Assembly: GCA_010671905.1 (NCBI GenBank)
Contig: JAAHII010000001.1
Location: forward strand, 6,782,026 to 6,846,025
Length of the DNA stretch: 64,000 nucleotides
From: Leptolyngbya sp. SIOISBB
Lineage (GTDB): Bacteria > Cyanobacteriota > Cyanobacteriia > Phormidesmidales > Phormidesmidaceae
Reading direction: 5' to 3'
The notes beneath the pieces were generated by a model. It searched no databases. It was not told the DNA's origin and saw only the letters and a list, made by a program, of their open reading frames with translations. Below are positions 1 to 64,000 of the stretch, in pieces (within the stretch, counting starts at the first letter, position 1; every line of letters begins with the position of its first letter). The position numbers were made by a program, and so were the translations under genes.

Positions 1-295
1 CCCACCAGTGCCTTTTCTTGCAGCCGACGGCAGCCCTGATTTCCTTATTCTGAGCTCCGGTTAATTGAGAAGCATTCTTCTAGATCTAAAAGTGCAGTCA
101 AAAAATCATCAGTTCAAAAGAACTATATCGGCCTTGATGTTGTCTTTTATACTATTTTTACCTGGACATAGAAAAGACTCAATAAATTCCTGAAAACCTC
201 TTTGGGTAATGGATTCAGGCTCGTGTAGAAGATTGGGTAAACGGATTTTGACGAGGTTTTACAAAAATTCAGTCTCAATTTTTTGAAGTTTTTTG
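1..295. other. intergenic, no gene seen
   Basis: No reading frame with a convincing start and ribosome-binding site is visible on either strand. The sequence becomes progressively A/T-rich toward position 300, leading into the DnaA-box cluster. The first 60 bases could be the edge of a neighbouring gene, but I cannot support one. Confidence 0.4.
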
Positions 296-423
296 GAATT
301 CACAGATAATCCACAATTTTTGGTCAGAATTCCACAGAGTTTTCCACAGATAATGACGAGCCTTTAAGGCTGCGGCGAAACCTGTGGATTAACCCAAAAA
401 ATAATTCCCCATGCTGTGGAATT
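296..423. other. oriC: candidate replication origin (DnaA-box cluster)
   Basis: Six DnaA-box-like 9-mers lie within 130 bases: a perfect TTTTCCACA at 340-348; TAATCCACA at 307-315 and, on the opposite strand, at 383-391; AATTCCACA at 328-336 and, on the opposite strand, at 415-423; and a weaker GAATTCACA at 296-304. The cyanobacterial DnaA box is known to be close to TTTTCCACA. The cluster is intergenic and flanked by A/T-rich stretches (281-300, 395-405), which could serve as an unwinding element. Neither dnaA nor dnaN is inside the window, so a DnaA-titrating locus or DnaA-regulated promoter is an alternative. The box matches are read directly; the origin function is inference. Confidence 0.5.
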
Positions 424-547
424 GCTCGGAAAATGGGGATCGCTGAGATAGATGCCATGAAAGCCTGATTGCTTCGTTTCACCAGACCTTATGAGGCAGA
501 TCTACTGTTTTTTTTCAACATTGACACGACTCTGAGGAGTAGGCAGA

Positions 548-616
548 ATGATGCGACCGGAAGACGTTGCGCCTGTGATTACAGCAGCTAGAATCCCTCT
601 CCTGACGGGGGATTAG
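548..616 (+). CDS. possible 22-residue leader peptide
   Basis: A 22-codon frame starts with tandem ATG codons at 548 and 551, eight bases after a clear GAGGAG Shine-Dalgarno at 534-539, and stops with TAG at 614-616. It precedes the DUF2811 gene by about 70 bases on the same strand. Nothing in its composition suggests an attenuator (no runs of one amino acid). The good ribosome-binding site is the only argument that it is translated; it could equally be chance. Confidence 0.2.
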   Translation: MMRPEDVAPVITAARIPLLTGD

Positions 617-688
617 AGAGCTGGCTAGATCATGGAGGTGCGGTTTTTGGGTGTTTGCCTATTGGTTATGGTGTCAAAGGAGGAATGG

Positions 689-892
689 ATGAGCGGCCCT
701 ATGGTTAGCTTGTTAGTGGAAGTGCCCGAAGAACTCCACGAATCTCTTCAGTGTTATCTCGATTCTCATCCGGCCTGGAATCAGCAGCGTGCGTTTTGCG
801 CTGCACTATCTCTTTTCCTGATGCAGAACGGCAGTTGCGATCGCCGCGTTAACCGTATCTACCTCGATACGTTATTCGACTTTGCGGCTTAA
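689..892 (+). CDS. DUF2811 family small protein
   Basis: A 67-residue protein whose core, starting SLLVEVPEELHESLQ and ending YLDTLF, matches my recollection of the cyanobacterial DUF2811 family; its function is not known. The frame extends upstream to 632, but the ATG at 689 has an AAAGGAGG ribosome-binding site at 676-683 with a 5-base spacer and puts the family motif right at the N-terminus, so I prefer it. No signal peptide or membrane segment is visible. It stands alone downstream of the putative origin and is followed by a terminator-like hairpin. A DNA-associated role would be guesswork. Confidence 0.8.
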   Translation: MSGPMVSLLVEVPEELHESLQCYLDSHPAWNQQRAFCAALSLFLMQNGSCDRRVNRIYLDTLFDFAA

Positions 893-903
893 ATTGAGCT
901 GAT

Positions 904-948
904 GTGACGGGAATGTGGGGTGTTATCTGGCATTCCCGTCACGCTTTT
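904..948 (+). terminator. hairpin terminator after DUF2811 gene
   Basis: A perfect 12-bp stem (GTGACGGGAATG at 904-915 with CATTCCCGTCAC at 931-942) is followed by GCTTTT. The T-run is short, so termination may be partial. Confidence 0.6.
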
Positions 949-1277
949 GAACGTTTTGCGGGTTTACAGGTTTTCTGGTTTACAGGATAGTTCGCTGACT
1001 AAGGTGTGAAAGCTATTGAGAATTCCAGGTGTTAGATTCCTGCTCAGACTGCACCAGTTAGCGTTATGCGATCAATAACGCTCGTTTACCCCACTGTTTG
1101 TAAAAAAACAGTTGAACTCCCAGCCGTTTACCAAACAGGTTTGATAGGGTGAGCGGGCATCAATAATTCTACGCTGCGTGGGTATGAGGCAAGGCTTTGT
1201 ACTAGCGCAGACGTCATTAAGCGGATCAGAATGAGGATTTTGGTCCGCTTCTTAATCCTTTGAGGTTCATTGTCATC
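949..1277. other. intergenic upstream of MFS gene
   Basis: No gene is supported here. The stretch presumably carries the promoter of the transporter gene at 1278; I see no clear -10/-35 pair or operator-like palindrome. Confidence 0.4.
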
Positions 1278-2519
1278 ATGTCCCCCAGTGCGACACTACA
1301 GAACAAATCCCAAGTTCTTTGGGCTAAGGTCAGTGGCCTAGCGTTGGTGCAGGGGGCGATCGCGCTGATGTGGGTGATTTACAACCTGTATCTGGTGGAT
1401 CTGTTGACCCAAGTAGGGTTGGCCCGTTCCCTGGCAACGGGCTTACTCGTCCTAGAAAATTTGCTGGCCATGGTGATGGAACCGTTAATGGGGAGTCTGA
1501 GCGATCGCCTACAGCAGCAACTGGGCACGCGGTTTCCGCTCATTAGTTTGGGGGTGATTTTAGCCGCTGGTACCTTTATCGCCATTCCTGTCATGGTGGT
1601 TGGGGGTATCGCTGCTGCCGGACGTTGGGTGCTGCCTCTGATGCTGGTGTTGTGGGCGCTGGCAATGACGGTATTCCGCAGTCCCGCGATGTCTCTCTTG
1701 GGTCGTTATGCCTTTGGGACGCGGTTGCCTCAGGCTGCCAGTATTTTGACTTTGGTAGGGGGCGTTGCTGGGGCCATGGGCCCCCTCGCCAGCGAACAGA
1801 TTTTGAGTCGGGGGCCAGTTGTGGCCTTTGCCTTAGGTTCCGGAGTTTTGCTGGTAGCGGCCTTTGTACTTAGACTCACAGCACCGGCAGCAACTGATGC
1901 TGATCCTGAACGTGCAAGTGACGCAATGCCCGCTGGCTTCGCGGGTATTTCGATTCCCGCTTTAGCGATGATTTTTGGTGCCGGGGTTGGGGTCACCTTG
2001 GGTTTTCGATCGCTGATGCTGTTGTTTTCCCGAGTGCTGACGGATCAGGTCCCTAATGGCAATCCCAAATTAGTCTTGGGCACGGTCTTCGTCGCCTTAG
2101 CTGTGACGGCGATTCCCGCTGGGGCGTTGGCGGTGCGCTTGGGTAACCGGCGGGCGATGGTGACGGGACTAGCAGTTTTGGCTTTTGTGTGTGCCGCGAT
2201 CGCTGCCGTCCAGCAAAATGGTGCCGCGATCGCCTTAGCCATCCTTTTCGGAGGCGCTTTTAGTCTGGTATCCAACGGCACGATTCCGTTTGCACTGTCG
2301 CTGGTGCCGTCGCCCAAGGCCGGTCTGGGCACGGGGATGTTTTTTAGTGGGGGAGCCGCAGCCTCCTCGCTGTTCGGCACGGTGGCCGCATCTTTGCAAA
2401 CACTGCCGCTGGGACTCCCTAGTCTGATGGGCATTGTTGCCTTGGTGCTGGCGGGTAGCTGCATCGCGAGTGCCCCCCGACGGCCAGCCACTATGGTTAG
2501 CGAGCCGCTGGAGTCTTAG
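1278..2519 (+). CDS. MFS family transporter
   Basis: A 413-residue polytopic membrane protein with about twelve hydrophobic segments, fitting the major facilitator superfamily. After the second membrane segment it carries GSLSDR, the MFS motif A (GxLaDrxG) of the cytoplasmic loop, and a related short loop follows the seventh segment (RLGNRR). The N-terminal half is followed by a polar linker of about 20 residues near residue 205, typical of the two six-helix bundles. Substrate cannot be read from the sequence. The frame opens at a TTG at 1260, but ATG 1278 is the better start. Its 3' end overlaps the convergent GST gene by 23 bases. Confidence 0.8.
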   Translation: MSPSATLQNKSQVLWAKVSGLALVQGAIALMWVIYNLYLVDLLTQVGLARSLATGLLVLENLLAMVMEPLMGSLSDRLQQQLGTRFPLISLGVILAAGTFIAIPVMVVGGIAAAGRWVLPLMLVLWALAMTVFRSPAMSLLGRYAFGTRLPQAASILTLVGGVAGAMGPLASEQILSRGPVVAFALGSGVLLVAAFVLRLTAPAATDADPERASDAMPAGFAGISIPALAMIFGAGVGVTLGFRSLMLLFSRVLTDQVPNGNPKLVLGTVFVALAVTAIPAGALAVRLGNRRAMVTGLAVLAFVCAAIAAVQQNGAAIALAILFGGAFSLVSNGTIPFALSLVPSPKAGLGTGMFFSGGAAASSLFGTVAASLQTLPLGLPSLMGIVALVLAGSCIASAPRRPATMVSEPLES

Positions 2520-3177
2520 CTTGATGTCGCTGGTGACGTTTAATCATAAGGCTGATCCAGCGTTGCCAAGCTTGTAGGTCAGCCTCATTCGGCTCTGTTT
2601 GCTGCCAAGCGGGACGCTGGCTGACGCGATCGCACCACTGCGCCAGCGATGGATGTGCCTGTAAATTCACTCCCAATCGCTGCAATAAGGGCAGGGCGGC
2701 GCCAACCGTAAGGTCAGCCAGCGACAAGCGATCGCCCCCAAAATAGTTGGCATGGCCTAACTGTTCTGCAAGGAACGTGAAGACTGTCTCAACATGCTGC
2801 AGGACTGCTTCGTCGGTGGGCGCATCGTCACTCGCCAGAAAGACTAACTTCGGCAATTTGGGCATCAATTCGTTGGCAACGACCAGTTGTACCATCTTCA
2901 TCTGAGCGATCGCTGCTGGCTCGGTGGGTGATAAGGGCGACTCGGGAAATTTCACCTCCAAATAATCCAAGATGGCAAAGGACTCGATGATTCGCAGGCC
3001 CTCATCGACAACAGCGGGCACATGATGAAACGGATGAATCGCCAGGTAGTCTGGCTCGAAGTTCTGACGGGCTTTGAGATCAACCAGTTGTGGTTCAAAG
3101 CAAATTTGCTTTTCCAAAAGTGCCAGCCAGACGCGCCGGGCAATGGGAGAAAGAGGATGGTAGTAGAAAGTAAGCAT
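2497..3177 (-). CDS. glutathione S-transferase family protein
   Basis: About 226 residues. An N-terminal thioredoxin-like domain (MLTFYYHPLSPIARRVWLAL, then HVPAVVDEGLRIIESFAILDYLE, with the cis-Pro and the glutathione-binding ES pair) is followed by an all-helical GST C-terminal domain. Such enzymes conjugate glutathione to electrophiles or reduce peroxides. The frame reaches upstream to 3225, but those codons overlap a long inverted repeat and the GST fold begins at the ATG at 3177. A TetR palindrome sits about 105 bases upstream, and the same palindrome precedes the adjacent tetR gene, so repression by that regulator is very likely. The substrate is unknown. Confidence 0.85.
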   Translation of the reverse strand: MLTFYYHPLSPIARRVWLALLEKQICFEPQLVDLKARQNFEPDYLAIHPFHHVPAVVDEGLRIIESFAILDYLEVKFPESPLSPTEPAAIAQMKMVQLVVANELMPKLPKLVFLASDDAPTDEAVLQHVETVFTFLAEQLGHANYFGGDRLSLADLTVGAALPLLQRLGVNLQAHPSLAQWCDRVSQRPAWQQTEPNEADLQAWQRWISLMIKRHQRHQAKTPAAR

Positions 3178-3201
3178 GGTTGGTCCTGAATAATGAGGGT
3201 A

Positions 3202-3269
3202 GGGGCGAGGCATTTTCGAGGGCACATTTTGGTCTGAACCGGACTATTGGCGCGAAAATGCCTCGCCCC
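3202..3269. repeat. 17-bp perfect inverted repeat in GST leader
   Basis: GGGGCGAGGCATTTTCG at 3202-3218 is mirrored exactly by CGAAAATGCCTCGCCCC at 3253-3269 with a 34-base loop. It lies between the TetR operator and the GST start codon, so it would form a very stable hairpin in the GST mRNA leader. It could be an attenuator, an RNA-stability element or a miniature mobile element. Confidence 0.75.
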
Positions 3270-3281
3270 TTGAACACCAAA

Positions 3282-3295
3282 AGACCGATCGGTCT
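3282..3295. promoter_or_regulatory. TetR operator upstream of GST
   Basis: AGACCGATCGGTCT is a perfect 14-bp palindrome, identical to the one in front of the tetR gene at 3952-3965; the shared block extends to AAAGACCGATCGGTCT. Two identical palindromes bracketing a TetR gene strongly suggest its operator. Confidence 0.8.
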
Positions 3296-3338
3296 GTTCG
3301 GGGCTAAATAAAAAAACGAGACGCGGAAAAGCTTTGAT

Positions 3339-3944
3339 TCAAGAGGTGTCAGGAGCCCACACGAGGCTATTGATATAGCTGTCGAGATGAGTCTGTGCCT
3401 GTTGCATGGGCAGGCGATCGCCGTCTAGGCGAGCCAAGGCCAAAGCGCCTTCGAGCACTGAGATGACGATAGTGGCTACCATCCTCGGGTCAGTCTGGGA
3501 GGCAAACTCGCGGCGCTCAACGCCTTTTTGAGCAATGTGCTCGATCAGTTCTCGCCAGCGGTTCATCGCGAGCCGAGCGTGTTCTCGCAGTTGGGGATGA
3601 GCGTCGTCGCTGTCGATCGCCGTATTCATCAGCGGGCATCCGCCCCAAGCGGAAATTTCATCAAAGTTATCGACAAAGGTCTGCACCATGGCCCGCAAGC
3701 GATCGTCGGCCCGTCGTTGGCAGCGCATCGCGGCGAATTGGCGTTGACTAGCCAGTTGCACGCTGTAGTTAAAGGCGGCGATCGCAAGTTCATCTTTACT
3801 GGCAAAGTGATTGTAAAGGCCGCCTTTCTTGAGCCCGGTGGCTGCCATTAAGGCAGACATCGAGACTCCGGCAAAGCCCTGTTGGTTGAAGAGCTTGGCT
3901 GCCTGTTCAATAATGCGATCGCGGGTGTGTTGAGCTTTCGACAT
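3339..3944 (-). CDS. TetR/AcrR family repressor of the GST gene
   Basis: 201 residues. The N-terminal TetR helix-turn-helix is clear (residues about 5-55: RDRIIEQAAKLFNQQGFAGV, then AATGLKKGGLYNHFASKDEL). The ligand-binding part contains GGCPLMNTA around residues 97-105, a cysteine-containing motif shared by TetR proteins that sense electrophiles; direct cysteine sensing here is inference. The gene is on the same strand as, and upstream of, the GST gene, and identical palindromes precede both. The likely circuit is autoregulation plus control of the GST, released when a reactive compound binds. Confidence 0.9.
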   Translation of the reverse strand: MSKAQHTRDRIIEQAAKLFNQQGFAGVSMSALMAATGLKKGGLYNHFASKDELAIAAFNYSVQLASQRQFAAMRCQRRADDRLRAMVQTFVDNFDEISAWGGCPLMNTAIDSDDAHPQLREHARLAMNRWRELIEHIAQKGVERREFASQTDPRMVATIVISVLEGALALARLDGDRLPMQQAQTHLDSYINSLVWAPDTS

Positions 3945-3951
3945 GGTGGAA

Positions 3952-3965
3952 AGACCGATCGGTCT
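3952..3965. promoter_or_regulatory. TetR autoregulatory operator
   Basis: AGACCGATCGGTCT, a perfect palindrome, begins 7 bases upstream of the tetR start codon and is identical to the copy at 3282-3295. Its position would block the tetR promoter or translation start region. Confidence 0.8.
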
Positions 3966-4320
3966 CTAGAAATATAGCAAACAATGTCCCTGAGTACATG
4001 CTGACTTTTCCTACTAAGTCCTAGGACGACCAAATATCAAGGGTTCTGGGAGTGAAAGCGATTCGCAACAAGAAGTATCTATTGAGAATCAGCAACGAGC
4101 CTTTAGGCTTCCAGGGTGGTCAAAGCCTGCCAGATTTTTCTCCCAAAAAGATAACGGGAAAAGTCGGAGTACATGAATGTCATGAAACGTAGCCCTGAGC
4201 GGCTGAAAGCCTGGCGATGCCGTTTCTGGAGGCGAATCAATTCGGTCCACCTACTGTCCCCTCAATCAAGGGTGGGAAAGCTGTGCAGCCGCGGGGCAAC
4301 TCAGTCGTCCCCAAAAACCT
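3966..4320. other. intergenic, no gene seen
   Basis: No coding frame with a plausible start is visible. The segment precedes the repeat-rich region and may contain decayed mobile-element sequence; I cannot identify it. Confidence 0.35.
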
Positions 4321-4374
4321 AAACGTGTGTTGCTAGAGGTTGCAGCTTTGGCTGCCATGCTTATAACTTTAGTG
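4321..4374 (+). repeat. 54-bp repeat X, copy 1
   Basis: Begins AAACGTGTGTTGCTAG and ends TTTAGTG. It matches 6379-6432 with only a handful of mismatches over the same 54-base length. Here it lies just before repeat Y. Confidence 0.85.
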
Positions 4375-4389
4375 AGCAACGCCCACCGA

Positions 4390-4560
4390 AACCTAGCACC
4401 TCCCCTCAGCTACTGAACAATAGCCGCAAGCGCCGCTCTCACGACTTTATACTGACACCTTCGATCGCTCCGAATCCTTCCATAAAATGGATGGTGGGCA
4501 AACAGGCAGCTTGGGAAAAAGCGACAAATGATGGTGACGTTTTTTTGCCCGCCCTACTCT
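4390..4560 (+). repeat. ~171-bp repeat Y, copy 1
   Basis: Runs from AACCTAGC to CTACTCT and aligns with 6154-6328 at high identity, including TTGGGAAAAAGCGACAAATG. Within it GGTGGGCAAA and TTTGCCCGCC can pair as a hairpin. No conserved protein is encoded. Confidence 0.85.
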
Positions 4561-4852
4561 CTCCTTGTCAAGGTCTAGAACCAATTAAGGTGACTCGATA
4601 TGAATGCAGTCCTTAATCTATTGTTCAACTTCTCAGAAAAACGCAATTGGCGCGAGATTTTACTCTTTTGTCTTATACACGCTGCTATCTGCTTGATGGT
4701 CTCGACAGCCGTAGGCGCTTATACCGATAGTGTCAACGCGGCTATGAGAATCGGCTGCCTGTACGCAGGTTATCTTTGCATACCAGCGGTTACACAAAAG
4801 AAGCTACGTTGGCTTTGGCTCGGCTTTGGCCTTTTAGCTGTTGCTCTCTTTT

Positions 4853-4862
4853 ATCTCGGAGG
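4853..4862. repeat. target-site duplication, left copy
   Basis: ATCTCGGAGG, identical to 6022-6031, directly abuts the left end of the insertion sequence. Confidence 0.95.
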
Positions 4863-6021
4863 CAGGGTTGATTCATTGTAGGAGACGAAAAATCCTCTCA
4901 ACCTGGTTGGCGAGCTCTCGTAGAGCGGAAGTAACCGACTTAAACCCATTCAGTCGGAGCAAATTGATAGTAATGGAACGAAACAGAGAGGCATTGAGCA
5001 AAGCGTTCGGGTTTCGGCCATACGTTTCATCTTCATGAAGGACGACATCTTTCGGCCAATGCAATTGATTTTCAATGCTCCAATGCCCTCGCACCATATT
5101 GTTCCAGAGTCTTGCCGTGGTCGCTAGAGAGCTGAGATAGTAGGCTCGATGAATGGAACATTTGTCTGGCGTACAGCGCCGTCGTTCAACACAGAGGATG
5201 GTTTTCGTCCCCTGCCAGCGTTGAGGGTCAATCCCTTGGGCAGAATACACGCTGACCCGCCGCTGTTCTTGACGGCCATGGTGGCATTCGAAGGGGGTTG
5301 AAGCGGTTTGTCGCGGTTGGCGATAACGAATGATCGTCTCGATCTGACGATACAGCTTCCCCTGATTCTCTTTAACCGCCACCACATAGTCATTGCCCCC
5401 CTCAACAATGAGCGACAGTGTTTTTTTTGCGCGTGAAGCGCATCCAGGCTGAAAGCCACTCCGCTCAAGTGGAGTTTCTCTAACAGATACTGCACAACCT
5501 TCAACTCGCTATTGTCGGTGGGGGTCAGCGCGGCTAAATCGACGGTGATCCCTTGGGCTTGAGCAAAGACACTGACGAGTCCGACAAAGCGCGTTTTGCC
5601 GTCATCGTCGGTGATGGGTTGTCGAATCCGCTTCCCGTCAATGGCATATACATCCTCGTCTACCGTGAGATACTGGCGCATCCATTGAACAAAGGCGTCG
5701 CTGAGCGCGGCAAAAGTCAAGCCCGATATGGGCTCGCCGGAAGGTCGAAAAGGACGGTACCGCGTCAAGGTCAATCTGCAATAAGTCAGCTACCTCGGAA
5801 CCGTAGCGTTGCGCAAACTCCTCTAGGGGGCGATTCCCTCGATAACCCGCTAAATTTCCCATCACAATGAACACCAAAAATGATCCACAGCGGATGGCGT
5901 TTCCCACGAGCATGACGATAGTCAGGGACGGTCTGTAGGGCTTCTATAAGGTTCATCGCAACATCAACGATACGGGTGCCTTACAGCTTAATTTTTATCT
6001 CATCACATTGAATCAGCCCTG
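4863..6021 (-). mobile_element. ISAs1-family insertion sequence, 1159 bp
   Basis: The ends are imperfect inverted repeats: CAGGGTTGATTCATTGTA at 4863-4880, and CAGGGCTGATTCAATGTG reading inward from 6021. The element is bounded by a perfect 10-bp target duplication (ATCTCGGAGG at 4853-4862 and 6022-6031), within the size usual for ISAs1 elements. It contains one transposase gene on the minus strand. The intact duplication argues for a recent insertion, although the transposase frame is broken. Confidence 0.93.
4873..5956 (-). pseudogene. ISAs1 family transposase, frameshifted
   Basis: Translation starts at 5956 (MNLIEALQTVPDYRHARGKR) and can be followed through three frames to the end at 4873. 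Recognisable ISAs1/H-repeat blocks are VMGNLAGYRGNR, AIDGKRIRQP, SLDALHAQKK, VAVKENQGKLYRQ, RGHWSIENQLHW and the C-terminal ITINLLRLNG. Frame changes fall at 5876-5880 (one extra T on the coding strand), 5712-5715 (one extra T) and 5421-5428 (a run of eight A on the coding strand; a -1 shift restores KKTLSLIVEGGNDYV). All three are in homopolymers. The element is probably inactive unless slippage or sequencing error explains them. Confidence 0.9.
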
Positions 6022-6031
6022 ATCTCGGAGG
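6022..6031. repeat. target-site duplication, right copy
   Basis: ATCTCGGAGG, identical to 4853-4862, directly follows the right end of the element. Confidence 0.95.
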
Positions 6032-6153
6032 TATATTTTTGGGCTTTTTGCCTGTTGCTTACCTTCTTAGCAAGTAGGGGGTATTGCCCACCATCACCGA
6101 TGCAAAAGCTCAACCCTGAATTCTCCATTAGCAAGCGTAGCAGCGCCTACTGG

Positions 6154-6328
6154 AACCTAGCGCCTCCCTGCAGCTATTGAAAAGCAACCGCAAACGCCGC
6201 TCTCACAACAACACTCCCGATACTGATGCCTTTGATCACTCAGAATCCTTTTATAAATGGGTGGTGGGCAAACAGACAGCTTGGGAAAAAGCGACAAATG
6301 CTGGCGACGTTTTTGCCCACCCTACTCT
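6154..6328 (+). repeat. ~175-bp repeat Y, copy 2
   Basis: Runs from AACCTAGC to CTACTCT; the second copy of the block at 4390-4560. GTGGGCAAA near 6267 and TTTGCCCAC near 6312 can form a hairpin arm pair. The short frame across it has no family resemblance and is treated as non-coding. Confidence 0.85.
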
Positions 6329-6378
6329 GCGGGTTGTTTGGTCTTGGGGTTTGACCGCCCCTAAAAAATACAAACCTT

Positions 6379-6432
6379 AAACGTGTGTTGCTAGGGGTTG
6401 CAGCTTTGGCTGTCAGGCTTATAACTGTAGTG
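6379..6432 (+). repeat. 54-bp repeat X, copy 2
   Basis: Same 54 bases as 4321-4374 with few mismatches and the same orientation, but here it follows Y instead of preceding it, giving the order X-Y-gene-Y-X. Confidence 0.85.
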
Positions 6433-6459
6433 GCCTCTTCGTGATGGAATGCAGCTTTA

Positions 6460-7995
6460 ATGTCTACTTGGTCTTCTGGCTACAACACTGACCTGGGTTA
6501 CACCTTTGGTTACTATCGCGAGATCAGCCCAGCATGGCTCGACTTTGTGGCGTTGAGCAAGTCTGTAACGCCGCCCTCCGGGGACTGGCGTTACCTAGAG
6601 TTGGGGTGCGGCCAGGGTTATGGCTTGACATTACTAGCCGCCCTGAACCCGGACCACGAATTTTTAGGCATTGATTTTAATCCAGTCCACATCAACCATG
6701 CTCGGGGTTTGGCCAATGCTGCTGGACTGACCAACATTCGGTTTGAGGAAGCTGACTTTGTCGCGCTAGCGGAACAGTGGCCTGCGGACTGGGGCCAGTT
6801 TGACTATCTGACGGCCCATGGCATTTATTCCTGGCTGCAGCCCACTGTTTGTGAGGCCATTGTGCAATTAATGAACCACGCTTCTCGGGCGGGCGCGCTG
6901 GTTTACCTCAGTTACAATGCTCTACCGGCTTGGTTTTCGTCTCACCCCATTCAGCACTTGATGCGCCTCTGGCAGACGACGGAGAGCCTGGAATCAGTGA
7001 AGGCGATCGAAACCGGTATTCAACGGCTAGAAAAACTCACCGAGGCGCAAACGGGCATGACGAAAATGCTGCCTGGCATGAAAGCCATGTTGGAAAAAGT
7101 GGCTAAGCACGATCGCGCCTATCTCGTGCAGGAATATCTGCATGACAACTGGCATCCGCGCTGGTTTGACCAAGTGGTGGAAGAACTGAAGCCCGCCAAG
7201 CTGACCTATGTTGGGACCGCCAGCATGGGGGACCTCTTCTTGCGGAGTTTCATGCCTCAAAAATTCAAGGATATTGTGCAGGACTATACCGACCCCATCG
7301 TGCAAGAGGTGATGATCGACACCCTGACGAACCAGAGTTTTCGGCGTGATGTGTTTGGCCGGGGGGCCGCCCCCATGTGGACAATCCAGCGGCAGCAGGC
7401 GTTGTTGCAACAGTCTTTTGTCTTGCTCAATCGGCCGCCCGCCGAGGCTGAAATTAAATTCAAAACCTCGCTCGGGGAACTCAAAGGGAAGGCCGAAATC
7501 TACACCTTGTTTTACGACCAACTGGCGGCGGGACCCAAAACTGCTGAGGAGTTGATGAAAGTTCCCGCCAGTAAGCCCTTGGGCCTGGGCGACATCATGC
7601 AAGCCCTCTCTTTTATGCTGAATGAGGGGCAGGTGGGCTTTTATCGTCCGCCCAGCGATCGCGCTCCGGCCCTCGCCCTGAATCGAGCGATCGCGATCGC
7701 CACGGCAAACGGCGCCCCTTATCGGTTTGCGATCGCCAGCAAACTCGGGTATGTGCTTACCGTCAGCGATGTGGACTTGATGTTTCTGGCAGCGATCTTT
7801 GACCACCCCCAAGCGGCTGCACCTGAGCTAAGCCAAGCTCTCGTGGAGCGGTTGCTGGCATTGGGCAAAGGGCTGACTCAACAGGGTAAGCCGCTCACCC
7901 AGCGCGAAGCGTTACTACCCTATGCGACCGAATTGGCAGAAGCCTTTTTGCAGAAGACTTTACCGAAGTGGCGCGACTACGGCATCTGCGAGTAA
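6460..7995 (+). CDS. SAM-dependent methyltransferase with regulatory domain
   Basis: 511 residues. Residues about 40-190 form a class I methyltransferase domain with motif I YLELGCGQGYG, the acidic FLGIDFNP strand end and EEADF. The central part resembles the methyltransferase regulatory domain (MethyTransf_Reg), and the C-terminal third (from about residue 390) looks like the winged-helix-like tail often found with it. Substrate is unknown. It stands alone between repeat X and a 92-bp interspersed repeat. The ATG at 6460 is the only good start; no strong Shine-Dalgarno precedes it. Confidence 0.85.
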   Translation: MSTWSSGYNTDLGYTFGYYREISPAWLDFVALSKSVTPPSGDWRYLELGCGQGYGLTLLAALNPDHEFLGIDFNPVHINHARGLANAAGLTNIRFEEADFVALAEQWPADWGQFDYLTAHGIYSWLQPTVCEAIVQLMNHASRAGALVYLSYNALPAWFSSHPIQHLMRLWQTTESLESVKAIETGIQRLEKLTEAQTGMTKMLPGMKAMLEKVAKHDRAYLVQEYLHDNWHPRWFDQVVEELKPAKLTYVGTASMGDLFLRSFMPQKFKDIVQDYTDPIVQEVMIDTLTNQSFRRDVFGRGAAPMWTIQRQQALLQQSFVLLNRPPAEAEIKFKTSLGELKGKAEIYTLFYDQLAAGPKTAEELMKVPASKPLGLGDIMQALSFMLNEGQVGFYRPPSDRAPALALNRAIAIATANGAPYRFAIASKLGYVLTVSDVDLMFLAAIFDHPQAAAPELSQALVERLLALGKGLTQQGKPLTQREALLPYATELAEAFLQKTLPKWRDYGICE

Positions 7996-7998
7996 ATG

Positions 7999-8090
7999 CC
8001 CTAGGGTGCGTCATTAATTAATCCCAGAAACCTTTAGGAGTCCGCATGATCGCGCCCGCATTCACTCAATAGACTAGGGGCTGTTGCCCT
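7999..8090 (+). repeat. 92-bp interspersed repeat, copy 1
   Basis: Begins CCCTAGGGTGCGTCATTAA, contains TCCCAGAAACCTTTAGGA and ends CTAGGGGCTGTTGCCCT. It matches the reverse complement of 42636-42727 over the same 92 bases. It lies just after the methyltransferase stop codon. Confidence 0.85.
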
Positions 8091-8128
8091 CTCACTGTAA
8101 GGATCCGACCGTGACCGGATGACCGCCC

Positions 8129-8737
8129 CTAGCGATCGCGGTCGGTGGGGGCGGCTCTGGCCTGAGATGCTGCCACTGCTTTAAGCGGGCGACGAAACTG
8201 CTCGCCCGATTGATCAAAGAAATGGACAAAATGTCGAACGATTAAGGGATCAGACCATTTCAGTCGGGCTCGCTGTTCCAAAATGACGCGAGCTTCCCGT
8301 TCACTCATGGGATGTCGCCAGCCCCGTTCTTGCTGACAGGCAACCCAAGTATTCAACACTTGAAAAATCCGTGCCAGTTTATTGTGAGGGACTTTGCGAA
8401 GCGGGTACTGCTCTAAAATCGCGGCGACTTCCGGCAAGTCTGACTCTTTGGCAATCCGTACGCTCTCGACAAACCAGGGACTGAGGGATGTCATCATGTG
8501 TCGGTGATCGCGAAACTCATGCTCTAAAAGGTAGTCGCTAATATAGAGCGCCCCCAAATTTTTGCAGTAAGCCGCCAGCAATAGGACTTTGTGCTCAGTG
8601 TGGCTGAGGTTGAGTTGCTTGCCATAAAGCTGACACAGGCGGGCCAAGTCTTGAGATTCTTGCTGCAGCCAAACGCCTTTATGTTTTAGGAGGCTGCTGA
8701 GTGTTTTTAAATAACTGCTAAAGCTGGGATGGCTCAT
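8129..8737 (-). CDS. degenerate HD-domain-like protein
   Basis: About 202 residues, no signal peptide or membrane segment. Residues about 40-110 resemble the HD/HD-GYP helical core (HKVLLLAAYCKNLGALYISD, then a long helix), but the position of the metal-binding HD pair in the usual LHDIGK is occupied by CKNLGA, so metal-dependent phosphohydrolase activity is unlikely. The remainder is unassigned. A GTG at 8749 is an alternative start; the ATG at 8737 has AGGAG 11 bases upstream. It may act as a binding or signalling adaptor, which is inference. Confidence 0.5.
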   Translation of the reverse strand: MSHPSFSSYLKTLSSLLKHKGVWLQQESQDLARLCQLYGKQLNLSHTEHKVLLLAAYCKNLGALYISDYLLEHEFRDHRHMMTSLSPWFVESVRIAKESDLPEVAAILEQYPLRKVPHNKLARIFQVLNTWVACQQERGWRHPMSEREARVILEQRARLKWSDPLIVRHFVHFFDQSGEQFRRPLKAVAASQARAAPTDRDR

Positions 8738-8936
8738 ATCTTGGTGCACTCCTGACCTAATCCAGTAAACCTTTATGCAGCGATTGACAGGAACACATAT
8801 AAATAATGTTAACTGCTAGTCAGCGTATATTTAAGGTGCCCTTTATGGAAGCTAAATGAAGAGTTTCCGCAAAAACACGGAAGAATTTCAGTAAAACCGG
8901 ATGAAATTAGCCGCTTACCGGCTATTAGTGAGAATT

Positions 8937-10721
8937 TTATGACAGCAGTTCGATTAAGCCAGCCGTCCCATTGAGTCTGACGGTTTGGCGGGTCTGCAAG
9001 CGATCGCGCTGCTCCGATAACAGCACCGTGGGCAAACCATATTCCCGCGCCACGATCGCGCCATTGGATAACTGTCCACCCGTTTCAGCGATCAATCCAG
9101 TCACCCCAATTTGAGCCAATCCCGGAATTTCACTGGCTTTTAGAAAGGGCACAACCAAGATGGTGGCGGGCGGCAATGCTCGGAGGTCTTGAACGGCTTT
9201 GAGGCTGCGCAACTCCCCGATGGCGCTACCCGGACACACAGGTAAACCCACCAGAGAGGTGAGGTGTGAAGCCTCGGAAAGCTTGGCTGTTGCAGTGCCG
9301 GGCAGCGCTGGAGAATCGGGTTGAGGCAAGTCTGGCGGCGGCGGAATTAAGGGCCGACTTTGTAATAGCCAGAGGCGATCGCCATCAAAGCTCCATTCCA
9401 GCACTTGAGGAATGCCCTGCGATCGCCGTTCTACATGTCGGGCTAAAAAGGCGACTTCTTGTAATAATCGTCGCGGCGTGTCACCGTCTCCTTGCACTTC
9501 GAGGCTCAGGGCGGCCGGAATCTGCCAACTGTCGGGCTGCTCTATCTGATCTGGCAGATCATTAGCTTGGACCGTAACTTGGAATCTTTCGGGACGGTAT
9601 TTGCCCTCCGTGACTTGGGAGGTTGGCCCCAGCCGTGTCTCAATGATCACCACATCACCTTGACTCGTGAACGGATCGCGACTGGCGGCAACCCCGCTAC
9701 ACAGCCCTGACACCTGCTGTTGCACAATCACGGCTAAGCTGCCGTCGGGCAACTCGCGATCGCGGCGATACTGCACAGCACTAGGGCGTTCGTAGGTGCG
9801 AAAGCACTGATTCATCGCGGCGTATAGGGCCTCTTGAGAGGTCAAGTCAGCACTGGCCGCATACTGACCGGCACTGGACGATAACGCTGGCACGTCGCCC
9901 ACGATGGAGGGCCGCACTACGACCGGGGAGGTCACAGAGGGTTGAGTAATGGCCAGCAGCATGGCCGGGTCATCCCCTGCAGGTAGCACGTAGCCAGTAG
10001 GGATGGGATATCCCCAAGCCATTAACTGAGACAGTCTCGCGGCTTTGCTGCCGACCGTCGCCGCATCTAAGGATTTCTCCAGCGATAGCAGGGCGCGATC
10101 GCTGCGAAAAAAGCCAAACAACCGCCGCGACTCCAACCGCGATGCCGGGTTTGGGACTGACAGATCTTCTGGTTCCTGTTGGTAAATCCAAGCCATGAGG
10201 CCGCACAGACAAGCAGTTAGCAAAACCTGTATGCCATTCGCCTGACTGAGTGCGGTAATCACGGGAAATAGCACCAATACCAGCAAACGCCCCTGCTGCC
10301 GCTCGCGAAAAATGGTGAAGCCTAAAACGCTGATGAGTAAGGTTAAGCCCGCCGCCACCGGATGATGGGCGATCGCCCCCCACAAAATACTGGTAGTGCC
10401 CACCGCTTTGACGGCCCAGTAGCGCCCCATGACCAGCGCAATCAGTGCCACAATTTCCCAGGATGGATCAGTGGGAAAGTAATGGCGCGCGAGGAGCACT
10501 GTGCCAACGCCTTTGGCGGCTTCTAGCAACAGCGCCAGGATACCCGCAGCGGTACCGCCCATGTCGAACGCTGCGGGTACCCCAACCTTGCCCGGAAGCA
10601 GGGGAGATGATTGACCCCTGGCAAACGCATCCGTCACCCACTGACTCAGCGGTAGCGCCCCGACCAAAGGGCACACCCCAAAAATCAACAGCGCGCCCCA
10701 AACCTGTGTCAGCGTTAACAT
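8937..10721 (-). CDS. PlsY-like membrane domain fused to PEP-synthase-like domains
   Basis: 594 residues. The first ~160 resemble the glycerol-3-phosphate acyltransferase PlsY fold, with several hydrophobic segments and a weak match to its GSGNxGATN/KG loops (GKVGVPAAFDMGGTAAG, LEAAKGVG). Residues about 215-455 resemble the N-terminal ATP-binding domain of PEP synthase/pyruvate phosphate dikinase (VGSKAARLSQL, VVVRPS, VIVQQQVSGLCSGVAASRDP, LQSRPL). Residues about 485-594 resemble the mobile phosphohistidine domain, but the catalytic SH of TxGGxxSHxAIVARE reads SN (GGQLSNGAIVAREYGLP, Asn553). It lacks the PEP-binding barrel. A catalytic swinging-arm role therefore seems lost; regulation of lipid synthesis is speculation. 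Confidence 0.7.
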   Translation of the reverse strand: MLTLTQVWGALLIFGVCPLVGALPLSQWVTDAFARGQSSPLLPGKVGVPAAFDMGGTAAGILALLLEAAKGVGTVLLARHYFPTDPSWEIVALIALVMGRYWAVKAVGTTSILWGAIAHHPVAAGLTLLISVLGFTIFRERQQGRLLVLVLFPVITALSQANGIQVLLTACLCGLMAWIYQQEPEDLSVPNPASRLESRRLFGFFRSDRALLSLEKSLDAATVGSKAARLSQLMAWGYPIPTGYVLPAGDDPAMLLAITQPSVTSPVVVRPSIVGDVPALSSSAGQYAASADLTSQEALYAAMNQCFRTYERPSAVQYRRDRELPDGSLAVIVQQQVSGLCSGVAASRDPFTSQGDVVIIETRLGPTSQVTEGKYRPERFQVTVQANDLPDQIEQPDSWQIPAALSLEVQGDGDTPRRLLQEVAFLARHVERRSQGIPQVLEWSFDGDRLWLLQSRPLIPPPPDLPQPDSPALPGTATAKLSEASHLTSLVGLPVCPGSAIGELRSLKAVQDLRALPPATILVVPFLKASEIPGLAQIGVTGLIAETGGQLSNGAIVAREYGLPTVLLSEQRDRLQTRQTVRLNGTAGLIELLS

Positions 10722-10921
10722 GTAAGACTCAAAATTAGCGATCGCTTTAGAACTTAGCAGGGTTCCTCAACAGCACTGCCACCCGAAGTGAAAATTTATG
10801 CTGTTAGGTACCCATTGAGCCCTACCAAAAGACTCAGAGTTACCGCCAAAACCTATGGCTGTGGGCCGCAAGCCGCATCCCGTTATCTTCGATATAGTCA
10901 AGAGGAATTTTTAGGCAGCTT

Positions 10922-11704
10922 ATGACGACAGCATTGATTACGGGCGCTTCATCCGGTATTGGCGCGGTGTTTGCCGAGCAACTGGCAGCCCAGGGACATG
11001 ATTTGGTATTGGTGGCGCGATCGCAGGAGAAATTGCAGGCGATCGCCGATCAGCTCATTTCGACCTATGGCATTAACGCCACCGTCATCGTGCAAGATCT
11101 GCTGGCTGAGGGGGCCACGGCAAATATCTTCAGCCAGCTTGAGGTGCAGGGCATTGACCTCGACTTGCTAGTCAACAATGCGGGATTTGGCACCTATGGC
11201 GAATTGGCTGACGGTGAGTTGACAACCTATCTCAACATGATTCAGCTCAATATATCGGTCCTGGTTGACCTCACCTACCGCGTACTCCAAGGTATGAAGG
11301 TTCGGCGATCGGGCAGCATTTTGAACATCAGCTCGACAGCGGCTTTTCAACCCATTCCTTATTTCGCGGTGTATGCAGCGACTAAATCTTTTGTGTTGAG
11401 CTTTAGCGAAGCTCTGTGGTACGAGTGCCAGCCTTATGGCGTCAAAGTGTTGGGAGTCTGCCCTGGCCCGACCGAAACCCAATTTTTCAAAACGGCGGCA
11501 TTTCCCGACGCGATGGAGTCGCCCCCTGGCCAAAGTTTGGCCTCACCAGCAGAGGTGGTTAGAGAAGCTTTGAAGGCCTTAGAGCAGGGGCAGTCCAATG
11601 TGGTAACTGGGGGCTTGACCAATCAAATCTTGGTCAATGCTGGCCGCTTTATCCCCCGAGAAATGCTGACTAAGGCGGTGGGCGACATGTTCAAAGTCAA
11701 CTAA
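10922..11704 (+). CDS. short-chain dehydrogenase/reductase (DltE-like)
   Basis: 260 residues with a complete SDR Rossmann domain: TGASSGIG near residue 7 for NAD(P) binding, the NNAG motif at about residue 88, catalytic Ser in ISST near residue 141, and the YAATK catalytic Tyr/Lys pair near 156. The C-terminal part fits the DltE/YqjQ-type subgroup. Substrate is unknown. It is a stand-alone gene transcribed away from the PlsY/PEP-synthase-like gene across a 200-base divergent promoter region. Confidence 0.9.
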   Translation: MTTALITGASSGIGAVFAEQLAAQGHDLVLVARSQEKLQAIADQLISTYGINATVIVQDLLAEGATANIFSQLEVQGIDLDLLVNNAGFGTYGELADGELTTYLNMIQLNISVLVDLTYRVLQGMKVRRSGSILNISSTAAFQPIPYFAVYAATKSFVLSFSEALWYECQPYGVKVLGVCPGPTETQFFKTAAFPDAMESPPGQSLASPAEVVREALKALEQGQSNVVTGGLTNQILVNAGRFIPREMLTKAVGDMFKVN

Positions 11705-11759
11705 ATGACGCCCCACTAACAGCGGCTCAAGGCTCACTGTTCTATATGCGAACACTTGT

Positions 11760-12281
11760 TTAAGGTGCCACAAAGCCAGCTGGCAGAATAGCGCCCTCTA
11801 AAGTGGCACCATCCAAAACGGCTTCTTCTAAGTTGGTACTGACAAGATTAGCGCCGGTTAAATTGGCGTCGGTAAAGTCAGTCCCCGATAAATTAGCGGC
11901 TCGCAAATAAGCACCGCTCAGATCGGCTCCTTTCAAGTTGGCCCCGGTGAGGTTGGCTGAGGTCAGTGCCGTTTGAGTCAAATTGGCGTTGGAAAGATCA
12001 GCATTCTGTAGATCAACGCTATCCATTAAGGCATTACTCAGATCGGTACCGGCGAGTTTGGCATTGCTCAAATCAGAACGATTCAGCTTCGCCGCTTTGA
12101 GGTTTTGTCCCGCCAGATCAGCCCCAGGGAGGTCGCAATCCAAACATTCTCCAGCTTGAGCCTGGGCGATCGCATCGGTCGCGTTGCTACTAGTTGGCGT
12201 ATTCGAACAGCCCACGACCATCATGCTGGCTGCCGCTAAGATCCATCCGGAACTACTGAAAAAGCTGGAAACTACGCTCAT
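11760..12281 (-). CDS. pentapeptide-repeat lipoprotein
   Basis: 173 residues. The N-terminus is a lipoprotein signal ending in the lipobox VVGC (Cys about residue 25). From about residue 45 to 165 it consists of A(D/N)LXX pentapeptide repeats (ADLSNANLTQTALTSANLTG and similar), which form a right-handed quadrilateral beta-helix. A membrane-anchored periplasmic or thylakoid-lumen location is expected. Many cyanobacteria have such proteins and their roles are mostly unknown. Confidence 0.9.
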   Translation of the reverse strand: MSVVSSFFSSSGWILAAASMMVVGCSNTPTSSNATDAIAQAQAGECLDCDLPGADLAGQNLKAAKLNRSDLSNAKLAGTDLSNALMDSVDLQNADLSNANLTQTALTSANLTGANLKGADLSGAYLRAANLSGTDFTDANLTGANLVSTNLEEAVLDGATLEGAILPAGFVAP

Positions 12282-12471
12282 TTACACTATCGTCGCTAAA
12301 GTCTCCAACAGTTTAACGCTAGCGAATCGTCTTTGAGGGTAAGTGCCTATCCAAGTCTTGAAAAGGGATAGCAATAGTGAACTAAGAGCACGCGACCTTA
12401 CTCGCGACTCTTACAGGTACTTCCTTTAAAATCTTCTGCCTAGACCACGTGTCTGTGCAGACAAGCAACAT

Positions 12472-12506
12472 AAAAACTGCGCTCAGCTAACTGGACCTGA
12501 GCGCAG
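12472..12506 (-). terminator. terminator of futA
   Basis: A perfect 10-bp stem (CTGCGCTCAG at 12477-12486, CTGAGCGCAG at 12497-12506) is followed on the minus strand by five T. It lies about 50 bases after the futA stop codon. Confidence 0.85.
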
Positions 12507-12558
12507 TCATAACTGCATGATGCTGTTGATGTTGTCGGCAATAGCCCTTAGGGAAAGG

Positions 12559-13617
12559 TTAAGGCCAGTCAGCGCGATCCATCAGTTGCACCGCTGCCGC
12601 CGCGTTGCTGCCATAGGCTTCCACATCGACGTTATCTTCGACAAAGTCACCAAAGGTAGCCAGCAAGGGGTCCATTGCCGTGCCAGCAACGACCGGGTAT
12701 TCGTTGTTGCCCTGGGCAAAGAACTCCTGCGCCGTCGGAGTTGACAGATATTCGAGGAATCGAACTGCCCCATCTAGGTTCGGAGCGTTCGTTAGCACGC
12801 CTGCGCCACTAATGTTGACATGGGTACCTCGTCCCGACTGATTAGGATAAAAGGCCCCCACTCTTTCAAAGACTTCTTGATCAGCCGGATCGTCTGATTT
12901 ACCAAGTCGCACAAGATAGTAGCTATTGGCGATCGCCACGTCGCCCAAACCAGCTGCCACAGCCTTGATTTGCGCGGTGTCGTTACCTTCTGGGTCGCGA
13001 GCCAGATTGCTGGCAAAGCTAGTGGCCCACGCTTCTGTCGCGTCCATCCCCAGGGTTTCGATCATGCCTGCCACAAGGGAGATGTTGTAAATGTTGCCTG
13101 AAGTGCGAACCAACACTCGCCCACCCCACTTGGGTTCAGCCAAGGCCTCATAAGTCGATAGCTCAGCCGGGTTGACGCGATCACGATTGTACATGATGAC
13201 GCGCGCCCGCTTCGAAAAGCCGAACCACAGTCCATCAGGGCTGCGCAAGTTAGCCGGAATGCGGTCTTCGAGGATTGGGGAACTCACGGGGGCAAACAGA
13301 CCATCTTGCTCGGCGCGCCACAACCGCCCAGCATCGACAGTCATGTAGATATCCGCAGGGCTGTTAGCCCCCTCGTTCAAAATTCTTTCACGCAGCTCGT
13401 CGCCGCTGCCCTCAATCAAGTTGACCCGAATACCTGTCTGGGCAGTGAACCCTTCATACAAAGCATCATCGGTGTTGTAATGCCGCGATGAATAGAGGTT
13501 GATTTCACCCGTTTGAGCCACCGCTCGTCGAGGACGGTTGAGTTGAGCCGCGGTTAGGGCGACCGTCGCGCCACCCGCCACCAAAAACGAGCGTCGCGTT
13601 AACTTGTTCATTGCCAT
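12559..13617 (-). CDS. futA: Fe(3+) ABC transporter substrate-binding protein
   Basis: About 352 residues. It begins with a twin-arginine signal (TRRSFLVAGGATVAL) ending near VAQ. The mature protein has the ferric-binding features of FutA1/FutA2: LYSSRHYNTD at its start (His-Tyr ligands), a tyrosine in GNIYNISL, and the paired tyrosines in ANSYYLVRLGKSDD. It would bind Fe(III) in the periplasm for FutB/FutC, which are not in the window. The frame continues to 13680; the ATG at 13617 just before the signal is preferred. An imperfect palindrome lies about 65 bases upstream (13683-13699), but I cannot confirm a Fur box. A strong terminator follows. Confidence 0.92.
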   Translation of the reverse strand: MAMNKLTRRSFLVAGGATVALTAAQLNRPRRAVAQTGEINLYSSRHYNTDDALYEGFTAQTGIRVNLIEGSGDELRERILNEGANSPADIYMTVDAGRLWRAEQDGLFAPVSSPILEDRIPANLRSPDGLWFGFSKRARVIMYNRDRVNPAELSTYEALAEPKWGGRVLVRTSGNIYNISLVAGMIETLGMDATEAWATSFASNLARDPEGNDTAQIKAVAAGLGDVAIANSYYLVRLGKSDDPADQEVFERVGAFYPNQSGRGTHVNISGAGVLTNAPNLDGAVRFLEYLSTPTAQEFFAQGNNEYPVVAGTAMDPLLATFGDFVEDNVDVEAYGSNAAAAVQLMDRADWP

Positions 13618-13682
13618 TGCTTCGACTTGATCCTTATTGAGAATAGATATGGTTAAAACAGCTAGCGCGTATCTTACCACTA

Positions 13683-13699
13683 TTGAAAAGCGCTCTCAA
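13683..13699. promoter_or_regulatory. imperfect palindrome upstream of futA
   Basis: TTGAAAAGCGCTCTCAA is symmetric around GCGC with two mismatched pairs. Its position suits regulation of futA, but it is not a good match to the classical Fur box. Confidence 0.25.
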
Positions 13700-14133
13700 C
13701 TATTTTTTAATGCTTGGATGCCTGGATCGCATTTCGGCAACTCTGCACAATCCTCAAAGATCAGTCTTTAAGTCTCATATGTATTCCTGCATGTCTCAGT
13801 TTTGTTCAAGCTTGCTTGCAATAACTGAGAACTCAAACTAAGCGCTATAGTCACTCATTGCTAAGGCAAACAGGGCTTACAGCAAAGATTTCTCAATTAG
13901 TTGTGGGCGATCGCTCCTCTCATCTAACCTGGCGCTCTTAATCCACCGGCCTTAAGGCTGATTAAGGTGCCGTTAATCCTTGCTCTCATCAGTTTTAAGG
14001 CACAATCTCGGCAACCTTGACCAGCATTTTTCATCCCAAAAAAATAAGAATTAGTTATACGTAAACTTTTCTCGACAGCTATATTAGTTAGAGATAAAGA
14101 AATTTAGTGAGAAAGTCGTAAGTAAGGTTAATC
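13700..14133. other. divergent promoter region, no gene seen
   Basis: This A/T-rich stretch separates the divergent futA and PHP genes. I see no coding frame and no clear operator. Confidence 0.4.
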
Positions 14134-14874
14134 ATGGTAACTAGCCCCGCCCAAATAGGCGTCTCGGCTGGGGCATTACAAAGAGATGCTCTAGAACTGC
14201 GAGGGATATTTGAGACGGTTGATGAAACCAGTTGTCCCGGCAGGCTTAACTTTCATATGCATACCCTTCATTCCGATGGGCAGCTTGCTCCAGAATCGCT
14301 GATTGAGCAAGCCATTCGCATCGGTTTGAAGGAGTTTGCTATTACCGATCACCACACGGTTAGCGGCTTTCGGAAAGCTAAACAATATCTAGAAGACTGG
14401 CAGTGGAAGCACCCGGCCCCGATTCAGCGGCAGGGCAAGCAAAAAGGCGTGCGGCGGCTGCCACGGTTATGGACCGGCGTCGAAATTACGTCGCTCTTGG
14501 TCGGAGTTGAGGTCCACATTTTGGGCTATGCCTTTAAACCGGGCCATGCCGCTATACAACCCTATCTCCATCATGCTTCGCCGCGTGGACACGATCAACA
14601 GGCCGAGCAAGTGATTGCCTCCATTCAAGCAGCAGGAGGGTTAGCGGTACTGGCCCATCCTTGTCGCTATCGTCGTGCCCCAGAAGACTTAGTTGCCGCT
14701 GCTGCCGACTACGGCATTGATGGGATTGAGGTCTATTACGCCTACGACAATCCCAAAAAGTGGCGACCTTGCCCTAAAAAGACCCCCTCGATGCATCAAT
14801 TAGCTGAAGAATTTGGGTTATTGAAAACCTGTGGCACCGATACCCATGGCCCACACTTGACTCGCCGTATTTAG
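14134..14874 (+). CDS. PHP-domain metal-dependent phosphoesterase
   Basis: 246 residues with the PHP motifs in order: FHMHTLHSDG (motif I, residues about 41-50), ITDHHTVSG (motif II, about 70-78), WTGVEIT (about 112-118), LAHPCRY (about 179-185) and CGTDTHG (about 234-240). These histidines and acidic residues bind the metals. Relatives hydrolyse phosphoesters such as 3',5'-nucleoside bisphosphates or RNA 5' ends; substrate is not determinable here. The N-terminal 35 residues are an extension without recognised features. Confidence 0.88.
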   Translation: MVTSPAQIGVSAGALQRDALELRGIFETVDETSCPGRLNFHMHTLHSDGQLAPESLIEQAIRIGLKEFAITDHHTVSGFRKAKQYLEDWQWKHPAPIQRQGKQKGVRRLPRLWTGVEITSLLVGVEVHILGYAFKPGHAAIQPYLHHASPRGHDQQAEQVIASIQAAGGLAVLAHPCRYRRAPEDLVAAAADYGIDGIEVYYAYDNPKKWRPCPKKTPSMHQLAEEFGLLKTCGTDTHGPHLTRRI

Positions 14875-14922
14875 CCGCGCAGCCGTTCTGGAGAACTTTG
14901 CCATTAGGCTAGCTGTTGGTGT

Positions 14923-15348
14923 TTAGGGCGCTAAGTTTGTATCGGGTGGCTCTCCTGAAGCGTCGACTAGTTGCGTTTGAATTTGAACGGGGTTGCTCAG
15001 GAGTTTGTGCACGGGGCAGCGATCGCTAATTTCTCTCAAGCGCTCTCGTTGTTCATCGTTAAGATCGCCCGTCAGGGTTAGATGGGCTGTGATCATGGCA
15101 GTGCCATCATGGGACTCGTAGGTTAAATCAACTGCGACCTGTTCTAGGTTCCAACCTTTGCGCTCAGCATACATTTTGAGGGTGATGGCTTTACAGGTCC
15201 CTAACCCCGTCAAAGTCCACTCAAAAGGGGTAGGACCAAGATCATCGCCGCCTAAAGTCGGAGGTTCATCGGCGGCGAGTTGAAACTGGCGAATGGTGAC
15301 GTCTTGACCATAGCGAGAATTGTTGGACACAACGCGGACGGTAGTCAT
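14923..15348 (-). CDS. OsmC-family peroxiredoxin-like protein
   Basis: 141 residues, OsmC/Ohr fold. The two redox cysteines are in GLGTCKAITLKMYAERKGW (about residue 52) and DRCPVHK (about residue 110). Such proteins reduce organic hydroperoxides. The start codon overlaps the stop of the cupin gene by four bases (15345-15348), so the two are translationally coupled in the SDR-cupin-OsmC operon. Confidence 0.9.
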   Translation of the reverse strand: MTTVRVVSNNSRYGQDVTIRQFQLAADEPPTLGGDDLGPTPFEWTLTGLGTCKAITLKMYAERKGWNLEQVAVDLTYESHDGTAMITAHLTLTGDLNDEQRERLREISDRCPVHKLLSNPVQIQTQLVDASGEPPDTNLAP

Positions 15349-16025
15349 GCTGCACCTCCGACTGTTGCTAAGTGAGAGAGATGCCCCGTTTTTACATAAA
15401 TGAGACAGCCCGCTTCGCTATAGGGGGTATGGATACTCCCATGGGGGTTACGGAGCCAACTACCTTGGGGATACACCCCGTGGTCATCGGCAAAGGTACC
15501 TTTGAGGACAAAGATTTCTTCACCGCCCCAATGGCGATGGGTCTGGAAATGGGTTCCTGGTGCCCATTTCACCAGAGCGACCTGTTCGGTGCCGTAGGCG
15601 TGCAGAGGCAGCACCGTTAAACCCGCTACCAAGCCAGGAGCCCAATCAGCCTGGTGGGTATCAATCGTCACCTGAGTTTGATCGTTGGGATCCATTTGCC
15701 GTAGCTTCACCAAAATGGTTGCTCCCTCTTTGCTATGAGGCGTATGGCTGGAACCGACGGGATTGCGAACATAGGTGCCAGGGCCAAAATCGCCATGCTC
15801 ATCCGAGAACACGCCATCGAGCACGATGAATTCCTCGCCGCCGCCGTGGGTATGGGCAGAAAAGTAGCTGTCGGGAGCATAACGCACGAGGGAAGTGGCG
15901 CGGGCGACCTCTTCGCCATCTCGCTCTAGCATACGACGCTGCACACCCGGCATCGGGGAATCAACCCAGGGCAGGGCTTCGCTATGGACAACGGCCCGTT
16001 GATTTAAATCAGCGTGGATTTTCAT
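15345..16025 (-). CDS. bicupin protein (ChrR-type cupin domains)
   Basis: 226 residues with two cupin beta-barrels, about residues 15-110 and 120-220. Each has a metal-binding set: SAHTHGGGEEFIVLDG with a later SSHTPHS, and QTHRHWGGEEIFVLKG with GSIHTPYS. This is the fold of the ChrR anti-sigma C-terminal domain, but no anti-sigma zinc domain is present, so an enzymatic or binding role is more likely. It sits in the middle of the three-gene operon downstream of the TetR operator. Confidence 0.88.
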   Translation of the reverse strand: MKIHADLNQRAVVHSEALPWVDSPMPGVQRRMLERDGEEVARATSLVRYAPDSYFSAHTHGGGEEFIVLDGVFSDEHGDFGPGTYVRNPVGSSHTPHSKEGATILVKLRQMDPNDQTQVTIDTHQADWAPGLVAGLTVLPLHAYGTEQVALVKWAPGTHFQTHRHWGGEEIFVLKGTFADDHGVYPQGSWLRNPHGSIHTPYSEAGCLIYVKTGHLSHLATVGGAA

Positions 16026-16117
16026 GGCCTAAACCTCTTAAACGATGATTGACTCTGAAGTTGGTTACCTGACTACTGTCGAGAGGAAGTGACCCCTCTC
16101 GCAGCCAGGTGTTCGAC

Positions 16118-16900
16118 TTAGTTGTATTGATTACGCCCGGCCATAACCCCTCCGTCAATGTCCCAAACGGCTCCAGTCACCCAATCAGCATGATGGGATA
16201 GGAGAAAGGCGATCGCCTGAGCGACCTCTTCTGGGGTACCGACCCGACCAATTGGATGGAAGGCATTGAAGCCTTGCAGCGCATCATGCACCTCATCTTT
16301 GGGGATAAACCCCTCGTAAATCGGGGTTTCGACCACAGCGGGAGACACCGCATTGACTCGGATATTTTTACTCGCCAACTCCATCGCTAAGTGTTGAGTC
16401 AGGGAATGGAGCCCAGCTTTTGCCATGGAATAGGCCGATGAGGGCGTGGCCTGGACGGCCTGTTTGGCCCACATGGAGCCGACAGTCACGATCGCACCGC
16501 CGTGTCCATTTTTCACCATATTTTTGGCCACGGTTTGGGTCAGGAAAAAGATGGCTTTGTTGAGATCGAGATATTGGTCATAGTCAGCTTCAGTATGCTC
16601 TAGGAAAGGCTTGGGCAAGAAGAGCCCAGCCGCGTTGACCAACAGGGTGGCATCCGCATGCTTGACGGCAAGGCGATCGCTGAGGGCGTAGCGCTGCTCA
16701 GGATCGGTGATATCAGCTTGTTCACCAACCACGGGTCCGAAGCCTTGCAACGTTTCGACGGCAGCCTGAAGCTTTGCCGCTTGACGGCCCACTAAAACAA
16801 CAGAGCCGCCCCCTTTTAGAACGAGTTGAGCGACACTTTTGCCGATACCGCTAGTGCCACCAATTACGATGAGCTTCTGTCCTGCAAATTGCTGAGTCAT
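16118..16900 (-). CDS. short-chain dehydrogenase/reductase
   Basis: 260 residues, classical SDR. Nucleotide-binding VIGGTSGIG at about residues 11-19, NAAG at about 88-91, catalytic Ser in TVGSMW near 138 and YSMAKAG for the catalytic Tyr/Lys near 157-161. The C-terminus [10 protein letters not shown] is typical of the family. It is the first gene of the operon with the cupin and OsmC genes, and a palindrome matching the one before tetR lies about 25 bases upstream. Substrate is unknown; a carbonyl-detoxifying role fits the neighbours. Confidence 0.9.
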
Positions 16901-16922
16901 GAGAGTTCTCCTTTTCGGATTT

Positions 16923-16938
16923 TACCTACTAGTAGGTA
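16923..16938. promoter_or_regulatory. TetR operator upstream of SDR-cupin-OsmC operon
   Basis: TACCTACTAGTAGGTA is a perfect 16-bp palindrome between the tetR stop and the SDR start. It shares the CTACTAGTAGGTA core with the site at 17539-17560. Confidence 0.78.
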
Positions 16939-16956
16939 GTTGAATGAACAAAAAAA

Positions 16957-17529
16957 TTAGCCGTCGCTGCAGAGGCTTGCTAACAGTGGTTGGGCAATGT
17001 CATCAAACGCTGCGGGGCTGTCCGTCGCTGTACGGGCCATGAGCTGGGCCCCTTGGACGGTCGCTAGCAAGAGTGAGGCTTCAGTTTCGGGGGAGAGGCG
17101 CGGTTGTAGGCAACCTGCCGCTTCCCCCGTTGCCAACACCCTTGTAAGCCAGGTTTGTATCTCAACAAGGAAGTCCCGAACCTCCTCCTGAACGGAGTTG
17201 GGGAGGACTTCAATTTCAGCTGACAACATGCCACACAGGCACATTTGACATTCGCTGAGGCCACTCCGATAAAGCCCAACAAACTGTTGGAGTTGCTGAC
17301 GTGGGTCAGACTCGGATTGCTCAATAGCCCTTAGCTTGTGCTGAAAGGTGGTGTGGTAGCGCTTGACCAATTCTTTACCGAGTTCTTCTTTCGAAGGGAA
17401 GTGGTAGTGAATGCTGGCTTTGCGAATGCCCACCTGCCTGGAGATGTCGGCGTAGCTGAAGGCACTATACCCTCGACAACGCACAAGATCTTGAGCCACA
17501 TCCAGAATTTGTTGAGCAGTTGCTTTCAT
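16957..17529 (-). CDS. TetR family repressor of the SDR-cupin-OsmC operon
   Basis: 190 residues. The TetR helix-turn-helix occupies residues about 5-55 (YADISRQVGIRKASIHYHFP). The ligand-binding domain contains a cysteine-rich patch, SECQMCLCGML near residues 90-100, that could be redox- or electrophile-reactive; this is inference. The gene lies upstream of and on the same strand as the SDR operon, and closely similar palindromes precede it (17539-17560) and the operon (16923-16938), which supports autoregulation and local repression. Confidence 0.9.
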   Translation of the reverse strand: MKATAQQILDVAQDLVRCRGYSAFSYADISRQVGIRKASIHYHFPSKEELGKELVKRYHTTFQHKLRAIEQSESDPRQQLQQFVGLYRSGLSECQMCLCGMLSAEIEVLPNSVQEEVRDFLVEIQTWLTRVLATGEAAGCLQPRLSPETEASLLLATVQGAQLMARTATDSPAAFDDIAQPLLASLCSDG

Positions 17530-17538
17530 GACCCAATT

Positions 17539-17560
17539 ATCTATCTACTAGTAGGTAGAT
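17539..17560. promoter_or_regulatory. TetR autoregulatory operator
   Basis: A 22-bp palindrome with one mismatched pair, ATCTATCTACTAGTAGGTAG and two more bases, ends 10 bases before the tetR start codon. Its core CTACTAGTAG recurs at 16925-16936 in front of the SDR gene. Confidence 0.75.
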
Positions 17561-17769
17561 GTCAACCTCTCATTCCTAATCTTGTTTGTTAGGTATGCAA
17601 GGTTGCCTCTTTGACGCTGCAGTTATACTTGTCTTCCCTGGATTTCGCTAGACAAAATCTGGCGATCGCATTCACCTTGCAATCTCTGGATTACCTAATC
17701 GAGAGCGTTTGGTTAGGGCTTCATTTCTGTACTCTGCATGCTGCGATCGCTGACGCCTGATCACCCCAT

Positions 17770-18378
17770 TCACGCGACTACAGTAGGTATTTTCAAGGCT
17801 TGCAAAAAGTTGCCTAGCAACACTTTCCCTGAATCGGTCAGCACACTTTCTGGGTGAAACTGCACTCCCTGAATGTGGGGATATTCGCGATGACGCACTC
17901 CCATAATGGCCCCATCTTCAACCCAGGCAGTGATTTCTAGACTGTCTGGACAAGTCTCTTTTTCCACAATCAAACTGTGATATCGCGTCGCCGTAAAAGG
18001 ATTGTCTAACCCCGCAAATACGCCTTGGTTCGTGTGGTGAATCGGCGACGTTTTACCATGCATCAATTCCGCTGCTGCAGTGACAGTACCGCCAAACACT
18101 TGGCCGATACTCTGGTGGCCCAAACAAACACCCAAAATCGGTATCGTCGGCCCCAAACGACGGATCAACTCAAGCGAAATGCCCGCATCATCAGGGCGTC
18201 CTGGCCCCGGTGAAATCACAATACCCTCAGGGGCCAAGCTGGTAAGTTCATCCACGGAGATTTCATCATTGCGATAGACTCGAATGTCTTGAGCCACTGA
18301 GAAGTCTTGGCCAAGCTCACCCAAATATTGCACCAGGTTGTAAGTAAAGCTGTCGTAGTTATCAATAACAACGATCAT
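17770..18378 (-). CDS. trpG: anthranilate/aminodeoxychorismate synthase glutamine amidotransferase
   Basis: 202 residues, class I glutamine amidotransferase. It begins [20 protein letters not shown], has the oxyanion strand [11 protein letters not shown], the nucleophile Cys in [11 protein letters not shown] (about residue 83) and the His-Glu pair in QFHPES (about residue 174). It supplies ammonia for anthranilate and/or p-aminobenzoate synthesis (TrpG or PabA; a single protein often serves both). It is the last gene of the DUF3285-ybeY-dgkA-trpG series on the minus strand. Confidence 0.93.
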
Positions 18379-18492
18379 GGCTCAAGCATCCTCAGGTTTT
18401 AGTTCAAAGGTTGACGATTGGTGGTGAAACGACGGCGAATAGCAGGAACAAGGGCAATCTGCATTCGTTTGAGATATTATCTCTACTTCTTA

Positions 18493-18954
18493 TCAGTAAG
18501 GTTGTAATGCTACCCACAGCGGCGGCAGCAGTAAGCAGATGCCGACTAAAATCGCGGTCAGAGCAGCGATGAATACGGCCCCCGCTGCACAGTCTTTAGC
18601 AATTTTAGCGAGTTCGTGAAAGCTCTGTTCTACCGTCAGATCGACCACGGCTTCTAGCGCGGTATTGATCAGTTCTAAAGCCATGACTGCACCACAGGTG
18701 AGCCCCAAGACCGCAATATCGAGCCGGGGCAATTGTAGGGTAATGCCCGCAGCAATCACAGCAGTTGTTACCAGGGCATGAATGCGAAAATTTCGCTGAG
18801 TTCGTAGAGCGTAGTAAATGCCCTGCCAAGCATACAAAAAACTAGCAGCCAGATTATGCGCGACTTGAAAGGCGGGAGGACGGAGCAACTGGGAGCCTGG
18901 CTCAGCTGGCGGAGCCCCTGGCTTCGATTCGGGCACGGAGGAAGAAGTCGGCAT
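18493..18954 (-). CDS. dgkA: diacylglycerol kinase, prokaryotic type
   Basis: About 153 residues. After a Pro-rich N-terminal tail come three membrane helices of the DgkA family with the hallmark ELINTALEAVVDL and the acidic AKDCAAGAV loop, which bind ATP-Mg and the lipid. It phosphorylates diacylglycerol or undecaprenol at the membrane. The frame extends to 19029, but the family region and the ATG at 18954 (MPTSSSV) favour the shorter start. Located between ybeY and trpG, as is common in cyanobacteria. Confidence 0.9.
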   Translation of the reverse strand: MPTSSSVPESKPGAPPAEPGSQLLRPPAFQVAHNLAASFLYAWQGIYYALRTQRNFRIHALVTTAVIAAGITLQLPRLDIAVLGLTCGAVMALELINTALEAVVDLTVEQSFHELAKIAKDCAAGAVFIAALTAILVGICLLLPPLWVALQPY

Positions 18955-19163
18955 AAAAGCGAAAAATGGTCTGGTCAAATTCCCGCAGAAGAGGCAGTGA
19001 TCGCCCTTTAGGCAACCCTCACGGAGCAACTTAGCTATTCTGCAGCACTAGCATAATGCAGATAGTGAGACAACCGCCGTTCTGGGTGTCCCTTTTAGTC
19101 CAAAAACGTCGGCAAAGAGGGCGAGATCAGAGCGGAGTTCGTGGGGATACAGCCGCTGACCGT

Positions 19164-19691
19164 TCAATCTTCAGCCAGATAGGCAGAGTCGGGGAGATAC
19201 ATATCGGTGCCAGCTAGGAGCGATCGCTGCATCGTCCACATGGCTTGCAGACTCGCTTCGTCGGGGTGATCCCAGCCCAGTAAATGCAGCAGCCCGTGGG
19301 CCGCGAGCCAAGCCAGCTCCTCTCTTAAGGAATGGCCATGCACCTTGCATTGCCGCTGCGCCGTTTCTACAGAAATGATCAAATCACCCAAATTGAAGGG
19401 AATGGCCGTCAAGACCTCAGGTGGCAACGGGGTGTCATCCACCCCGGCAAATGAGAGGACATCCGTGGGCTGATCTTGCTGGCGATAGTCGCGGTTGAGC
19501 GTGGCAATGCCCGCATCTGTAGTGAATTGGAGGCTCAGTTCGTAGGCATTAAGCGGTGACAATATCGGCGCCAACTGACGGAGCCAAATGAGTAACCACC
19601 GCTGCCAAGCCGTCGCTGGCGCGATCGCTTCAATCATTGCTAGCCCGTCCCCAAATACCTCAACTTCAAGGGTCAGATCGCTACTAGACAT
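19164..19691 (-). CDS. ybeY: endoribonuclease YbeY (16S rRNA maturation)
   Basis: 175 residues. The zinc-binding signature HGLLHLLGWDH (three histidines) is near residues 136-146, preceded by the family strands TLNRDYRQQDQPTDVLSF and LGDLIISVETAQ. YbeY processes the 3' end of 16S rRNA and takes part in ribosome quality control in the cytoplasm. Its start lies two bases after the stop of the DUF3285 gene, indicating a tight operon with it. Confidence 0.95.
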   Translation of the reverse strand: MSSSDLTLEVEVFGDGLAMIEAIAPATAWQRWLLIWLRQLAPILSPLNAYELSLQFTTDAGIATLNRDYRQQDQPTDVLSFAGVDDTPLPPEVLTAIPFNLGDLIISVETAQRQCKVHGHSLREELAWLAAHGLLHLLGWDHPDEASLQAMWTMQRSLLAGTDMYLPDSAYLAED

Positions 19692-19693
19692 GA

Positions 19694-19906
19694 CTACCGA
19701 GTCAAATACGAGAGCCCGACGAGAATGCCGATTAACGCCATGACCGTCAGGGTGAAATGGAAGAGCGATTTACCGCCTTTGCGCACCATATTCCGCATGG
19801 CGAGCTTAACGTAACTGGGCTTCGGTTCAGTAGGAACGGTGGGATCCGCTGGTACTGATGGGGGAGCCTCGGGGTTGGGAGTTTCCGTGAGGGAGTTTTC
19901 AGCCAT
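19694..19906 (-). CDS. DUF3285 family small membrane protein
   Basis: 70 residues: a Pro-rich N-terminal half, then SYVKLAMRNMVRKGGKSLFH and one C-terminal transmembrane helix (FTLTVMALIGILVGLSYL). This matches the cyanobacterial DUF3285 family, of unknown function, which is usually found next to ybeY as here (two-base gap). Confidence 0.88.
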   Translation of the reverse strand: MAENSLTETPNPEAPPSVPADPTVPTEPKPSYVKLAMRNMVRKGGKSLFHFTLTVMALIGILVGLSYLTR

Positions 19907-20513
19907 GATGTTTTTTGTGAATGGATAAAGGTCCAGTGATTATTGGAGAACTGGCCGCCTTGCTAGACAAGGGTCGTCCAGCGTGTGGGAGATCGCTCTA
20001 TTCACCATAGCAAGCTGGCTGCCGCCCTGAAATCAACCGGCAGCAATAGGGAACGGCGACGATATCAAGCGTGATGTCAGACATCACCACATTTTTTGCG
20101 ATGACCTGACACCTCCACTCCTAAGGTCATCTCACCATCACGATCACATCCGCTATTATCTGGGCGAGGCATTGCCACCGCCAGCATGGAAGCATTTTCA
20201 GCATCATTGGGATCACGGCATAGTTCAGACAGCTATAGCAAGTCGCAGTTTGGTTAGGTCACTCCCAATCACGGTAATCATTATCTGGCAGACCTTTCAA
20301 TTCCGCATTCCAACTTCCGCATTCCGAATTCTGCTATACGCCGCTGCTGGCCTCCATCACCGAGACATCCATCGGGTGCTCCGGACACCATATGTTGAGT
20401 AAACCACTCTGGTCGAGATCGCTCCGTGCCCGACTTGCTCCCAACCGATCGTTGCGCCGTGACCAGGCTCAGCAACCGGGCACACCATTCACCTCCACCA
20501 GGCAAGTAAACCT
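19907..20513. other. intergenic with MITE-like repeat
   Basis: A gene-free stretch of about 600 bases. It contains a 105-bp MITE-like element at 20234-20338, described separately. Short frames through the repeat have no family resemblance. Confidence 0.5.
20234..20338 (+). repeat. 105-bp MITE-like repeat, copy 1
   Basis: Starts TATAGCAAGTCGCAGTTTGG, contains TCTGGCAGACCTTTCAATTC and ends ATTCCGAATTCTGCTATA. It matches 58106-58210 over exactly the same 105 bases. The ends are short inverted repeats (TATAGCA and TGCTATA). Confidence 0.85.
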
Positions 20514-21398
20514 TTAGGAGCGTTGAGCAGAGAGATCCCGTTCGACTGCAGGCCAGTATTGCTGGGCAAAGACAACAAAATCGTATTCGCACTCTCGCAT
20601 GACTCGCTCGATGCGCCGATAGCGATGACTAAACCAAGTGGTCAACTGCTGCCAGGCGGGTTGCAAATCTTCAGTCTGGGTCAGCGCGAGATGATGATGC
20701 CGTAAACGAGGCAAGTAGTCTTCTACCCAAAACCGCATCAGGGGCTGATAGCCGGGATGATGCAGACAACTGAAATCGAGGATGGCTTGTCTCGTTAGCC
20801 CAAACTCAGTCAGGATCTCAGTGGGGAAATAGCAAACTCCTTGCTGGGCATCTTCGTACAGATCACGCAGGTTGTTATAAAACTGATCAACCCAGCCAAA
20901 CTGACGCGCGATCGCGCGTTGGTGCGCTGGCAAATCGGGCAGTAGCTGAAAGCAACTCCCGGCCAGCCGATCCAACATCACCTCGTAATCTTCCAGGCGA
21001 TCGATAATCAAGGGTGAACGGTGATAATCGGCGATCGCCGCCAGATATTCATCCCAAGCTGCGATCTCAGCCTGATGCAAAGCAGGACTGGCTTGAAACC
21101 AGTCTGCGGCTAGCACTTGTAGCACTTGCCAATGCTGACTATCAGCCGTCAGCTTGCCTTGCCGACGTAACCTTTTCCACGCCTGATAAAACGCCGGAAA
21201 CTGCTTTCCCCCTGGTTGCACAATGAGATCTTGCTCAGCCAGACGATCAACCCAGCGAATACAATAAAACCGTCGTTGCCAAGCGCTTTGCGTCGCGATC
21301 GGCAATGTCTGCAACCAGATGCCATTGTCGGCATCTTTTAAGGCATCATCGGCAATGCCATTGCCGACCGATGAGGCAATTGCTTTAGAAATATTCAT
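20514..21398 (-). CDS. squalene/phytoene synthase family protein
   Basis: 294 residues, cytoplasmic and all-helical. The centre carries squalene/phytoene-synthase-type features: YEVMLDRLAGSCFQLL, then FGWVDQFYNNLRDLYEDAQQ, which corresponds to the second Asp-rich motif (normally QLxNilRDvxeD), and GVCYFPTEIL after it. The first Asp-rich motif (DxxxD) is poorly preserved, so the family is recognisable but prenyl transfer is uncertain. It stands alone, away from crt or hpn genes. Confidence 0.75.
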   Translation of the reverse strand: MNISKAIASSVGNGIADDALKDADNGIWLQTLPIATQSAWQRRFYCIRWVDRLAEQDLIVQPGGKQFPAFYQAWKRLRRQGKLTADSQHWQVLQVLAADWFQASPALHQAEIAAWDEYLAAIADYHRSPLIIDRLEDYEVMLDRLAGSCFQLLPDLPAHQRAIARQFGWVDQFYNNLRDLYEDAQQGVCYFPTEILTEFGLTRQAILDFSCLHHPGYQPLMRFWVEDYLPRLRHHHLALTQTEDLQPAWQQLTTWFSHRYRRIERVMRECEYDFVVFAQQYWPAVERDLSAQRS

Positions 21399-21599
21399 TA
21401 TTTTGACGAAGCACCCTGAACATGCCCTTCAGCAGAATGCGAATCCTCGGTTTCAACTCAAGTTCAGCTATCTGCCAGACCAGAATGTTAGTTGCTAACT
21501 TGTGATGTTTCGGAGGGTTCGCTCTCTTAGGGTTGTGGGCGATAGTATACCTTCTGAACCTCTGAATTGAGTGCTCCAAGGCACCACCGTTAACACCGG
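21399..21599. other. upstream region between divergent genes
   Basis: No gene is supported here; with the palindromes at 21600-21631 it forms the divergent control region of the squalene/phytoene-synthase-like gene and accD. Confidence 0.4.
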
Positions 21600-21631
21600 A
21601 GTGAATTCACTGGCCGGTTAGCGAATTCGCT
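21600..21631. promoter_or_regulatory. twin 12-bp palindromes upstream of accD
   Basis: AGTGAATTCACT (21600-21611) and AGCGAATTCGCT (21620-21631) are each perfect palindromes sharing a GAATTC centre and separated by GGCCGGTT. Together they can also fold into one long imperfect hairpin. They lie about 90 bases before the accD start, a plausible place for a repressor pair or a leader structure. Confidence 0.45.
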
Positions 21632-21717
21632 CAGGCGTAACCAAACCCGATAGGATAAATCTCAGTCCCCTCATGGCCGCATGAGGATTTTCCTACGTAT
21701 GCACGGTTTTCAGAGAT

Positions 21718-22635
21718 ATGTCCCTGTTTGATTGGTTTGCAAATCGTCGTAAAGATGGTCCCATTAGCCCCGATCGGCAAGAGCGGGAAATTGCTGATGG
21801 CCTATGGTCTAAGTGTGAAGCTTGCGGTGTCATGACTTATACCAAAGACTTAAAGGCTAATCAGTTTGTCTGTGTGGAATGTGGCCATCACCATCGCGTC
21901 TTTAGTGATGATCGCATCGAACAATTGATTGACCAAGGCACGTGGCAACTCTTGAATGCTCATATACAGCCTCAAGATCCTCTCAAGTTTCGTGATCGCA
22001 AAGCTTACAGCGATCGCCTCCGAGATACGCAAACCCGGACAACCTTAACCGATGCAGTACAAACAGGTGTCGGTAAATTAGATAACTTACCCATCGGTTT
22101 AGGCGTCATGGACTTCCGCTTTATGGGCGGGAGTATGGGGTCTGTCGTCGGCGAGAAATTGACCCGCTTGATTGAGCACAGCACTGATTTAGAACTCCCC
22201 GTGATCATCGTGTGCGCTTCTGGCGGCGCCCGCATGCAAGAGGGCATGCTGAGTCTGATGCAAATGGCCAAAATTTCTGGAGCCCTAGAGCGCCACCGCG
22301 AAGCTGGGTTGCTCTACATTCCTGTGTTATCGCACCCGACGACTGGCGGCGTCACCGCTAGTTTCGCGATGTTAGGTGACATTATCGTAGCGGAACCTCA
22401 AGCCCTGATTGCCTTTGCCGGTCGTCGAGTGATTGAACAAACTGTGCGCGAAAAGCTCCCCGATGACTTTCAGACGGCGGAATACTTACTGAAACATGGC
22501 TTTGTGGATGTGATCGTGCCCCGCACTGAGTTGAAAGATATCCTCGCAAAATTGATTCGATTACACCAACCGGTGCCGTCTTCGCCCCTGCAACCGCTAC
22601 AACCGGTCTCCAATCATCAAGTTGTCATCTCTTAG
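21718..22635 (+). CDS. accD: acetyl-CoA carboxylase carboxyltransferase beta subunit
   Basis: 305 residues. The N-terminal zinc ribbon has four cysteines (CEACGVMTY and CVECGHHH, residues about 33-58). The carboxyltransferase core includes [22 protein letters not shown] and [16 protein letters not shown]. With AccA it transfers the carboxyl group from biotin to acetyl-CoA, the first committed step of fatty-acid synthesis. The other acc genes are not in this window. The start ATG at 21718 fits the family N-terminus ([11 protein letters not shown]). Confidence 0.97.
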
Positions 22636-22877
22636 CGACCGGTAATCACCCCAAGTTGCTGTGATCTATGAAGCGCTTTGGGAATCAGCCCGTTCGGTGG
22701 CATGATAAAGAATATGAGAAGGACTTAACACTCAGTAGCGTTAGGTTTTGGTAGGCTCTGGAGGCTAAGCATCTTGGTATGTTGAGGTCTGCTGTATCGC
22801 CTTGCCGGAAGTCAACGCTCTAAGAAAAGTTCGCTGTGTTGTGTATTGGCTAGCCATAGATACCTTTGAGGAGAACC

Positions 22878-23384
22878 ATGCTTAAGAGATGCATTTGGCT
22901 AGCTGCGATCGCGGTTGTGGTGATGAGCCAGTTATTTAGCACCCCCGCTTTCGCAGCAGAGCTAGATGAGGCGACGCGCACCATCAAGCTTAATGAGCAA
23001 GGAGATACTGTAGTTCTGTCCCTAGAGCAAGTCAACCGGGGACGTCGGCAGTTCAACTACGCTTGCAGTATTTGCCATAACGGTGGCATTACCAAAACCA
23101 ACCCTACAGTGGGGTTAGATCCTGAGAGTTTGGCTGGGGCGTTGCCCCCCCGCGATAACCTTGAGGCTCTAGTGGATTACCTGGAGAATCCGACTACTTA
23201 TGACGGGTTAACAGAAATTTCTCAACTTCACCCCAGCGTCAAGAGTTCCGATCTTTATCCCAAGATGCGGAGCTTGACAGAAGAAGATCTGGTGGCAATT
23301 TCTGGTCATATTTTGCTGCAGCCTCAGGTCATTGGCCCGTTATGGGGTGGCGGCAAGAGCACTTATTCGGCTCCGGGAGTATAA
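22878..23384 (+). CDS. psbV: photosystem II cytochrome c-550
   Basis: 168 residues. A cleavable signal peptide ending near AFAAEL directs it to the thylakoid lumen. The haem-binding CxxCH is CSICH in FNYACSICHNGG; a second His ligand is likely in SQLHPS. The mature length (about 137 residues) and C-terminal LWGGGK fit PsbV, an extrinsic subunit that stabilises the oxygen-evolving complex. The frame opens at a TTG at 22866, but the ATG at 22878 has GAGGAG at 22868-22873. It is followed by a hairpin terminator and then petE. Confidence 0.96.
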   Translation: MLKRCIWLAAIAVVVMSQLFSTPAFAAELDEATRTIKLNEQGDTVVLSLEQVNRGRRQFNYACSICHNGGITKTNPTVGLDPESLAGALPPRDNLEALVDYLENPTTYDGLTEISQLHPSVKSSDLYPKMRSLTEEDLVAISGHILLQPQVIGPLWGGGKSTYSAPGV

Positions 23385-23445
23385 ACCAGCATCGAGAGGC
23401 TCTTTTGCCTCGATTAGAAACGGTTTATCCGGTGCTTAATTTTCT

Positions 23446-23483
23446 AATCCCCGCATGGTCAGGTGATCATGTGGGGATTTTGG
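23446..23483 (+). terminator. terminator after psbV
   Basis: AATCCCCGCATG (23446-23457) pairs with CATGTGGGGATT (23468-23479) with one G-T wobble, followed by TT then GG. The T-run is short. Confidence 0.6.
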
Positions 23484-23825
23484 TTGAAATGGCAATAGGG
23501 ATAGCTAGCGAGGTTGCCGCGCCATGGTACCCAAGCCCCAGATCACAACAGAGACTCTCTGAACACCAAATAAATCAGCCCCCAGCTAAACGCATCAATC
23601 TTAAAATAGTGCTTCAAAATCTCCCGCTGCAGGAGATTCTTGCTAGCATGTCATGAAATGGCTCAAACAAGTTGTTACAGCGCTTCTATTTTTCTGGAGA
23701 TAGACGTTGCATCAGTTAAGTTTGTAATTCTCTTTAAATCTCCTGCTTACAGGAGGTGTAGTTTGTGGCGCTTCAAGGTAAACTTCTAATAACAGTCAAG
23801 ATAAGTTAGCTGCTTAGAGGTTCCT
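23484..23825. other. intergenic between psbV and petE
   Basis: No gene is supported. A small hairpin (AATCTCC at 23618-23624 with GGAGATT at 23632-23638) lies upstream of petE; the petE promoter should be in this stretch. Confidence 0.4.
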
Positions 23826-24245
23826 ATGAAACAGATTGCACGTTCCATTCGCCAATTAGGTCTAGCCTGTTTGGCTTTCATGGTTGTGTTCGCAACATTT
23901 GCTATGTCCGCATCTCCGGCCATGGCAACAGACTACGAAGTCAAAATGGGTTCTGATTCCGGTTTGCTGATGTTTGAACCTGCTAAGCTCACCGTCAAGC
24001 CTGGTGACACGGTGACTTGGGTCAATAACAAGATGGCGCCCCACAACGTAATTTTTGATAGCAATCAAATTCCTGGTGGTGATAAGGACTTAGCTGACAA
24101 GATTTCTCACTCTCAGTTGACTTTTGCCCCTGGCGAAAACTACTCGACAACTTTTAGCGCTGATATGCCTGCTGGTGACTACGGCTACTTCTGCGCTCCT
24201 CATCGTGGCGCTGGCATGGTTGGCACGATTACCGTTGAAGGTTAA
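23826..24245 (+). CDS. petE: plastocyanin
   Basis: 139 residues with a signal peptide ending at MATDYE for export to the thylakoid lumen. The type I copper ligands are all present: His in MAPHNV (about residue 75) and Cys, His and Met in [10 protein letters not shown] (about residues 122-131). It carries electrons from cytochrome b6f to photosystem I. A strong terminator follows. In many cyanobacteria petE is copper-regulated; no regulator is adjacent here. Confidence 0.97.
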
Positions 24246-24287
24246 TCTAAGTCCTCAACAGGATCTTCAGAGTTGCTGAACTCTTCT

Positions 24288-24322
24288 CAAAGCCTCTCCT
24301 TGTTTAGGGGGAGGCTTTGTTA
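24288..24322 (+). terminator. terminator of petE
   Basis: CAAAGCCTC (24288-24296) pairs with GAGGCTTTG (24311-24319); the stem can extend through adjacent CC/GG bases. Confidence 0.75.
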
Positions 24323-24563
24323 ATGGACAATCATTCTGCACAAGAACTGGCTTTGAACGCAGTGGGTAGTTTGGCTGGGGTAATCACCCAATCAAATGCC
24401 CTCTCTACCATGTGAATTAAAGTGACATTATTGCGACTTTGCTAAGAAAAGCAACGGATTTCTCTTGAACTGAGCCGTTTGCCAAAACTTTTCTAAAGCT
24501 TATTTAGGTCTTAACGGCTCTCAGATATTGTTAAATCGGATACTATTTAATGAAATTAGGAAC

Positions 24564-25235
24564 ATGAGTTCATTTGATATCAGCGATCGTGACTATGACT
24601 TTAAATTGGGCGAATATATCGGTCGCGGCTGGGAAATCTTTAAGGCAAATGCTTTACCTTTTATTGGCTTCACCCTAATAACTTTTGTTGGCTTGGGTAT
24701 CATTTCAGCTTTACTGCCCCCGCCTCTGGGGAGTGGCAATCTCGAAGATGGTGGAGGATTAGGTATTGTCAGCAGCATTCTGCTCAATTTGCTAATCCCC
24801 GGCATTTATCTTGTTGCTTTCCAGATTGCCCGAAATCGTCCCACCGCTTTTGGTGACTTCTTCCAAGGCTTCAACCGTGCTTTGCCAATCTTAGTGTTAG
24901 CTATTTTGAGTGGCCTCTTAATTACGGTTGCTTCAATATGCTTCTTACTGCCCGGTATCTATCTGGCAGTTTCTTATATGTTTGCCTTGCCACTGCTGCT
25001 CGATAAAAACTTGGATTTTTGGCCCGCGATGGAAACCAGCCGCAAACTGATTACTAAGAAATGGTTTTCATTCTTTGGCTTTGCACTGGTACTGGGTCTA
25101 ATCAACTTTGGTGGGTTGCTATTAATCGGTCTCGGCTTCTTAGTGACGTTTCCGCTAACAATTTGCGCAACAGTAGCTGCTTATGAAGATATTGTGGGTC
25201 TCAATTCGGTGGCGGACAGTTCGCCAATTGAATAG
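24564..25235 (+). CDS. multi-pass membrane protein (DUF975-like)
   Basis: About 223 residues with roughly six hydrophobic segments after a soluble start (SSFDISDRDYDFKLGEYIGRGWEIFKAN). The pattern, an amphipathic helix GRGWEIFKANALPFI followed by paired helices with the loop RKLITKKWFSFFG, resembles the DUF975/GdpP-membrane-type families. Function is unknown. The ATG at 24564 is preferred to the TTG at 24528. It is followed by a very good terminator. Confidence 0.65.
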   Translation: MSSFDISDRDYDFKLGEYIGRGWEIFKANALPFIGFTLITFVGLGIISALLPPPLGSGNLEDGGGLGIVSSILLNLLIPGIYLVAFQIARNRPTAFGDFFQGFNRALPILVLAILSGLLITVASICFLLPGIYLAVSYMFALPLLLDKNLDFWPAMETSRKLITKKWFSFFGFALVLGLINFGGLLLIGLGFLVTFPLTICATVAAYEDIVGLNSVADSSPIE

Positions 25236-25280
25236 GTGAATTTCCCTATCCGAACTTTTGTTTCTATTTAGTCAATATCG

Positions 25281-25306
25281 GCAGAGGTTTCGGCCTCTGC
25301 TTTTTT
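25281..25306 (+). terminator. rho-independent terminator
   Basis: GCAGAGG (25281-25287) and CCTCTGC (25294-25300) form a stem followed directly by six T. It ends the membrane-protein gene. Confidence 0.9.
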
Positions 25307-25340
25307 CATGAAAAATGCTACTAGATGAAGGCGACAAGGC

Positions 25341-26123
25341 TTAGGCGTCTTGCTCAAGTTGATGAGCGATCGCAATAATCGTCTGTGTGAGGGGGTGTTG
25401 AGGATGATGCAAACAAAAAATGCCCTGACTCGCTAGCCCTGCTAATTCATCTGTGAGGTAGAGAATCCCAGCAACAGGATGTTCATAAGTATTCTCAAGC
25501 ATGTGTTTGACGACTTTGGTTTCAATATTCGGTAACACTAGCGAAGGTACCAGCCACGTTTTGGCGATTTCCAACTGTTCAATGACTTCTATCAAGACAG
25601 CGGCCCTTTGCAAATCGTAGGGATCAAGCTGTAACAAAATCAGCACCATATCGGCTAACGAAAGTCCCATTAGATTTTCATCCGTCAGCTCTGGCTGATT
25701 GTCAATCAGCCAAAAATCCAAAGATAATTCATGGCTCAATTGCTGCAGTAGATCATAAGGTTTCTCTAGGTCATACTGCTGCGGCAGCACTTGCCCCTGA
25801 GGAGCACTTTGCTTGAAGTAATGGCCCAGAGAACTTAGATAGATACCGGCAGACTGCGAATGGGGCTTATCACCGTGAAGATAGCGGTCAGCTTGCAGGG
25901 TTTTGGTTGAGCAAGTATCGGCGCTGAGCCACCAATAAGTCTGCGCATCACTTGAAATATCTGCCTCTAGTCCGAATAATGCGCGCATACCCCCCACCTG
26001 CAAATCAGTATCGAGCAACCCAACTCGATAACCGCGATGCATTAGGATAACGGCCAAATTAGCAACTAGATGAGAGCAGCCGATACCGTGCCGGCAAGCT
26101 TGAAGGGCAATCAGTCTGGCCAT
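25341..26123 (-). CDS. ParA/MinD-like protein with altered Walker A
   Basis: About 260 residues. The fold is that of ParA/MinD (deviant Walker) ATPases: ARLIALQACRHGIGCSHLVA, GYRVGLLDTDLQVGG (Walker A' region, switch Asp), DFWLIDNQPEL and LADMVLILLQLDPYDLQ. However, the P-loop that should read KGGxGK(S/T) reads CRHGIGCS, with Cys in place of the phosphate-binding lysine. ATP hydrolysis is therefore doubtful. There is no parB neighbour. Start chosen at the ATG at 26123 (MARLIAL). A role as a non-catalytic scaffold is inference. Confidence 0.7.
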   Translation of the reverse strand: MARLIALQACRHGIGCSHLVANLAVILMHRGYRVGLLDTDLQVGGMRALFGLEADISSDAQTYWWLSADTCSTKTLQADRYLHGDKPHSQSAGIYLSSLGHYFKQSAPQGQVLPQQYDLEKPYDLLQQLSHELSLDFWLIDNQPELTDENLMGLSLADMVLILLQLDPYDLQRAAVLIEVIEQLEIAKTWLVPSLVLPNIETKVVKHMLENTYEHPVAGILYLTDELAGLASQGIFCLHHPQHPLTQTIIAIAHQLEQDA

Positions 26124-26352
26124 TAGTTTAAGTCGCCGTACCAGCAGCAACGACAGTTACGACCCTGAACCTCAATAAATCTGATAAAGGAGATCGGTAA
26201 TCGATACGAGAATACACTGTTGAGCCACTCCTTTGGGCAGCTTATCATCGCTAACCCGCATCATTCTTGGCCACATAGTACGACACAGTTAAATCTTGGG
26301 TTCAGTGTAGCCTTATCTCCTGATGTCTTTACCTAAGAACATTGATTTTGCC

Positions 26353-26988
26353 TTACCGTCTTCGAGACTGCAGCTTCTGGTAAACCGCTGTAAGGTCAAC
26401 TTGGTGATGAGCTAAGGCCACCAGGGTGTGATAAAACAAATCGGCTACCTCTCCAGCGATCGCGTCAGCGTCATCATCCTTACAAGCCATGACAACTTCT
26501 GCGCCTTCTTCACCAATTTTTTTGAGGATTTTGTTGTCCCCACCCTGCAATAGTTTGTTGGTATAAGACTCTGATTGCGGATGCTGCTGGCGATCGCGAA
26601 TCACAGCAAACACTTGGGATAAAGTATCACCCGGGGGAGCGACCACTTCTCCAGCAATCTGGTGAAAGCAGCTGCGCTCTCCAGTATGGCAGGCAATATC
26701 TCCTACCTGCTGCACCGTAATCAAGAGGGCATCACTATCGCAGTCGTAGCGTACCGTGTGCACTTTTTGGAGGTGGCCAGAGGTCGCCCCCTTGTGCCAA
26801 AGTTCCTGACGAGAACGGCTCCAAAACCACGTTTCTTTGGTTTCCAGGGTTTTTTGTAAGGACTCCGCATTCATCCAGGCCATCATGAGGACCGTACCAT
26901 CCAAGTAGTCTTGCACAATGGCCGGTACCAACCCTTGCTCGTTATAGCAAATAGCGTCGAGGGGAATAGCTTTAGCAGATAAGGACAT
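26353..26988 (-). CDS. hisIE: bifunctional phosphoribosyl-AMP cyclohydrolase/phosphoribosyl-ATP pyrophosphatase
   Basis: 211 residues. The HisI domain (residues about 1-115) has [37 protein letters not shown] and [11 protein letters not shown] with its zinc/metal cysteines and histidines. The HisE domain (about 120-205) has [12 protein letters not shown]-like [20 protein letters not shown] and [11 protein letters not shown]. It catalyses the second and third steps of histidine synthesis. It is a single-gene unit here; hisZ lies elsewhere in the window. Confidence 0.96.
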
Positions 26989-27038
26989 GGGCGATCGCGA
27001 TACAGATTAGCGTCTCTATTATCCTCTTTTGCGCTCCG

Positions 27039-28606
27039 TCATTTACCTTTCGAATGGGTTAAGGCAAAAATGGGTTGCGGCTGCGCTTTGCCCTTGAGAC
27101 TCATCGCCCCGAGCGGCACCGTGGCAAAATCGGCCTCAACATGCTCAGCTATCGCCTGATTCATCCAAATTTCGTTTTCTCCAGCGCGGCTCATGATGCG
27201 CGATGCAGTATTAACCGTATCTCCCAAAATGTTGAATTCTCGCCGTCCGCGCCGTTCCCCAATCTCTGCCGCAAACACGGCACCATAGGTGAGGCCAATA
27301 CGACAGGTAAGACGAATTTGCTGCCCCTGCACCGTCGGCGGTTTAATCGATTGCACCACATCACGAATCATCGTCATCGCCGTCGCTGCCCGATGGGGAT
27401 CACTCGGATCAGGGTTAAGTACGCCAAAGTGAATCAGCATTTCCGAACCAATCGAGTGGTAAGTGACTTTTTGCAAAATCCCGCCCTTCAGTTCAACGAT
27501 GCCATTAATGAGGGAAAATGCCTGCGAAAAGCAATCGACGATCGCCGCGATTTCCTCCGGCAACGCGTCATCTACCGATTCCGGCAGCCCCATGAGATTG
27601 ACAAAAGCCACAGCAATGGTGGGAAACGCGGGGGGAATGCGCCGCTCAGAAGCGGTATCAATAATCAACTGCAATACGGAGCGAGGCATATAGCTCGCCA
27701 ACGGTTCCACCCGCTGAATCGCAGTTTCAATTTCTTCCAACAAACCTGAAACACTACGGTCAAAAAATATGGAGGTGCTGCGCCGCCGGGCTACCGTGAT
27801 TTCATATTCACCTAGTTCTTCATCGCTGAGATTATCAATTACTAGCCAATGGTCATGGGTAGTCGGTTTAAGAGACACGCGATCGCCAAGTTGGTTTTTG
27901 ACCGCCGCAGTTAAGGAAACTTGCTGAATGCTGCCCGCCCCTTCCGCTTGCTTAGCCAAGGTAACGGCTCGCCCTAACAAGACATGGGCCATGCGCTGCG
28001 GGGTCCCGATATCAGCCGTCACGTATTGCCCCGTGTGAATACCCACGCGCATGTTCAGCGATAGCTCCCCCGATGTGTGGGAATATGCTGAAACGGGGCC
28101 ATCGCGCGCTGCATGCGCAAGCCCGTATTGAGAGCCTGACTGATATCTCGCTGCGGATCGCCAGTCGTGAACTGCACCAGCAACGCATCACCCGTAAATT
28201 CCAGCAAATTGCCGCTCGACTTGCTGATGATCTCAATCATGTCGGAGAAATAATTGTTCAGCACTCGCAGCAGTAATTCAGCGCCATTGAGGCCTTCTGC
28301 TGAACAGGCTTCCAGCAAGGGGGTAAAGCCAGCTAAATCGGTGAATAAGAGTGTCCCTTCTTGCCAGCTATGGCGGGGGTGTCCGGGTTCCGGAGGGTGA
28401 TCGCACACATGGCGAGGCACATAGTCAATCAGCACATGTTGGAGCGTTCGCAAATGCTCAAAAACTTTGGTCAGCATGACCGGTGAGGGGTCAACCCAGG
28501 CCGCTGCGTAGAGATTGGCGGGTAGTAACCATCGCAATTGCCGTTCTAACGGAAACAAAAAGTTAATCTGGGTATCGGTCACTGTGCCAGTTACCTGAGC
28601 ATTCAT
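27039..28606 (-). pseudogene. tandem class III adenylate/guanylate cyclase, frameshifted
   Basis: Two frames cover one protein. The first (28606 to about 28055) holds cyclase domain C1: LLFTDLAGFTPLLEA and LLEFTGDALLVQF. The second (28052 to 27039) continues with VGIHTGQYVTADIG and a second cyclase domain C2 (AVAFVNLMGLPES, YHSIGSEMLIHFG, RREFNILGDTVNTASRIM). An extra CA in the CACACA tract at 28074-28079 separates them; removing it joins HIPTSGELSLN to MRVGIHTGQ in one ~520-residue frame. The paired C1-C2 arrangement resembles soluble adenylyl cyclases of animals and cyanobacteria. If the shift is real, C2 could only be made by reinitiation at the ATG at 28052. Confidence 0.85.
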
Positions 28607-28879
28607 CCCTCAGTTTCCTTAACGTTAACAGAGTCTACACGCACAATCATGGTTAGTCCGGTTGGTTCTGAGATGCTCCCGCTAATTCCCTGTATACCCA
28701 GAGACTCTTGAGGAGTACACATTGCGCCTACAGAACGTCACATTGGTGAACCCCAAGAGACGCTAGAAGTCGAGCCATGGCCATGCCAGTTATGGGGACT
28801 CAACGAAAGTTTATGTATTCCTCAGATTGCATGGTGGCTTCCTTGTTAGGGTAAGGCGAAACGATATCAACTTCGGCTT

Positions 28880-29980
28880 ATGCGTCAGCTCGATCGCCTG
28901 CATATTGAAGTCACGAATGTCTGCAACTTCAAATGTGAATTTTGCCCAGATGCCATTATGGCCAGGCGGCGAGGACATATGTCTTTCGAGTTGCTCGACC
29001 GCTTGCTCAAGGAGATTGCCGATGAGCAACTCGCTCGCGTAGTCACCTTTCACCTCATGGGGGAGCCGTTCATTTATCCTCATATATTTGAGGGTATCCA
29101 CAGGGCGGTGACGCGATCGCTACGGCTACACCTGACCACCAATGGCAGCACGTTTCACTTGTTTCCAGACCATATTGAGCAGCTAGTGAAATCCGGGGTA
29201 CCGAAGGTCACCATTTCATTACAGACCCCCGATCCCCAGACGTTTCAGCTGCGGGGCGCACCCCCCAGATTACAATCTGAGGCGTATTTCGAGGGCATTA
29301 CTCACTACATCCAGGCGAATTTGCGATCGCCAGAGTCACCGACCCGAATCCATGTGAAGTTCTTAGACACCACACCTCATCCGTTTTTAGTGCCTCACAA
29401 ACCGTTGGACATCGTCGCGGGCAAAACCCAAATGAAGGCCGAGTTGACGACCTGGGCCGAGCGTCTACTGGGCGACTTTGCCGACAACGAAATTGACTGG
29501 CCCCAGATTCATCGCGGCATCCGGCGCTTTCGACCCGGGCGATGGCAACTCATGCCGCTGCATCCCAAGCTGGTATTAGAAACCTTCCCCCTCGACAGTT
29601 GGAGTAATGTCGAAACCGCCCACGTCACCCCCGCCCAATGGGGTTATTGCAACGGGGTTACTCAACAGGCTGGCGTCTTGTACGACGGCACAGTCGTCCC
29701 TTGCTGCAAAGATTTTGAAGGCCACATTCCTCTCGGCAATGTCACAGAGCAGCCCTTAGCCGACATTTTGGCCGATAGCCCAGCGTGTCAGTTACAGCAA
29801 GACTTTAATCGCTTACGTGTCAATCATCCGGTATGTCAACGTTGCCTGGGGGCCGACACGCCCACCAAGGCGACCCTGCGACAGATCGGCTCAGTGGCCT
29901 ATTTCAAAGCATATAGCCCAGTCATGCGACGGGTACACCCCTGGCTGGGGAGAGGTGTAATCCATTTGACCAGACAGTGA
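28880..29980 (+). CDS. radical SAM/SPASM-domain protein
   Basis: 366 residues. The radical SAM cluster motif is CNFKCEFC near residue 15 (CxxxCxxC). The middle follows the family barrel (HLMGEPFIYPHI, LHLTTNGS). The C-terminal SPASM-like region has extra cysteines: GYCNGV, GTVVPCCKDFEGHIPLGN, and VCQRCLG near residue 320. It should be an iron-sulfur enzyme using S-adenosylmethionine to modify a peptide or small molecule, but the substrate is unknown and no precursor peptide gene is apparent next to it. The adjacent gene downstream is nblA, 65 bases away. Confidence 0.85.
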   Translation: MRQLDRLHIEVTNVCNFKCEFCPDAIMARRRGHMSFELLDRLLKEIADEQLARVVTFHLMGEPFIYPHIFEGIHRAVTRSLRLHLTTNGSTFHLFPDHIEQLVKSGVPKVTISLQTPDPQTFQLRGAPPRLQSEAYFEGITHYIQANLRSPESPTRIHVKFLDTTPHPFLVPHKPLDIVAGKTQMKAELTTWAERLLGDFADNEIDWPQIHRGIRRFRPGRWQLMPLHPKLVLETFPLDSWSNVETAHVTPAQWGYCNGVTQQAGVLYDGTVVPCCKDFEGHIPLGNVTEQPLADILADSPACQLQQDFNRLRVNHPVCQRCLGADTPTKATLRQIGSVAYFKAYSPVMRRVHPWLGRGVIHLTRQ

Positions 29981-29991
29981 AATTTGTCAAT

Positions 29992-30025
29992 ATTTGTAAG
30001 CAAATGTTAAGTTAGCATTTGTAAG
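29992..30025. promoter_or_regulatory. direct repeat upstream of nblA
   Basis: ATTTGTAAG occurs at 29992-30000 and again at 30017-30025, 25 bases apart, in the 65-base gap before nblA. It may be a regulator-binding site; no NtcA-type GTA-N8-TAC site is evident. Confidence 0.3.
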
Positions 30026-30045
30026 GATATGGCAGAGGCTTCACG

Positions 30046-30261
30046 ATGGATTTGCGTAAAGAGCTTTCCCTTGAGCAACAGTTTGAGCTTCAAGTCTTTG
30101 AACAGCAGGTGCAGCAGCTTTCCCAAGCCGATGCTCATACCCTATTAGTGAAAATGCGCGAGTCCATGCTGTATCAGTCCGCCACATTCCGAGAAATTTT
30201 GAAGGATTCGTGGAGGGTGGATCAAGGCTTTGATACCGGGTTCAATGACCTGCTGACCTAA
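30046..30261 (+). CDS. nblA: phycobilisome degradation protein NblA
   Basis: 71 residues with the NblA helices: LSLEQQFELQVFEQQVQQLS, ADAHTLLVKMRESMLYQ and the C-terminal FREILKDSWRVD. NblA targets phycobilisomes for proteolysis under nutrient starvation. The length is slightly above the usual ~60 residues because of the C-terminal GFDTGFNDLLT tail. It sits in a short gene string after the radical SAM gene and before a small membrane protein. Confidence 0.92.
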   Translation: MDLRKELSLEQQFELQVFEQQVQQLSQADAHTLLVKMRESMLYQSATFREILKDSWRVDQGFDTGFNDLLT

Positions 30262-30294
30262 CCGGAATCAATAGCCATCTTGGAGGACACCACC

Positions 30295-30537
30295 ATGACC
30301 ACCCATCAGCTTTACCTGAATCAAGAAGATGCAACTCAAAATGCCAGTGGGATGGCGGTCATCTTCTTTTTGTTGGGGGCACCCAATATCTACAGTGCTT
30401 TGCGCCAGAGATCGCAGGCCCCTGCCACTAATATCAAAGCTCCGGTCTGGGGGATCGGCTGGGGAATTCTGGCGTTTGTCATCGCTGGTACTTGGGCTTG
30501 CTTGACGGCCATGGGATCAGGTGGGCCGGTCTCATGA
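30295..30537 (+). CDS. small two-helix membrane protein
   Basis: 80 residues with two hydrophobic segments (MAVIFFLLGAPNIYSAL and WGILAFVIAGTWACLTA). The ATG at 30295 is preceded by GGAGG at 30282-30286; a TTG at 30280 is less likely. I do not recognise the family. It is co-directional with nblA (33-base gap) and its end overlaps the convergent SLH gene by six bases. Confidence 0.55.
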   Translation: MTTHQLYLNQEDATQNASGMAVIFFLLGAPNIYSALRQRSQAPATNIKAPVWGIGWGILAFVIAGTWACLTAMGSGGPVS

Positions 30538-32718
30538 CGGGTTCGGCGACAACAGATAGTTTGATTGAATCATCGGGACTCGTTGTTGATCTGCTAGGGC
30601 TTGATAAACCGCGACACTGGTTTCGGCCCGAGTCGCAATTTGGTTAGGACGCAATCGGCGATCATCCGGTGCTGCGGTAATGAACTGTTTCGACAACGCG
30701 ATCGCGGTTTGCTGGAGCGCATACTGAGGCAGCACATTGCGATCTGGAAAGGAGGTTAGGGTCTCCTGAGCAGATGATGTGCCGAGATCGTACAGACCAT
30801 TGACCAAGGCCACCCAGATCTGAACTCGCAATAGCGGATGCTCGGGGGCAAATGTTTGATCAGGAAATCCGGCCATGAAGTTGCCACGGTAGGCGGACTG
30901 AATGACCGCCGCCGCCCAAAAGTCGGGCGGCACATCCACAAAGTTGATGGGGGGCCTCACAGCGGCAGGGGCAAACGCATTGACGATGAGCGTGGCAAAC
31001 TGCGCCCGCGTAATCGGGCCATCGGGATCAAATCGGCCATCACTGTAGCCGCTGACCAGATTGAGTGATGTCAATCCTTGAATAAAACCAGTCGCCCAGT
31101 GATCGTCTAAATCGTTAAAGGTGGGTTGGGTCGTATCTGGTCGCACAATGTAGGGAGACTGAATCTGTTCAGCCAGGCCGCTCGCGACCCGCCCCTGATA
31201 AATCAAGGCCGCCAGTTCACCGCGAGTCATCGTTTCGGCAGGACGCAGCAAGAGCGGCTCCGGATAGTTGACCACTAACCGCTGGCGGGTTGCCGTCGCC
31301 ACCGCATCCACCGCATAACTGGGAATCTGAGCGCGATCGCGGTAAATGCCAATATCATCCACTCGACCGCCAGATCGCCCCAGACCATTGGTCACGGCTA
31401 CGATGGCCTGAGTTCGGGTAATCAGCGCTTCTGGTCGCAGGGAACCATCGGGAAAGCCACTGAGAAATCCGGTGGTGTATGCCCGCATTAACGCTTCATA
31501 GGCCCAAAAATCCGATCGCACATCCCTAAATTGTCGCGGCGATCGCTGGCGCGGTCGGTCGGGAAAGCTCGCGGTCACGAAAGCGGCAAATTCAGCACGG
31601 GTAACGCTGCGATTAGGACGAAAAGTGCCATCGGGTAAACCGGCGATCACCTCAGCCGCGACTAAGCCATCGACAAAGGGGCCAGCCCAGTGATCAGCCA
31701 TATCGGCAAAGCGCGTTGAACCAAGTGGGACAACCGTCGGCGGCTCTAGTCGGTCATCGGCCCCTGGCGGATCGATTTCTGGGGCCGGAAAGTCCGGCTG
31801 GCGATTCAACAATAGCGGCGGCACTGCACTGGGATCAGGCAACTCGCTGGCTATCAGGTCAACCGGGCCACGCAGTTGCTGGGGCACAACATCGTTGCCA
31901 CAAGAGAGTAGCGATCGCGGCGTCGCATTATAGATATCCAGTTGTCCATTCTGCCGCACGGTATTAAGTCCCAGATCCTGCGATTGGCCAAAGTCAGCCG
32001 TCCCTCGATCAGTGAGGTGGATACCATAGGTCTGATTGAAGCGAATTTGGTTCTCTCGTAGCACCGGATTTGCCGTATCCGCGATCGCGAGGCCGATCTC
32101 GCAGCGTTCCAAACGACAAGCTCGAATCAAGGGCGCAGCGGCGTCTTGTATCCAGAGGCCAACCCGATTACGAATGCCCCCAACCCGCTCTAGCTGTCCC
32201 TTACTCTGGGTAAAAAAGACCATTCCCGCTTGGCCACAGTCTTCTAGTCGGCAGTCTTGCAGTGTAGGCAATACTCGATCAAGGGCCACGACGCCATACT
32301 GACCGCACTGGCGCACCACGACCTGGTGTACCTGCGGCTGGCCATCGGCTAACCAGAGCCCAATGCCTTGAGCAGCGGGATTCGTAATATTGACGGTGTG
32401 CAGCAGGGTCGCATCCGCCAGTAGACAAGTCACAGATTGCCGCCCTAACAAAGGATGCTGCAACTGGCCACCGCCCTCAAGGGTGACTCCAGGGCGATCG
32501 CCCACGGTGGCCCCACGCACCTCACAGCCAACCGGAATCTTTAACGGAAATTGCTCGCCGCTACGAGCGCTGTAGGTTCCCGTCGCAAGCTGTATGCGCG
32601 TCTCGCCGCGACTGCGTTGCAACGCCTGGGTTAAAGTTTTGAGCGGCTGCGTGGGTGAGCGACCATCACGATCATCTCTTCCCTGCTGCGGGTCAACGTA
32701 GAGCACCTGTCGAGTCAT
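30532..32718 (-). CDS. DUF1565 beta-helix protein with SLH repeats
   Basis: About 728 residues. The N-terminal third is a DUF1565/pectate-lyase-like right-handed beta-helix (starting VLYVDPQQGRDDRDGRSPTQ, with many short turn repeats). From about residue 360 onward six S-layer-homology-like repeats follow in two sets of three (for example FADMADHWAGPFVDGL, FRDVRSDFWAYEALMRAY, FNDLDDHWATGFIQGL, FVDVPPDFWAAAVIQSAY). SLH domains anchor proteins to the cell-wall polymer. Strikingly, neither the chosen start (32718) nor the longer form (32775) shows a signal peptide. Function unknown. Confidence 0.8.
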   Translation of the reverse strand: MTRQVLYVDPQQGRDDRDGRSPTQPLKTLTQALQRSRGETRIQLATGTYSARSGEQFPLKIPVGCEVRGATVGDRPGVTLEGGGQLQHPLLGRQSVTCLLADATLLHTVNITNPAAQGIGLWLADGQPQVHQVVVRQCGQYGVVALDRVLPTLQDCRLEDCGQAGMVFFTQSKGQLERVGGIRNRVGLWIQDAAAPLIRACRLERCEIGLAIADTANPVLRENQIRFNQTYGIHLTDRGTADFGQSQDLGLNTVRQNGQLDIYNATPRSLLSCGNDVVPQQLRGPVDLIASELPDPSAVPPLLLNRQPDFPAPEIDPPGADDRLEPPTVVPLGSTRFADMADHWAGPFVDGLVAAEVIAGLPDGTFRPNRSVTRAEFAAFVTASFPDRPRQRSPRQFRDVRSDFWAYEALMRAYTTGFLSGFPDGSLRPEALITRTQAIVAVTNGLGRSGGRVDDIGIYRDRAQIPSYAVDAVATATRQRLVVNYPEPLLLRPAETMTRGELAALIYQGRVASGLAEQIQSPYIVRPDTTQPTFNDLDDHWATGFIQGLTSLNLVSGYSDGRFDPDGPITRAQFATLIVNAFAPAAVRPPINFVDVPPDFWAAAVIQSAYRGNFMAGFPDQTFAPEHPLLRVQIWVALVNGLYDLGTSSAQETLTSFPDRNVLPQYALQQTAIALSKQFITAAPDDRRLRPNQIATRAETSVAVYQALADQQRVPMIQSNYLLSPNPS

Positions 32719-33009
32719 AGAGCATCGGCCTATCAAAGGCGTGAAAAAGGCCTTATCCAGAACCTGATTTCCCATGCAGAAGCTAAGAGTCGCCTACAGG
32801 GGGCAGACACCCCAAGCTCACCCTGCCATATTTATATGGTCTGGGCCGGATAACGCTGCCAAATTCTACTGCAGGTTGACGGTTCTCAACTCGCTAAACG
32901 GCAACAGCCTTGGGGTAAATGTCTCGTCAGCCGAACAGGACCGTAGGTCCGGCAGTCAGGTTGATATCATCTGGCAGGAAAAACCCTGTTAAGGGTTAAA
33001 CTGCAAACT

Positions 33010-33342
33010 ATGGTCAAGCCAGTCTTTGAGGAAATGACGGTGATCCAATTGGTGATCGGACTGAATCTGGCGATCGCCCTTGTCGGCTTCTGGCTCGCAT
33101 GGCGATTATGGCAGCTCAGAAAAACCCTGACGTCGGCTACGGTGGCGCTCGACACCTTAGAACGAGAAACCCGTTTAGCGCTTAGTCCAGAACAGGCTCC
33201 AGGCCAACTCTTAGAAGGCCGCGATGCCATTGCACTGGTACGCACTCGCTATCGCCGATGCCGACAGCAATTGCAACAACTACAGCAAATCTTTGCTACC
33301 ACAACCTTGATTTTGCGGCTGGTGCGGCGCGTTCGTTCCTAA
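33010..33342 (+). CDS. small membrane-anchored protein
   Basis: 110 residues with one N-terminal membrane helix (VIGLNLAIALVGFWLAW) and a basic, coiled-coil-prone tail rich in Arg and Gln (YRRCRQQLQQLQQIF). No family is recognised. It is the first of three co-directional small genes; the next two look YtxH-like and DUF948-like, which suggests a shared membrane-associated stress role by context only. Confidence 0.5.
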   Translation: MVKPVFEEMTVIQLVIGLNLAIALVGFWLAWRLWQLRKTLTSATVALDTLERETRLALSPEQAPGQLLEGRDAIALVRTRYRRCRQQLQQLQQIFATTTLILRLVRRVRS

Positions 33343-33441
33343 CAGCGACAGAGGCAAAATCGGTGATTAAATAGAGGGCATCTCGATAGGCTCTGCTTGT
33401 GATTGAGTAAGGCCGCAACGGGTGAAACAAGGAGAAAAACA

Positions 33442-33774
33442 GTGGCAGAGAACAAATCTGGAGCCTTTCTCGGCGGCGTCGTCATCGGTACAGCCATTGG
33501 AGCCGTCACGGGGTTATTGATGGCGCCACGCCCGGGGAAAGAAACCCGTCAGTTTTTACGCAAATCCGCCGATGCTCTACCTGAAATGGTGGAAGATCTG
33601 GCGACTTCTCTACAGCTGCAGACTGGGCGCTTATCAGAAACCTCTCAGCGGCGTTGGGAAGATACTTTGGGACGCTTGCGAGACGCGATCGCCGCCGGGC
33701 AAGAAGCTTCGAAGCGAGAATATGATGACTTGGTCGCCCAGGAAGAGCGTCCCGCTAACGACTACGACAGTTAG
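33442..33774 (+). CDS. YtxH-domain protein
   Basis: 110 residues from a GTG start at 33442, which has AAGGAG at 33429-33434 with a 7-base spacer (the frame opens earlier at TTG 33403). The N-terminal glycine-rich hydrophobic segment AFLGGVVIGTAIGAVTGLLMAPRPGKETR is the YtxH hallmark, here quoted only as its key parts GGVVIGTAIGAVTGLLMAP and PGKETR. The rest is a charged coiled-coil. YtxH proteins are stress-associated in Firmicutes; their cyanobacterial role is unclear. Confidence 0.75.
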   Translation: MAENKSGAFLGGVVIGTAIGAVTGLLMAPRPGKETRQFLRKSADALPEMVEDLATSLQLQTGRLSETSQRRWEDTLGRLRDAIAAGQEASKREYDDLVAQEERPANDYDS

Positions 33775-33798
33775 ATTGATGGCCGTTGATGGTGCGTT

Positions 33799-34413
33799 GT
33801 GAATAATCCTGTCCTGTGGTTGTGCCTTTCATTTGTGCTGGTGTCGGTGAGTCTGACAGCAGTGTTTGTCGTGTTGGTACCTGCAGTCGTGGAACTGAGC
33901 CGCGCCGCCCGCAGCTTTGAAAAGCTCTGCAATACCCTCGATCGCGATCTGCCCCCCACGCTCGAATCCTTACGAGAAACGACGACAGAAATTACCCGGC
34001 TAACGGACGATGTCAATGCCGGAGTGCAAAATGCGGGGCGGGTAGCGCAGCAGGTAGATCAAAGCGTGAATACCTTGCGCAGTCAGGCCCAGCGGGCCCA
34101 GGTCAACACTCGGAGCTTGATGGCAGGACTGGGAGCAGCTTGGACTACGTTTAACCAATCTGCCGCGCCCCGCGATCGTCCACGCCCTTCCTCAACTACC
34201 CATCCTCAGCCAACTGATCGTCGCCCTTCAGCACCAGTGGAGCCATCGGCCGCAGGCGATTCGCCAGCCGATATCCCTGAGCAACTTAACGACCCTGCAA
34301 TCGCTCCCAATAAAGAACTGAGCCATCAGCGTGAGCGAGATCGCCCTCGCACCAGTTCCTCCAATGACACCCCAGTTGCTAGTGACTCCCCACCCCAGGC
34401 AGCTTCTGATTAG
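33799..34413 (+). CDS. DUF948-like membrane-anchored coiled-coil protein
   Basis: 204 residues from a GTG at 33799. One N-terminal membrane helix (LSFVLVSVSLTAVFVVLVPA) is followed by a coiled coil (TEITRLTDDVNAGVQNAGRV) of the DUF948 type and then a long Pro/Ser-rich, probably disordered tail. It follows the YtxH gene by 24 bases. The function is unknown. Confidence 0.6.
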   Translation: MNNPVLWLCLSFVLVSVSLTAVFVVLVPAVVELSRAARSFEKLCNTLDRDLPPTLESLRETTTEITRLTDDVNAGVQNAGRVAQQVDQSVNTLRSQAQRAQVNTRSLMAGLGAAWTTFNQSAAPRDRPRPSSTTHPQPTDRRPSAPVEPSAAGDSPADIPEQLNDPAIAPNKELSHQRERDRPRTSSSNDTPVASDSPPQAASD

Positions 34414-34747
34414 TCCCTATGCTCTTTTGACGCTATATCAATGATTTCGGTAAAGAACTCAGGGGAGAAGTCGCCCCTATAGGAATGAGCGGCAATCTAT
34501 ATCCAGCACGCTCTTCATTGCCGAACTCTGCACTTTGCACTCGGCATTCAGCTGTGGGCTATAGCATTTGCAACGCCAACGGGCATCGGAGTTGCCGGTC
34601 TGGAATACACCCACATCTAGACGTTGACGCACGGTTTTTCTGAGAACCGTTTGATTCATCCCTTAGAATAAGGTAAACATCTGTAAACAGATGAGAACTC
34701 ATGCTCAAAGAGTTCTCTCAGGATCAAGGGATTTACGTGTGAGAGTT
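34414..34747. other. intergenic, no gene seen
   Basis: No coding frame is supported. The short element GTAAACATCTGTAAACAGATG near 34671-34691 is a small repeat-containing hairpin just before the TPM gene (here its two halves are GTAAACATCT and GTAAACAGATG). Confidence 0.35.
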
Positions 34748-35569
34748 ATGGTCACTTCGATGGCTTCGTGGGTCAAGCAACAATCGCTGCGATGGGTCTT
34801 GGCAGTTTGGGTCGGGTTGATTTGCTGGTGTTTAGCCACACCACCAGCTGCGGCCTACGATAACCCTGACCTTTTGCCCGAAGACCCAACTTTCATCATT
34901 GATCTGGCAAACTCTCTCAGTTCATTCGAAGAAGAACGACTGAACGAACGGATTCAAACCTTCCAAGACGAAAGTGGTTGGAAGATGCGGGTTCTGACCC
35001 AATACGATCGCACTCCCGGTCGTGCCGTCAAAGAATATTGGGGTCTGGACGATCACAGCGTGTTACTGGTTGCTGACCCACGCGGCGGTAATCTGTTGAA
35101 CTTCAGCGTCGGCGATGCCTTGTTTGACCTCCTACCCCGTACCTTCTGGATTGAATTACAAACCCGCTACGGTAACCAGTTCTTTGTTCGGGATAACGGT
35201 GAAAATGGCGCCATTCTCGAAGCGCTTGGCTCCATCGAAACGTGCTTACGAAAGAATGGTTGCGCTGTCGTGCCGGGATTGCCCCAAGAGCAGTGGATTT
35301 TAACCTTGGTGACCTCCATTGTCGGGGGCGTGATTGGTGGGTTTGCGGCTCATCCTCGAAAACCAGGACAAGTGATTGCCTGGCAGTGGGTGCTCATTTT
35401 TTCTCCACTGTGGGGCATCTTATTCTTTGCCTTTGGAGTCGGGCCGGTCGTAACACGCACCAGCGATTGGATTCCGCTTACGCGTAACATCGCTGGCTTT
35501 GCGATCGGGTTTCTCGTGGCTTATCTGACTTCAACGATTGGCGAGTCGTCGTCACCTTCAGAAACTTAG
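34748..35569 (+). CDS. TPM-domain membrane protein
   Basis: About 273 residues. A signal peptide ends near PPAAAYDNP. Then comes a TPM domain (residues about 45-165: LPEDPTFIIDLANSLSSFEE, LNERIQTFQDESGWKMRVLT) and several C-terminal membrane helices. TPM domains are found in the photosystem II repair phosphatase-like TLP18.3 family and in other membrane proteins. The ATG at 34748 is chosen over 34691 because it begins directly before the signal peptide. Function is inferred only at domain level. Confidence 0.75.
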   Translation: MVTSMASWVKQQSLRWVLAVWVGLICWCLATPPAAAYDNPDLLPEDPTFIIDLANSLSSFEEERLNERIQTFQDESGWKMRVLTQYDRTPGRAVKEYWGLDDHSVLLVADPRGGNLLNFSVGDALFDLLPRTFWIELQTRYGNQFFVRDNGENGAILEALGSIETCLRKNGCAVVPGLPQEQWILTLVTSIVGGVIGGFAAHPRKPGQVIAWQWVLIFSPLWGILFFAFGVGPVVTRTSDWIPLTRNIAGFAIGFLVAYLTSTIGESSSPSET

Positions 35570-35837
35570 GCCGCAGCGGTTTGAAGCCAAGCAGTTTAGA
35601 CATCAAGGGCTTAGGGAATTGCTGTTGTTTGTCTTTTGGTTTTAAGGTGCTGGGTCACGGATTCACGAATTGTCTGTAGGGAGGCTATGCTGCTGAGACA
35701 GAAGCTCTGTGTCGGCAATTGGCTAAAGCTTGATTACCGCAAAAATGTGCGTCACTTTTTAAAGCGGGGTGATTGGCTGAGATTTGTGGGATGCTGCTGA
35801 TCAAGCGCAGTATGTTTGCAGTAAATTTCCCATCGTC

Positions 35838-36842
35838 ATGGCTCGCTCTACCAAAATCAAAGCCAGCTTGCCTCCCGGCCTGATTGTGCAGGTGGGTAAA
35901 ACCGTTTGGCACACAATGTGGCAGGTCATGATGTCGCGGTTAGCCCCCAGCGATGATCAGGGGGCTTATACTCGGCCTGACAGCGAGTTTCGGGAATCCG
36001 TCAGTCAATCCGGTACGTATCAGCCAGAAGCTGGTCGCTATCGATTGATTGTGGGGATGGGGTGTCCTTGGGCGCATCGAACATTGGTGGCCAGAGCCCT
36101 GAAAGGACTGGAAGACGCGATTCCCCTCTGGCGAGTCTCACCATCCCCGAATGAAGGGGTTTGGTTGTTTGATAATCCGGGTCTAGAATGGCGATCGCTA
36201 CCTGAACTGTATCAAACGGCACAGGCGGGCTATCGGGGGCGCAGCACGGTACCGGTTTTATGGGATACCCAAACGCGCACTATCGTCAATAATGAAAGCG
36301 CCGATATCATCAAAATTCTCAACGTCGCCTTTGCTGAACTCGCTACCCAGGCTGATTTAGACCTGTACCCTGCCGAGCTCAGCGACCAGATTGAGCAGTG
36401 GAACGATCGCATCTATCACGCCATCAACAATGGCGTCTATCGCTGCGGCTTTGCCCGTTCGCAAGCGGCCTACGAAGCGGCCTGCACATTGCTATTTGAG
36501 ACCTTAGATGACCTCGATCAACAGTTAGCCCACCAAAGATATATTTGCGGTGATTGCCTCACCCTCACTGATGTGCGGTTGTTCACCACCCTATTTCGGT
36601 TTGATGCGGTGTATCACGGGTTATTCAAGTGCGATCGCCAGCGGTTGTGTGACTATCCCCACCTTTGGCCCTATGCCCGTGACCTGTATCAGCAACCTGG
36701 CGTCGCTGACACTTGCGACCTCGATACCGTGCGGCGCGACTACTATGGCAACTTGTTTCCCCTCAACCCCGGTGGCATTATTCCCCTCGGGCCAAACCCC
36801 CAGACCTGGCAGCAGCCGCACCAGCGACACCTGATCGGTTAA
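35838..36842 (+). CDS. glutathionyl-hydroquinone reductase (omega-class GST, YqjG/EcaA-type)
   Basis: About 334 residues. The catalytic motif is GMGCPWAHRTLVARALKGL with Cys in place of the usual GST Tyr/Ser. The remainder fits the xenobiotic GHR family: VPVLWDTQTRTIVNNESADI, then a helical C-terminal domain with ICGDCLTLTDVRLFTTLFRFD and a C-terminal RRDYYGNLFPLNPGGIIPLGP. Such enzymes reduce glutathionyl-hydroquinones. The start at 35838 precedes the conserved core; 35784 is possible. Converges with the NYN gene with a 5-base gap. Confidence 0.9.
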   Translation: MARSTKIKASLPPGLIVQVGKTVWHTMWQVMMSRLAPSDDQGAYTRPDSEFRESVSQSGTYQPEAGRYRLIVGMGCPWAHRTLVARALKGLEDAIPLWRVSPSPNEGVWLFDNPGLEWRSLPELYQTAQAGYRGRSTVPVLWDTQTRTIVNNESADIIKILNVAFAELATQADLDLYPAELSDQIEQWNDRIYHAINNGVYRCGFARSQAAYEAACTLLFETLDDLDQQLAHQRYICGDCLTLTDVRLFTTLFRFDAVYHGLFKCDRQRLCDYPHLWPYARDLYQQPGVADTCDLDTVRRDYYGNLFPLNPGGIIPLGPNPQTWQQPHQRHLIG

Positions 36843-36847
36843 AGCCG

Positions 36848-37633
36848 CTATGCTGACTGGTCAGCCAACAAACGCACCATGGTTTTACCGTCGAGTTCTT
36901 GGACCTCAAACAGGGCTGGGTATTTTTTGTAAAAGCTGGCCCAGCGATTAACGTTATAAGCGGCTTTGACAATTTTGCGTTGGCTCAAATAGGCCCCAAT
37001 AGATTTCACATCAGCCCAACCCGACACCTGTCGATTTTGCTGAATGGCGTCAGAAAATACTTTTAGCGGCAAGTCATCCGTCGCCCCAGCGGCATCAACC
37101 ACAGTCAACGAGACCGCATGGGTCGCCTGCGCACTGGCAGTCGTCACGTTACGCTTTCCCCCATTGCCGCTCACATGCCCCAACATGATTGGTTTTGGCG
37201 CATCATCTAAAGAAATGAACTCAGTACAGGCTTCTTGAAAGGCGATCGACGCAGTTTTGACTCGCCCAAAGCCAAATACTTTTGCGCCTGAAGCAATCAG
37301 CCTTACCACTAACGGCGTATAGTCGCTATCGCCAGCCACAATGCCGTAGATTTCTGGACGCATCGTTTGTAGCAAATCCATCGCGTCGATCGCTAAGGCA
37401 ATATCCGTGGCATTTTTGCCCGTGACGTAGTCAAACTGCTGAATGGGCACGATCGCATGCTTATGCAAAATTTTGGCCCAGCCTTGCAAATGATCTTTTT
37501 TCCAGTTGCCATAAGCTCGACGCACTCGGATGGTCCCCAACAGCCCAAGGCGATCGAACACGAGTTCGATCTTGGAAGCCGCAGCATTATCCGCATCAAT
37601 CAGGAGCGCAATTCGAGGTGTCGAGGAGTCCAT
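36848..37633 (-). CDS. NYN-domain ribonuclease-like protein with LOTUS domain (LabA/DUF88)
   Basis: About 261 residues. The NYN/PIN-like domain has ALLIDADNAAAS near residue 10, NATDIALAIDAMDLL near 75 and GDSDYTPLVVRLIA near 105, providing the acidic metal-binding residues. A C-terminal OST-HTH/LOTUS domain (residues about 195-261: LPLKVFSDAIQQNRQVSG, SIGAYLSQRKI) probably binds RNA. LabA of Synechococcus belongs to this wider family. RNA target unknown. Start taken at MDSSTPRI (37633). Confidence 0.85.
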   Translation of the reverse strand: MDSSTPRIALLIDADNAAASKIELVFDRLGLLGTIRVRRAYGNWKKDHLQGWAKILHKHAIVPIQQFDYVTGKNATDIALAIDAMDLLQTMRPEIYGIVAGDSDYTPLVVRLIASGAKVFGFGRVKTASIAFQEACTEFISLDDAPKPIMLGHVSGNGGKRNVTTASAQATHAVSLTVVDAAGATDDLPLKVFSDAIQQNRQVSGWADVKSIGAYLSQRKIVKAAYNVNRWASFYKKYPALFEVQELDGKTMVRLLADQSA

Positions 37634-37826
37634 CGCAACCAGCATTGACGATTAGCACTTCTAATGTACCCACGGATGCCGTTTGTGGACTATTAAAAAA
37701 TATTGTCCTGAGCCCTTTCAAGACTGACAATGACTGGTTCGATCATGGGTTTCATAAAAATTGGCGGCAGACAGTCTGCCTACCACCAATTCATAGTTTA
37801 TCAAAGCAAATTTGCGAATTAGCGAC

Positions 37827-40337
37827 CTATTGATTGAGACAAAAAGCTGTCTTATCCAACGTTTCTGGAGCAATCGCAGAAAACCATTTAGTGGAAATGG
37901 GATTTTCACTATCGCTGATTAGGAACTGATTAATCAGCGTCTGCCACTCTAGATCATTGTCAGGTAGCGCGAGACCGTAATATTCACAAGTGAGAGGCAC
38001 TTCGGGAATGAGCGCAAAATCGTCGATCGCTCGTCCCTGCAAAAGCAGTTCTCCGTAGGACAAAATACCGTCCCCAACGAAGGCGTCAATTTCACCACGG
38101 GTGGTTGCCGCGATCGCGTTCTGTCGCCCTTCGATGCCGGAAAACAACACAATATCAGCGTCAGGGTAAGTCTCTTCAACAAATATTTGCGTCGTCGTAT
38201 TTTCCAGTACGCCCAAGCGCGTACCTGCCAAGGGTGTCGTCGGGCGAATGGTATCGGCCTGTCCAGCAGGGACCAGAAATTGGGTACTCGTGACAAAGAT
38301 CGGACTGGAAAAGACCACGCCAGCCACATCATTGCGAATGCTATTGGGGCCGCATTCCAAATGGACGCTGCCATCACTCACCAGGTCATAGCGATTTTCC
38401 AGGGTGGAAGTGAGTTCTACCAATTGGATGTCGACGTCGCTCTTGAGTTCTGCAGCCACATAATTGCTGAGGGCGATCGCCATATCGCCGCAGTAACCAT
38501 CCCAGGCATCTTCCTGATTAATAAAGCCAAAGGGTACGGCATCTTTACGGAAAGCCACTGTTAACACTCCGGTTTCCGCAATCTCGGCCAACACGCTTTG
38601 GGAACGGGGGGGAATCGCCGCCGCGAGCGGCTCAGGAATAATGGGGACTGGAGGACGACGACCATAGGTCGCCTCGATTTGCTCAGGTTGAAGATCAGTG
38701 ATGATCGATAAGCCCATCGGTTGGCCATCACTTAACTGATTGCCATAGCTAGCCGTCAAGTAGGGTAGAAATTCGTCCTGTCCCCGGAGATATACATTCC
38801 AAAAAGCCACCGTCAACGCTTCGTAGTAACCACTGCCAACGTCCCGATTGGCCCCAGCCAGCAGCGCAAAAATGCCTCCTGCGGCATCTCGACCTGGCTT
38901 CGACGAAAAGTGAGTGCCGATATCCAACATGGCGAGGTATTTAGGTTCGGTTTGCATCCAAATAAACGGATGAAACTGCTCAACCACGACCGGCGCAACA
39001 ATATCTTCTGAACCGCCCACCATTAGTAACGGTATGTCAATTTGACTGAACCCTTCTGGTCCATACAGCGAGGCACCCAAGGGGTGACCGGTGATCACTG
39101 CCTTGATTCTCGAATCCTTTAGATCGTAGTTTTGCGGCGGCAAATGTTGGGCTCGGCACTGTAGGTAAAGCGAAAAATTCAGTAAAACATTATCGGCATC
39201 ACACGCTTCCACAAGGCGCGCGTAATTGATCTCGGCTCCGGCCAAGGCCAGAGTATTAGTACTGCCCAAAGAGTCGCCCGCCACGCCGATGTTTTCTAGA
39301 TCTAGACGAGCTGCCCAATCGGGTGATTCAGCCACGAGGTCTTCCAACTTGTCAATCAGAAACGAGATCTCCTGTGGCCGATTGATAAATTCCACAGGGC
39401 TCAGCAACGTATTCAGGCGACCTTGGAGATATTCTTGCCGGTAGGCCAAATCGCTGCCCACATGGTCGGGCAAAATTGCGATGAAGCCGTAAGAGGCAAT
39501 ATGTTCGGCGATAAAGGTAAAGCTCTCTTTCACATCCCCAAAGCCATGGGAAATGATCACAATGGGCGTCGGGCCATTCAAGCCCTCAGGAATATAGACA
39601 TCGACATCAAAGTCATAGTTGACCGACAGTCCTGCTTGGGTCTGGCGTAGCGCCGGATTAGTCACCGTAATCGTTTCTTTGGTAAAGCCAAATGGCCCAG
39701 GCAGCCTGAGATCGGCCAATTCGGCTATATTGACGTCGGTTTGAGTTAGCGCTTCATCAGCCGCCTGAGCCCTAATCGTCCTCACTACGGCGTCGTTGTA
39801 ACTAAAATAGATTGCCAGTTGACGACGGATCGCCAGCAGATCTTGCAGCTCAATTTCTAACGCGGGGGTTGGAAACTCTTCTAAGACGTCAATCAACGTC
39901 CAGCCTTCGGCATCGGCGTTGGCTGCGGCCCCAATGACGGCGGATCTGAGCGCTTTTTGACCATTCACACCGCGATAAGCCTGTAACACCTTACCGACAT
40001 TCAGTAAGATTTCCCGCCCTAAAGGTGAGTAAGACAAGTTATCCGCAGCAACGACATCTAGGGGAATCTTGCGGGTGAGGCCGTCTCGCAACAATTGCAG
40101 GGTCTCTTCATTTAAGAACCGAGCATAAAGCTGCAGATCACCCGTCACCTCTCCCGTTTCAGCAAAGGTGGCGAGGGACTCAACAGAGAGATCAAAGACC
40201 AAAGGACCCTCGACTAAGATGCGGATATCTTCAGCACTATGGGCAGCTTGAGGGGCGATCGCCTCGGCGGTTACTCCAACTGTCAGCAGGGCGATCGCTG
40301 AGAGCCCCATCTGCACAATGCGATGTAGCTGTTTCAT
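37827..40337 (-). CDS. DUF1400-alpha/beta hydrolase fused to a solute-binding domain
   Basis: 836 residues. A signal peptide (ends near AAHSA) exports it. Residues about 35-165 are DUF1400; about 220-560 an alpha/beta hydrolase with nucleophile Ser in GVAGDSLGST, an acid in GGSEDIVAP and a His in LDIGTHFSSKP. Residues about 585-836 match a periplasmic solute-binding protein of the amino-acid ABC type (LTVAFRKDAVPFGFINQ, DGYCGDMAIALSNYVAAEL, VVFSSPIFVTSTQFLVPAG). The hydrolase may act on an extracellular ester and the tail bind a product or ligand; this coupling is inference. Divergent from the cryptochrome gene. Confidence 0.8.
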   Translation of the reverse strand: MKQLHRIVQMGLSAIALLTVGVTAEAIAPQAAHSAEDIRILVEGPLVFDLSVESLATFAETGEVTGDLQLYARFLNEETLQLLRDGLTRKIPLDVVAADNLSYSPLGREILLNVGKVLQAYRGVNGQKALRSAVIGAAANADAEGWTLIDVLEEFPTPALEIELQDLLAIRRQLAIYFSYNDAVVRTIRAQAADEALTQTDVNIAELADLRLPGPFGFTKETITVTNPALRQTQAGLSVNYDFDVDVYIPEGLNGPTPIVIISHGFGDVKESFTFIAEHIASYGFIAILPDHVGSDLAYRQEYLQGRLNTLLSPVEFINRPQEISFLIDKLEDLVAESPDWAARLDLENIGVAGDSLGSTNTLALAGAEINYARLVEACDADNVLLNFSLYLQCRAQHLPPQNYDLKDSRIKAVITGHPLGASLYGPEGFSQIDIPLLMVGGSEDIVAPVVVEQFHPFIWMQTEPKYLAMLDIGTHFSSKPGRDAAGGIFALLAGANRDVGSGYYEALTVAFWNVYLRGQDEFLPYLTASYGNQLSDGQPMGLSIITDLQPEQIEATYGRRPPVPIIPEPLAAAIPPRSQSVLAEIAETGVLTVAFRKDAVPFGFINQEDAWDGYCGDMAIALSNYVAAELKSDVDIQLVELTSTLENRYDLVSDGSVHLECGPNSIRNDVAGVVFSSPIFVTSTQFLVPAGQADTIRPTTPLAGTRLGVLENTTTQIFVEETYPDADIVLFSGIEGRQNAIAATTRGEIDAFVGDGILSYGELLLQGRAIDDFALIPEVPLTCEYYGLALPDNDLEWQTLINQFLISDSENPISTKWFSAIAPETLDKTAFCLNQ

Positions 40338-40601
40338 CCGTTAATGGTCCTTATAAGCTCTGAATCACAACCCCGCCAAGCCAGTCGACAGAGTTTTTCG
40401 ACGCAATCATACTGCAAAAGCGAGAGATCCTAGGCACCCGTTTGCGCAACTTTGAAAAACGTGCCCCCGAAGCTGATTTACGGATACCGCAGCATGCAGA
40501 GAGCAGGCTGCTGGCAGGGTTGTTCCCGATCAGATTGAACTCAGCAGCGGAGGTGTCAACTTGTTAGATTTACAGAGGTTTACATTCCCCTAATCGCACT
40601 G

Positions 40602-42065
40602 ATGGCAATTCTGGTTTGGTTTCGTAATGATCTGCGCTTGCACGACCATCAGCCGCTGCAGACAGCCCTGAGTGCTGGTGTCGATGTGATTCCTGTTTAC
40701 TGCTTTGACCCTCGGCAATTTGGTGAAACGGCATTTGGGTTCCCCAAGACAGGTCAATTCAGAGCCCAGTTTCTGTTAGAGAGTGTGGCCGATTTGCGGC
40801 GATCGCTCCAGCAGCGAGGCAGCGATCTCATCATTCGTTGGGGAGAACCTGAAACCGTCATTCCAGCCCTGGCTAGTGAAGTCAATGCCCAAGCAGTTTA
40901 CTGGCACGCGGAAGCCACCGCCGAAGAACTCACGGTTGAAAATGCCCTGGCAGACAAACTCCAAGCCACTGGCAAGAAGGTGCGAACTTACTGGGGGGCA
41001 ACTCTATATCACCTCGACGATCTTCCTTTTTCGCCGAAAAAGGTGCCCGGGGTCTTCACCCAGTTTCGTAAACAGGTGGAAAAATCCAGCACCGTTTCCG
41101 AGCCGTTTACGGCCCCCAAACAACTGCTAACCTTACCCCCATCGATCAAGACTGGAGCATTGCCCACGCTAGACCAACTCGGTGTCGAGGCACCCAAGTT
41201 TGACGATCGCGCCGTGCTCAAATTCCCCGGTGGCGAAACGGCGGGTCTGACTCGCCTGCAAGCTTACATCTGGGATGCTGACTGCCTCAAGCTTTATAAG
41301 CAAACCCGCAACGGCATGTTGGGAGCCAATTATTCTTCTAAGTTTTCCGCCTGGTTAGCGTTGGGTTGTTTGTCTCCTCGCCGCGTGTATCAGGCTGTTC
41401 AAGCATATGAACATGAGCGCGTGCGGAACGATTCCACTTACTGGCTGATGTTTGAACTGCTCTGGCGCGACTATTTCCGTTTGATCTGTCTGAAGCATGG
41501 CGATCGCGTGTTTTACCCTTCCGGCTTGCGCGACCTGAAGGTCGCTTGGCAACAAGACTGGCCGCGTTTTGAAGCCTGGTGTACCGGTCAAACTGGCTAT
41601 CCGTTGGTCGATGCCAACATGCGAGAACTCGCGGCCACCGGCTTTATGTCCAATCGAGGCCGACAAAACGTCGCCAGCTTTTTGACCAAGAATCTGGGCA
41701 TTGACTGGCGCATGGGCGCTGAGTGGTTTGAGTCTTTGTTGGTGGACTACGACGTTTGCAGCAACTGGGGCAATTGGAACTACACCGCTGGCGTGGGAAA
41801 TGATGCGCGGGGCTTTCGGTATTTCAACATTCCTAAGCAGTCGAAAGACTACGATCCCCAGGGCGAGTATGTGAAACATTGGCTACCAGAATTACAGACG
41901 TTGCCAGCTTCAAAAGTGCACTGTCCGTGGCAATTATCCGGCCTTGAACAACAGCAGTTTAGCCTGCGCCTGGGCGTTGACTATCCCCACCCAATTGTCG
42001 ATTTGCAAAAATCAGTAGAGGCGAATGAGCGCATTTACAACGCTGCATTAGAGCGTCAGGCCTGA
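40602..42065 (+). CDS. cryptochrome DASH / photolyase-family protein
   Basis: 487 residues. The N-terminal antenna domain begins LVWFRNDLRLHDHQPL and carries the CRY-DASH hallmark FGFPKTGQFRAQFLLESV. The FAD domain contains GANYSSKFSAWLALGCLSPR, FELLWRDYFR and SNRGRQNVASFL near the end. CRY-DASH proteins repair cyclobutane pyrimidine dimers in single-stranded DNA or act as blue-light sensors. It is a single gene with its own upstream region. Confidence 0.93.
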   Translation: MAILVWFRNDLRLHDHQPLQTALSAGVDVIPVYCFDPRQFGETAFGFPKTGQFRAQFLLESVADLRRSLQQRGSDLIIRWGEPETVIPALASEVNAQAVYWHAEATAEELTVENALADKLQATGKKVRTYWGATLYHLDDLPFSPKKVPGVFTQFRKQVEKSSTVSEPFTAPKQLLTLPPSIKTGALPTLDQLGVEAPKFDDRAVLKFPGGETAGLTRLQAYIWDADCLKLYKQTRNGMLGANYSSKFSAWLALGCLSPRRVYQAVQAYEHERVRNDSTYWLMFELLWRDYFRLICLKHGDRVFYPSGLRDLKVAWQQDWPRFEAWCTGQTGYPLVDANMRELAATGFMSNRGRQNVASFLTKNLGIDWRMGAEWFESLLVDYDVCSNWGNWNYTAGVGNDARGFRYFNIPKQSKDYDPQGEYVKHWLPELQTLPASKVHCPWQLSGLEQQQFSLRLGVDYPHPIVDLQKSVEANERIYNAALERQA

Positions 42066-42179
42066 GCTAGGCTACAGAGGTCATATCGAGTGACCGCCTC
42101 TGCGAACTGCGATCGCGCCAACTTCGCTCACCGTGTAGGATATAACCGTGTGGCTGCAAAAATTAGGAGAACACCATTA

Positions 42180-42395
42180 ATGTTTTTGGATGAACTGACC
42201 CCTTTCCTTCAAGAACTGGCTCGTCAGCCTGTGGCCTTCGTGGGCGGCTTTGTCTCCGGTGTCCTACGTCTTGATCTAAACGAAGACCCTGTCAAGTCTT
42301 GGTTGAACAATCAGGATGTGACGGTTGATGATGAGGATGACTCCTCAAACAATGGCAGCAGCAACAGCGGCCCCCAAAAAATCTCGATTGACTAA
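42180..42395 (+). CDS. conserved small cyanobacterial protein
   Basis: 71 residues from the ATG at 42180, which has AGGAGA at 42165-42170. The core FLQELARQPVAFVGGFVSGVLRLDLNEDPVKSWL resembles small proteins I have seen in many cyanobacteria, followed by an acidic then Ser/Asn-rich tail; key pieces are RQPVAFVGGFVSGVLRL and NEDPVKSWL. A single hydrophobic stretch could anchor it. Function is unknown. Confidence 0.65.
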   Translation: MFLDELTPFLQELARQPVAFVGGFVSGVLRLDLNEDPVKSWLNNQDVTVDDEDDSSNNGSSNSGPQKISID

Positions 42396-43019
42396 GCGCG
42401 TTGATGCGCTGTCGTCGATACGATGAGATATTTTGCTGGCAGTTGCCATGACTGAAAATTGCGACCTGGAACTTTGACCGGCCAACGATTAACAGTCGAA
42501 AGAATATTCATCGAGTCCATCAACTGCTCAAAACACAAGCTGAGATCATTGTTCTCACTGAAAGCCTGAATAGTTAATCTTGAGCCTAACTTTCTAGGGG
42601 CTGTCATCATTTAACGGTCAAATCCTTGCCCTAAAAGGGCAACAGCCCCTAGACTGTGCACGAGATGCGGGCGCGGGAATGCTCATTCCTAAAGGTTTCT
42701 GGGATTAATTGATGACGCGCCCTAGGGTTTTAAACTTCTCCTTCTCCTCGCAAACCGCGTGATGGTGAAGCCCTTGCGGCAATTTGGATTCGTGAGTCGG
42801 ATTTTGAGGTTGGGCAATCGATCCGCACATCAGCTCCCTATCGCTGCAATCTTGGCTGCCAATGTGATTGCTGTCGATGCATGGGAAGGAACGGTCGAAG
42901 GCAAGCGTTTAAGTGACTGCAACTGAGTGCCTGCAACGAAATCTTAGTTTCAATCGACACGGCGTCTTTAGCAAGAGCTGAATATTTGCCCACAGGCAGT
43001 TCAGCAACGACATGGTTTC
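42396..43019. other. intergenic with 92-bp repeat
   Basis: Contains the repeat at 42636-42727 and, at 42594-42604, another CTAGGGGCTGT, inverted to the copy at 42642-42652. The segment after 42730 has short stretches that read like a decayed gene but I cannot identify it. Confidence 0.45.
42636..42727 (-). repeat. 92-bp interspersed repeat, copy 2
   Basis: Reverse complement of 7999-8090 over the same 92 bases; on the minus strand it reads CCCTAGGGCGCGTCATCAA through TCCCAGAAACCTTTAGGA to CTAGGGGCTGTTGCCCT. Confidence 0.85.
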
Positions 43020-43733
43020 TTAAGCGGCGATGCTAAATTCGCTGATCCAACCCATGACCCGATAACGACAAGAATCAACGGTTAAGGTCATTTCTTCACT
43101 CGTATTTGCCCACTGTTGTAGCGACCGACGATAATCGGCGATCGCGCAGTTCCAATCACCTCGCAGGTGGTAAGTTCGTCCTCGCTCAGCATACGCTTCG
43201 CCCGCAAACTGATTAAACAGTAAGGCATCATCGAAGCTTTCCAGGGCAGCGTCATAGGACCCAAGCTCGCGCAGCGTGACCCCTCGGTTGATGCGAGCAC
43301 GCACATGGAAAGGGTTGAGATCAATCGTGCGATCGTAATCAGCCAGCGCACTTTCCAGGTCTCCTAGGGCAGCATAGTAATTGGCGCGGTTGTTATAGAC
43401 GGCTGGCAATTCGGGATTGAGGGCAAGAGCATGATCAAAGTCTCGAATGGCTTTATGCAATTCGCCATTCCATAAGTGCACTAACCCACGATTATTGAAA
43501 TCTTCTGCTTGGGCACCCTGTCGCACTATCAACATGTTGAGGATGGCGATTGCTCGTGGATAGTCTCCTTGTTGCATCGCTCGCTGTACACGCTGTCGCA
43601 TTTCTCGTGCCGACTCTGGCAAGCATTGGGGCGAGACATAAGGCGCAACGACCGAGTCGGCAATCATGTCGAGACACTGACTGGCAGCATTGCAACTGGT
43701 GACGCTATCGGGACGGTAGACACGCTTCGACAT
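43020..43733 (-). CDS. tetratricopeptide-repeat protein
   Basis: 237 residues from the ATG at 43733, which has a GGAGG ribosome-binding site just upstream. Five or so TPR units follow residue 60 (for example EDFNNRGLVHLWNGELHKAI, AVYNNRANYYAALGDLESAL, RARINRGVTLRELGSYDAAL, AYAERGRTYHLRGDWNCAI). These make a protein-interaction scaffold. No signal peptide or membrane segment is seen. Partners are unknown. Confidence 0.85.
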   Translation of the reverse strand: MSKRVYRPDSVTSCNAASQCLDMIADSVVAPYVSPQCLPESAREMRQRVQRAMQQGDYPRAIAILNMLIVRQGAQAEDFNNRGLVHLWNGELHKAIRDFDHALALNPELPAVYNNRANYYAALGDLESALADYDRTIDLNPFHVRARINRGVTLRELGSYDAALESFDDALLFNQFAGEAYAERGRTYHLRGDWNCAIADYRRSLQQWANTSEEMTLTVDSCRYRVMGWISEFSIAA

Positions 43734-43926
43734 AGCCACTTCCTCCAATAGGCAAGGGATATCAGAGATGCAGGCGCTAGCAATCAACTCAACAACTCTT
43801 CGAGCAGTCAAACTTGCAGCTGTTTGGACCTTTAAGAAAAGAAATCAAGATAATTGATTTCAGCGCTATTGGTTGGATATTTACACCTAGTTTTAGAGAA
43901 ACCAACCGAGTAAACCCTGAGGAGAA

Positions 43927-44163
43927 ATGGGTCCCTCTCTGATCAACAAATGTTTAGAGCTAATTTTCTCAGTAGAAACTCGCAAGATTCATCTGGCCTT
44001 CATAAAAGACGCAGAAAAGTCAAATGATCTTGATATTACTGTCCATCATTTTTCCGTGGAATTGGGACTGCCATTTCAAGATATTGACCCTAGCTATTGC
44101 AATTTGTTACGCCCAATAGATCGAAATGACTATTTAGATTTCCTTCATAATTGCCGTCATTGA
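43927..44163 (+). CDS. hypothetical small protein
   Basis: 78 residues, no recognised family. A GAGGAG precedes the ATG but only by two bases, which is closer than usual, so translation is uncertain. The protein is soluble and slightly acidic with no motif. It lies in the gap between the TPR gene and the S9 peptidase gene. Confidence 0.3.
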   Translation: MGPSLINKCLELIFSVETRKIHLAFIKDAEKSNDLDITVHHFSVELGLPFQDIDPSYCNLLRPIDRNDYLDFLHNCRH

Positions 44164-44412
44164 CCAACTATTCGCACATTTAAAGAGTCTCCTGGAGTCA
44201 GCAGTTAGTCCAGGTTAGTGAGTTAAGGAAACAGCGTCGGCTAGGCGCGCTCATGAATGGGCGCGATTCCATTTACGGTCAAGGGTTTTGCAATCCTGAT
44301 TTGTCTACAACTGCGCCAGTTCAGACAACATTTTCTTCCGGCGAGGCTTTTTCCAACTTAAACGTGGCAGGATAAACAATTAAGTCGCTGACCTTAGCCT
44401 GCTGTGCTGATG

Positions 44413-46890
44413 ATGAAACGTCCTCTCAACCAACTGTTAGGCATTTTTGTCAGCCTTGTTAGCGTTTCTGTGACTCCTGCTATGGCCCAAGCCACATGGC
44501 AACAACCGCCTGAGCCCATCGCGTCCATGTTGGACACGCCTTGGTATCCCGGCGTGATCATTTCGCCCAACCATCAATGGCTAGTGCAGTTGCATCGCCC
44601 GCCCTTAACATCGCTGTCCGAGCTAGCGCAGCCGCGTTTGCAACTTGCCGGGCTCCAGATTAATCCTGCTCTCCGGGCCCCGGCTCGAGCTTACGCCTTT
44701 GTCGGCTTAACCATCCAAAGTATTCAAACGGGTGAGCAGACCACTATCGAACTGCCTCAATCAGCGGGAATTCGCAACTTAAGCTGGTCACCCACCGGCA
44801 ATTTGCTGGCCTTTACCCTCGACCAACCAGACGGTGTCGAACTTTGGTTGGCGGACATGGCCACCGGCCAAACCCAGCAGTTGACTGGCCCCACCCTGAA
44901 CAATACCTATGGCGCACCCTGTCGCTGGATTTCAGATGAAGCGGGACTGTTATGCAAAATGGTGCCACCAGAACTCGGCGAACCACCGATCGCAAGTCCT
45001 GTGCCGACGGGACCCCGCATTGAGCAAAATTTAGGCCGCACTGCCCCCGTGCGGACCTACACCAATTTGCTAGAGTCGCCAGCCGATGAAGCACTCTTTG
45101 AGCACTACCTCACTTCAGTGTTAGTGCGCGTTAGTTTGCAGGGCGATCGCACTGTTCTCACGCCCTCTCAGTTGATTGCCTCCATGGCCCCCTCCCCCGA
45201 TGGGCAATGGATTCTACTACGCACCCTGCAACGACCTTTTTCGTATCAAGTGCCTGCCCGCCTATTTCCTAAACGGATTAGTGTGCTCGATCATGACGGT
45301 CAGGAAGTCTACCGAGTCGCAGACTTGCCCCTGGCCGACGATATTCCTGTGACCTTTGATTCTGTCAGAACGGGCCGCCGAACCATCGGATGGCGCAGCG
45401 ATCGCCCCGCTACCCTTTACTGGGTTGAAGCTTTAGACGGCGGCGATGCCAGCCAAGAAGTGGCCCAACGGGATGCCGTGTTTCAACTCCCTGCCCCCTT
45501 TCAAAGGGAGCCGCAGCCCTTATGGAAAACGACTCTGCGCTACAACGATATCCTATGGGGTAACGACACCCTGGCACTAGGCGTTGAAGCCTGGTACGAC
45601 ACGCGGCGGGTGCGGGTTTGGCAGCTCAATCCTGCGGCCCCTGAGCAGCCACCCATCCTCCTCGACGACCGTGATTATCAGGATCGCTACAACGATCCGG
45701 GGCAGCCGGTAACGACCCCTGGCCCCTATCATCGCCGAGTGTTGATGCTAGCGCCTGACAACCAGAGCCTCTATTTGCGGGGACGTGGGGCTTCACCCGA
45801 GGGCGTCTACCCATTTTTAGACCGTTGGCAACTCACTACTCAGGAAAAAACGCGTCTATGGCAAGCGGCTGATCCTTATTACGAATCGGTCACTGTACTG
45901 CTGAACAACCAGGCGACTCAACTCATTACCCATCGTGAGTCGACGGAGGAAACGCCCAACTACTGGCGACAAGACTTGGTCACAGGGCAACAGACTGCCC
46001 TGACAGATTTTGCCGATCCCCGCCCTTGGTATCGTGACTTAATCCCTCAAGTCATTCGCTATGAGCGAGCGGATGGGGTGTTATTATCGGCCACGCTCTA
46101 TTTGCCGCCCGGCCATGAGCCAATCACGGATGGGCCGCTGCCCACTTTGCTCTGGGCGTATCCCCAAGAGTTTAAGAGTCGGGATGCGGCCTCTCAGGTC
46201 ACCACGGCAGAAAATGCCTTTCGCCGTCCCTATTCCTACGATCCACGCTTTTTATTAACACAGGGTTATGCTGTCGTAATGGGTCCAACCATGCCCATCA
46301 TTGGCGAAGGAGAGGTCGAGCCCAATGATACGTATGTGCAGCAACTCACTCAAAGTGCTGAAGCGGTGGTGAATTACCTCATTGAAAATGGGATTAGCCG
46401 ACCCGATCAATTAGCGATCGGAGGACATTCCTACGGGGCCTTTACCGCCGCCAACCTGCTGGCTCATACGGATTTATTCCAGGCCGGGATTGCCAACAGT
46501 GGGGCCTATAACCGAAGTCTGACGCCCTTTGGATTTCAAGGTGAGCAACGCACCTTTTGGGAAGCCACCGACGCCTATCTTGATATGTCACCATTCACTC
46601 ATGCGGCCAACATCAATGAGCCGTTGCTGCTAATCCACGGTGCTAATGATGAGAATGCGGGTACGTATCCAATTCAGAGTGAACGATTATATGGAGCGAT
46701 GAAGGGCTTAGGGGGTACAGTGCGCTGGGTAGAATTGCCCTTAGAGGGCCATGGTTACGAGTCTCGGGAAGCCGTCGGCCATGTGCTCTGGGAGATGGAG
46801 CGTTGGTTGGCCACGTATCTGAAGGACGGCGATCGCACGACTGAAGATGCACATCGGCAAGAAGTAATGGCCCCCTCATCAACCCCATAG
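44413..46890 (+). CDS. S9-family glutamyl-peptidase-like serine protease (CGEP-like)
   Basis: About 825 residues with a signal peptide ending near AMAQA. A long N-terminal propeller-like region (repeated SWSPTGNLLAFTL, MAPSPDGQWILLRT types) precedes the prolyl-oligopeptidase alpha/beta hydrolase domain. The catalytic triad is readable: Ser in GGHSYGAF, Asp in HGANDENAG and His in EGHGYES. It resembles plant chloroplast glutamyl endopeptidase (CGEP, S9D). Expected location is the periplasm or lumen. The ATG at 44413 (MKRPLNQ) gives the best signal peptide start; GTG 44404 is the open limit. Confidence 0.88.
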   Translation: MKRPLNQLLGIFVSLVSVSVTPAMAQATWQQPPEPIASMLDTPWYPGVIISPNHQWLVQLHRPPLTSLSELAQPRLQLAGLQINPALRAPARAYAFVGLTIQSIQTGEQTTIELPQSAGIRNLSWSPTGNLLAFTLDQPDGVELWLADMATGQTQQLTGPTLNNTYGAPCRWISDEAGLLCKMVPPELGEPPIASPVPTGPRIEQNLGRTAPVRTYTNLLESPADEALFEHYLTSVLVRVSLQGDRTVLTPSQLIASMAPSPDGQWILLRTLQRPFSYQVPARLFPKRISVLDHDGQEVYRVADLPLADDIPVTFDSVRTGRRTIGWRSDRPATLYWVEALDGGDASQEVAQRDAVFQLPAPFQREPQPLWKTTLRYNDILWGNDTLALGVEAWYDTRRVRVWQLNPAAPEQPPILLDDRDYQDRYNDPGQPVTTPGPYHRRVLMLAPDNQSLYLRGRGASPEGVYPFLDRWQLTTQEKTRLWQAADPYYESVTVLLNNQATQLITHRESTEETPNYWRQDLVTGQQTALTDFADPRPWYRDLIPQVIRYERADGVLLSATLYLPPGHEPITDGPLPTLLWAYPQEFKSRDAASQVTTAENAFRRPYSYDPRFLLTQGYAVVMGPTMPIIGEGEVEPNDTYVQQLTQSAEAVVNYLIENGISRPDQLAIGGHSYGAFTAANLLAHTDLFQAGIANSGAYNRSLTPFGFQGEQRTFWEATDAYLDMSPFTHAANINEPLLLIHGANDENAGTYPIQSERLYGAMKGLGGTVRWVELPLEGHGYESREAVGHVLWEMERWLATYLKDGDRTTEDAHRQEVMAPSSTP

Positions 46891-46987
46891 AATTATTGGG
46901 CATTCTGGAAAGATATTGGCATGTCGAACTACAATGCCTGACATAACAAGCCAACCTGAACCAGATCCTTAAACCTGGCCAGCTAAA

Positions 46988-47003
46988 GGTTGTCTAGACA
47001 ACC
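46988..47003. promoter_or_regulatory. 16-bp perfect palindrome upstream of the HetR homologue
   Basis: GGTTGTCTAGACAACC is a perfect palindrome ending 51 bases before the start codon. Its centre GTCTA recalls the GGGGTCTAACCCC core of the HetR target upstream of hetP, as I recall it. It may be an autoregulatory operator of this HetR-family protein. Confidence 0.5.
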
Positions 47004-47054
47004 CTCAGGATGCTGCATTTAGTGAATAGTTCCCTTTGATTTGAGTGCAGGAGT

Positions 47055-48008
47055 GTGACAAAATTCGCGACGTCTTCTCAGGAAGTGTCTCCGCCAGGTG
47101 GAGACTATGACGAAATTATTGCCGATCTAAAAGTCAGTTCGGCTGACCGTATTTTGTTTTACCTAGCGATCAGCGTGATGAAGCTAGGTGGGCATCGCTA
47201 TGGTTCGTTTCTTGAGGCTGCCAATACGGCAGCTAAGCTAGCCATTTACTCTTCTTATCTAGAGCAGGGCAACAACATTCGTAAAACCAGCTTTTTGCAT
47301 CATGTCGAGCCGAAGCGGGTCAGGGCGATCGTCAAAGAAGTGGAATCCTTTAAGGCCGGTGGCCAATCACTCACTAGCCTCAGCGACCAGGAGCCTTATT
47401 ATCTGATTGGTCTACCGTTCCTCTGGCAAGAAAAATATCCTTGGAAACCAGGACAATGTCGTCTCAATCATCATCACCTCAGTGCTAAAGAGCAGGAAGC
47501 GTTGTATGCCCAACTGCCGACTGATTTACCCTCAGCGCGGTTTTTGGACATGCTGGAGTTTTTAGACCTGATCAAGCTACTGCACGAAAAATCCCAAGCC
47601 GAATATCCTCCCAACCGTCAGATGCCTTTGAGTGAAGCTTTGACTGAACACATTAAGTTTCGCTTGCTACACTCTGGCACCGTAACTCAAATCGACATTC
47701 CGTTCCTATCGATCCCAATTTTTGTGTTGACTCGTACCCATTACGCCCCCAAAGGTCAGCGGGAACGAGTCTTTACAATGATCGATGATTTAGCTCGTTT
47801 CGGTAAGCTCATGCAAGATTGGGTCGTAGAACAACCAGATGTGTTGCGCGGCCTCGAAGTTTTTGACGTTGCTCCCGAAAAACGGGAACAAGCCCTCGCC
47901 GAACTTGACGCTCTGCTCAAAGCTTGGGCTGACAAGTATCACCAAGATGGTGGCCACCCTATGATTTTGCAACTTGCCGCCGGTACTCGTGACCCTGGAG
48001 AAGCCTAA
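47055..48008 (+). CDS. hetR-like: divergent HetR-family transcription regulator
   Basis: 317 residues, similar over its length to HetR of Anabaena (RILFYLAISVMKLGGHRYGS, KYPWKPG, QMPLSEALTEHIKFRLLHSG, LLKAWADKYHQDGG). It has a 14-residue N-terminal extension. By my alignment Cys48 is replaced by Leu62, Ser152 by Met166 and Glu254 by Val269, while Ser179 (Ser193), Arg223 (Arg238), Glu253 (Glu268) and Asp256 (Asp271) are kept. These positions concern dimer stability, proposed autoproteolysis and PatS-pentapeptide binding in the Anabaena protein. Start: GTG 47055 with a very close AGGAG; no better start is available. No patS/patX-type frame was found next to it. Confidence 0.88.
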   Translation: MTKFATSSQEVSPPGGDYDEIIADLKVSSADRILFYLAISVMKLGGHRYGSFLEAANTAAKLAIYSSYLEQGNNIRKTSFLHHVEPKRVRAIVKEVESFKAGGQSLTSLSDQEPYYLIGLPFLWQEKYPWKPGQCRLNHHHLSAKEQEALYAQLPTDLPSARFLDMLEFLDLIKLLHEKSQAEYPPNRQMPLSEALTEHIKFRLLHSGTVTQIDIPFLSIPIFVLTRTHYAPKGQRERVFTMIDDLARFGKLMQDWVVEQPDVLRGLEVFDVAPEKREQALAELDALLKAWADKYHQDGGHPMILQLAAGTRDPGEA

Positions 48009-48132
48009 GTACTCAATTCTGGAAGGCTAATCTCCCTTTGTCGTGCTAACTGGAGTTTATCAACGTCAGGTCGATGATGTCTTTGAAACTGTGGCGTTGC
48101 TGAATAGAAGTATAATTTCGGGCGTTGCTGAA
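48009..48132. repeat. 13-bp direct repeat at IS edge
   Basis: GGCGTTGCTGAAT occurs at 48093-48105 and again at 48121-48133, 28 bases apart, right at the end of the decayed transposase. This looks like two copies of an IS terminus; no inverted partner was found on the other side. Confidence 0.45.
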
Positions 48133-48720
48133 TCAAGAGATGCATCTGGATGGGACTGGAACGTCGTCGAACTTAAGGTGGTGAAGTAGCAGTCGAATCG
48201 AGTGAGCCAGCATTTCCACGGACTTCGAATAGCACAGCGTCTTGCGATGCCGGCGGGCCAGATCATTTTGGAGGCGTGTGTTTTCGCCTTCCACCCGAGT
48301 CATGTAAGTTTTGCTAATAATCTGAGCGCCCTCCGGAATGAAGCCCGGATAGACCGATCCCCCTAATGCCTCCGGCAACGCTACGCGAACGGTGACATAA
48401 AAATAGCATTGCCAGGTGGCAACCCGTTCCCAAAGAGGCCGAAAGGTTTCGGCACTATAGTCACCGAGAACCCCTACCCAAGATGCCCTGGCGGAAGTGA
48501 TCAACAGCCGTCCATAGCCAAATCCGGTTTGTCTTGGTGTGCGTTCCCTAACGCCATGCAACGACGCGGGGTTGCACCGCTTTATGAGCCGACAAAGGTT
48601 GCCAATTCGTCGAGCTCCCCGATCTCGGGGGTCGTGTCAGGGGCATAAGCTTCAGGCAGCAGGTTACCCACCTGTTTCACCCAGGTAATGACCGTTGTAT
48701 GATGCACTATACAAAAGTCA
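48133..48720 (-). pseudogene. IS1-family transposase remnant
   Basis: Fragments in different frames read as one decayed IS1-type transposase: an upstream piece VHHTTVITWVKQVGNLLPEA...IGELDELATFVGS ending at a TAA, then RIWLWTAVDHFRQGILG, then a third frame with GDYSAETFRPLWERVATW and the C-terminal RKTLCYSKSVEMLAHSIRLL. The dotted text marks a join between two stretches. At least three frame changes make it non-functional. The N-terminal zinc-ribbon part is not recognisable. Confidence 0.75.
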
Positions 48721-48948
48721 TTTGGGGGGGCACCCAAGGGCTCCATCCACTGCACTCATCCTTGCGCGATACGGTTTTCTAAAGGAAGCAGGCGATTTTT
48801 CGAGCTCTCAGAGGATGAATTGTCGGGCCGACCCTCACTTCTCCACGGATTATGGCTGAGCCACATGCCAAGGGCTTACTGTCTGGTGCGACTACTCTCA
48901 ACAGACAAGGGCAGCAGGTAGGCAGGTCACCAGATAGCCAAAACAGAC
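48721..48948. other. intergenic, IS remnant edge
   Basis: No gene is supported; probably residual mobile-element DNA between the transposase remnant and the grxD terminator. Confidence 0.35.
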
Positions 48949-48987
48949 AAAAAACAGCGCTGCAGGATATTTCATTCTGCAGCGCTG
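48949..48987 (-). terminator. terminator of grxD-bolA region
   Basis: CAGCGCTGCAG (48955-48965) and CTGCAGCGCTG (48977-48987) form a perfect 11-bp stem followed on the minus strand by six T. It lies about 35 bases after the grxD stop. Confidence 0.9.
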
Positions 48988-49022
48988 CTGACCAACCGAT
49001 GGAAATTATTGAAAAGGCAACG

Positions 49023-49346
49023 TTACGACGCTAAGGCAACTTCAACCGTTTCTTGCAGTTGGCCGCTTTGATAAAGCTCAATCAGAATGTCGGAGCCACC
49101 CAGAAATTCACCGTTGAGATAAACCTGAGGAATCGTCGGCCAGTTGGAATATTCTTTAACGCCCTGGCGAATGTCTGGGTCAGAAAGAACATCAAAAGTC
49201 TCAAAAGGCACACCTAAAACATTCAAAATTTGGACAACATTATTGGAAAAGCCACATTGAGGCATCAATTTGTTGCCCTTCATAAACACCATGATTTTGT
49301 TGGCGTTGATGAGCTGATCGATACGCTCTTTAACCTCTGGAGTCAT
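49023..49346 (-). CDS. grxD: monothiol CGFS glutaredoxin
   Basis: 107 residues. The monothiol active site is QCGFSN at about residue 31, with the glutathione-binding WPTIPQVYLNG (residue ~69) and GGSDI motifs typical of Grx4-type proteins. These carry [2Fe-2S] clusters and partner with BolA. The adjacent bolA gene (56 bases upstream, same strand) fits that partnership. Confidence 0.95.
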   Translation of the reverse strand: MTPEVKERIDQLINANKIMVFMKGNKLMPQCGFSNNVVQILNVLGVPFETFDVLSDPDIRQGVKEYSNWPTIPQVYLNGEFLGGSDILIELYQSGQLQETVEVALAS

Positions 49347-49401
49347 TGTGTATTACCTCTTAGTTGAGTCGCGGGTACAAAAGCGGGAACGGAGTGAGCC
49401 A

Positions 49402-49662
49402 TTAAGCACTTTGGCTCACTTGTGACCAGGTTTCTGGTGTGTAGGTCTTGAGAGCGAGCGCATGAATCGCCTCGCTAGACATCGCTGATTGCACAGCTTT
49501 ATAAACTAGCTGATGTTGCTGAACCAAACTGCGCCCAGCGAACGCTCCTGACACCACGGTGACCTCAAGATGATCGCCACCGCCAGTAAGATCGTTGACG
49601 TTGACGTCAGCATCAGGCATCTCGGCTTGAATCATTGATATGACTTGATCGGCTGTGACCAT
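49402..49662 (-). CDS. bolA: BolA-family protein
   Basis: 86 residues. The BolA signature is [20 protein letters not shown], then [27 protein letters not shown] and [12 protein letters not shown]; key pieces are [16 protein letters not shown] and [12 protein letters not shown]. It lies directly upstream of the CGFS glutaredoxin gene, an arrangement conserved in cyanobacteria. The Grx-BolA complex takes part in iron-sulfur trafficking or sensing. Confidence 0.93.
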
Positions 49663-49715
49663 GCATTTCCTCTCAGCAGGTGTTTGCCTTAGTCTATCAA
49701 TTTCGTTTTTCCAAA

Positions 49716-50276
49716 CTAATTAAATTCGTAAGGAGCTTCCACAAAACCCATTTCAAAGAGCTGTTGGTAAGCCTGTTCGCCCAAATCACGGGTAGGTTGC
49801 TGGCTTCGCAACACTTCCATCAAAAGGGGGATGGCCTCTTCGGGGGCGTCTTGGCTGCGGTGAATCAGCGCTAGCTGATAGGTAGTTTCATCACGCTTTT
49901 GAGCCGCTTCGATCGCCTTTTCTCGATTACTGCGATTTTGTCGAGTATCGATGCCAAAAAACATTTCCGCCAGCTCTTGATAATAGAGAGAAAGTTGGTT
50001 ATAGAGTTCGCGAGCCTCGTCAAATTTGGCGATCGCCTCAGGGAAGTTTTGGCTGGCGACCGCTGTATTGCCTTGAGCAACCAATTGATCGGCGTAGGGG
50101 ACGCTAAAGTCACTGCTGGAAACCGCATCGATGCGGCGGACGTCTGAGTCTGGGCTGAGTTCACCCTCTTGGGCCCACACAGTTGCGGTCATGCCCCCGA
50201 TGAGACTGACAGTCAGTAGGCTGCTGCCCAGCCAGCGTCTTAAATTGCGAACAGCGGGAGAGAAATGAACAACCAT
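49716..50276 (-). CDS. secreted TPR-like repeat protein
   Basis: About 186 residues. A signal peptide ([21 protein letters not shown]) is followed by helical TPR-like repeats ([40 protein letters not shown]). Similar proteins appear in many cyanobacteria. The function is unknown; the expected location is the periplasm or lumen. The ATG at 50276 is preferred because it starts directly before the signal peptide. Confidence 0.7.
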
Positions 50277-50495
50277 GGGGGAACCTGAGTGCAAATGTTG
50301 ACGGAATGTAAAAATACCGATGTATCTTACCATTTCACTTGAAACTTGAAGTTAAAAACTGGCTTGCGATGCGATTGAGCGAGGGTTGGCTAAAGTTGAA
50401 TCACGCAATCAACGTTGACTCAGCTGGGGGCAACTCTTAAGCAAGCCAAGGCGGTTAGACGGCGATATCAGGCAGAAGGTTCCAAAGGTGCAGGG

Positions 50496-52571
50496 ATGAC
50501 AAATCGGGGTGAGGGGTCAGCGCCGCCGCTAACCTTACAGCGAGGCGGTGAAGAACTATTGCTGGCGGCGTTGGGCGATCGCTTCACCACTCGCCTTACT
50601 ACCCCAACGGCAATCGACCAGTTACGGACGCTGATTGAGCCGGTGGCAGTTCGCTCGGTCGCCCGGGGGCAACTGGTGGAATGGCAGGTACCCGCATCTC
50701 GTCTGGAAGCCACCCTGGCAGCGGTGCGGCAAAGTGAGTGGGTGCGGTTTGCCAGTCGGGTCTATCGGTTGGCTACCAGCCCCCGCACCTGGATTTACCT
50801 TACCGATCAGATCACGGTGCAATTTTCCCCCTTAGTGATGATCGACCAACGTCACCAACTTGTGACCGGGCCTGGTCTGGCGGAGATGCAAATTTTAGAG
50901 GGCATACCCAATACGTTTGTATACCAAGTCACGGGCCAAGCCACAGAAAATCCGATCAAAATCGCTAACCGCCTGAGCCGCTTTGATGACGTGCTGACGG
51001 CAGAACCCAATGTGGTCATCGCGACGGCACCGTTGTACCGCCCGACTGATCCGCTATATCGCCAACAGTGGCATCTGACGTCAGTGGTCGGCTCTCAGAT
51101 TCAACCGAATGCCCATATTTCAGCTGAGCCCGCTTGGGATTTGACGCGGGGGACGCGTTCGGTGGTGGTGGCGGTATGCGATGACGGCTTTGACCTGGCT
51201 CATCCCGACTTGCAAGGGGTGGGGAAGATTGTGGCACCCCGAGATTTGAAGGCTCAGGATGCCGTACCCTTACCAGACGCGACGACTGACAATCACGGCA
51301 CATCATGTGCTGGGCTCGCAATTGGCGAGGAAAATGCCAGCGGCATTGTGGGGGTGGCGCCGGACTGTGCATTCATGCCGATCCGGATGACCGGCTTTTT
51401 GGATGATGAGACGATCGAGGGCCTGTTTCGGTGGGCGAGACAACAAGGTGCGGCCGTCATTTCCTGTAGTTGGTCGCCTGCAGCGATTAATTATCCCCTG
51501 TCGTTGCGACAACGCAATGCGTTGACTCAGGCAGCGACGAAAGGTCGCGATGGCAAAGGCTGCGTGATTGTCTTCTCTGCCGGTAATGCCAATCGCCCGG
51601 TCAGCGGCACAGTAAATGAGCGGGGCTGGCCACGAAACGCCGTGAGCGGGACCACAGAGTGGCTAAGTGGCTTTGCGGTGCATCCAGATGTCATAACAGT
51701 GTCGGCCTGTACGAGCCTTAATGGCAAGTCTGCCTATAGCAGTTGGGGTCAGGATGTCGCAGTGGCAGCTCCGAGCAACAACGGACATCCGTCGGTGTCG
51801 TTACCCGAAACCGGGACGGTTAAAACGGGACCCACTATCACCACAGCGACACCTGGTCGCGGCATGATGACCAGCGATCGCACCGGCAGCGCCGGTTACG
51901 ACCGAGACGCCTACACCGACACGTTTGGCGGCACGTCGAGTTCTTGCCCGGTGGTGGCAGGTGTTGCTGCGCTAGTCTTGTCGGCCAATCCTCTGCTAAC
52001 AGCGCGGGAAGTCAAACAGATTTTGCAGCAAACGGCAGACAAAATCACCGATACTGCTGCCGATCCTCAACTAGGCAACCGCTACGGTACTTATGATCGT
52101 CAAAGTCATTCCCAGTGGTTTGGGTACGGTCGGGTCAATGCGTACCGGGCAGTGATGGCGGCTAAACGCCTTTTGTGGCAAGGGCGGACTTACACTCGCA
52201 CGGCAGAACTCAAGAGTGCGGCTCCGACTGAGATTCCGGATAATGATGCGGCTGGGGTGGTGCGATCGCTCAGCTTCCGGAGAGCAGGTACCGTGCAGGA
52301 TTTGATCGTGCAAGTCACTCTAGAGCACGAGTACCTCGGGGATGTGATGCTGCACCTGCAATTGCCGACTGGTAAGGAATTGCTCTTACAGGGGCGCACC
52401 TTGGGCAACCGTCAGCGGCTAGAGCAGCAATATACTTTGCGCAATACACCGATTTTGCTGCCGGCGATCGGCCTACAAGCTGCAGGCAGATGGGGACTCA
52501 AGGTTAGCGATCATGCCCCTGGCCACACTGGACAACTGCTCAACTGGCAACTTACCCTGGCGCTGCAATAA
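50496..52571 (+). CDS. subtilisin-like serine protease with P-domain (PrcA-like)
   Basis: About 691 residues. The S8 triad is clear: Asp in VVVAVCDDGFDLAHPDL, His in DNHGTSCAG and Ser in FGGTSSSCPVVAG. A propeptide-like N-terminal part and a C-terminal proprotein-convertase P-domain (residues about 590-691: VRSLSFRRAGTVQDLIVQVT, HEYLGDVMLHLQLPTGKELL) flank the catalytic domain. It resembles the calcium-dependent protease PrcA of Anabaena. No signal peptide is seen at the chosen ATG (50496) or at the upstream TTG (50415). Confidence 0.85.
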   Translation: MTNRGEGSAPPLTLQRGGEELLLAALGDRFTTRLTTPTAIDQLRTLIEPVAVRSVARGQLVEWQVPASRLEATLAAVRQSEWVRFASRVYRLATSPRTWIYLTDQITVQFSPLVMIDQRHQLVTGPGLAEMQILEGIPNTFVYQVTGQATENPIKIANRLSRFDDVLTAEPNVVIATAPLYRPTDPLYRQQWHLTSVVGSQIQPNAHISAEPAWDLTRGTRSVVVAVCDDGFDLAHPDLQGVGKIVAPRDLKAQDAVPLPDATTDNHGTSCAGLAIGEENASGIVGVAPDCAFMPIRMTGFLDDETIEGLFRWARQQGAAVISCSWSPAAINYPLSLRQRNALTQAATKGRDGKGCVIVFSAGNANRPVSGTVNERGWPRNAVSGTTEWLSGFAVHPDVITVSACTSLNGKSAYSSWGQDVAVAAPSNNGHPSVSLPETGTVKTGPTITTATPGRGMMTSDRTGSAGYDRDAYTDTFGGTSSSCPVVAGVAALVLSANPLLTAREVKQILQQTADKITDTAADPQLGNRYGTYDRQSHSQWFGYGRVNAYRAVMAAKRLLWQGRTYTRTAELKSAAPTEIPDNDAAGVVRSLSFRRAGTVQDLIVQVTLEHEYLGDVMLHLQLPTGKELLLQGRTLGNRQRLEQQYTLRNTPILLPAIGLQAAGRWGLKVSDHAPGHTGQLLNWQLTLALQ

Positions 52572-53027
52572 AAGTGCGATACCAATAACCACTCTCTCAA
52601 CTAGCAAAGCGCAGGAATGAAAGGTTAATGAGCTGAAGATTTCAGCAATCTAACTTGGTTTTACCGAGCCAAAGTTAGAGATCGTCTGCATTTTCGCCTG
52701 GGGCAGAATTTGCCCGTCAGTTTTTTCTGCGGCTCAATATAATAGCCCCCAACACAGAAAGCGCTGGAGGCTAAACTTCAACATATAAGGGGTTTAGGCT
52801 TTAGGGGGTTAGGCTTAGTAAAAAGTCGAGATAAGTGTCTTTCGACAGTTTTATAGTGCCCCATCCTGGCTCAAACTTCCCAACCCTTCTAGACGGATTT
52901 ACCAAAAAAAGGTAATTCGCTGCAGTGTGTAAACTTTGGGCTAAGTGTATTGGTCAACACTAGAGGGACGAAGACTCGATGATACGTGAACTCTCGCTGC
53001 GCGAGATCTCCCTCAAAACCACGGTGG
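52572..53027. other. intergenic, no gene seen
   Basis: A gene-free stretch between the protease and the ferredoxin gene. An imperfect hairpin (TAGCCCCC near 52743 with GGAGGCTA near 52766) is the only structure noted. Confidence 0.35.
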
Positions 53028-53255
53028 TCAAGTTGGAGTCTGTTGCAGCTCAGGTTGCTCTTCCGGTAGGATAGCGCCCTCCACCGGACAGACCTGTAGG
53101 CAAATGCCGCAATCGATGCAGGTAGAAAAATCAATCCAGTACCAGTCAGTGCCCTTCTCATTTTTGCCAGGGCCTTCATGAATGCAGGCAACCGGACAGG
53201 CATCAACACAGTCGGCTACCCCTTCACAAACATTAGTCACAATCGTATGGGCCAT
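53028..53255 (-). CDS. dicluster [4Fe-4S]-type ferredoxin
   Basis: 75 residues. Two iron-sulfur binding clusters: CEGVADCVDACPVACIHEG (Cys at about residues 10, 16, 20 and 24, with an extended first segment) and CIDCGICLQVCPVEG (about residues 46-56). It is the last gene of a minus-strand series J-domain, hisZ, ferredoxin, a neighbourhood I have seen in other cyanobacteria. Electron partners are not evident. Confidence 0.9.
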   Translation of the reverse strand: MAHTIVTNVCEGVADCVDACPVACIHEGPGKNEKGTDWYWIDFSTCIDCGICLQVCPVEGAILPEEQPELQQTPT

Positions 53256-53331
53256 CGTCTCCTCTCTTGATCGGCGTCTTCAACGACTGACTTCTTGGAG
53301 TTTTGTTCTGCTCAAAGAAATAGACGTAAGT

Positions 53332-54549
53332 TTAGTGTACCGCTTCAATTTCCGGAGGGTGGGCGTCAGCGATCCAAGCAATGCGGTTGATGTTGCGATC
53401 GCGGGCACGTTGCCGCACAGTTTCAGCGTCATCATCGGCTTCTAAGTACAGTTCAACCCGCACCACGGCTTCGGCTTCACGAATGGTCTCGGCATATTGA
53501 AAGGCGGCGATCGCCGCTTGAGGCGTTTTGGGTACCACTAGCCAATCACTCGGCGGAGTCACCTCTGGTAAACAACCACTGCCGGTAAGCGCCTGATGCA
53601 GCGTTTCCACATTCATCATGAAGCCAATACCGGGATAACTGCGACCCTTGGGATCAAAGACGCCCAGTAAGTTGTCGTAGCGGCCCCCTTTGCTCACCAC
53701 CTGGCGCCCCTGTGGAGTGTTGGCCACCACCTCAAAAATAATACCGGTGTAGTAATCAAAGGATTGAATTAAGCTCAAATCAAGAATGATGGGGGAACTC
53801 GTTTTCCCACTATCGAGTAGTTCCACCAGTGATTTGAGTTCGTTGACAATCGCTTGCTGATCAGGGGTTAGTGGCAGTTGACTCACGATTTGGAGGACGT
53901 CTTGAGGCCGTCCCCGTAAATCCATCATTTGTAACGCCCGCTGCCGGAGATTATCTGGCAAGTCCAACGTTTCTAGGGTGATGCGATCAAGTTGAGCGAT
54001 CGCGTCGCGTACAGTCCCTCTCAGATCTTCAGGAAAGGCTTGAAGCAGCGATCGGGTGAGATCAGCATTGCCCAAAATCAGCTGCCAGTCTGTCAACTGC
54101 AGCGTTTCCACACAGCTCAACAGCAATCGCAAGGTTTCGGCATCGGCCAGGGAACCATTGATGCCCAGCAGTTCAACCCCAGCCTGATAATATTCCCGTT
54201 GTCCAGTTTGAGCGCCTTTGGCAGCCCGGCTAAAGACATTGGCGGTGTAATAGAGTCGTTGGGGATAAGTAACTTGGGCCATCCGGGTGACAGCAGCTCG
54301 GGCGATCGAGGCTGTCAGTTCGGGGCGCAGGCCGAGCCGTTCTGGTCCATCCCCTTGTAACTGAATCACTGAAGATTGGGCGATCGCTCCACCGGCCATC
54401 AGAGTATCTAAGTTTTCCACCGTAGAAGTAATGATGCGGTGATACCCCCAGCGTTGAAACATTTCCTCTAGACGCCCCTCAATCCAATACTTTTGAGCGA
54501 CATCTAGGGGCAGTAAATCACGGGTTCCTGACGGTGGCTGATAACTCAT
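53332..54549 (-). CDS. hisZ: ATP phosphoribosyltransferase regulatory subunit
   Basis: 405 residues, similar in fold to histidyl-tRNA synthetase but shorter and without a separate anticodon-binding domain, as expected for HisZ. Recognisable pieces are PSGTRDLLPLDVAQKYWIEG at the start, RPELTASIARAAVTRM, QAGVELLG, FDYYTGIIFEVVA and SYPGIGFMMNVE. HisZ activates the short form of HisG in histidine biosynthesis. Its start codon follows the J-domain gene without a gap. HisS-type function is less likely given length. Confidence 0.9.
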   Translation of the reverse strand: MSYQPPSGTRDLLPLDVAQKYWIEGRLEEMFQRWGYHRIITSTVENLDTLMAGGAIAQSSVIQLQGDGPERLGLRPELTASIARAAVTRMAQVTYPQRLYYTANVFSRAAKGAQTGQREYYQAGVELLGINGSLADAETLRLLLSCVETLQLTDWQLILGNADLTRSLLQAFPEDLRGTVRDAIAQLDRITLETLDLPDNLRQRALQMMDLRGRPQDVLQIVSQLPLTPDQQAIVNELKSLVELLDSGKTSSPIILDLSLIQSFDYYTGIIFEVVANTPQGRQVVSKGGRYDNLLGVFDPKGRSYPGIGFMMNVETLHQALTGSGCLPEVTPPSDWLVVPKTPQAAIAAFQYAETIREAEAVVRVELYLEADDDAETVRQRARDRNINRIAWIADAHPPEIEAVH

Positions 54550-55485
54550 TTACTTTTGCTTTCCTCCAAACAAACCAAATAGGCCGCCTTTCGATTTTGC
54601 CGGGGCACTCTTGGGACTGCTGGGACGAGTCGCCTTGTTGTCAGTTGTTTGATTCAACTTGACATCCAATTCCTGGGCCAGCGCATTATCGGGAGTCAAT
54701 TCTAAAGATCGTTTCAGGTGAATCTTCGCCATTTTGGGTTGCCCAGCTTGCAGGTAATAAGCCGCCAATTGAGCATGACATTGACCGTTGGTCGGATGCG
54801 ATTTGACCGCATCCCGCATTTCTAAAATGGCGCGGGAATAGTCTTTTCTCGCTGCGAACTCGGCGGCTCGTCGGTGATAGCTCTCAATAATGGCTTCTCG
54901 CTGTTGTCTGGGCGAACGCGGTGGCGGTGCGGTTTTCTGACGAGTCGCTGAGGCGGCTGGTGTCGAGGCGGTTGTAGCAGCCGGTGAGGAACTAGCGGCG
55001 GCGCTGCCCCCGTTGCCGTCTGCGGTGCTCATGAGGTAAGCCAAATTAAGTTCGCTAATCTGGCCGATCGTGTCCAGTACTTGCTCGATCGATTCATACT
55101 GAGAATCGACCAGGAGTTTGAGGCTATTGGCATATACTGAGGTCGCGTTATTGCTTTTCGCAATGGCTTTAGCGGCATCCGATTGCAACTCTACCGACGC
55201 TTCTTGGCTCAGGCGTTTGCCTCGCAGCCGCAGTACGATTAAATGCTCTGCCATGGCCTTTTCTTGGGTGAGCGTCTCATAGGCTGGGTTAACCATTTTA
55301 GAGAGCAACTCGTTAGCCTGTTGCCGCTCGGCATCACTGCTCTCTCGCAAGCTGTCGGGGTGTAGCTTACGGGCAATTTTGAGATAACGCTTACGAATGG
55401 CTTTGGCATCAGCATCTAAGGACACCCCCAAGATGGCGTGATGATCAGTCAGGTCAAATTGAAACAACCCTTGCTCTATATTCAT
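54550..55485 (-). CDS. J-domain protein with TPR-like C-terminal region
   Basis: About 311 residues. The N-terminal J-domain (residues about 5-70) has DHHAILGVSLDADAKAIRKR and HPDSL, the HPD being essential for DnaK contact. A Pro/Ala-rich linker follows, then TPR-like repeats (residues about 200-290: SYHRRAAEFAARKDYSRAIL, AQLAAYYLQAGQPKMAKIHL) and a Ser/Lys-rich end. It is expected to be a DnaK cochaperone of unknown client. The stop directly abuts the hisZ start. Start taken at MNIEQ. Confidence 0.88.
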   Translation of the reverse strand: MNIEQGLFQFDLTDHHAILGVSLDADAKAIRKRYLKIARKLHPDSLRESSDAERQQANELLSKMVNPAYETLTQEKAMAEHLIVLRLRGKRLSQEASVELQSDAAKAIAKSNNATSVYANSLKLLVDSQYESIEQVLDTIGQISELNLAYLMSTADGNGGSAAASSSPAATTASTPAASATRQKTAPPPRSPRQQREAIIESYHRRAAEFAARKDYSRAILEMRDAVKSHPTNGQCHAQLAAYYLQAGQPKMAKIHLKRSLELTPDNALAQELDVKLNQTTDNKATRPSSPKSAPAKSKGGLFGLFGGKQK

Positions 55486-55636
55486 AGCTGTTGACTCTTC
55501 CCTCGCCTGATGAGGCATTCTCCTGATTTCTTACTGCAATGCCGCGCGTGCTTTGAGATGGGAATATCCCCTTTATCCTGAAGATTAACGCTTGAGAGAG
55601 CGGATTAATGAACGCTCTGATCAAATAATTGATGCA

Positions 55637-56485
55637 TTATGATTCAGCGATCGCAATTGGCTGAAAATCCTCTAAAGGTTTCACCTGTTTTAACACTTGG
55701 CTAAGAATAGTGTGAATTCGACTATTTGTCGCCAAGATGCGCCCTGATTGGATGTCGAAGACCGTTTCATCATAGGCCGTGACGTGTCCACCGGCTTCTT
55801 CAACGATGATGACGCCAGCGGCCATATCCCAGGGTGAGAGTCCTCTTTCCCAATAGCCATCGAGTCGACCACACGCCACATAGGCTAAATCTAGCGAGGC
55901 CGCCCCACCCCGTCTTACCCCTTGAGTCAGATGAGTCAGGTGACAAAATTCAGCGTAGTTATTATCAATGCGCTCGTGGCGATCGTAGGCAAATCCGGTC
56001 ACGAGCAAGCTATCTGCCAGATGATCGGTCGTCGACACGCAAATGGAACGGCGATTGAGCGTGGCGCCATGACCTTTGGCGGCGCGGAAGAGGTCTTCTC
56101 GGAACGGGTCAAATACGGCTCCTACGGCGGGATAACCATCAATGAGCAGACCAACAGAAACGGCAGAGAAGGGATACTGATGGGTGTAATTAGTCGTGCC
56201 ATCTAGCGGATCAATCGCCCAAAGAAAGGGACTGTCGACGGTGGCGCCGAGACTGCCCGATTCCTCTGCCAGAATGGGATGATCGGGCAAATGGCGGGTC
56301 AGCACATCGAGCACGACGGCCTCAGCCGCTTTATCGGCTTCAGTGACCAGGTCACCGGGACGACCTTTTTTTTCAATGTGTTCTAGCTTGCCCCAATAGG
56401 TTTGCAAGACTGCACCAGCAGCCAGAGCGGCTTCGGTAGCCACCTCTAAATAGCGCTGCAAATCTCGATCGCTGACAGCAGTCAT
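55637..56485 (-). CDS. suhB: inositol-1-monophosphatase-family phosphatase
   Basis: 282 residues. The metal-binding motifs of the family are EESG (residue ~76), AIDPLDGTTNY (about 91-101) and SPWDMAAGVIIVEEAGG (about 220-236). It hydrolyses inositol phosphates or related sugar phosphates. It lies upstream on the minus strand of the J-domain-hisZ-ferredoxin series with a ~150-base gap. Confidence 0.92.
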   Translation of the reverse strand: MTAVSDRDLQRYLEVATEAALAAGAVLQTYWGKLEHIEKKGRPGDLVTEADKAAEAVVLDVLTRHLPDHPILAEESGSLGATVDSPFLWAIDPLDGTTNYTHQYPFSAVSVGLLIDGYPAVGAVFDPFREDLFRAAKGHGATLNRRSICVSTTDHLADSLLVTGFAYDRHERIDNNYAEFCHLTHLTQGVRRGGAASLDLAYVACGRLDGYWERGLSPWDMAAGVIIVEEAGGHVTAYDETVFDIQSGRILATNSRIHTILSQVLKQVKPLEDFQPIAIAES

Positions 56486-56514
56486 ACCCTTTTCCTATGC
56501 TGGCCATTCATAGT

Positions 56515-57066
56515 TTAAAGGGAATGCGATCGCTCACGAAAACTCTTCGCCGTTTCTCGCAGAGGATTTTCGGGATCCCAGATGCCTAATCCGAGAATGC
56601 GAGCCTCTTCCTGGGCATACAACATTTCTGGATAGTAAGGACTGAACTGGTCGGTTGGGTCGGCCAGATACGTACATCCCGCTGCTAGGGAATCAGCGTT
56701 AATCGAATCGCGATGGAGCCAGCCATAGGCCCAGAGTCGGTTATAGGCATCCGGTTGCGCATCCACAAGTTCCAGGCGAATGATCTGATTGTGCAAATCG
56801 GCGAGGCAGTCTCGGGCCTGTGGTCCCCAGGGAACTTGCTCGCGATCAGGCGCTTCAATCGCGGCCAACCGGATGGTCGACACGGGCGTCACTTGACTGA
56901 GTTCAAACAGCAACTCCAGCGTGTTGCCACTTTTGGCGTAATCCACCGTAGCAGTGAGTTGGGCGGGGGCAGCGGGAGCCATGTAGCTGAGTAAGAGGAT
57001 GATCACAATTATCCCCAAACCAATCAGCGATCGCTGCCCAACCCGCCGCGCAAAAGTGCCCATCAT
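56515..57066 (-). CDS. staphylococcal-nuclease-like (thermonuclease) protein
   Basis: 183 residues. An N-terminal membrane helix (SLIGLGIIVIILLLSYMA) anchors or exports it. The remainder is an SNase-like OB fold: TIRLAAIEAPDREQ (the Asp/Arg loop), WGPQARDCLADL, YNRLWAYGWLHRD and ARILGLGIWDPENPLRE. Some catalytic Arg/Glu positions appear altered, so activity is uncertain. Confidence 0.75.
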   Translation of the reverse strand: MMGTFARRVGQRSLIGLGIIVIILLLSYMAPAAPAQLTATVDYAKSGNTLELLFELSQVTPVSTIRLAAIEAPDREQVPWGPQARDCLADLHNQIIRLELVDAQPDAYNRLWAYGWLHRDSINADSLAAGCTYLADPTDQFSPYYPEMLYAQEEARILGLGIWDPENPLRETAKSFRERSHSL

Positions 57067-57131
57067 ACTCCTGAGGAAACTGCTCTAACCAGTGATTGGC
57101 AGCATCCTATGCAGTATGCCCGCTGAGTCCG

Positions 57132-57500
57132 TCAATCCTCTTCTATAGGTAACCCAAAACGCACTTTCCCCTTGCCAAAATACTGTCCAAATTGAAGTTC
57201 GTAGACCTCGTCTTCGTCTTGGGTCTCAACCTCTAAATCCGTACGAGGATAGCTCACACACAGTAATGCATAACCTTTTTTGCGCAAATCGGGTGATAGT
57301 CCCATAGCCTCTGGCTGTTCAACTTCACCTGACAAAACCCGCACAGCACAGGTTGTACAGGCACCATTGCGACAGGCAAATGGCAGCTGCGCCCCTTGAT
57401 TCTCAGCGGTTTGCAGAATGTAGTGGTCTTCAGGGACCTCAACGGTGTAGTGCTGTTGGCGATCGCGGTGATGGATGTTGATCCGATGGGAGCGAGTCAT
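57132..57500 (-). CDS. FdC2-type [2Fe-2S] ferredoxin with C-terminal extension
   Basis: About 122 residues. The plant-type cluster ligands are in FACRNGACTTCAVRVLSG with the fourth Cys in YALLCVSYPRTDL. The C-terminal extension ETQDEDEVYELQFGQYFGKG and GLPIEED is diagnostic of the conserved cyanobacterial/chloroplast FdC2 type, which has a less negative redox potential than FdC1. Start taken at MTRSHR (57500). Confidence 0.9.
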   Translation of the reverse strand: MTRSHRINIHHRDRQQHYTVEVPEDHYILQTAENQGAQLPFACRNGACTTCAVRVLSGEVEQPEAMGLSPDLRKKGYALLCVSYPRTDLEVETQDEDEVYELQFGQYFGKGKVRFGLPIEED

Positions 57501-57755
57501 GCTGTTATTTAAGCGGTGAATGAAAAACAATTCTCTCAAAGATAGCAGGCGCAAACTTGGCCCACACCGTCTATGCTCTCACAGGATTTTGTGTTTGCAG
57601 AGCTTCTCTGAGTCTGAACGAGAAAAGCAGTCTGACCGTGGTATCAGATGCTCTGATTTTTGGCAGCCATTTCGGGGCGATCGCTCATTTATTGTGCCAT
57701 TCTTTGATACGATTAGACTCTGTGATTGATTCTTGATGAATAGATCACCCAATTT

Positions 57756-57842
57756 GGAGAGATGGCCGAGTGGTTTAAGGCGCAGCACTGGAAATGCTGT
57801 TTAGGGGCAACTCTAACGAGGGTTCGAATCCCTCTCTCTCCG
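57756..57842 (+). tRNA. trnS-GGA: tRNA-Ser(GGA)
   Basis: An 87-base class II tRNA. Acceptor stem GGAGAGA pairs with TCTCTCC (57835-57841) and G is the discriminator at 57842. The anticodon loop CTGGAAA has anticodon GGA at 57790-57792, stem CAGCA/TGCTG. A long variable arm is present and the T-arm is GAGGG-TTCGAAT-CCCTC. CCA is not encoded. Confidence 0.97.
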
Positions 57843-58022
57843 TTCCTGAATAACCGGTTGCTGGAAGATTCTGTTCTCCTCACAAATTATCTTGCGTGCG
57901 GCTCTTCCTTTCTGTTGCTAACAACCCCAAATTTGGCACTTGGGAAGCCACTCGACTCTGGGCTTGAAATTTTCCAGCTTGCCCTAATGAACTTGTCTCT
58001 TGTCTCTACTGGGCTTGCTGGG

Positions 58023-58109
58023 TATAGCAAGCCGCAGTTCGATTAGGTCGCCCTAGATGGTTGAAACCGCTTTCCGGCATGTATTCCGATTTCCTCATTC
58101 CGCGATATA
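58023..58109 (+). repeat. MITE-like repeat, short copy 2a
   Basis: Begins TATAGCAAGCCGCAGTTCGA and ends ATTCCGCGATATA, a shortened version of the 105-bp element. It shares its last TATA with the next copy, so the two are in tandem. Confidence 0.7.
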
Positions 58110-58210
58110 GCAAGCCGTAGTTTGGTTAGGTTACTCTAGATCACTGGAATCGCCATCTGGCAGACCTTTTAATTCCGACTTCCGACTTCAGCATTCCGAA
58201 TTCTGCGATA
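58106..58210 (+). repeat. 105-bp MITE-like repeat, copy 2b
   Basis: Starts TATAGCAAGCCGTAGTTTGG and ends ATTCCGAATTCTGCGATA; aligned base for base in length with 20234-20338. It directly abuts copy 2a at TATA. Confidence 0.85.
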
Positions 58211-58268
58211 CCAGCTTCAGCCTGTGAAACCCCTGGATTTGATTGAGGTTTCTATAAGTCTGTTCGCC

Positions 58269-59186
58269 TCAATTGCGGTGATTATTGTCGTAGCGAATAC
58301 GGGCACCCGCCCATTGCAGCTTACTGCGTAGGGTGCGGTAGTATGAGTATTCTTTCGCCAATATAATAAATTCTGCCCATCCGGGGGCCATGCGGATATC
58401 AACTCGTTGCCCTGGCCAAATCGCCGTCGCCAGTACCCCATCCATCCACAATTTGGTGCTATGTTCTGGATCTGCTAATGGCCATACACTCACGACGCAT
58501 CCTGGCGGCAGGACGATGGGTCGACTCGACAAACTGAGAGGACAAATGGGCGTGACGATCAGGGCATCCATACCGGGATGCACGATCGGGCCATTGGCGG
58601 CCACAGTATAGCCGGTTGAACCTGTCGGGGTACTGATAAGTAACCCATCGCCTTGGTATTGATCGACGACTTCGCCATCAATCTCCATTTCCAAAATGGA
58701 GGTGATCATGCGATTGGGCGAGGCGGGTTTAACGCACATTTCATTGAGTGCGAGGTAAGTTTCACTCGCGGGCTCTAAATTGGAGCGATCGCCATCAAAT
58801 GTCTGCGCTTTCAGCATCATCCGCCGCTGCACCGCGAAGCGATCGCTCAGCAGCCGCTGCCAAATTTCCGAGAATTTGGTCTCATCAGGTGATTCTGTCA
58901 AAAACCCCAGATGACCGCCAATATTGATTGCCAGAATAGGAATATGCTCAGCGGCTAAGTTACGAGCCGCAGCTAACGCGGTGCCATCGCCTCCGAGCAC
59001 GATCGCCAGATCGATTTTGGGGTCTGCCGAAGCCAGAAAAACCGGATAAGGATTATCTTTTGGCCCGCTTGGCCCGACCAGCGTTTTACAACCCAGCTGC
59101 ATCAGCTGCTCAGAAACCAGCTCAGCTCGACTCTTACTCAGCTGGTTACCAGCCTTATAGGCAATAATGACCTGGTTTAGCTTCAC
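58269..59186 (-). CDS. nadK: NAD kinase
   Basis: 305 residues. The kinase motifs are AIVLGGDGTALAAARN (GGDGT near residue 65), LGFLTE near 95, and the NE/NG loop with GDGLLISTPTGSTGYTVAANGP near residue 180. It makes NADP+ from NAD+ with ATP or polyphosphate, supplying the photosynthetic reductant pool. Cyanobacteria often have two copies; only one is in the window. Downstream of the MITE tandem. Confidence 0.95.
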   Translation of the reverse strand: MKLNQVIIAYKAGNQLSKSRAELVSEQLMQLGCKTLVGPSGPKDNPYPVFLASADPKIDLAIVLGGDGTALAAARNLAAEHIPILAINIGGHLGFLTESPDETKFSEIWQRLLSDRFAVQRRMMLKAQTFDGDRSNLEPASETYLALNEMCVKPASPNRMITSILEMEIDGEVVDQYQGDGLLISTPTGSTGYTVAANGPIVHPGMDALIVTPICPLSLSSRPIVLPPGCVVSVWPLADPEHSTKLWMDGVLATAIWPGQRVDIRMAPGWAEFIILAKEYSYYRTLRSKLQWAGARIRYDNNHRN

Positions 59187-59261
59187 AACAGGGCGATCGC
59201 TTCCAATGAGTTCTTTCTCATTTTAAGGATGCGGCCTCAGTTTGCACGCCCGATTATCCAG

Positions 59262-59570
59262 CTACCATTTCAGCAAATTAAACTCTTCCATATCGACGGT
59301 ATCGCGGTTGCGATAAATGGCCAACACAATCGCCAGGCCCACTGCTGCCTCTGCCGCCGCAATGGAAATCACAAATACGACAAATACCTGGCCTGTCGCC
59401 GTCGCTGGGTCAAGATAGTTAGAGAAGGCCATTAAATTCAAGTTGACCGCGTTGAGCAATATCTCAATCGACATCAAAACGCGGATCACATTGCGGCTGG
59501 TGACTAAGCCATAGATGCCAATGCAGAAGAGAGCAGCGGCCAATAAAAGGTAAAACTCTAGGGGAATCAT
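59262..59570 (-). CDS. ndhE: NADH-like/NDH-1 subunit NdhE (NuoK)
   Basis: 102 residues with three membrane helices. Family motifs include [38 protein letters not shown] and [17 protein letters not shown] with the conserved helix-buried Glu residues. Membrane subunit of NDH-1, which carries cyclic electron flow and respiration. Last of the ndhA-I-G-E operon. Start at MIPLEFY (59570). Confidence 0.95.
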
Positions 59571-59699
59571 GGTTTGGAGGCGTCCGGTGCCAGACTGTTG
59601 AAGATCTTGAGAAGGAAATTGAACAAACAATGAGCTGATTTGATGGACTCGTCAACGGCTGCGGCATCAGCAAACAAACTGCTAACGAGGACCAGTGCT

Positions 59700-60320
59700 C
59701 TAATCTCCGAGCGGTTCACTCGCCTCCCGACCGGCGGGTACCAGTTCGCGAGGCCGCTCTGGTAAGGTCAGGGCATCGGAGACCGAATCCACTGGCTTTT
59801 CATCAGGAATGAATTCGCGACGTGCCAAGATAATGGCTCCAACGAGCGCAATCAACAGCAACACTGACGCCAACTCAAAGGGCAATAAAAAGTCAGAGAA
59901 AAAATGCTGACCAATGAGTACAGTTGAACCGTCTCCTGCCGGAGTGTCTGTAGAAATTTGCCAAGGAGTTCCCAAAATCATGGTTGACAATAGAGCAAAC
60001 AACCCAAAGCAAACTCCACCAGTCGCAATCAGGCGAATCCAGCCTCGCTTTAAGGGCGTAAACGGCTGGCTCTTATTCACGAGCATGATCCCAAACAGGA
60101 TCAGAACGTTGACGGCACCTACATAAATCAGGATCTGAGCCGCCGCCACAAACCCTGCATTCAACAGAACGTACAGTCCCGACATACTCAGGAATACGCC
60201 CCCTAGCAAGAACGCTGAGTAAACAATGTTGGAGAGTAGTACAACCCCTAGGGCAGTACCGATGACAAGGGCGGCCAACAGGCCAAACGATACGAGTTGA
60301 ACTCCTTCAGCAAGTGTCAC
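59700..60320 (-). CDS. ndhG: NDH-1 subunit NdhG (NuoJ)
   Basis: 206 residues with five membrane helices, e.g. SFGLLAALVIGTALGVVLLS, LNAGFVAAAQILIYVGAVNV and FELASVLLLIALVGAIILAR, the NuoJ pattern. The C-terminus is a soluble tail. Third gene of the ndh operon; spacing to ndhI is 58 bases. Confidence 0.95.
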   Translation of the reverse strand: MTLAEGVQLVSFGLLAALVIGTALGVVLLSNIVYSAFLLGGVFLSMSGLYVLLNAGFVAAAQILIYVGAVNVLILFGIMLVNKSQPFTPLKRGWIRLIATGGVCFGLFALLSTMILGTPWQISTDTPAGDGSTVLIGQHFFSDFLLPFELASVLLLIALVGAIILARREFIPDEKPVDSVSDALTLPERPRELVPAGREASEPLGD

Positions 60321-60378
60321 GATTGTGACTCCAAATGAACGGCATCAAAACAGCTTTGAGGAAAGGCGAGGACTCAGT

Positions 60379-60984
60379 CTAATTCTCGGCAGAATTCTGA
60401 ACTGACTCTGTTTCTTCTAAAATCTCTTGCGGTAGTTTACCAGCCCGGCGTGAACCAGTCGGTAAGTCGTGGGGGTCCATAACCCCTTTGGGCAGATAGG
60501 CAAATTCGCGTAGAGGCGTCACCATGGGATCTTGCGTCACTTTATAGGGTAGACGTCCCATCGCGACGTTGTCATAGTTCAACTCATGGCGATCATAAGA
60601 AGCCATCTCATACTCTTCAGTCATGGAGAGGCAGTTGGTAGGACAATACTCCACACAGTTACCGCAGAAGATACAAACGCCAAAATCAATGCTGTAGTGG
60701 TTAAGGGTCTTTTTCTTGCTGACTTTATCAAACTCCCAATCCACCACTGGCAGATTGATGGGGCAAACTCGCACACAAACTTCACAAGAGATGCACTTAT
60801 CAAACTCAAAGTGAATCCGCCCGCGATACCGTTCCGAAGGAATCAGCTTTTCGTAGGGATACTGCACCGTTACTGGACGACGTCGCATATGGTCGAAAGT
60901 CACTGACAGACCTTGACCAATATATTTGGCCGCTTGGACGCTCTCTTTGGCGTAGTCGCCGACTTGCTTAAGAAAATTCAGCAT
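60379..60984 (-). CDS. ndhI: NDH-1 subunit NdhI (NuoI)
   Basis: 201 residues. Two [4Fe-4S] binding motifs: [13 protein letters not shown] near residue 64 and [14 protein letters not shown] near residue 103. The N-terminal helix [18 protein letters not shown] and the C-terminal [16 protein letters not shown] fit NdhI. It relays electrons within the peripheral arm of NDH-1. Second gene of the ndh operon. Confidence 0.97.
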
Positions 60985-61038
60985 GATGGTAATGATCGCT
61001 AGTGACTACTCGTAGGTTTCGGCATTCTCGCTTGTGAA

Positions 61039-62157
61039 TTAACCCCCAAAGGCAACCGGGAAAGTGATTTTGAGTGCTGCAGTTAGCAACAGATTGACCA
61101 GCGATACTGGCAACAAAAACTTCCATCCCAAATCTAGTAGCTGGTCGATTCTGACACGGGGGACAGTCCAGCGCAGCAACACCGCCAAAAAGACTAACAG
61201 GTAAGCCTTAATAACCGTCATCATGATGCCAATCGCTGCTGTGATCAGCTGCAGCCAAGGGGTCGTTTCGCTAACACCTAAGAGATTCGATAAAACACCC
61301 ACAGAAATTGGGGATTCCCAGCCGCCGAGATATAGCACTGAGAAGATCAACGCAGACAGCACCAAGTTGACGTAGGAACCTACATAAAACAGGCCAAATT
61401 TCATGCCGGTATATTCTGTTTGGTAACCGGCAACGAGTTCCTCTTCAGCTTCTGGCAAGTCAAACGGCAACCGTTCGCATTCTGCCAAGGCGGCAATCCA
61501 AAAAATGATGAAGCCCACTGGCTGTCGCCAAACATTCCAGCCAAGAATGCCATAGCCGGACTGCTGTTCAACAATGTCAATCGTGCTCAGGCTATTGGAC
61601 ATAAGCACAATTGCGAGCACCGCCAACGCCAGGGGGATTTCGTAACTGATGGACTGAGCGGCGGCCCTAAGTCCACCTAGCAGAGAATATTTATTGTTGG
61701 AAGAGTAGCCCGACATCAGCAGACCAATTGGGGTGATGCTGGATAAGGCAATCCACAAAAAAATGCCGACCCCAATATCCGTGATAACCATATTTTGGCC
61801 AAACGGCACAATGAGATAGGAGAGAAAAACGGGGATCACGACAAGGGCTGGGCCGAGGGTGAAAAGAATATCGTCGGCCTTAGCAGGAACAATATCTTCT
61901 TTGAACAGCAGCTTAATCCCATCAGCGGCTGCTTGTAGAGTTCCTAATGGCCCAGCAAATTCAGGACCAATGCGTTGCTGAGCGGCCGCTGAGATTTTAC
62001 GCTCAAGCCAAACAGTGACAAAAATGCTGATGGTGGCAGCAATTAATATCAAAGTCATTGGCAGCGGTAGCCACAGTGCCTTAGCGACTCCTGCAGGTAA
62101 CCCGAGTTGAGTCAACAGCTCAACAAAACTTCGTTGGAGATCAATTCCCTGGCCCAT
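61039..62157 (-). CDS. ndhA: NDH-1 subunit NdhA (NuoH)
   Basis: 372 residues with eight membrane helices. Motifs: [54 protein letters not shown] and [12 protein letters not shown]. NuoH forms the quinone-channel base of NDH-1. First gene of the operon ndhA-ndhI-ndhG-ndhE, all on the minus strand. The ATG at 62157 is chosen over the TTG at 62163. Confidence 0.97.
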
Positions 62158-62312
62158 GTACAAGCCTCAGTGCGTCAGCGGTTAGTAAGCATTTCGTTAC
62201 AGTGATTAGTATATCGCTCGGATGCGACGCCACCACCCCCGGCTGATAGGAACTTCTACCCGAGTCTATAGAAGAGACTCATCAATCTGGAAAATCCTGG
62301 ACAACTGAAACT

Positions 62313-62345
62313 AAAAAATGCGAAGTAGAAACAGCCTACTTCGCA
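62313..62345 (-). terminator. terminator of DUF1816 gene
   Basis: TGCGAAGTAG (62319-62328) and CTACTTCGCA (62336-62345) form a perfect 10-bp stem followed on the minus strand by six T. Confidence 0.9.
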
Positions 62346-62436
62346 CCTAATATCCTTCAACTTATGGATAGGAATTTCACTGAAAGAGTTGAGAAACCTC
62401 TACCTCAACGGGCCATTTGCCTCTCTGACGGCATCC

Positions 62437-62733
62437 TTAAGACTGGCCGCTAAACACAGGAGCGGGGCCTGGAGCTTGGTCATCCATGCCTTCTTCGTAA
62501 ACCGTTAATTGCTGAGGGGGAGTGCTCAGGGCGATCGCCTTGGCAGATAGCACATTGGAGCCCTCTTGTTGCAGATCGTCAATGTATCCCTGCTGTTGTA
62601 ATTGCGCTTCTTGCTCTAGATCAAAAGGACCAAAATAGTATGTGCAAGCGGGCTCTGAGGTTTTCACCTCCAGCCACCACTTTTCCTCAGAGCCAGAAAA
62701 TAAACCAAACAGCTTCTTAAAAAGATTTGCCAT
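62437..62733 (-). CDS. DUF1816 family protein
   Basis: 98 residues. WWLEVKTSEPACTYYFGPFD and EAQLQQQGYIDDLQQEGSNV are characteristic of DUF1816, a cyanobacterial family found alone and with phycobilisome or stress proteins. No signal peptide. Function unknown. It has its own terminator. Confidence 0.88.
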   Translation of the reverse strand: MANLFKKLFGLFSGSEEKWWLEVKTSEPACTYYFGPFDLEQEAQLQQQGYIDDLQQEGSNVLSAKAIALSTPPQQLTVYEEGMDDQAPGPAPVFSGQS

Positions 62734-62814
62734 AGTGTGTACCCATCAAACTCTGCTTTGTCTGACCATGACCGGAAAACGGCTTCGATCTTGTTCCAAA
62801 ATGGTTATACTCTG

Positions 62815-63843
62815 TCACTTTGCTTTTTGCAAAGAATTTAGATTTAGCCGTCCTGTCCACTGTTGACGATAAATCTCATAAAGCGCCATGCCTGTAGCAA
62901 CGGACGCATTTAGACTAGCGGTTTTACCCGCTAGCGGAATTGATACGACTTCGTCGCAATTTTGCTGCACTAGGAGACTCAAGCCGCTGCCTTCAGCTCC
63001 AACTACCAGCACCGTAGCACTACTAAACTCGACAGTATGTATTGAGTGATTCGCCTCAGCAGCCAGTCCGTAAATCCAAAAATTCTCAGCTTTGAGGGTT
63101 TCGAGGGCTTGCCGCAGATTGACGACGCGAGCAATGGGCAAGTGCTCGATCGCGCCGGTAGCCACTTTAGCCACCGTTGAGGTGACACCCGCCGCCCGTC
63201 GCTGAGGAATGATCAGCCCTTGTGCCCCTAACGCTTCAGCGGTACGAATAATCGCCCCCAAATTGTGGGGATCGGTAATCCCATCAGCCGCTAACAGCAC
63301 GGGGCGGGGGGTGGACTCTTTGGCCTGGGTGATGAGGGCGTCCAGCTCCCAGTAGTCGTAGGGGGCAACTTGAGCAATGATCCCCTGATGGTTTTGACCT
63401 TGGGCCAGTTGGGTTAGGCGGCGCTGGTCCACTTCGTCAATGACGACACCATTGGCTTTGGCGTCATTGATTAAGGGTAGGAAGCGCCCATCATAACGAT
63501 AGCGATCGTTGATCCAGAGCCGGTTAAGCGTTCTCTCGCCTTCGAGAGCGGCTTTGATGGCATGGCGACCAAAGATCATGTCGGGTGATTCTTGTGGCGT
63601 ATCGGGATCGCTTTGGGTTGGAACAGCCGCTTGGACTGGGGCAACCTCGGGCCGATCTCGCTTCACCGGTTTGGCGGGGCGCTGGCGATCGCTTTTACGA
63701 TAGTTGCCGGATCGGCGATCACTTCGAGGTTTACGGGAAAACCGGTCTTGGCTGTAGCGCTTGCCACCGCTGCGCTTTTGCGGGCGATTAGACGATGGGC
63801 CGGATCTAGCAGATTTCTTCGCGGGTTTTGGGCGCTCGGTCAT
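62815..63843 (-). CDS. rlmB: 23S rRNA (guanosine(2251)-2'-O)-methyltransferase
   Basis: About 342 residues. The N-terminal ~85 residues are basic and low complexity. The SPOUT-type TrmH core has IFGRHAIKAALEGERTLNRL, DPHNLGAIIRTAEALGAQGL, LVVGAEGSGLSLL and NASVATGMALYEIYRQ, including the knot that binds SAM. It methylates G2251 of 23S rRNA. Start taken at MTERP (63843). Confidence 0.93.
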   Translation of the reverse strand: MTERPKPAKKSARSGPSSNRPQKRSGGKRYSQDRFSRKPRSDRRSGNYRKSDRQRPAKPVKRDRPEVAPVQAAVPTQSDPDTPQESPDMIFGRHAIKAALEGERTLNRLWINDRYRYDGRFLPLINDAKANGVVIDEVDQRRLTQLAQGQNHQGIIAQVAPYDYWELDALITQAKESTPRPVLLAADGITDPHNLGAIIRTAEALGAQGLIIPQRRAAGVTSTVAKVATGAIEHLPIARVVNLRQALETLKAENFWIYGLAAEANHSIHTVEFSSATVLVVGAEGSGLSLLVQQNCDEVVSIPLAGKTASLNASVATGMALYEIYRQQWTGRLNLNSLQKAK

Positions 63844-63919
63844 AATATCGAAATCCAAATACAGAAAAGAGTGGAGGCAACCCGCTGGGTAGAGCAGCCA
63901 AAATTGCCGAAAATCAATT

Positions 63920-64000
63920 TTAAGGAGAGGCTGTTGGCAGCGTCTCTGGAGAAATGGGTAAATAGGCCAGGATTTCCATCAACCGCTGGGAATCGGTGAG
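63920..64000 (-). CDS. partial 3' end of a gene (possible mini-ribonuclease III)
   Basis: The frame entering from the right edge reads LTDSQRLMEILAYLPISPET and stops at a TAA at 63920-63922. A LTDxQRL motif occurs near the C-terminus of mini-RNase III (MrnC), whose gene often precedes rlmB, so that is a plausible identity; the fragment is too short to be sure. Confidence 0.4.
   Translation of the reverse strand, partial: LTDSQRLMEILAYLPISPETLPTASP

What the first reader, a model, noticed from the sequence alone, without database searches (positions are those of the whole stretch)
47055..48008. Divergent HetR paralogue with altered regulatory positions
The protein is a full-length HetR homologue, yet my alignment to the Anabaena sequence (from memory, numbering internally consistent) places Leu at Cys48, Met at Ser152 and Val at Glu254, while Ser179, Arg223, Glu253 and Asp256 are kept. 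A 14-residue N-terminal extension and a one-residue insertion near position 215 are also present. It could be a HetR-like regulator that has lost proposed autoproteolysis and altered PatS-type peptide recognition. No patS, patX or hetF is visible nearby.
Basis: partly seen in the sequence, partly recalled or inferred. Interest (0 to 1): 0.72.

Follow-up and report, generated by a model that had tools for sequence, protein, structure and literature searches.

The report
Second, divergent HetR with intact peptide pocket
This filamentous cyanobacterium carries, besides a standard HetR regulator next to its peptide-signal gene patX, a second and long-separate HetR that still has almost the whole site that reads the signal peptide, so one peptide may steer two regulators.

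Summary
Window 47055-48008 encodes a full-length 317-aa HetR-family protein with L, M and V at Anabaena positions 48, 152 and 254; S179, R223, E253 and D256 are kept. It is a paralogue: the same genome has a canonical HetR 4 Mb away, 49% identical, with a patX-like gene (four RG[ST]GR) just upstream. The window protein belongs to a separate group ('HetR2', my name) found in 41 of 63 genomes of its GTDB family, 40 of which also have canonical HetR, under strong purifying selection.
Five of six PatS6-contact residues are kept, including E253, D270 and D278; published E254A lowers affinity 7.6-fold only (PMC4649674). E254 and S152 also vary in canonical, patX-linked HetRs. Loss of autoproteolysis is not supported. 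Most likely HetR2 is a second DNA-binding receptor for the same PatX peptide, with a weaker peptide clamp and altered DNA-side residues. That could explain why patX acts largely independently of hetR in Leptolyngbya BL0902, whose genome also holds this paralogue. Function is inferred, not shown.

The parts
47055..48008 (+). hetR2: HetR-family regulator without a linked patX, 317 aa, GTG start
47280..47324 (+). helix-turn-helix segment (Anabaena 62-76) with R62, H69, E71, K73, R74 kept, K76R; group-specific M63K and H66F
   Evidence: contact residues from PMC4649674
47238..47240 (+). codon for L at Anabaena C48
47550..47552 (+). codon for M at Anabaena S152
47706..47708 (+). one-residue insertion shared by the group (L218, after Anabaena 203)
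47757..47984 (+). HetR_C hood domain with the RG(S/T)GR pocket: R223 (codon 47766), E253, D256, D270, D278 kept, E254V
   Evidence: pocket from PMC4649674
47859..47861 (+). codon for V at Anabaena E254
46930..46938 (+). TACAATGCC, a possible -10 element, seen in 9 of the 17 hetR2 upstream stretches printed, all in the window's subclade; role not tested

Best explanation
It is a long-diverged HetR paralogue (HetR2), kept alongside the canonical patX-hetR1 pair. It most likely works as a HetR-type transcription factor: an intertwined dimer binding DNA through the HetR HTH and flap helix, and released from DNA by an RG(S/T)GR peptide in the hood pocket. Having no peptide gene of its own nearby, it would read the PatX peptide made at the hetR1 locus, with a weaker grip on the peptide's N-terminal amine (E254V), so at a higher peptide level, and on a target set shifted by group-specific changes at the DNA side. 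Shown: separate group, co-occurrence, purifying selection, kept pocket and DNA-contact residues, absence of a linked peptide gene. Inferred: DNA binding, peptide response, threshold and targets.
For: Second canonical HetR with a patX-like gene upstream in the same genome; no second PatX by homology in the genome (next hit E 0.66). Separate group: canonical HetRs including heterocyst formers are one group of 43 rows, 100/100, stem 0.69, excluding HetR2; HetR2 41 rows, SH-aLRT 92. 41 of 63 family genomes have HetR2, 40 of those 41 also HetR1. HetR2 dN/dS about 0.02-0.10 in the 8 of 13 genome pairs with a dS value; HetR1 0.03-0.10 in 7 of 13. Of 45 HetR2-type rows, R223, E253 and D270 are kept in 45, D278 and D256 in 44; V254 in 44; R62 in 45, and H69, E71, K73, R74 in 44 of 44 with letters. 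RG[ST]GR within 1 kb upstream, same strand: HetR2 1 of 43 (L282, a 67-aa frame with one RGSGR, not shared by other HetR2 loci), HetR1 of this family 51 of 53. PMC11298460: in BL0902 patX effects are basically independent of hetR; G038, whose chromosome length equals BL0902's, has HetR1, HetR2 and HetR3.
Against: No experiment on any HetR2 was found. No canonical HetR site upstream of hetR2: GGGN5CCC in 4 of 44, shuffled mean 3.4; the two stricter cores in 0 of 44. The AlphaFold model is poor (pLDDT 61, pTM 0.48), so pocket geometry was not checked. The deepest members L080 and L153 are not firmly joined to HetR2, the remaining 19 rows have only 83/86, and the HetR2-like copy of another family (locus L218), counted among the 45 rows, falls outside the group.
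Confidence: 0.5

Rival explanations
1. HetR2 has dropped peptide control: it binds DNA constitutively or answers to another ligand or a protein such as a HetL-type partner, which uses the same hood surface.
For: V254 in 44 of 45 HetR2-type rows; L255F and E229D in the hood are fixed too; no linked peptide gene. PMC7476756 passages: HetL and PatS share the HetR interface.
Against: E253, R223, D270 (45 of 45) and D278, D256 (44 of 45) are kept, hard to explain without a peptide or a mimic; E254A keeps a 91 nM Kd and DNA release (PMC4649674).
Confidence: 0.22
2. HetR2 acts mainly through HetR1, as a heterodimer partner or competitor on the same sites.
For: 40 of 41 genomes with HetR2 also have HetR1; DNA-contact residues shared; HetR dimers are intertwined (PMC4649674).
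Against: Own-genome HetR1 and HetR2 are only 45-54% identical by domain, so mixed folding of an intertwined dimer is uncertain; one genome (G050, 69% complete) shows HetR2 without HetR1.
Confidence: 0.18
3. It is the ordinary orthologous HetR of this lineage, merely diverged.
For: Full-length, same domains.
Against: A canonical HetR is present in the same genome; trees; NCBIfam HetR equivalog cut-off not reached, 365 of 489 bits.
Confidence: 0.02
4. A HetR that lost autoproteolysis through S152, so is a stable form.
For: S152 is absent in 44 of 45 HetR2-type rows.
Against: S152 is A or G in 16 of 137 canonical rows too; the structural paper describes a DNA-binding protein with novel flap and hood folds (PMC4649674). 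The protease proposal itself is recalled, not read here.
Confidence: 0.03

Closest known systems
Canonical HetR (PDB 4hri/4yrv and 3qod; named in PMC4649674 as Anabaena and Fischerella HetR)
   Same: Domain order, 145 of 292 residues identical to Anabaena HetR, HTH contacts, 5 of 6 PatS6-contact residues
   Different: L48, M152, V254, one-residue insertion, A instead of S at 130, no linked patX, separate group
The three hetR-like ORFs of Leptolyngbya sp. BL0902 (PMC11298460; passages and one section read)
   Same: G038 (chromosome 4,309,234 bp, as in the paper's table) holds one HetR1, one HetR2 and one HetR3
   Different: The paper counts three ORFs and deletes only the patX-linked one; the other two are not described in what I read
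HetR3 (my name), another divergent HetR group in this family
   Same: HetR domains by alignment; E253, R223, D270, D278 kept in 6 of 6
   Different: T254, G or E at 256; 37-40% identical to the window protein in my alignment; in the loci looked at it lies in a conserved cluster with its own RG[ST]GR protein

Membership tests
HetR superfamily (Pfam Peptidase_S48 + HetR_C) | Both Pfam domains above cut-off, full length | tested here: met
   221.8 (cut-off 27) and 87.7 bits (cut-off 27)
HetR equivalog (NCBIfam NF009718 / PRK13245) | Score above curated cut-off | tested here: not met
   364.9 bits, cut-off 489
Canonical HetR group (HetR1) | Placement with heterocyst-former and patX-linked HetRs | tested here: not met
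   outside the 100/100 HetR1 group
Canonical HetR group (HetR1) | patX-type RG[ST]GR gene directly upstream (in this family of genomes; 1 kb rule fails for Nostocales HetR1) | tested here: not met
   HetR1 51 of 53; HetR2 1 of 43, that one a lone motif in an unconserved frame; none at the window gene
HetR mechanism | DNA-contact residues R62, H69, E71, K73, R74, K76 | tested here: met
   kept, K76R conservative
HetR mechanism | PatS6 pocket R223, E253, E254, D256, D270, D278 | tested here: inconclusive
   five of six kept, E254V
HetR mechanism | DNA binding released by RG(S/T)GR peptide | not testable with these tools
   needs protein
Heterocyst-type HetR | Ser130 of the TSLTS motif | tested here: not met
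   A130 in the window, P in 36 of 45 HetR2-type rows; motif from PMC6985446

The most novel reading that the evidence does not exclude
One peptide, two receptors: the patX product of the hetR1 locus controls both HetR1 and an ancient, unlinked HetR2 whose missing amine clamp makes it respond at a higher level or to a differently trimmed peptide, so non-heterocystous filaments read one signal at two thresholds and onto two gene sets. With HetR3 and its own RG[ST]GR protein, these cyanobacteria would run a small family of HetR-peptide circuits unrelated to nitrogen fixation.
Probability: 0.3. Interest if true: 0.78.

Novelty: new variant of a known kind. Interest (0 to 1): 0.55.

Why it matters
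What HetR and PatX do in filaments that never make heterocysts is called 'a mystery' in PMC11298460 (passage read). Deleting hetR in BL0902 did not remove patX's effects; a second HetR with a nearly intact peptide site, present in that same genome, is a concrete and testable reason. It would also show how a peptide-receptor pair diversified before or beside the heterocyst system.

Tried and rejected
A perfect 16-bp palindrome upstream (46988-47003) looked like an operator, but it is absent from the nearest relatives: dropped. HetR consensus sites upstream of hetR2: not above shuffles. Conserved operon: of 11 window neighbours tested, only the S9 peptidase upstream recurs, in the window's genus and one near genus (many loci hold only 1.5-6 kb of flank). 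Peptide gene near hetR2: RGxGR hits exist in some loci but in scattered frames, distances and letters. Structure: the AlphaFold monomer model is too weak to judge the pocket; no fold search was run. Not tested: hetF, hetZ, hetP, nif genes in this genome.

Counts after exclusions (recounted): 45 HetR2-type rows = 48 rows less L284 (repeat of L218) and the HetR3-like L141 and L190. 138 canonical rows = 142 less L285 (repeat), two fragments of L240 and the long-branch L118; five of the 138 (f11 copies, A254) fall outside the 43-row canonical group. Fixed differences used 136 and 44 rows. Class sample: 150 of 291 genomes match, with a capped list of places; I scored only 20 genomes with both profiles. 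Among copies whose two scores I saw outside the family, only the G225 copy fitted the HetR2 profile better (438 against 396 bits).

Literature: the searches listed no paper that I could see describing this group or the HetR3 cluster; I opened seven papers in part (passages or sections), and did not open the rest (for example PMC9284123, listed). The 2018 Elhai and Khudyakov PatX paper is recalled only and was not seen; it may mention extra HetRs.

Full report
Observation. The ORF at 47055-48008 is a full-length HetR-family protein. I add that D270, D278 and the DNA contacts R62, H69, E71, K73 and R74 are kept, that K76 is R, and that the insertion is L218, after Anabaena 203.

Paralogue, not orthologue. 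The genome (8.34 Mb, 2 contigs) has a second HetR at G000:C1:2826436-2827320, 49% identical to the window protein and 72% to Anabaena HetR, with C48, S152 and E254. A 115-aa ORF with four RG[ST]GR motifs, PatX-like, ends about 0.5 kb before that match. In the GTDB family 60 of 63 genomes have a HetR-family match. With the residue classes, 41 of 63 carry the window type (one, G061, in broken frames) and 40 of the 41 also carry the canonical type; the exception, G050, is 69% complete. Named members of the window type include Halomicronema sp. CCY15110, Leptolyngbya sp. PCC 6406, Nodosilinea nodulosa PCC 7104 and Phormidium tenue FACHB-1052.

Tree. In 103 rows and 77 rows canonical HetRs, including Nostoc, Fischerella and Scytonema relatives, form one group (100/100, 43 rows) that excludes the window type. 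The window sits in a 9-row subclade with 100/100. Weaknesses: 19 HetR2 rows have 83/86, with two long-branched members (L080, L153) unresolved beside them; a HetR2-like copy from another family (locus L218: F48, E152, V254) and four f11 copies (C48, S152, A254) fall between HetR2 and HetR1. Rooted on HetR3, C48 and E254 could be gains in HetR1 rather than losses in HetR2; the root is uncertain and HetR3 branches are long.

Selection. In 13 genome pairs HetR2 identity ranges from above to below that of HetR1 (for example 93 against 86, 71 against 79, 59 against 71). HetR2 dN/dS is about 0.02-0.10 in the 8 pairs with a dS value, HetR1 0.03-0.10 in 7; the rest gave no dS. The gene is maintained.

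Peptide pocket. PMC4649674 (parts 1 and 2 of 5 of its text read; further passages) names R223, E253, E254, D256, D270 and D278. E253A, or D270A with D278A, abolish the response; E254A raises Kd from 12 to 91 nM and the peptide still releases DNA, because E254 and D256 hold the peptide's N-terminal amine. HetR2 keeps all but E254. Canonical HetRs with S at 254 stand beside patX genes with four to nine RGSGR repeats (L146-L149). So a changed 254 does not mean loss of the peptide response.

DNA side. Ten positions are at least 90% fixed to different residues in 136 HetR1 and 44 HetR2 rows: R29K, H35Y, M63K, H66F, R101Y, R188F, Y192H, R198Q, E229D, L255F. Positions 63 and 66 adjoin the HTH contacts and 188-198 lie in or beside what I take to be the DNA-touching flap helix; this grouping is post hoc and was not checked on coordinates. 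It suggests shifted DNA or partner preference.

No linked peptide gene. RG[ST]GR within 1 kb upstream on the same strand: 51 of 53 canonical loci of this family (at least 600 bp available; the two misses, L143 and L145, are second canonical copies), 1 of 43 HetR2 loci, and that one (L282) is a 67-aa frame with a single motif not shared by other HetR2 loci. Nostocales HetR1 loci also lack it within 1 kb, so absence of linkage alone does not show a different ligand. Second HetR copies elsewhere vary: five of seven f24 second copies read lack it, two have it. PatX has no second homologue in this genome.

Link to experiment. G038 has a chromosome of 4,309,234 bp, the length given for Leptolyngbya BL0902, so I take it to be that strain. 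It has HetR1 (with patX), HetR2 and HetR3. The BL0902 paper mentions three hetR-like ORFs, deleted only the patX-linked one, and found patX effects basically independent of hetR. HetR2 and HetR3, both with E253, R223, D270 and D278, are candidate alternative receptors. BL0902 has no nif cluster, so HetR2 is not tied to nitrogen fixation there.

Verdict. The finding is real and more than chance. It is a new, uncharacterised variant of a known kind as far as the searches show; the mechanism is well motivated but inferred.

Noticed in passing
L286-L294 (G009, G038, G003, G001, G062, G022, G034, G050, G040); e.g. L288:4859-11662: A conserved cluster in nine loci chosen because they hold the ~190-aa protein below: SepF-like protein, a ~155-aa protein weakly like DnaB_2 in one copy, an XRE-type regulator on the other strand and a ~350-aa unknown in 9 of 9, a NACHT NTPase in 8 of 9, and a divergent HetR (HetR3 type) in 7 of 9. 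In G009 the contig ends where HetR3 would lie. The own genome has no full-length homologue of the ~190-aa protein (one hit, E 2e-4).
   Followed up: partly
L254-L261, L263, L293:8055-8651, L294:6744-7382: The ~190-aa protein of that cluster (three copies scanned, no Pfam match) carries RG[ST]GR in 11 of 11 copies read, once in ten and twice in one, in an otherwise poorly conserved linker: a possible new RG(S/T)GR carrier beside PatS, PatX and HetN, and a candidate ligand for HetR3.
   Followed up: partly
G062:C133:45062-45964 (L190): A genome rated 100% complete whose only HetR match is HetR3-like (Y48, E152, T254), with the RGSGR protein 4.9 kb away.
   Followed up: no
G072, G105, G118, G128, G138 (f11); G112, G164, G172, G178, G183, G195, G230 (f24): Further HetR copies outside this family: five f11 copies with A254; seven f24 second copies, six with N256 and three with N278. 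RG[ST]GR within 1 kb upstream is lacking in five of the seven f24 second copies and in six of the seven f11 copies with enough sequence.
   Followed up: partly
48133-48561: IS1-type transposase piece (DDE_Tnp_IS1, 35.8 bits) directly downstream of hetR2.
   Followed up: no
46988-47003: Perfect 16-bp palindrome GGTTGTCTAGACAACC upstream of hetR2, not found in the near relatives read.
   Followed up: yes
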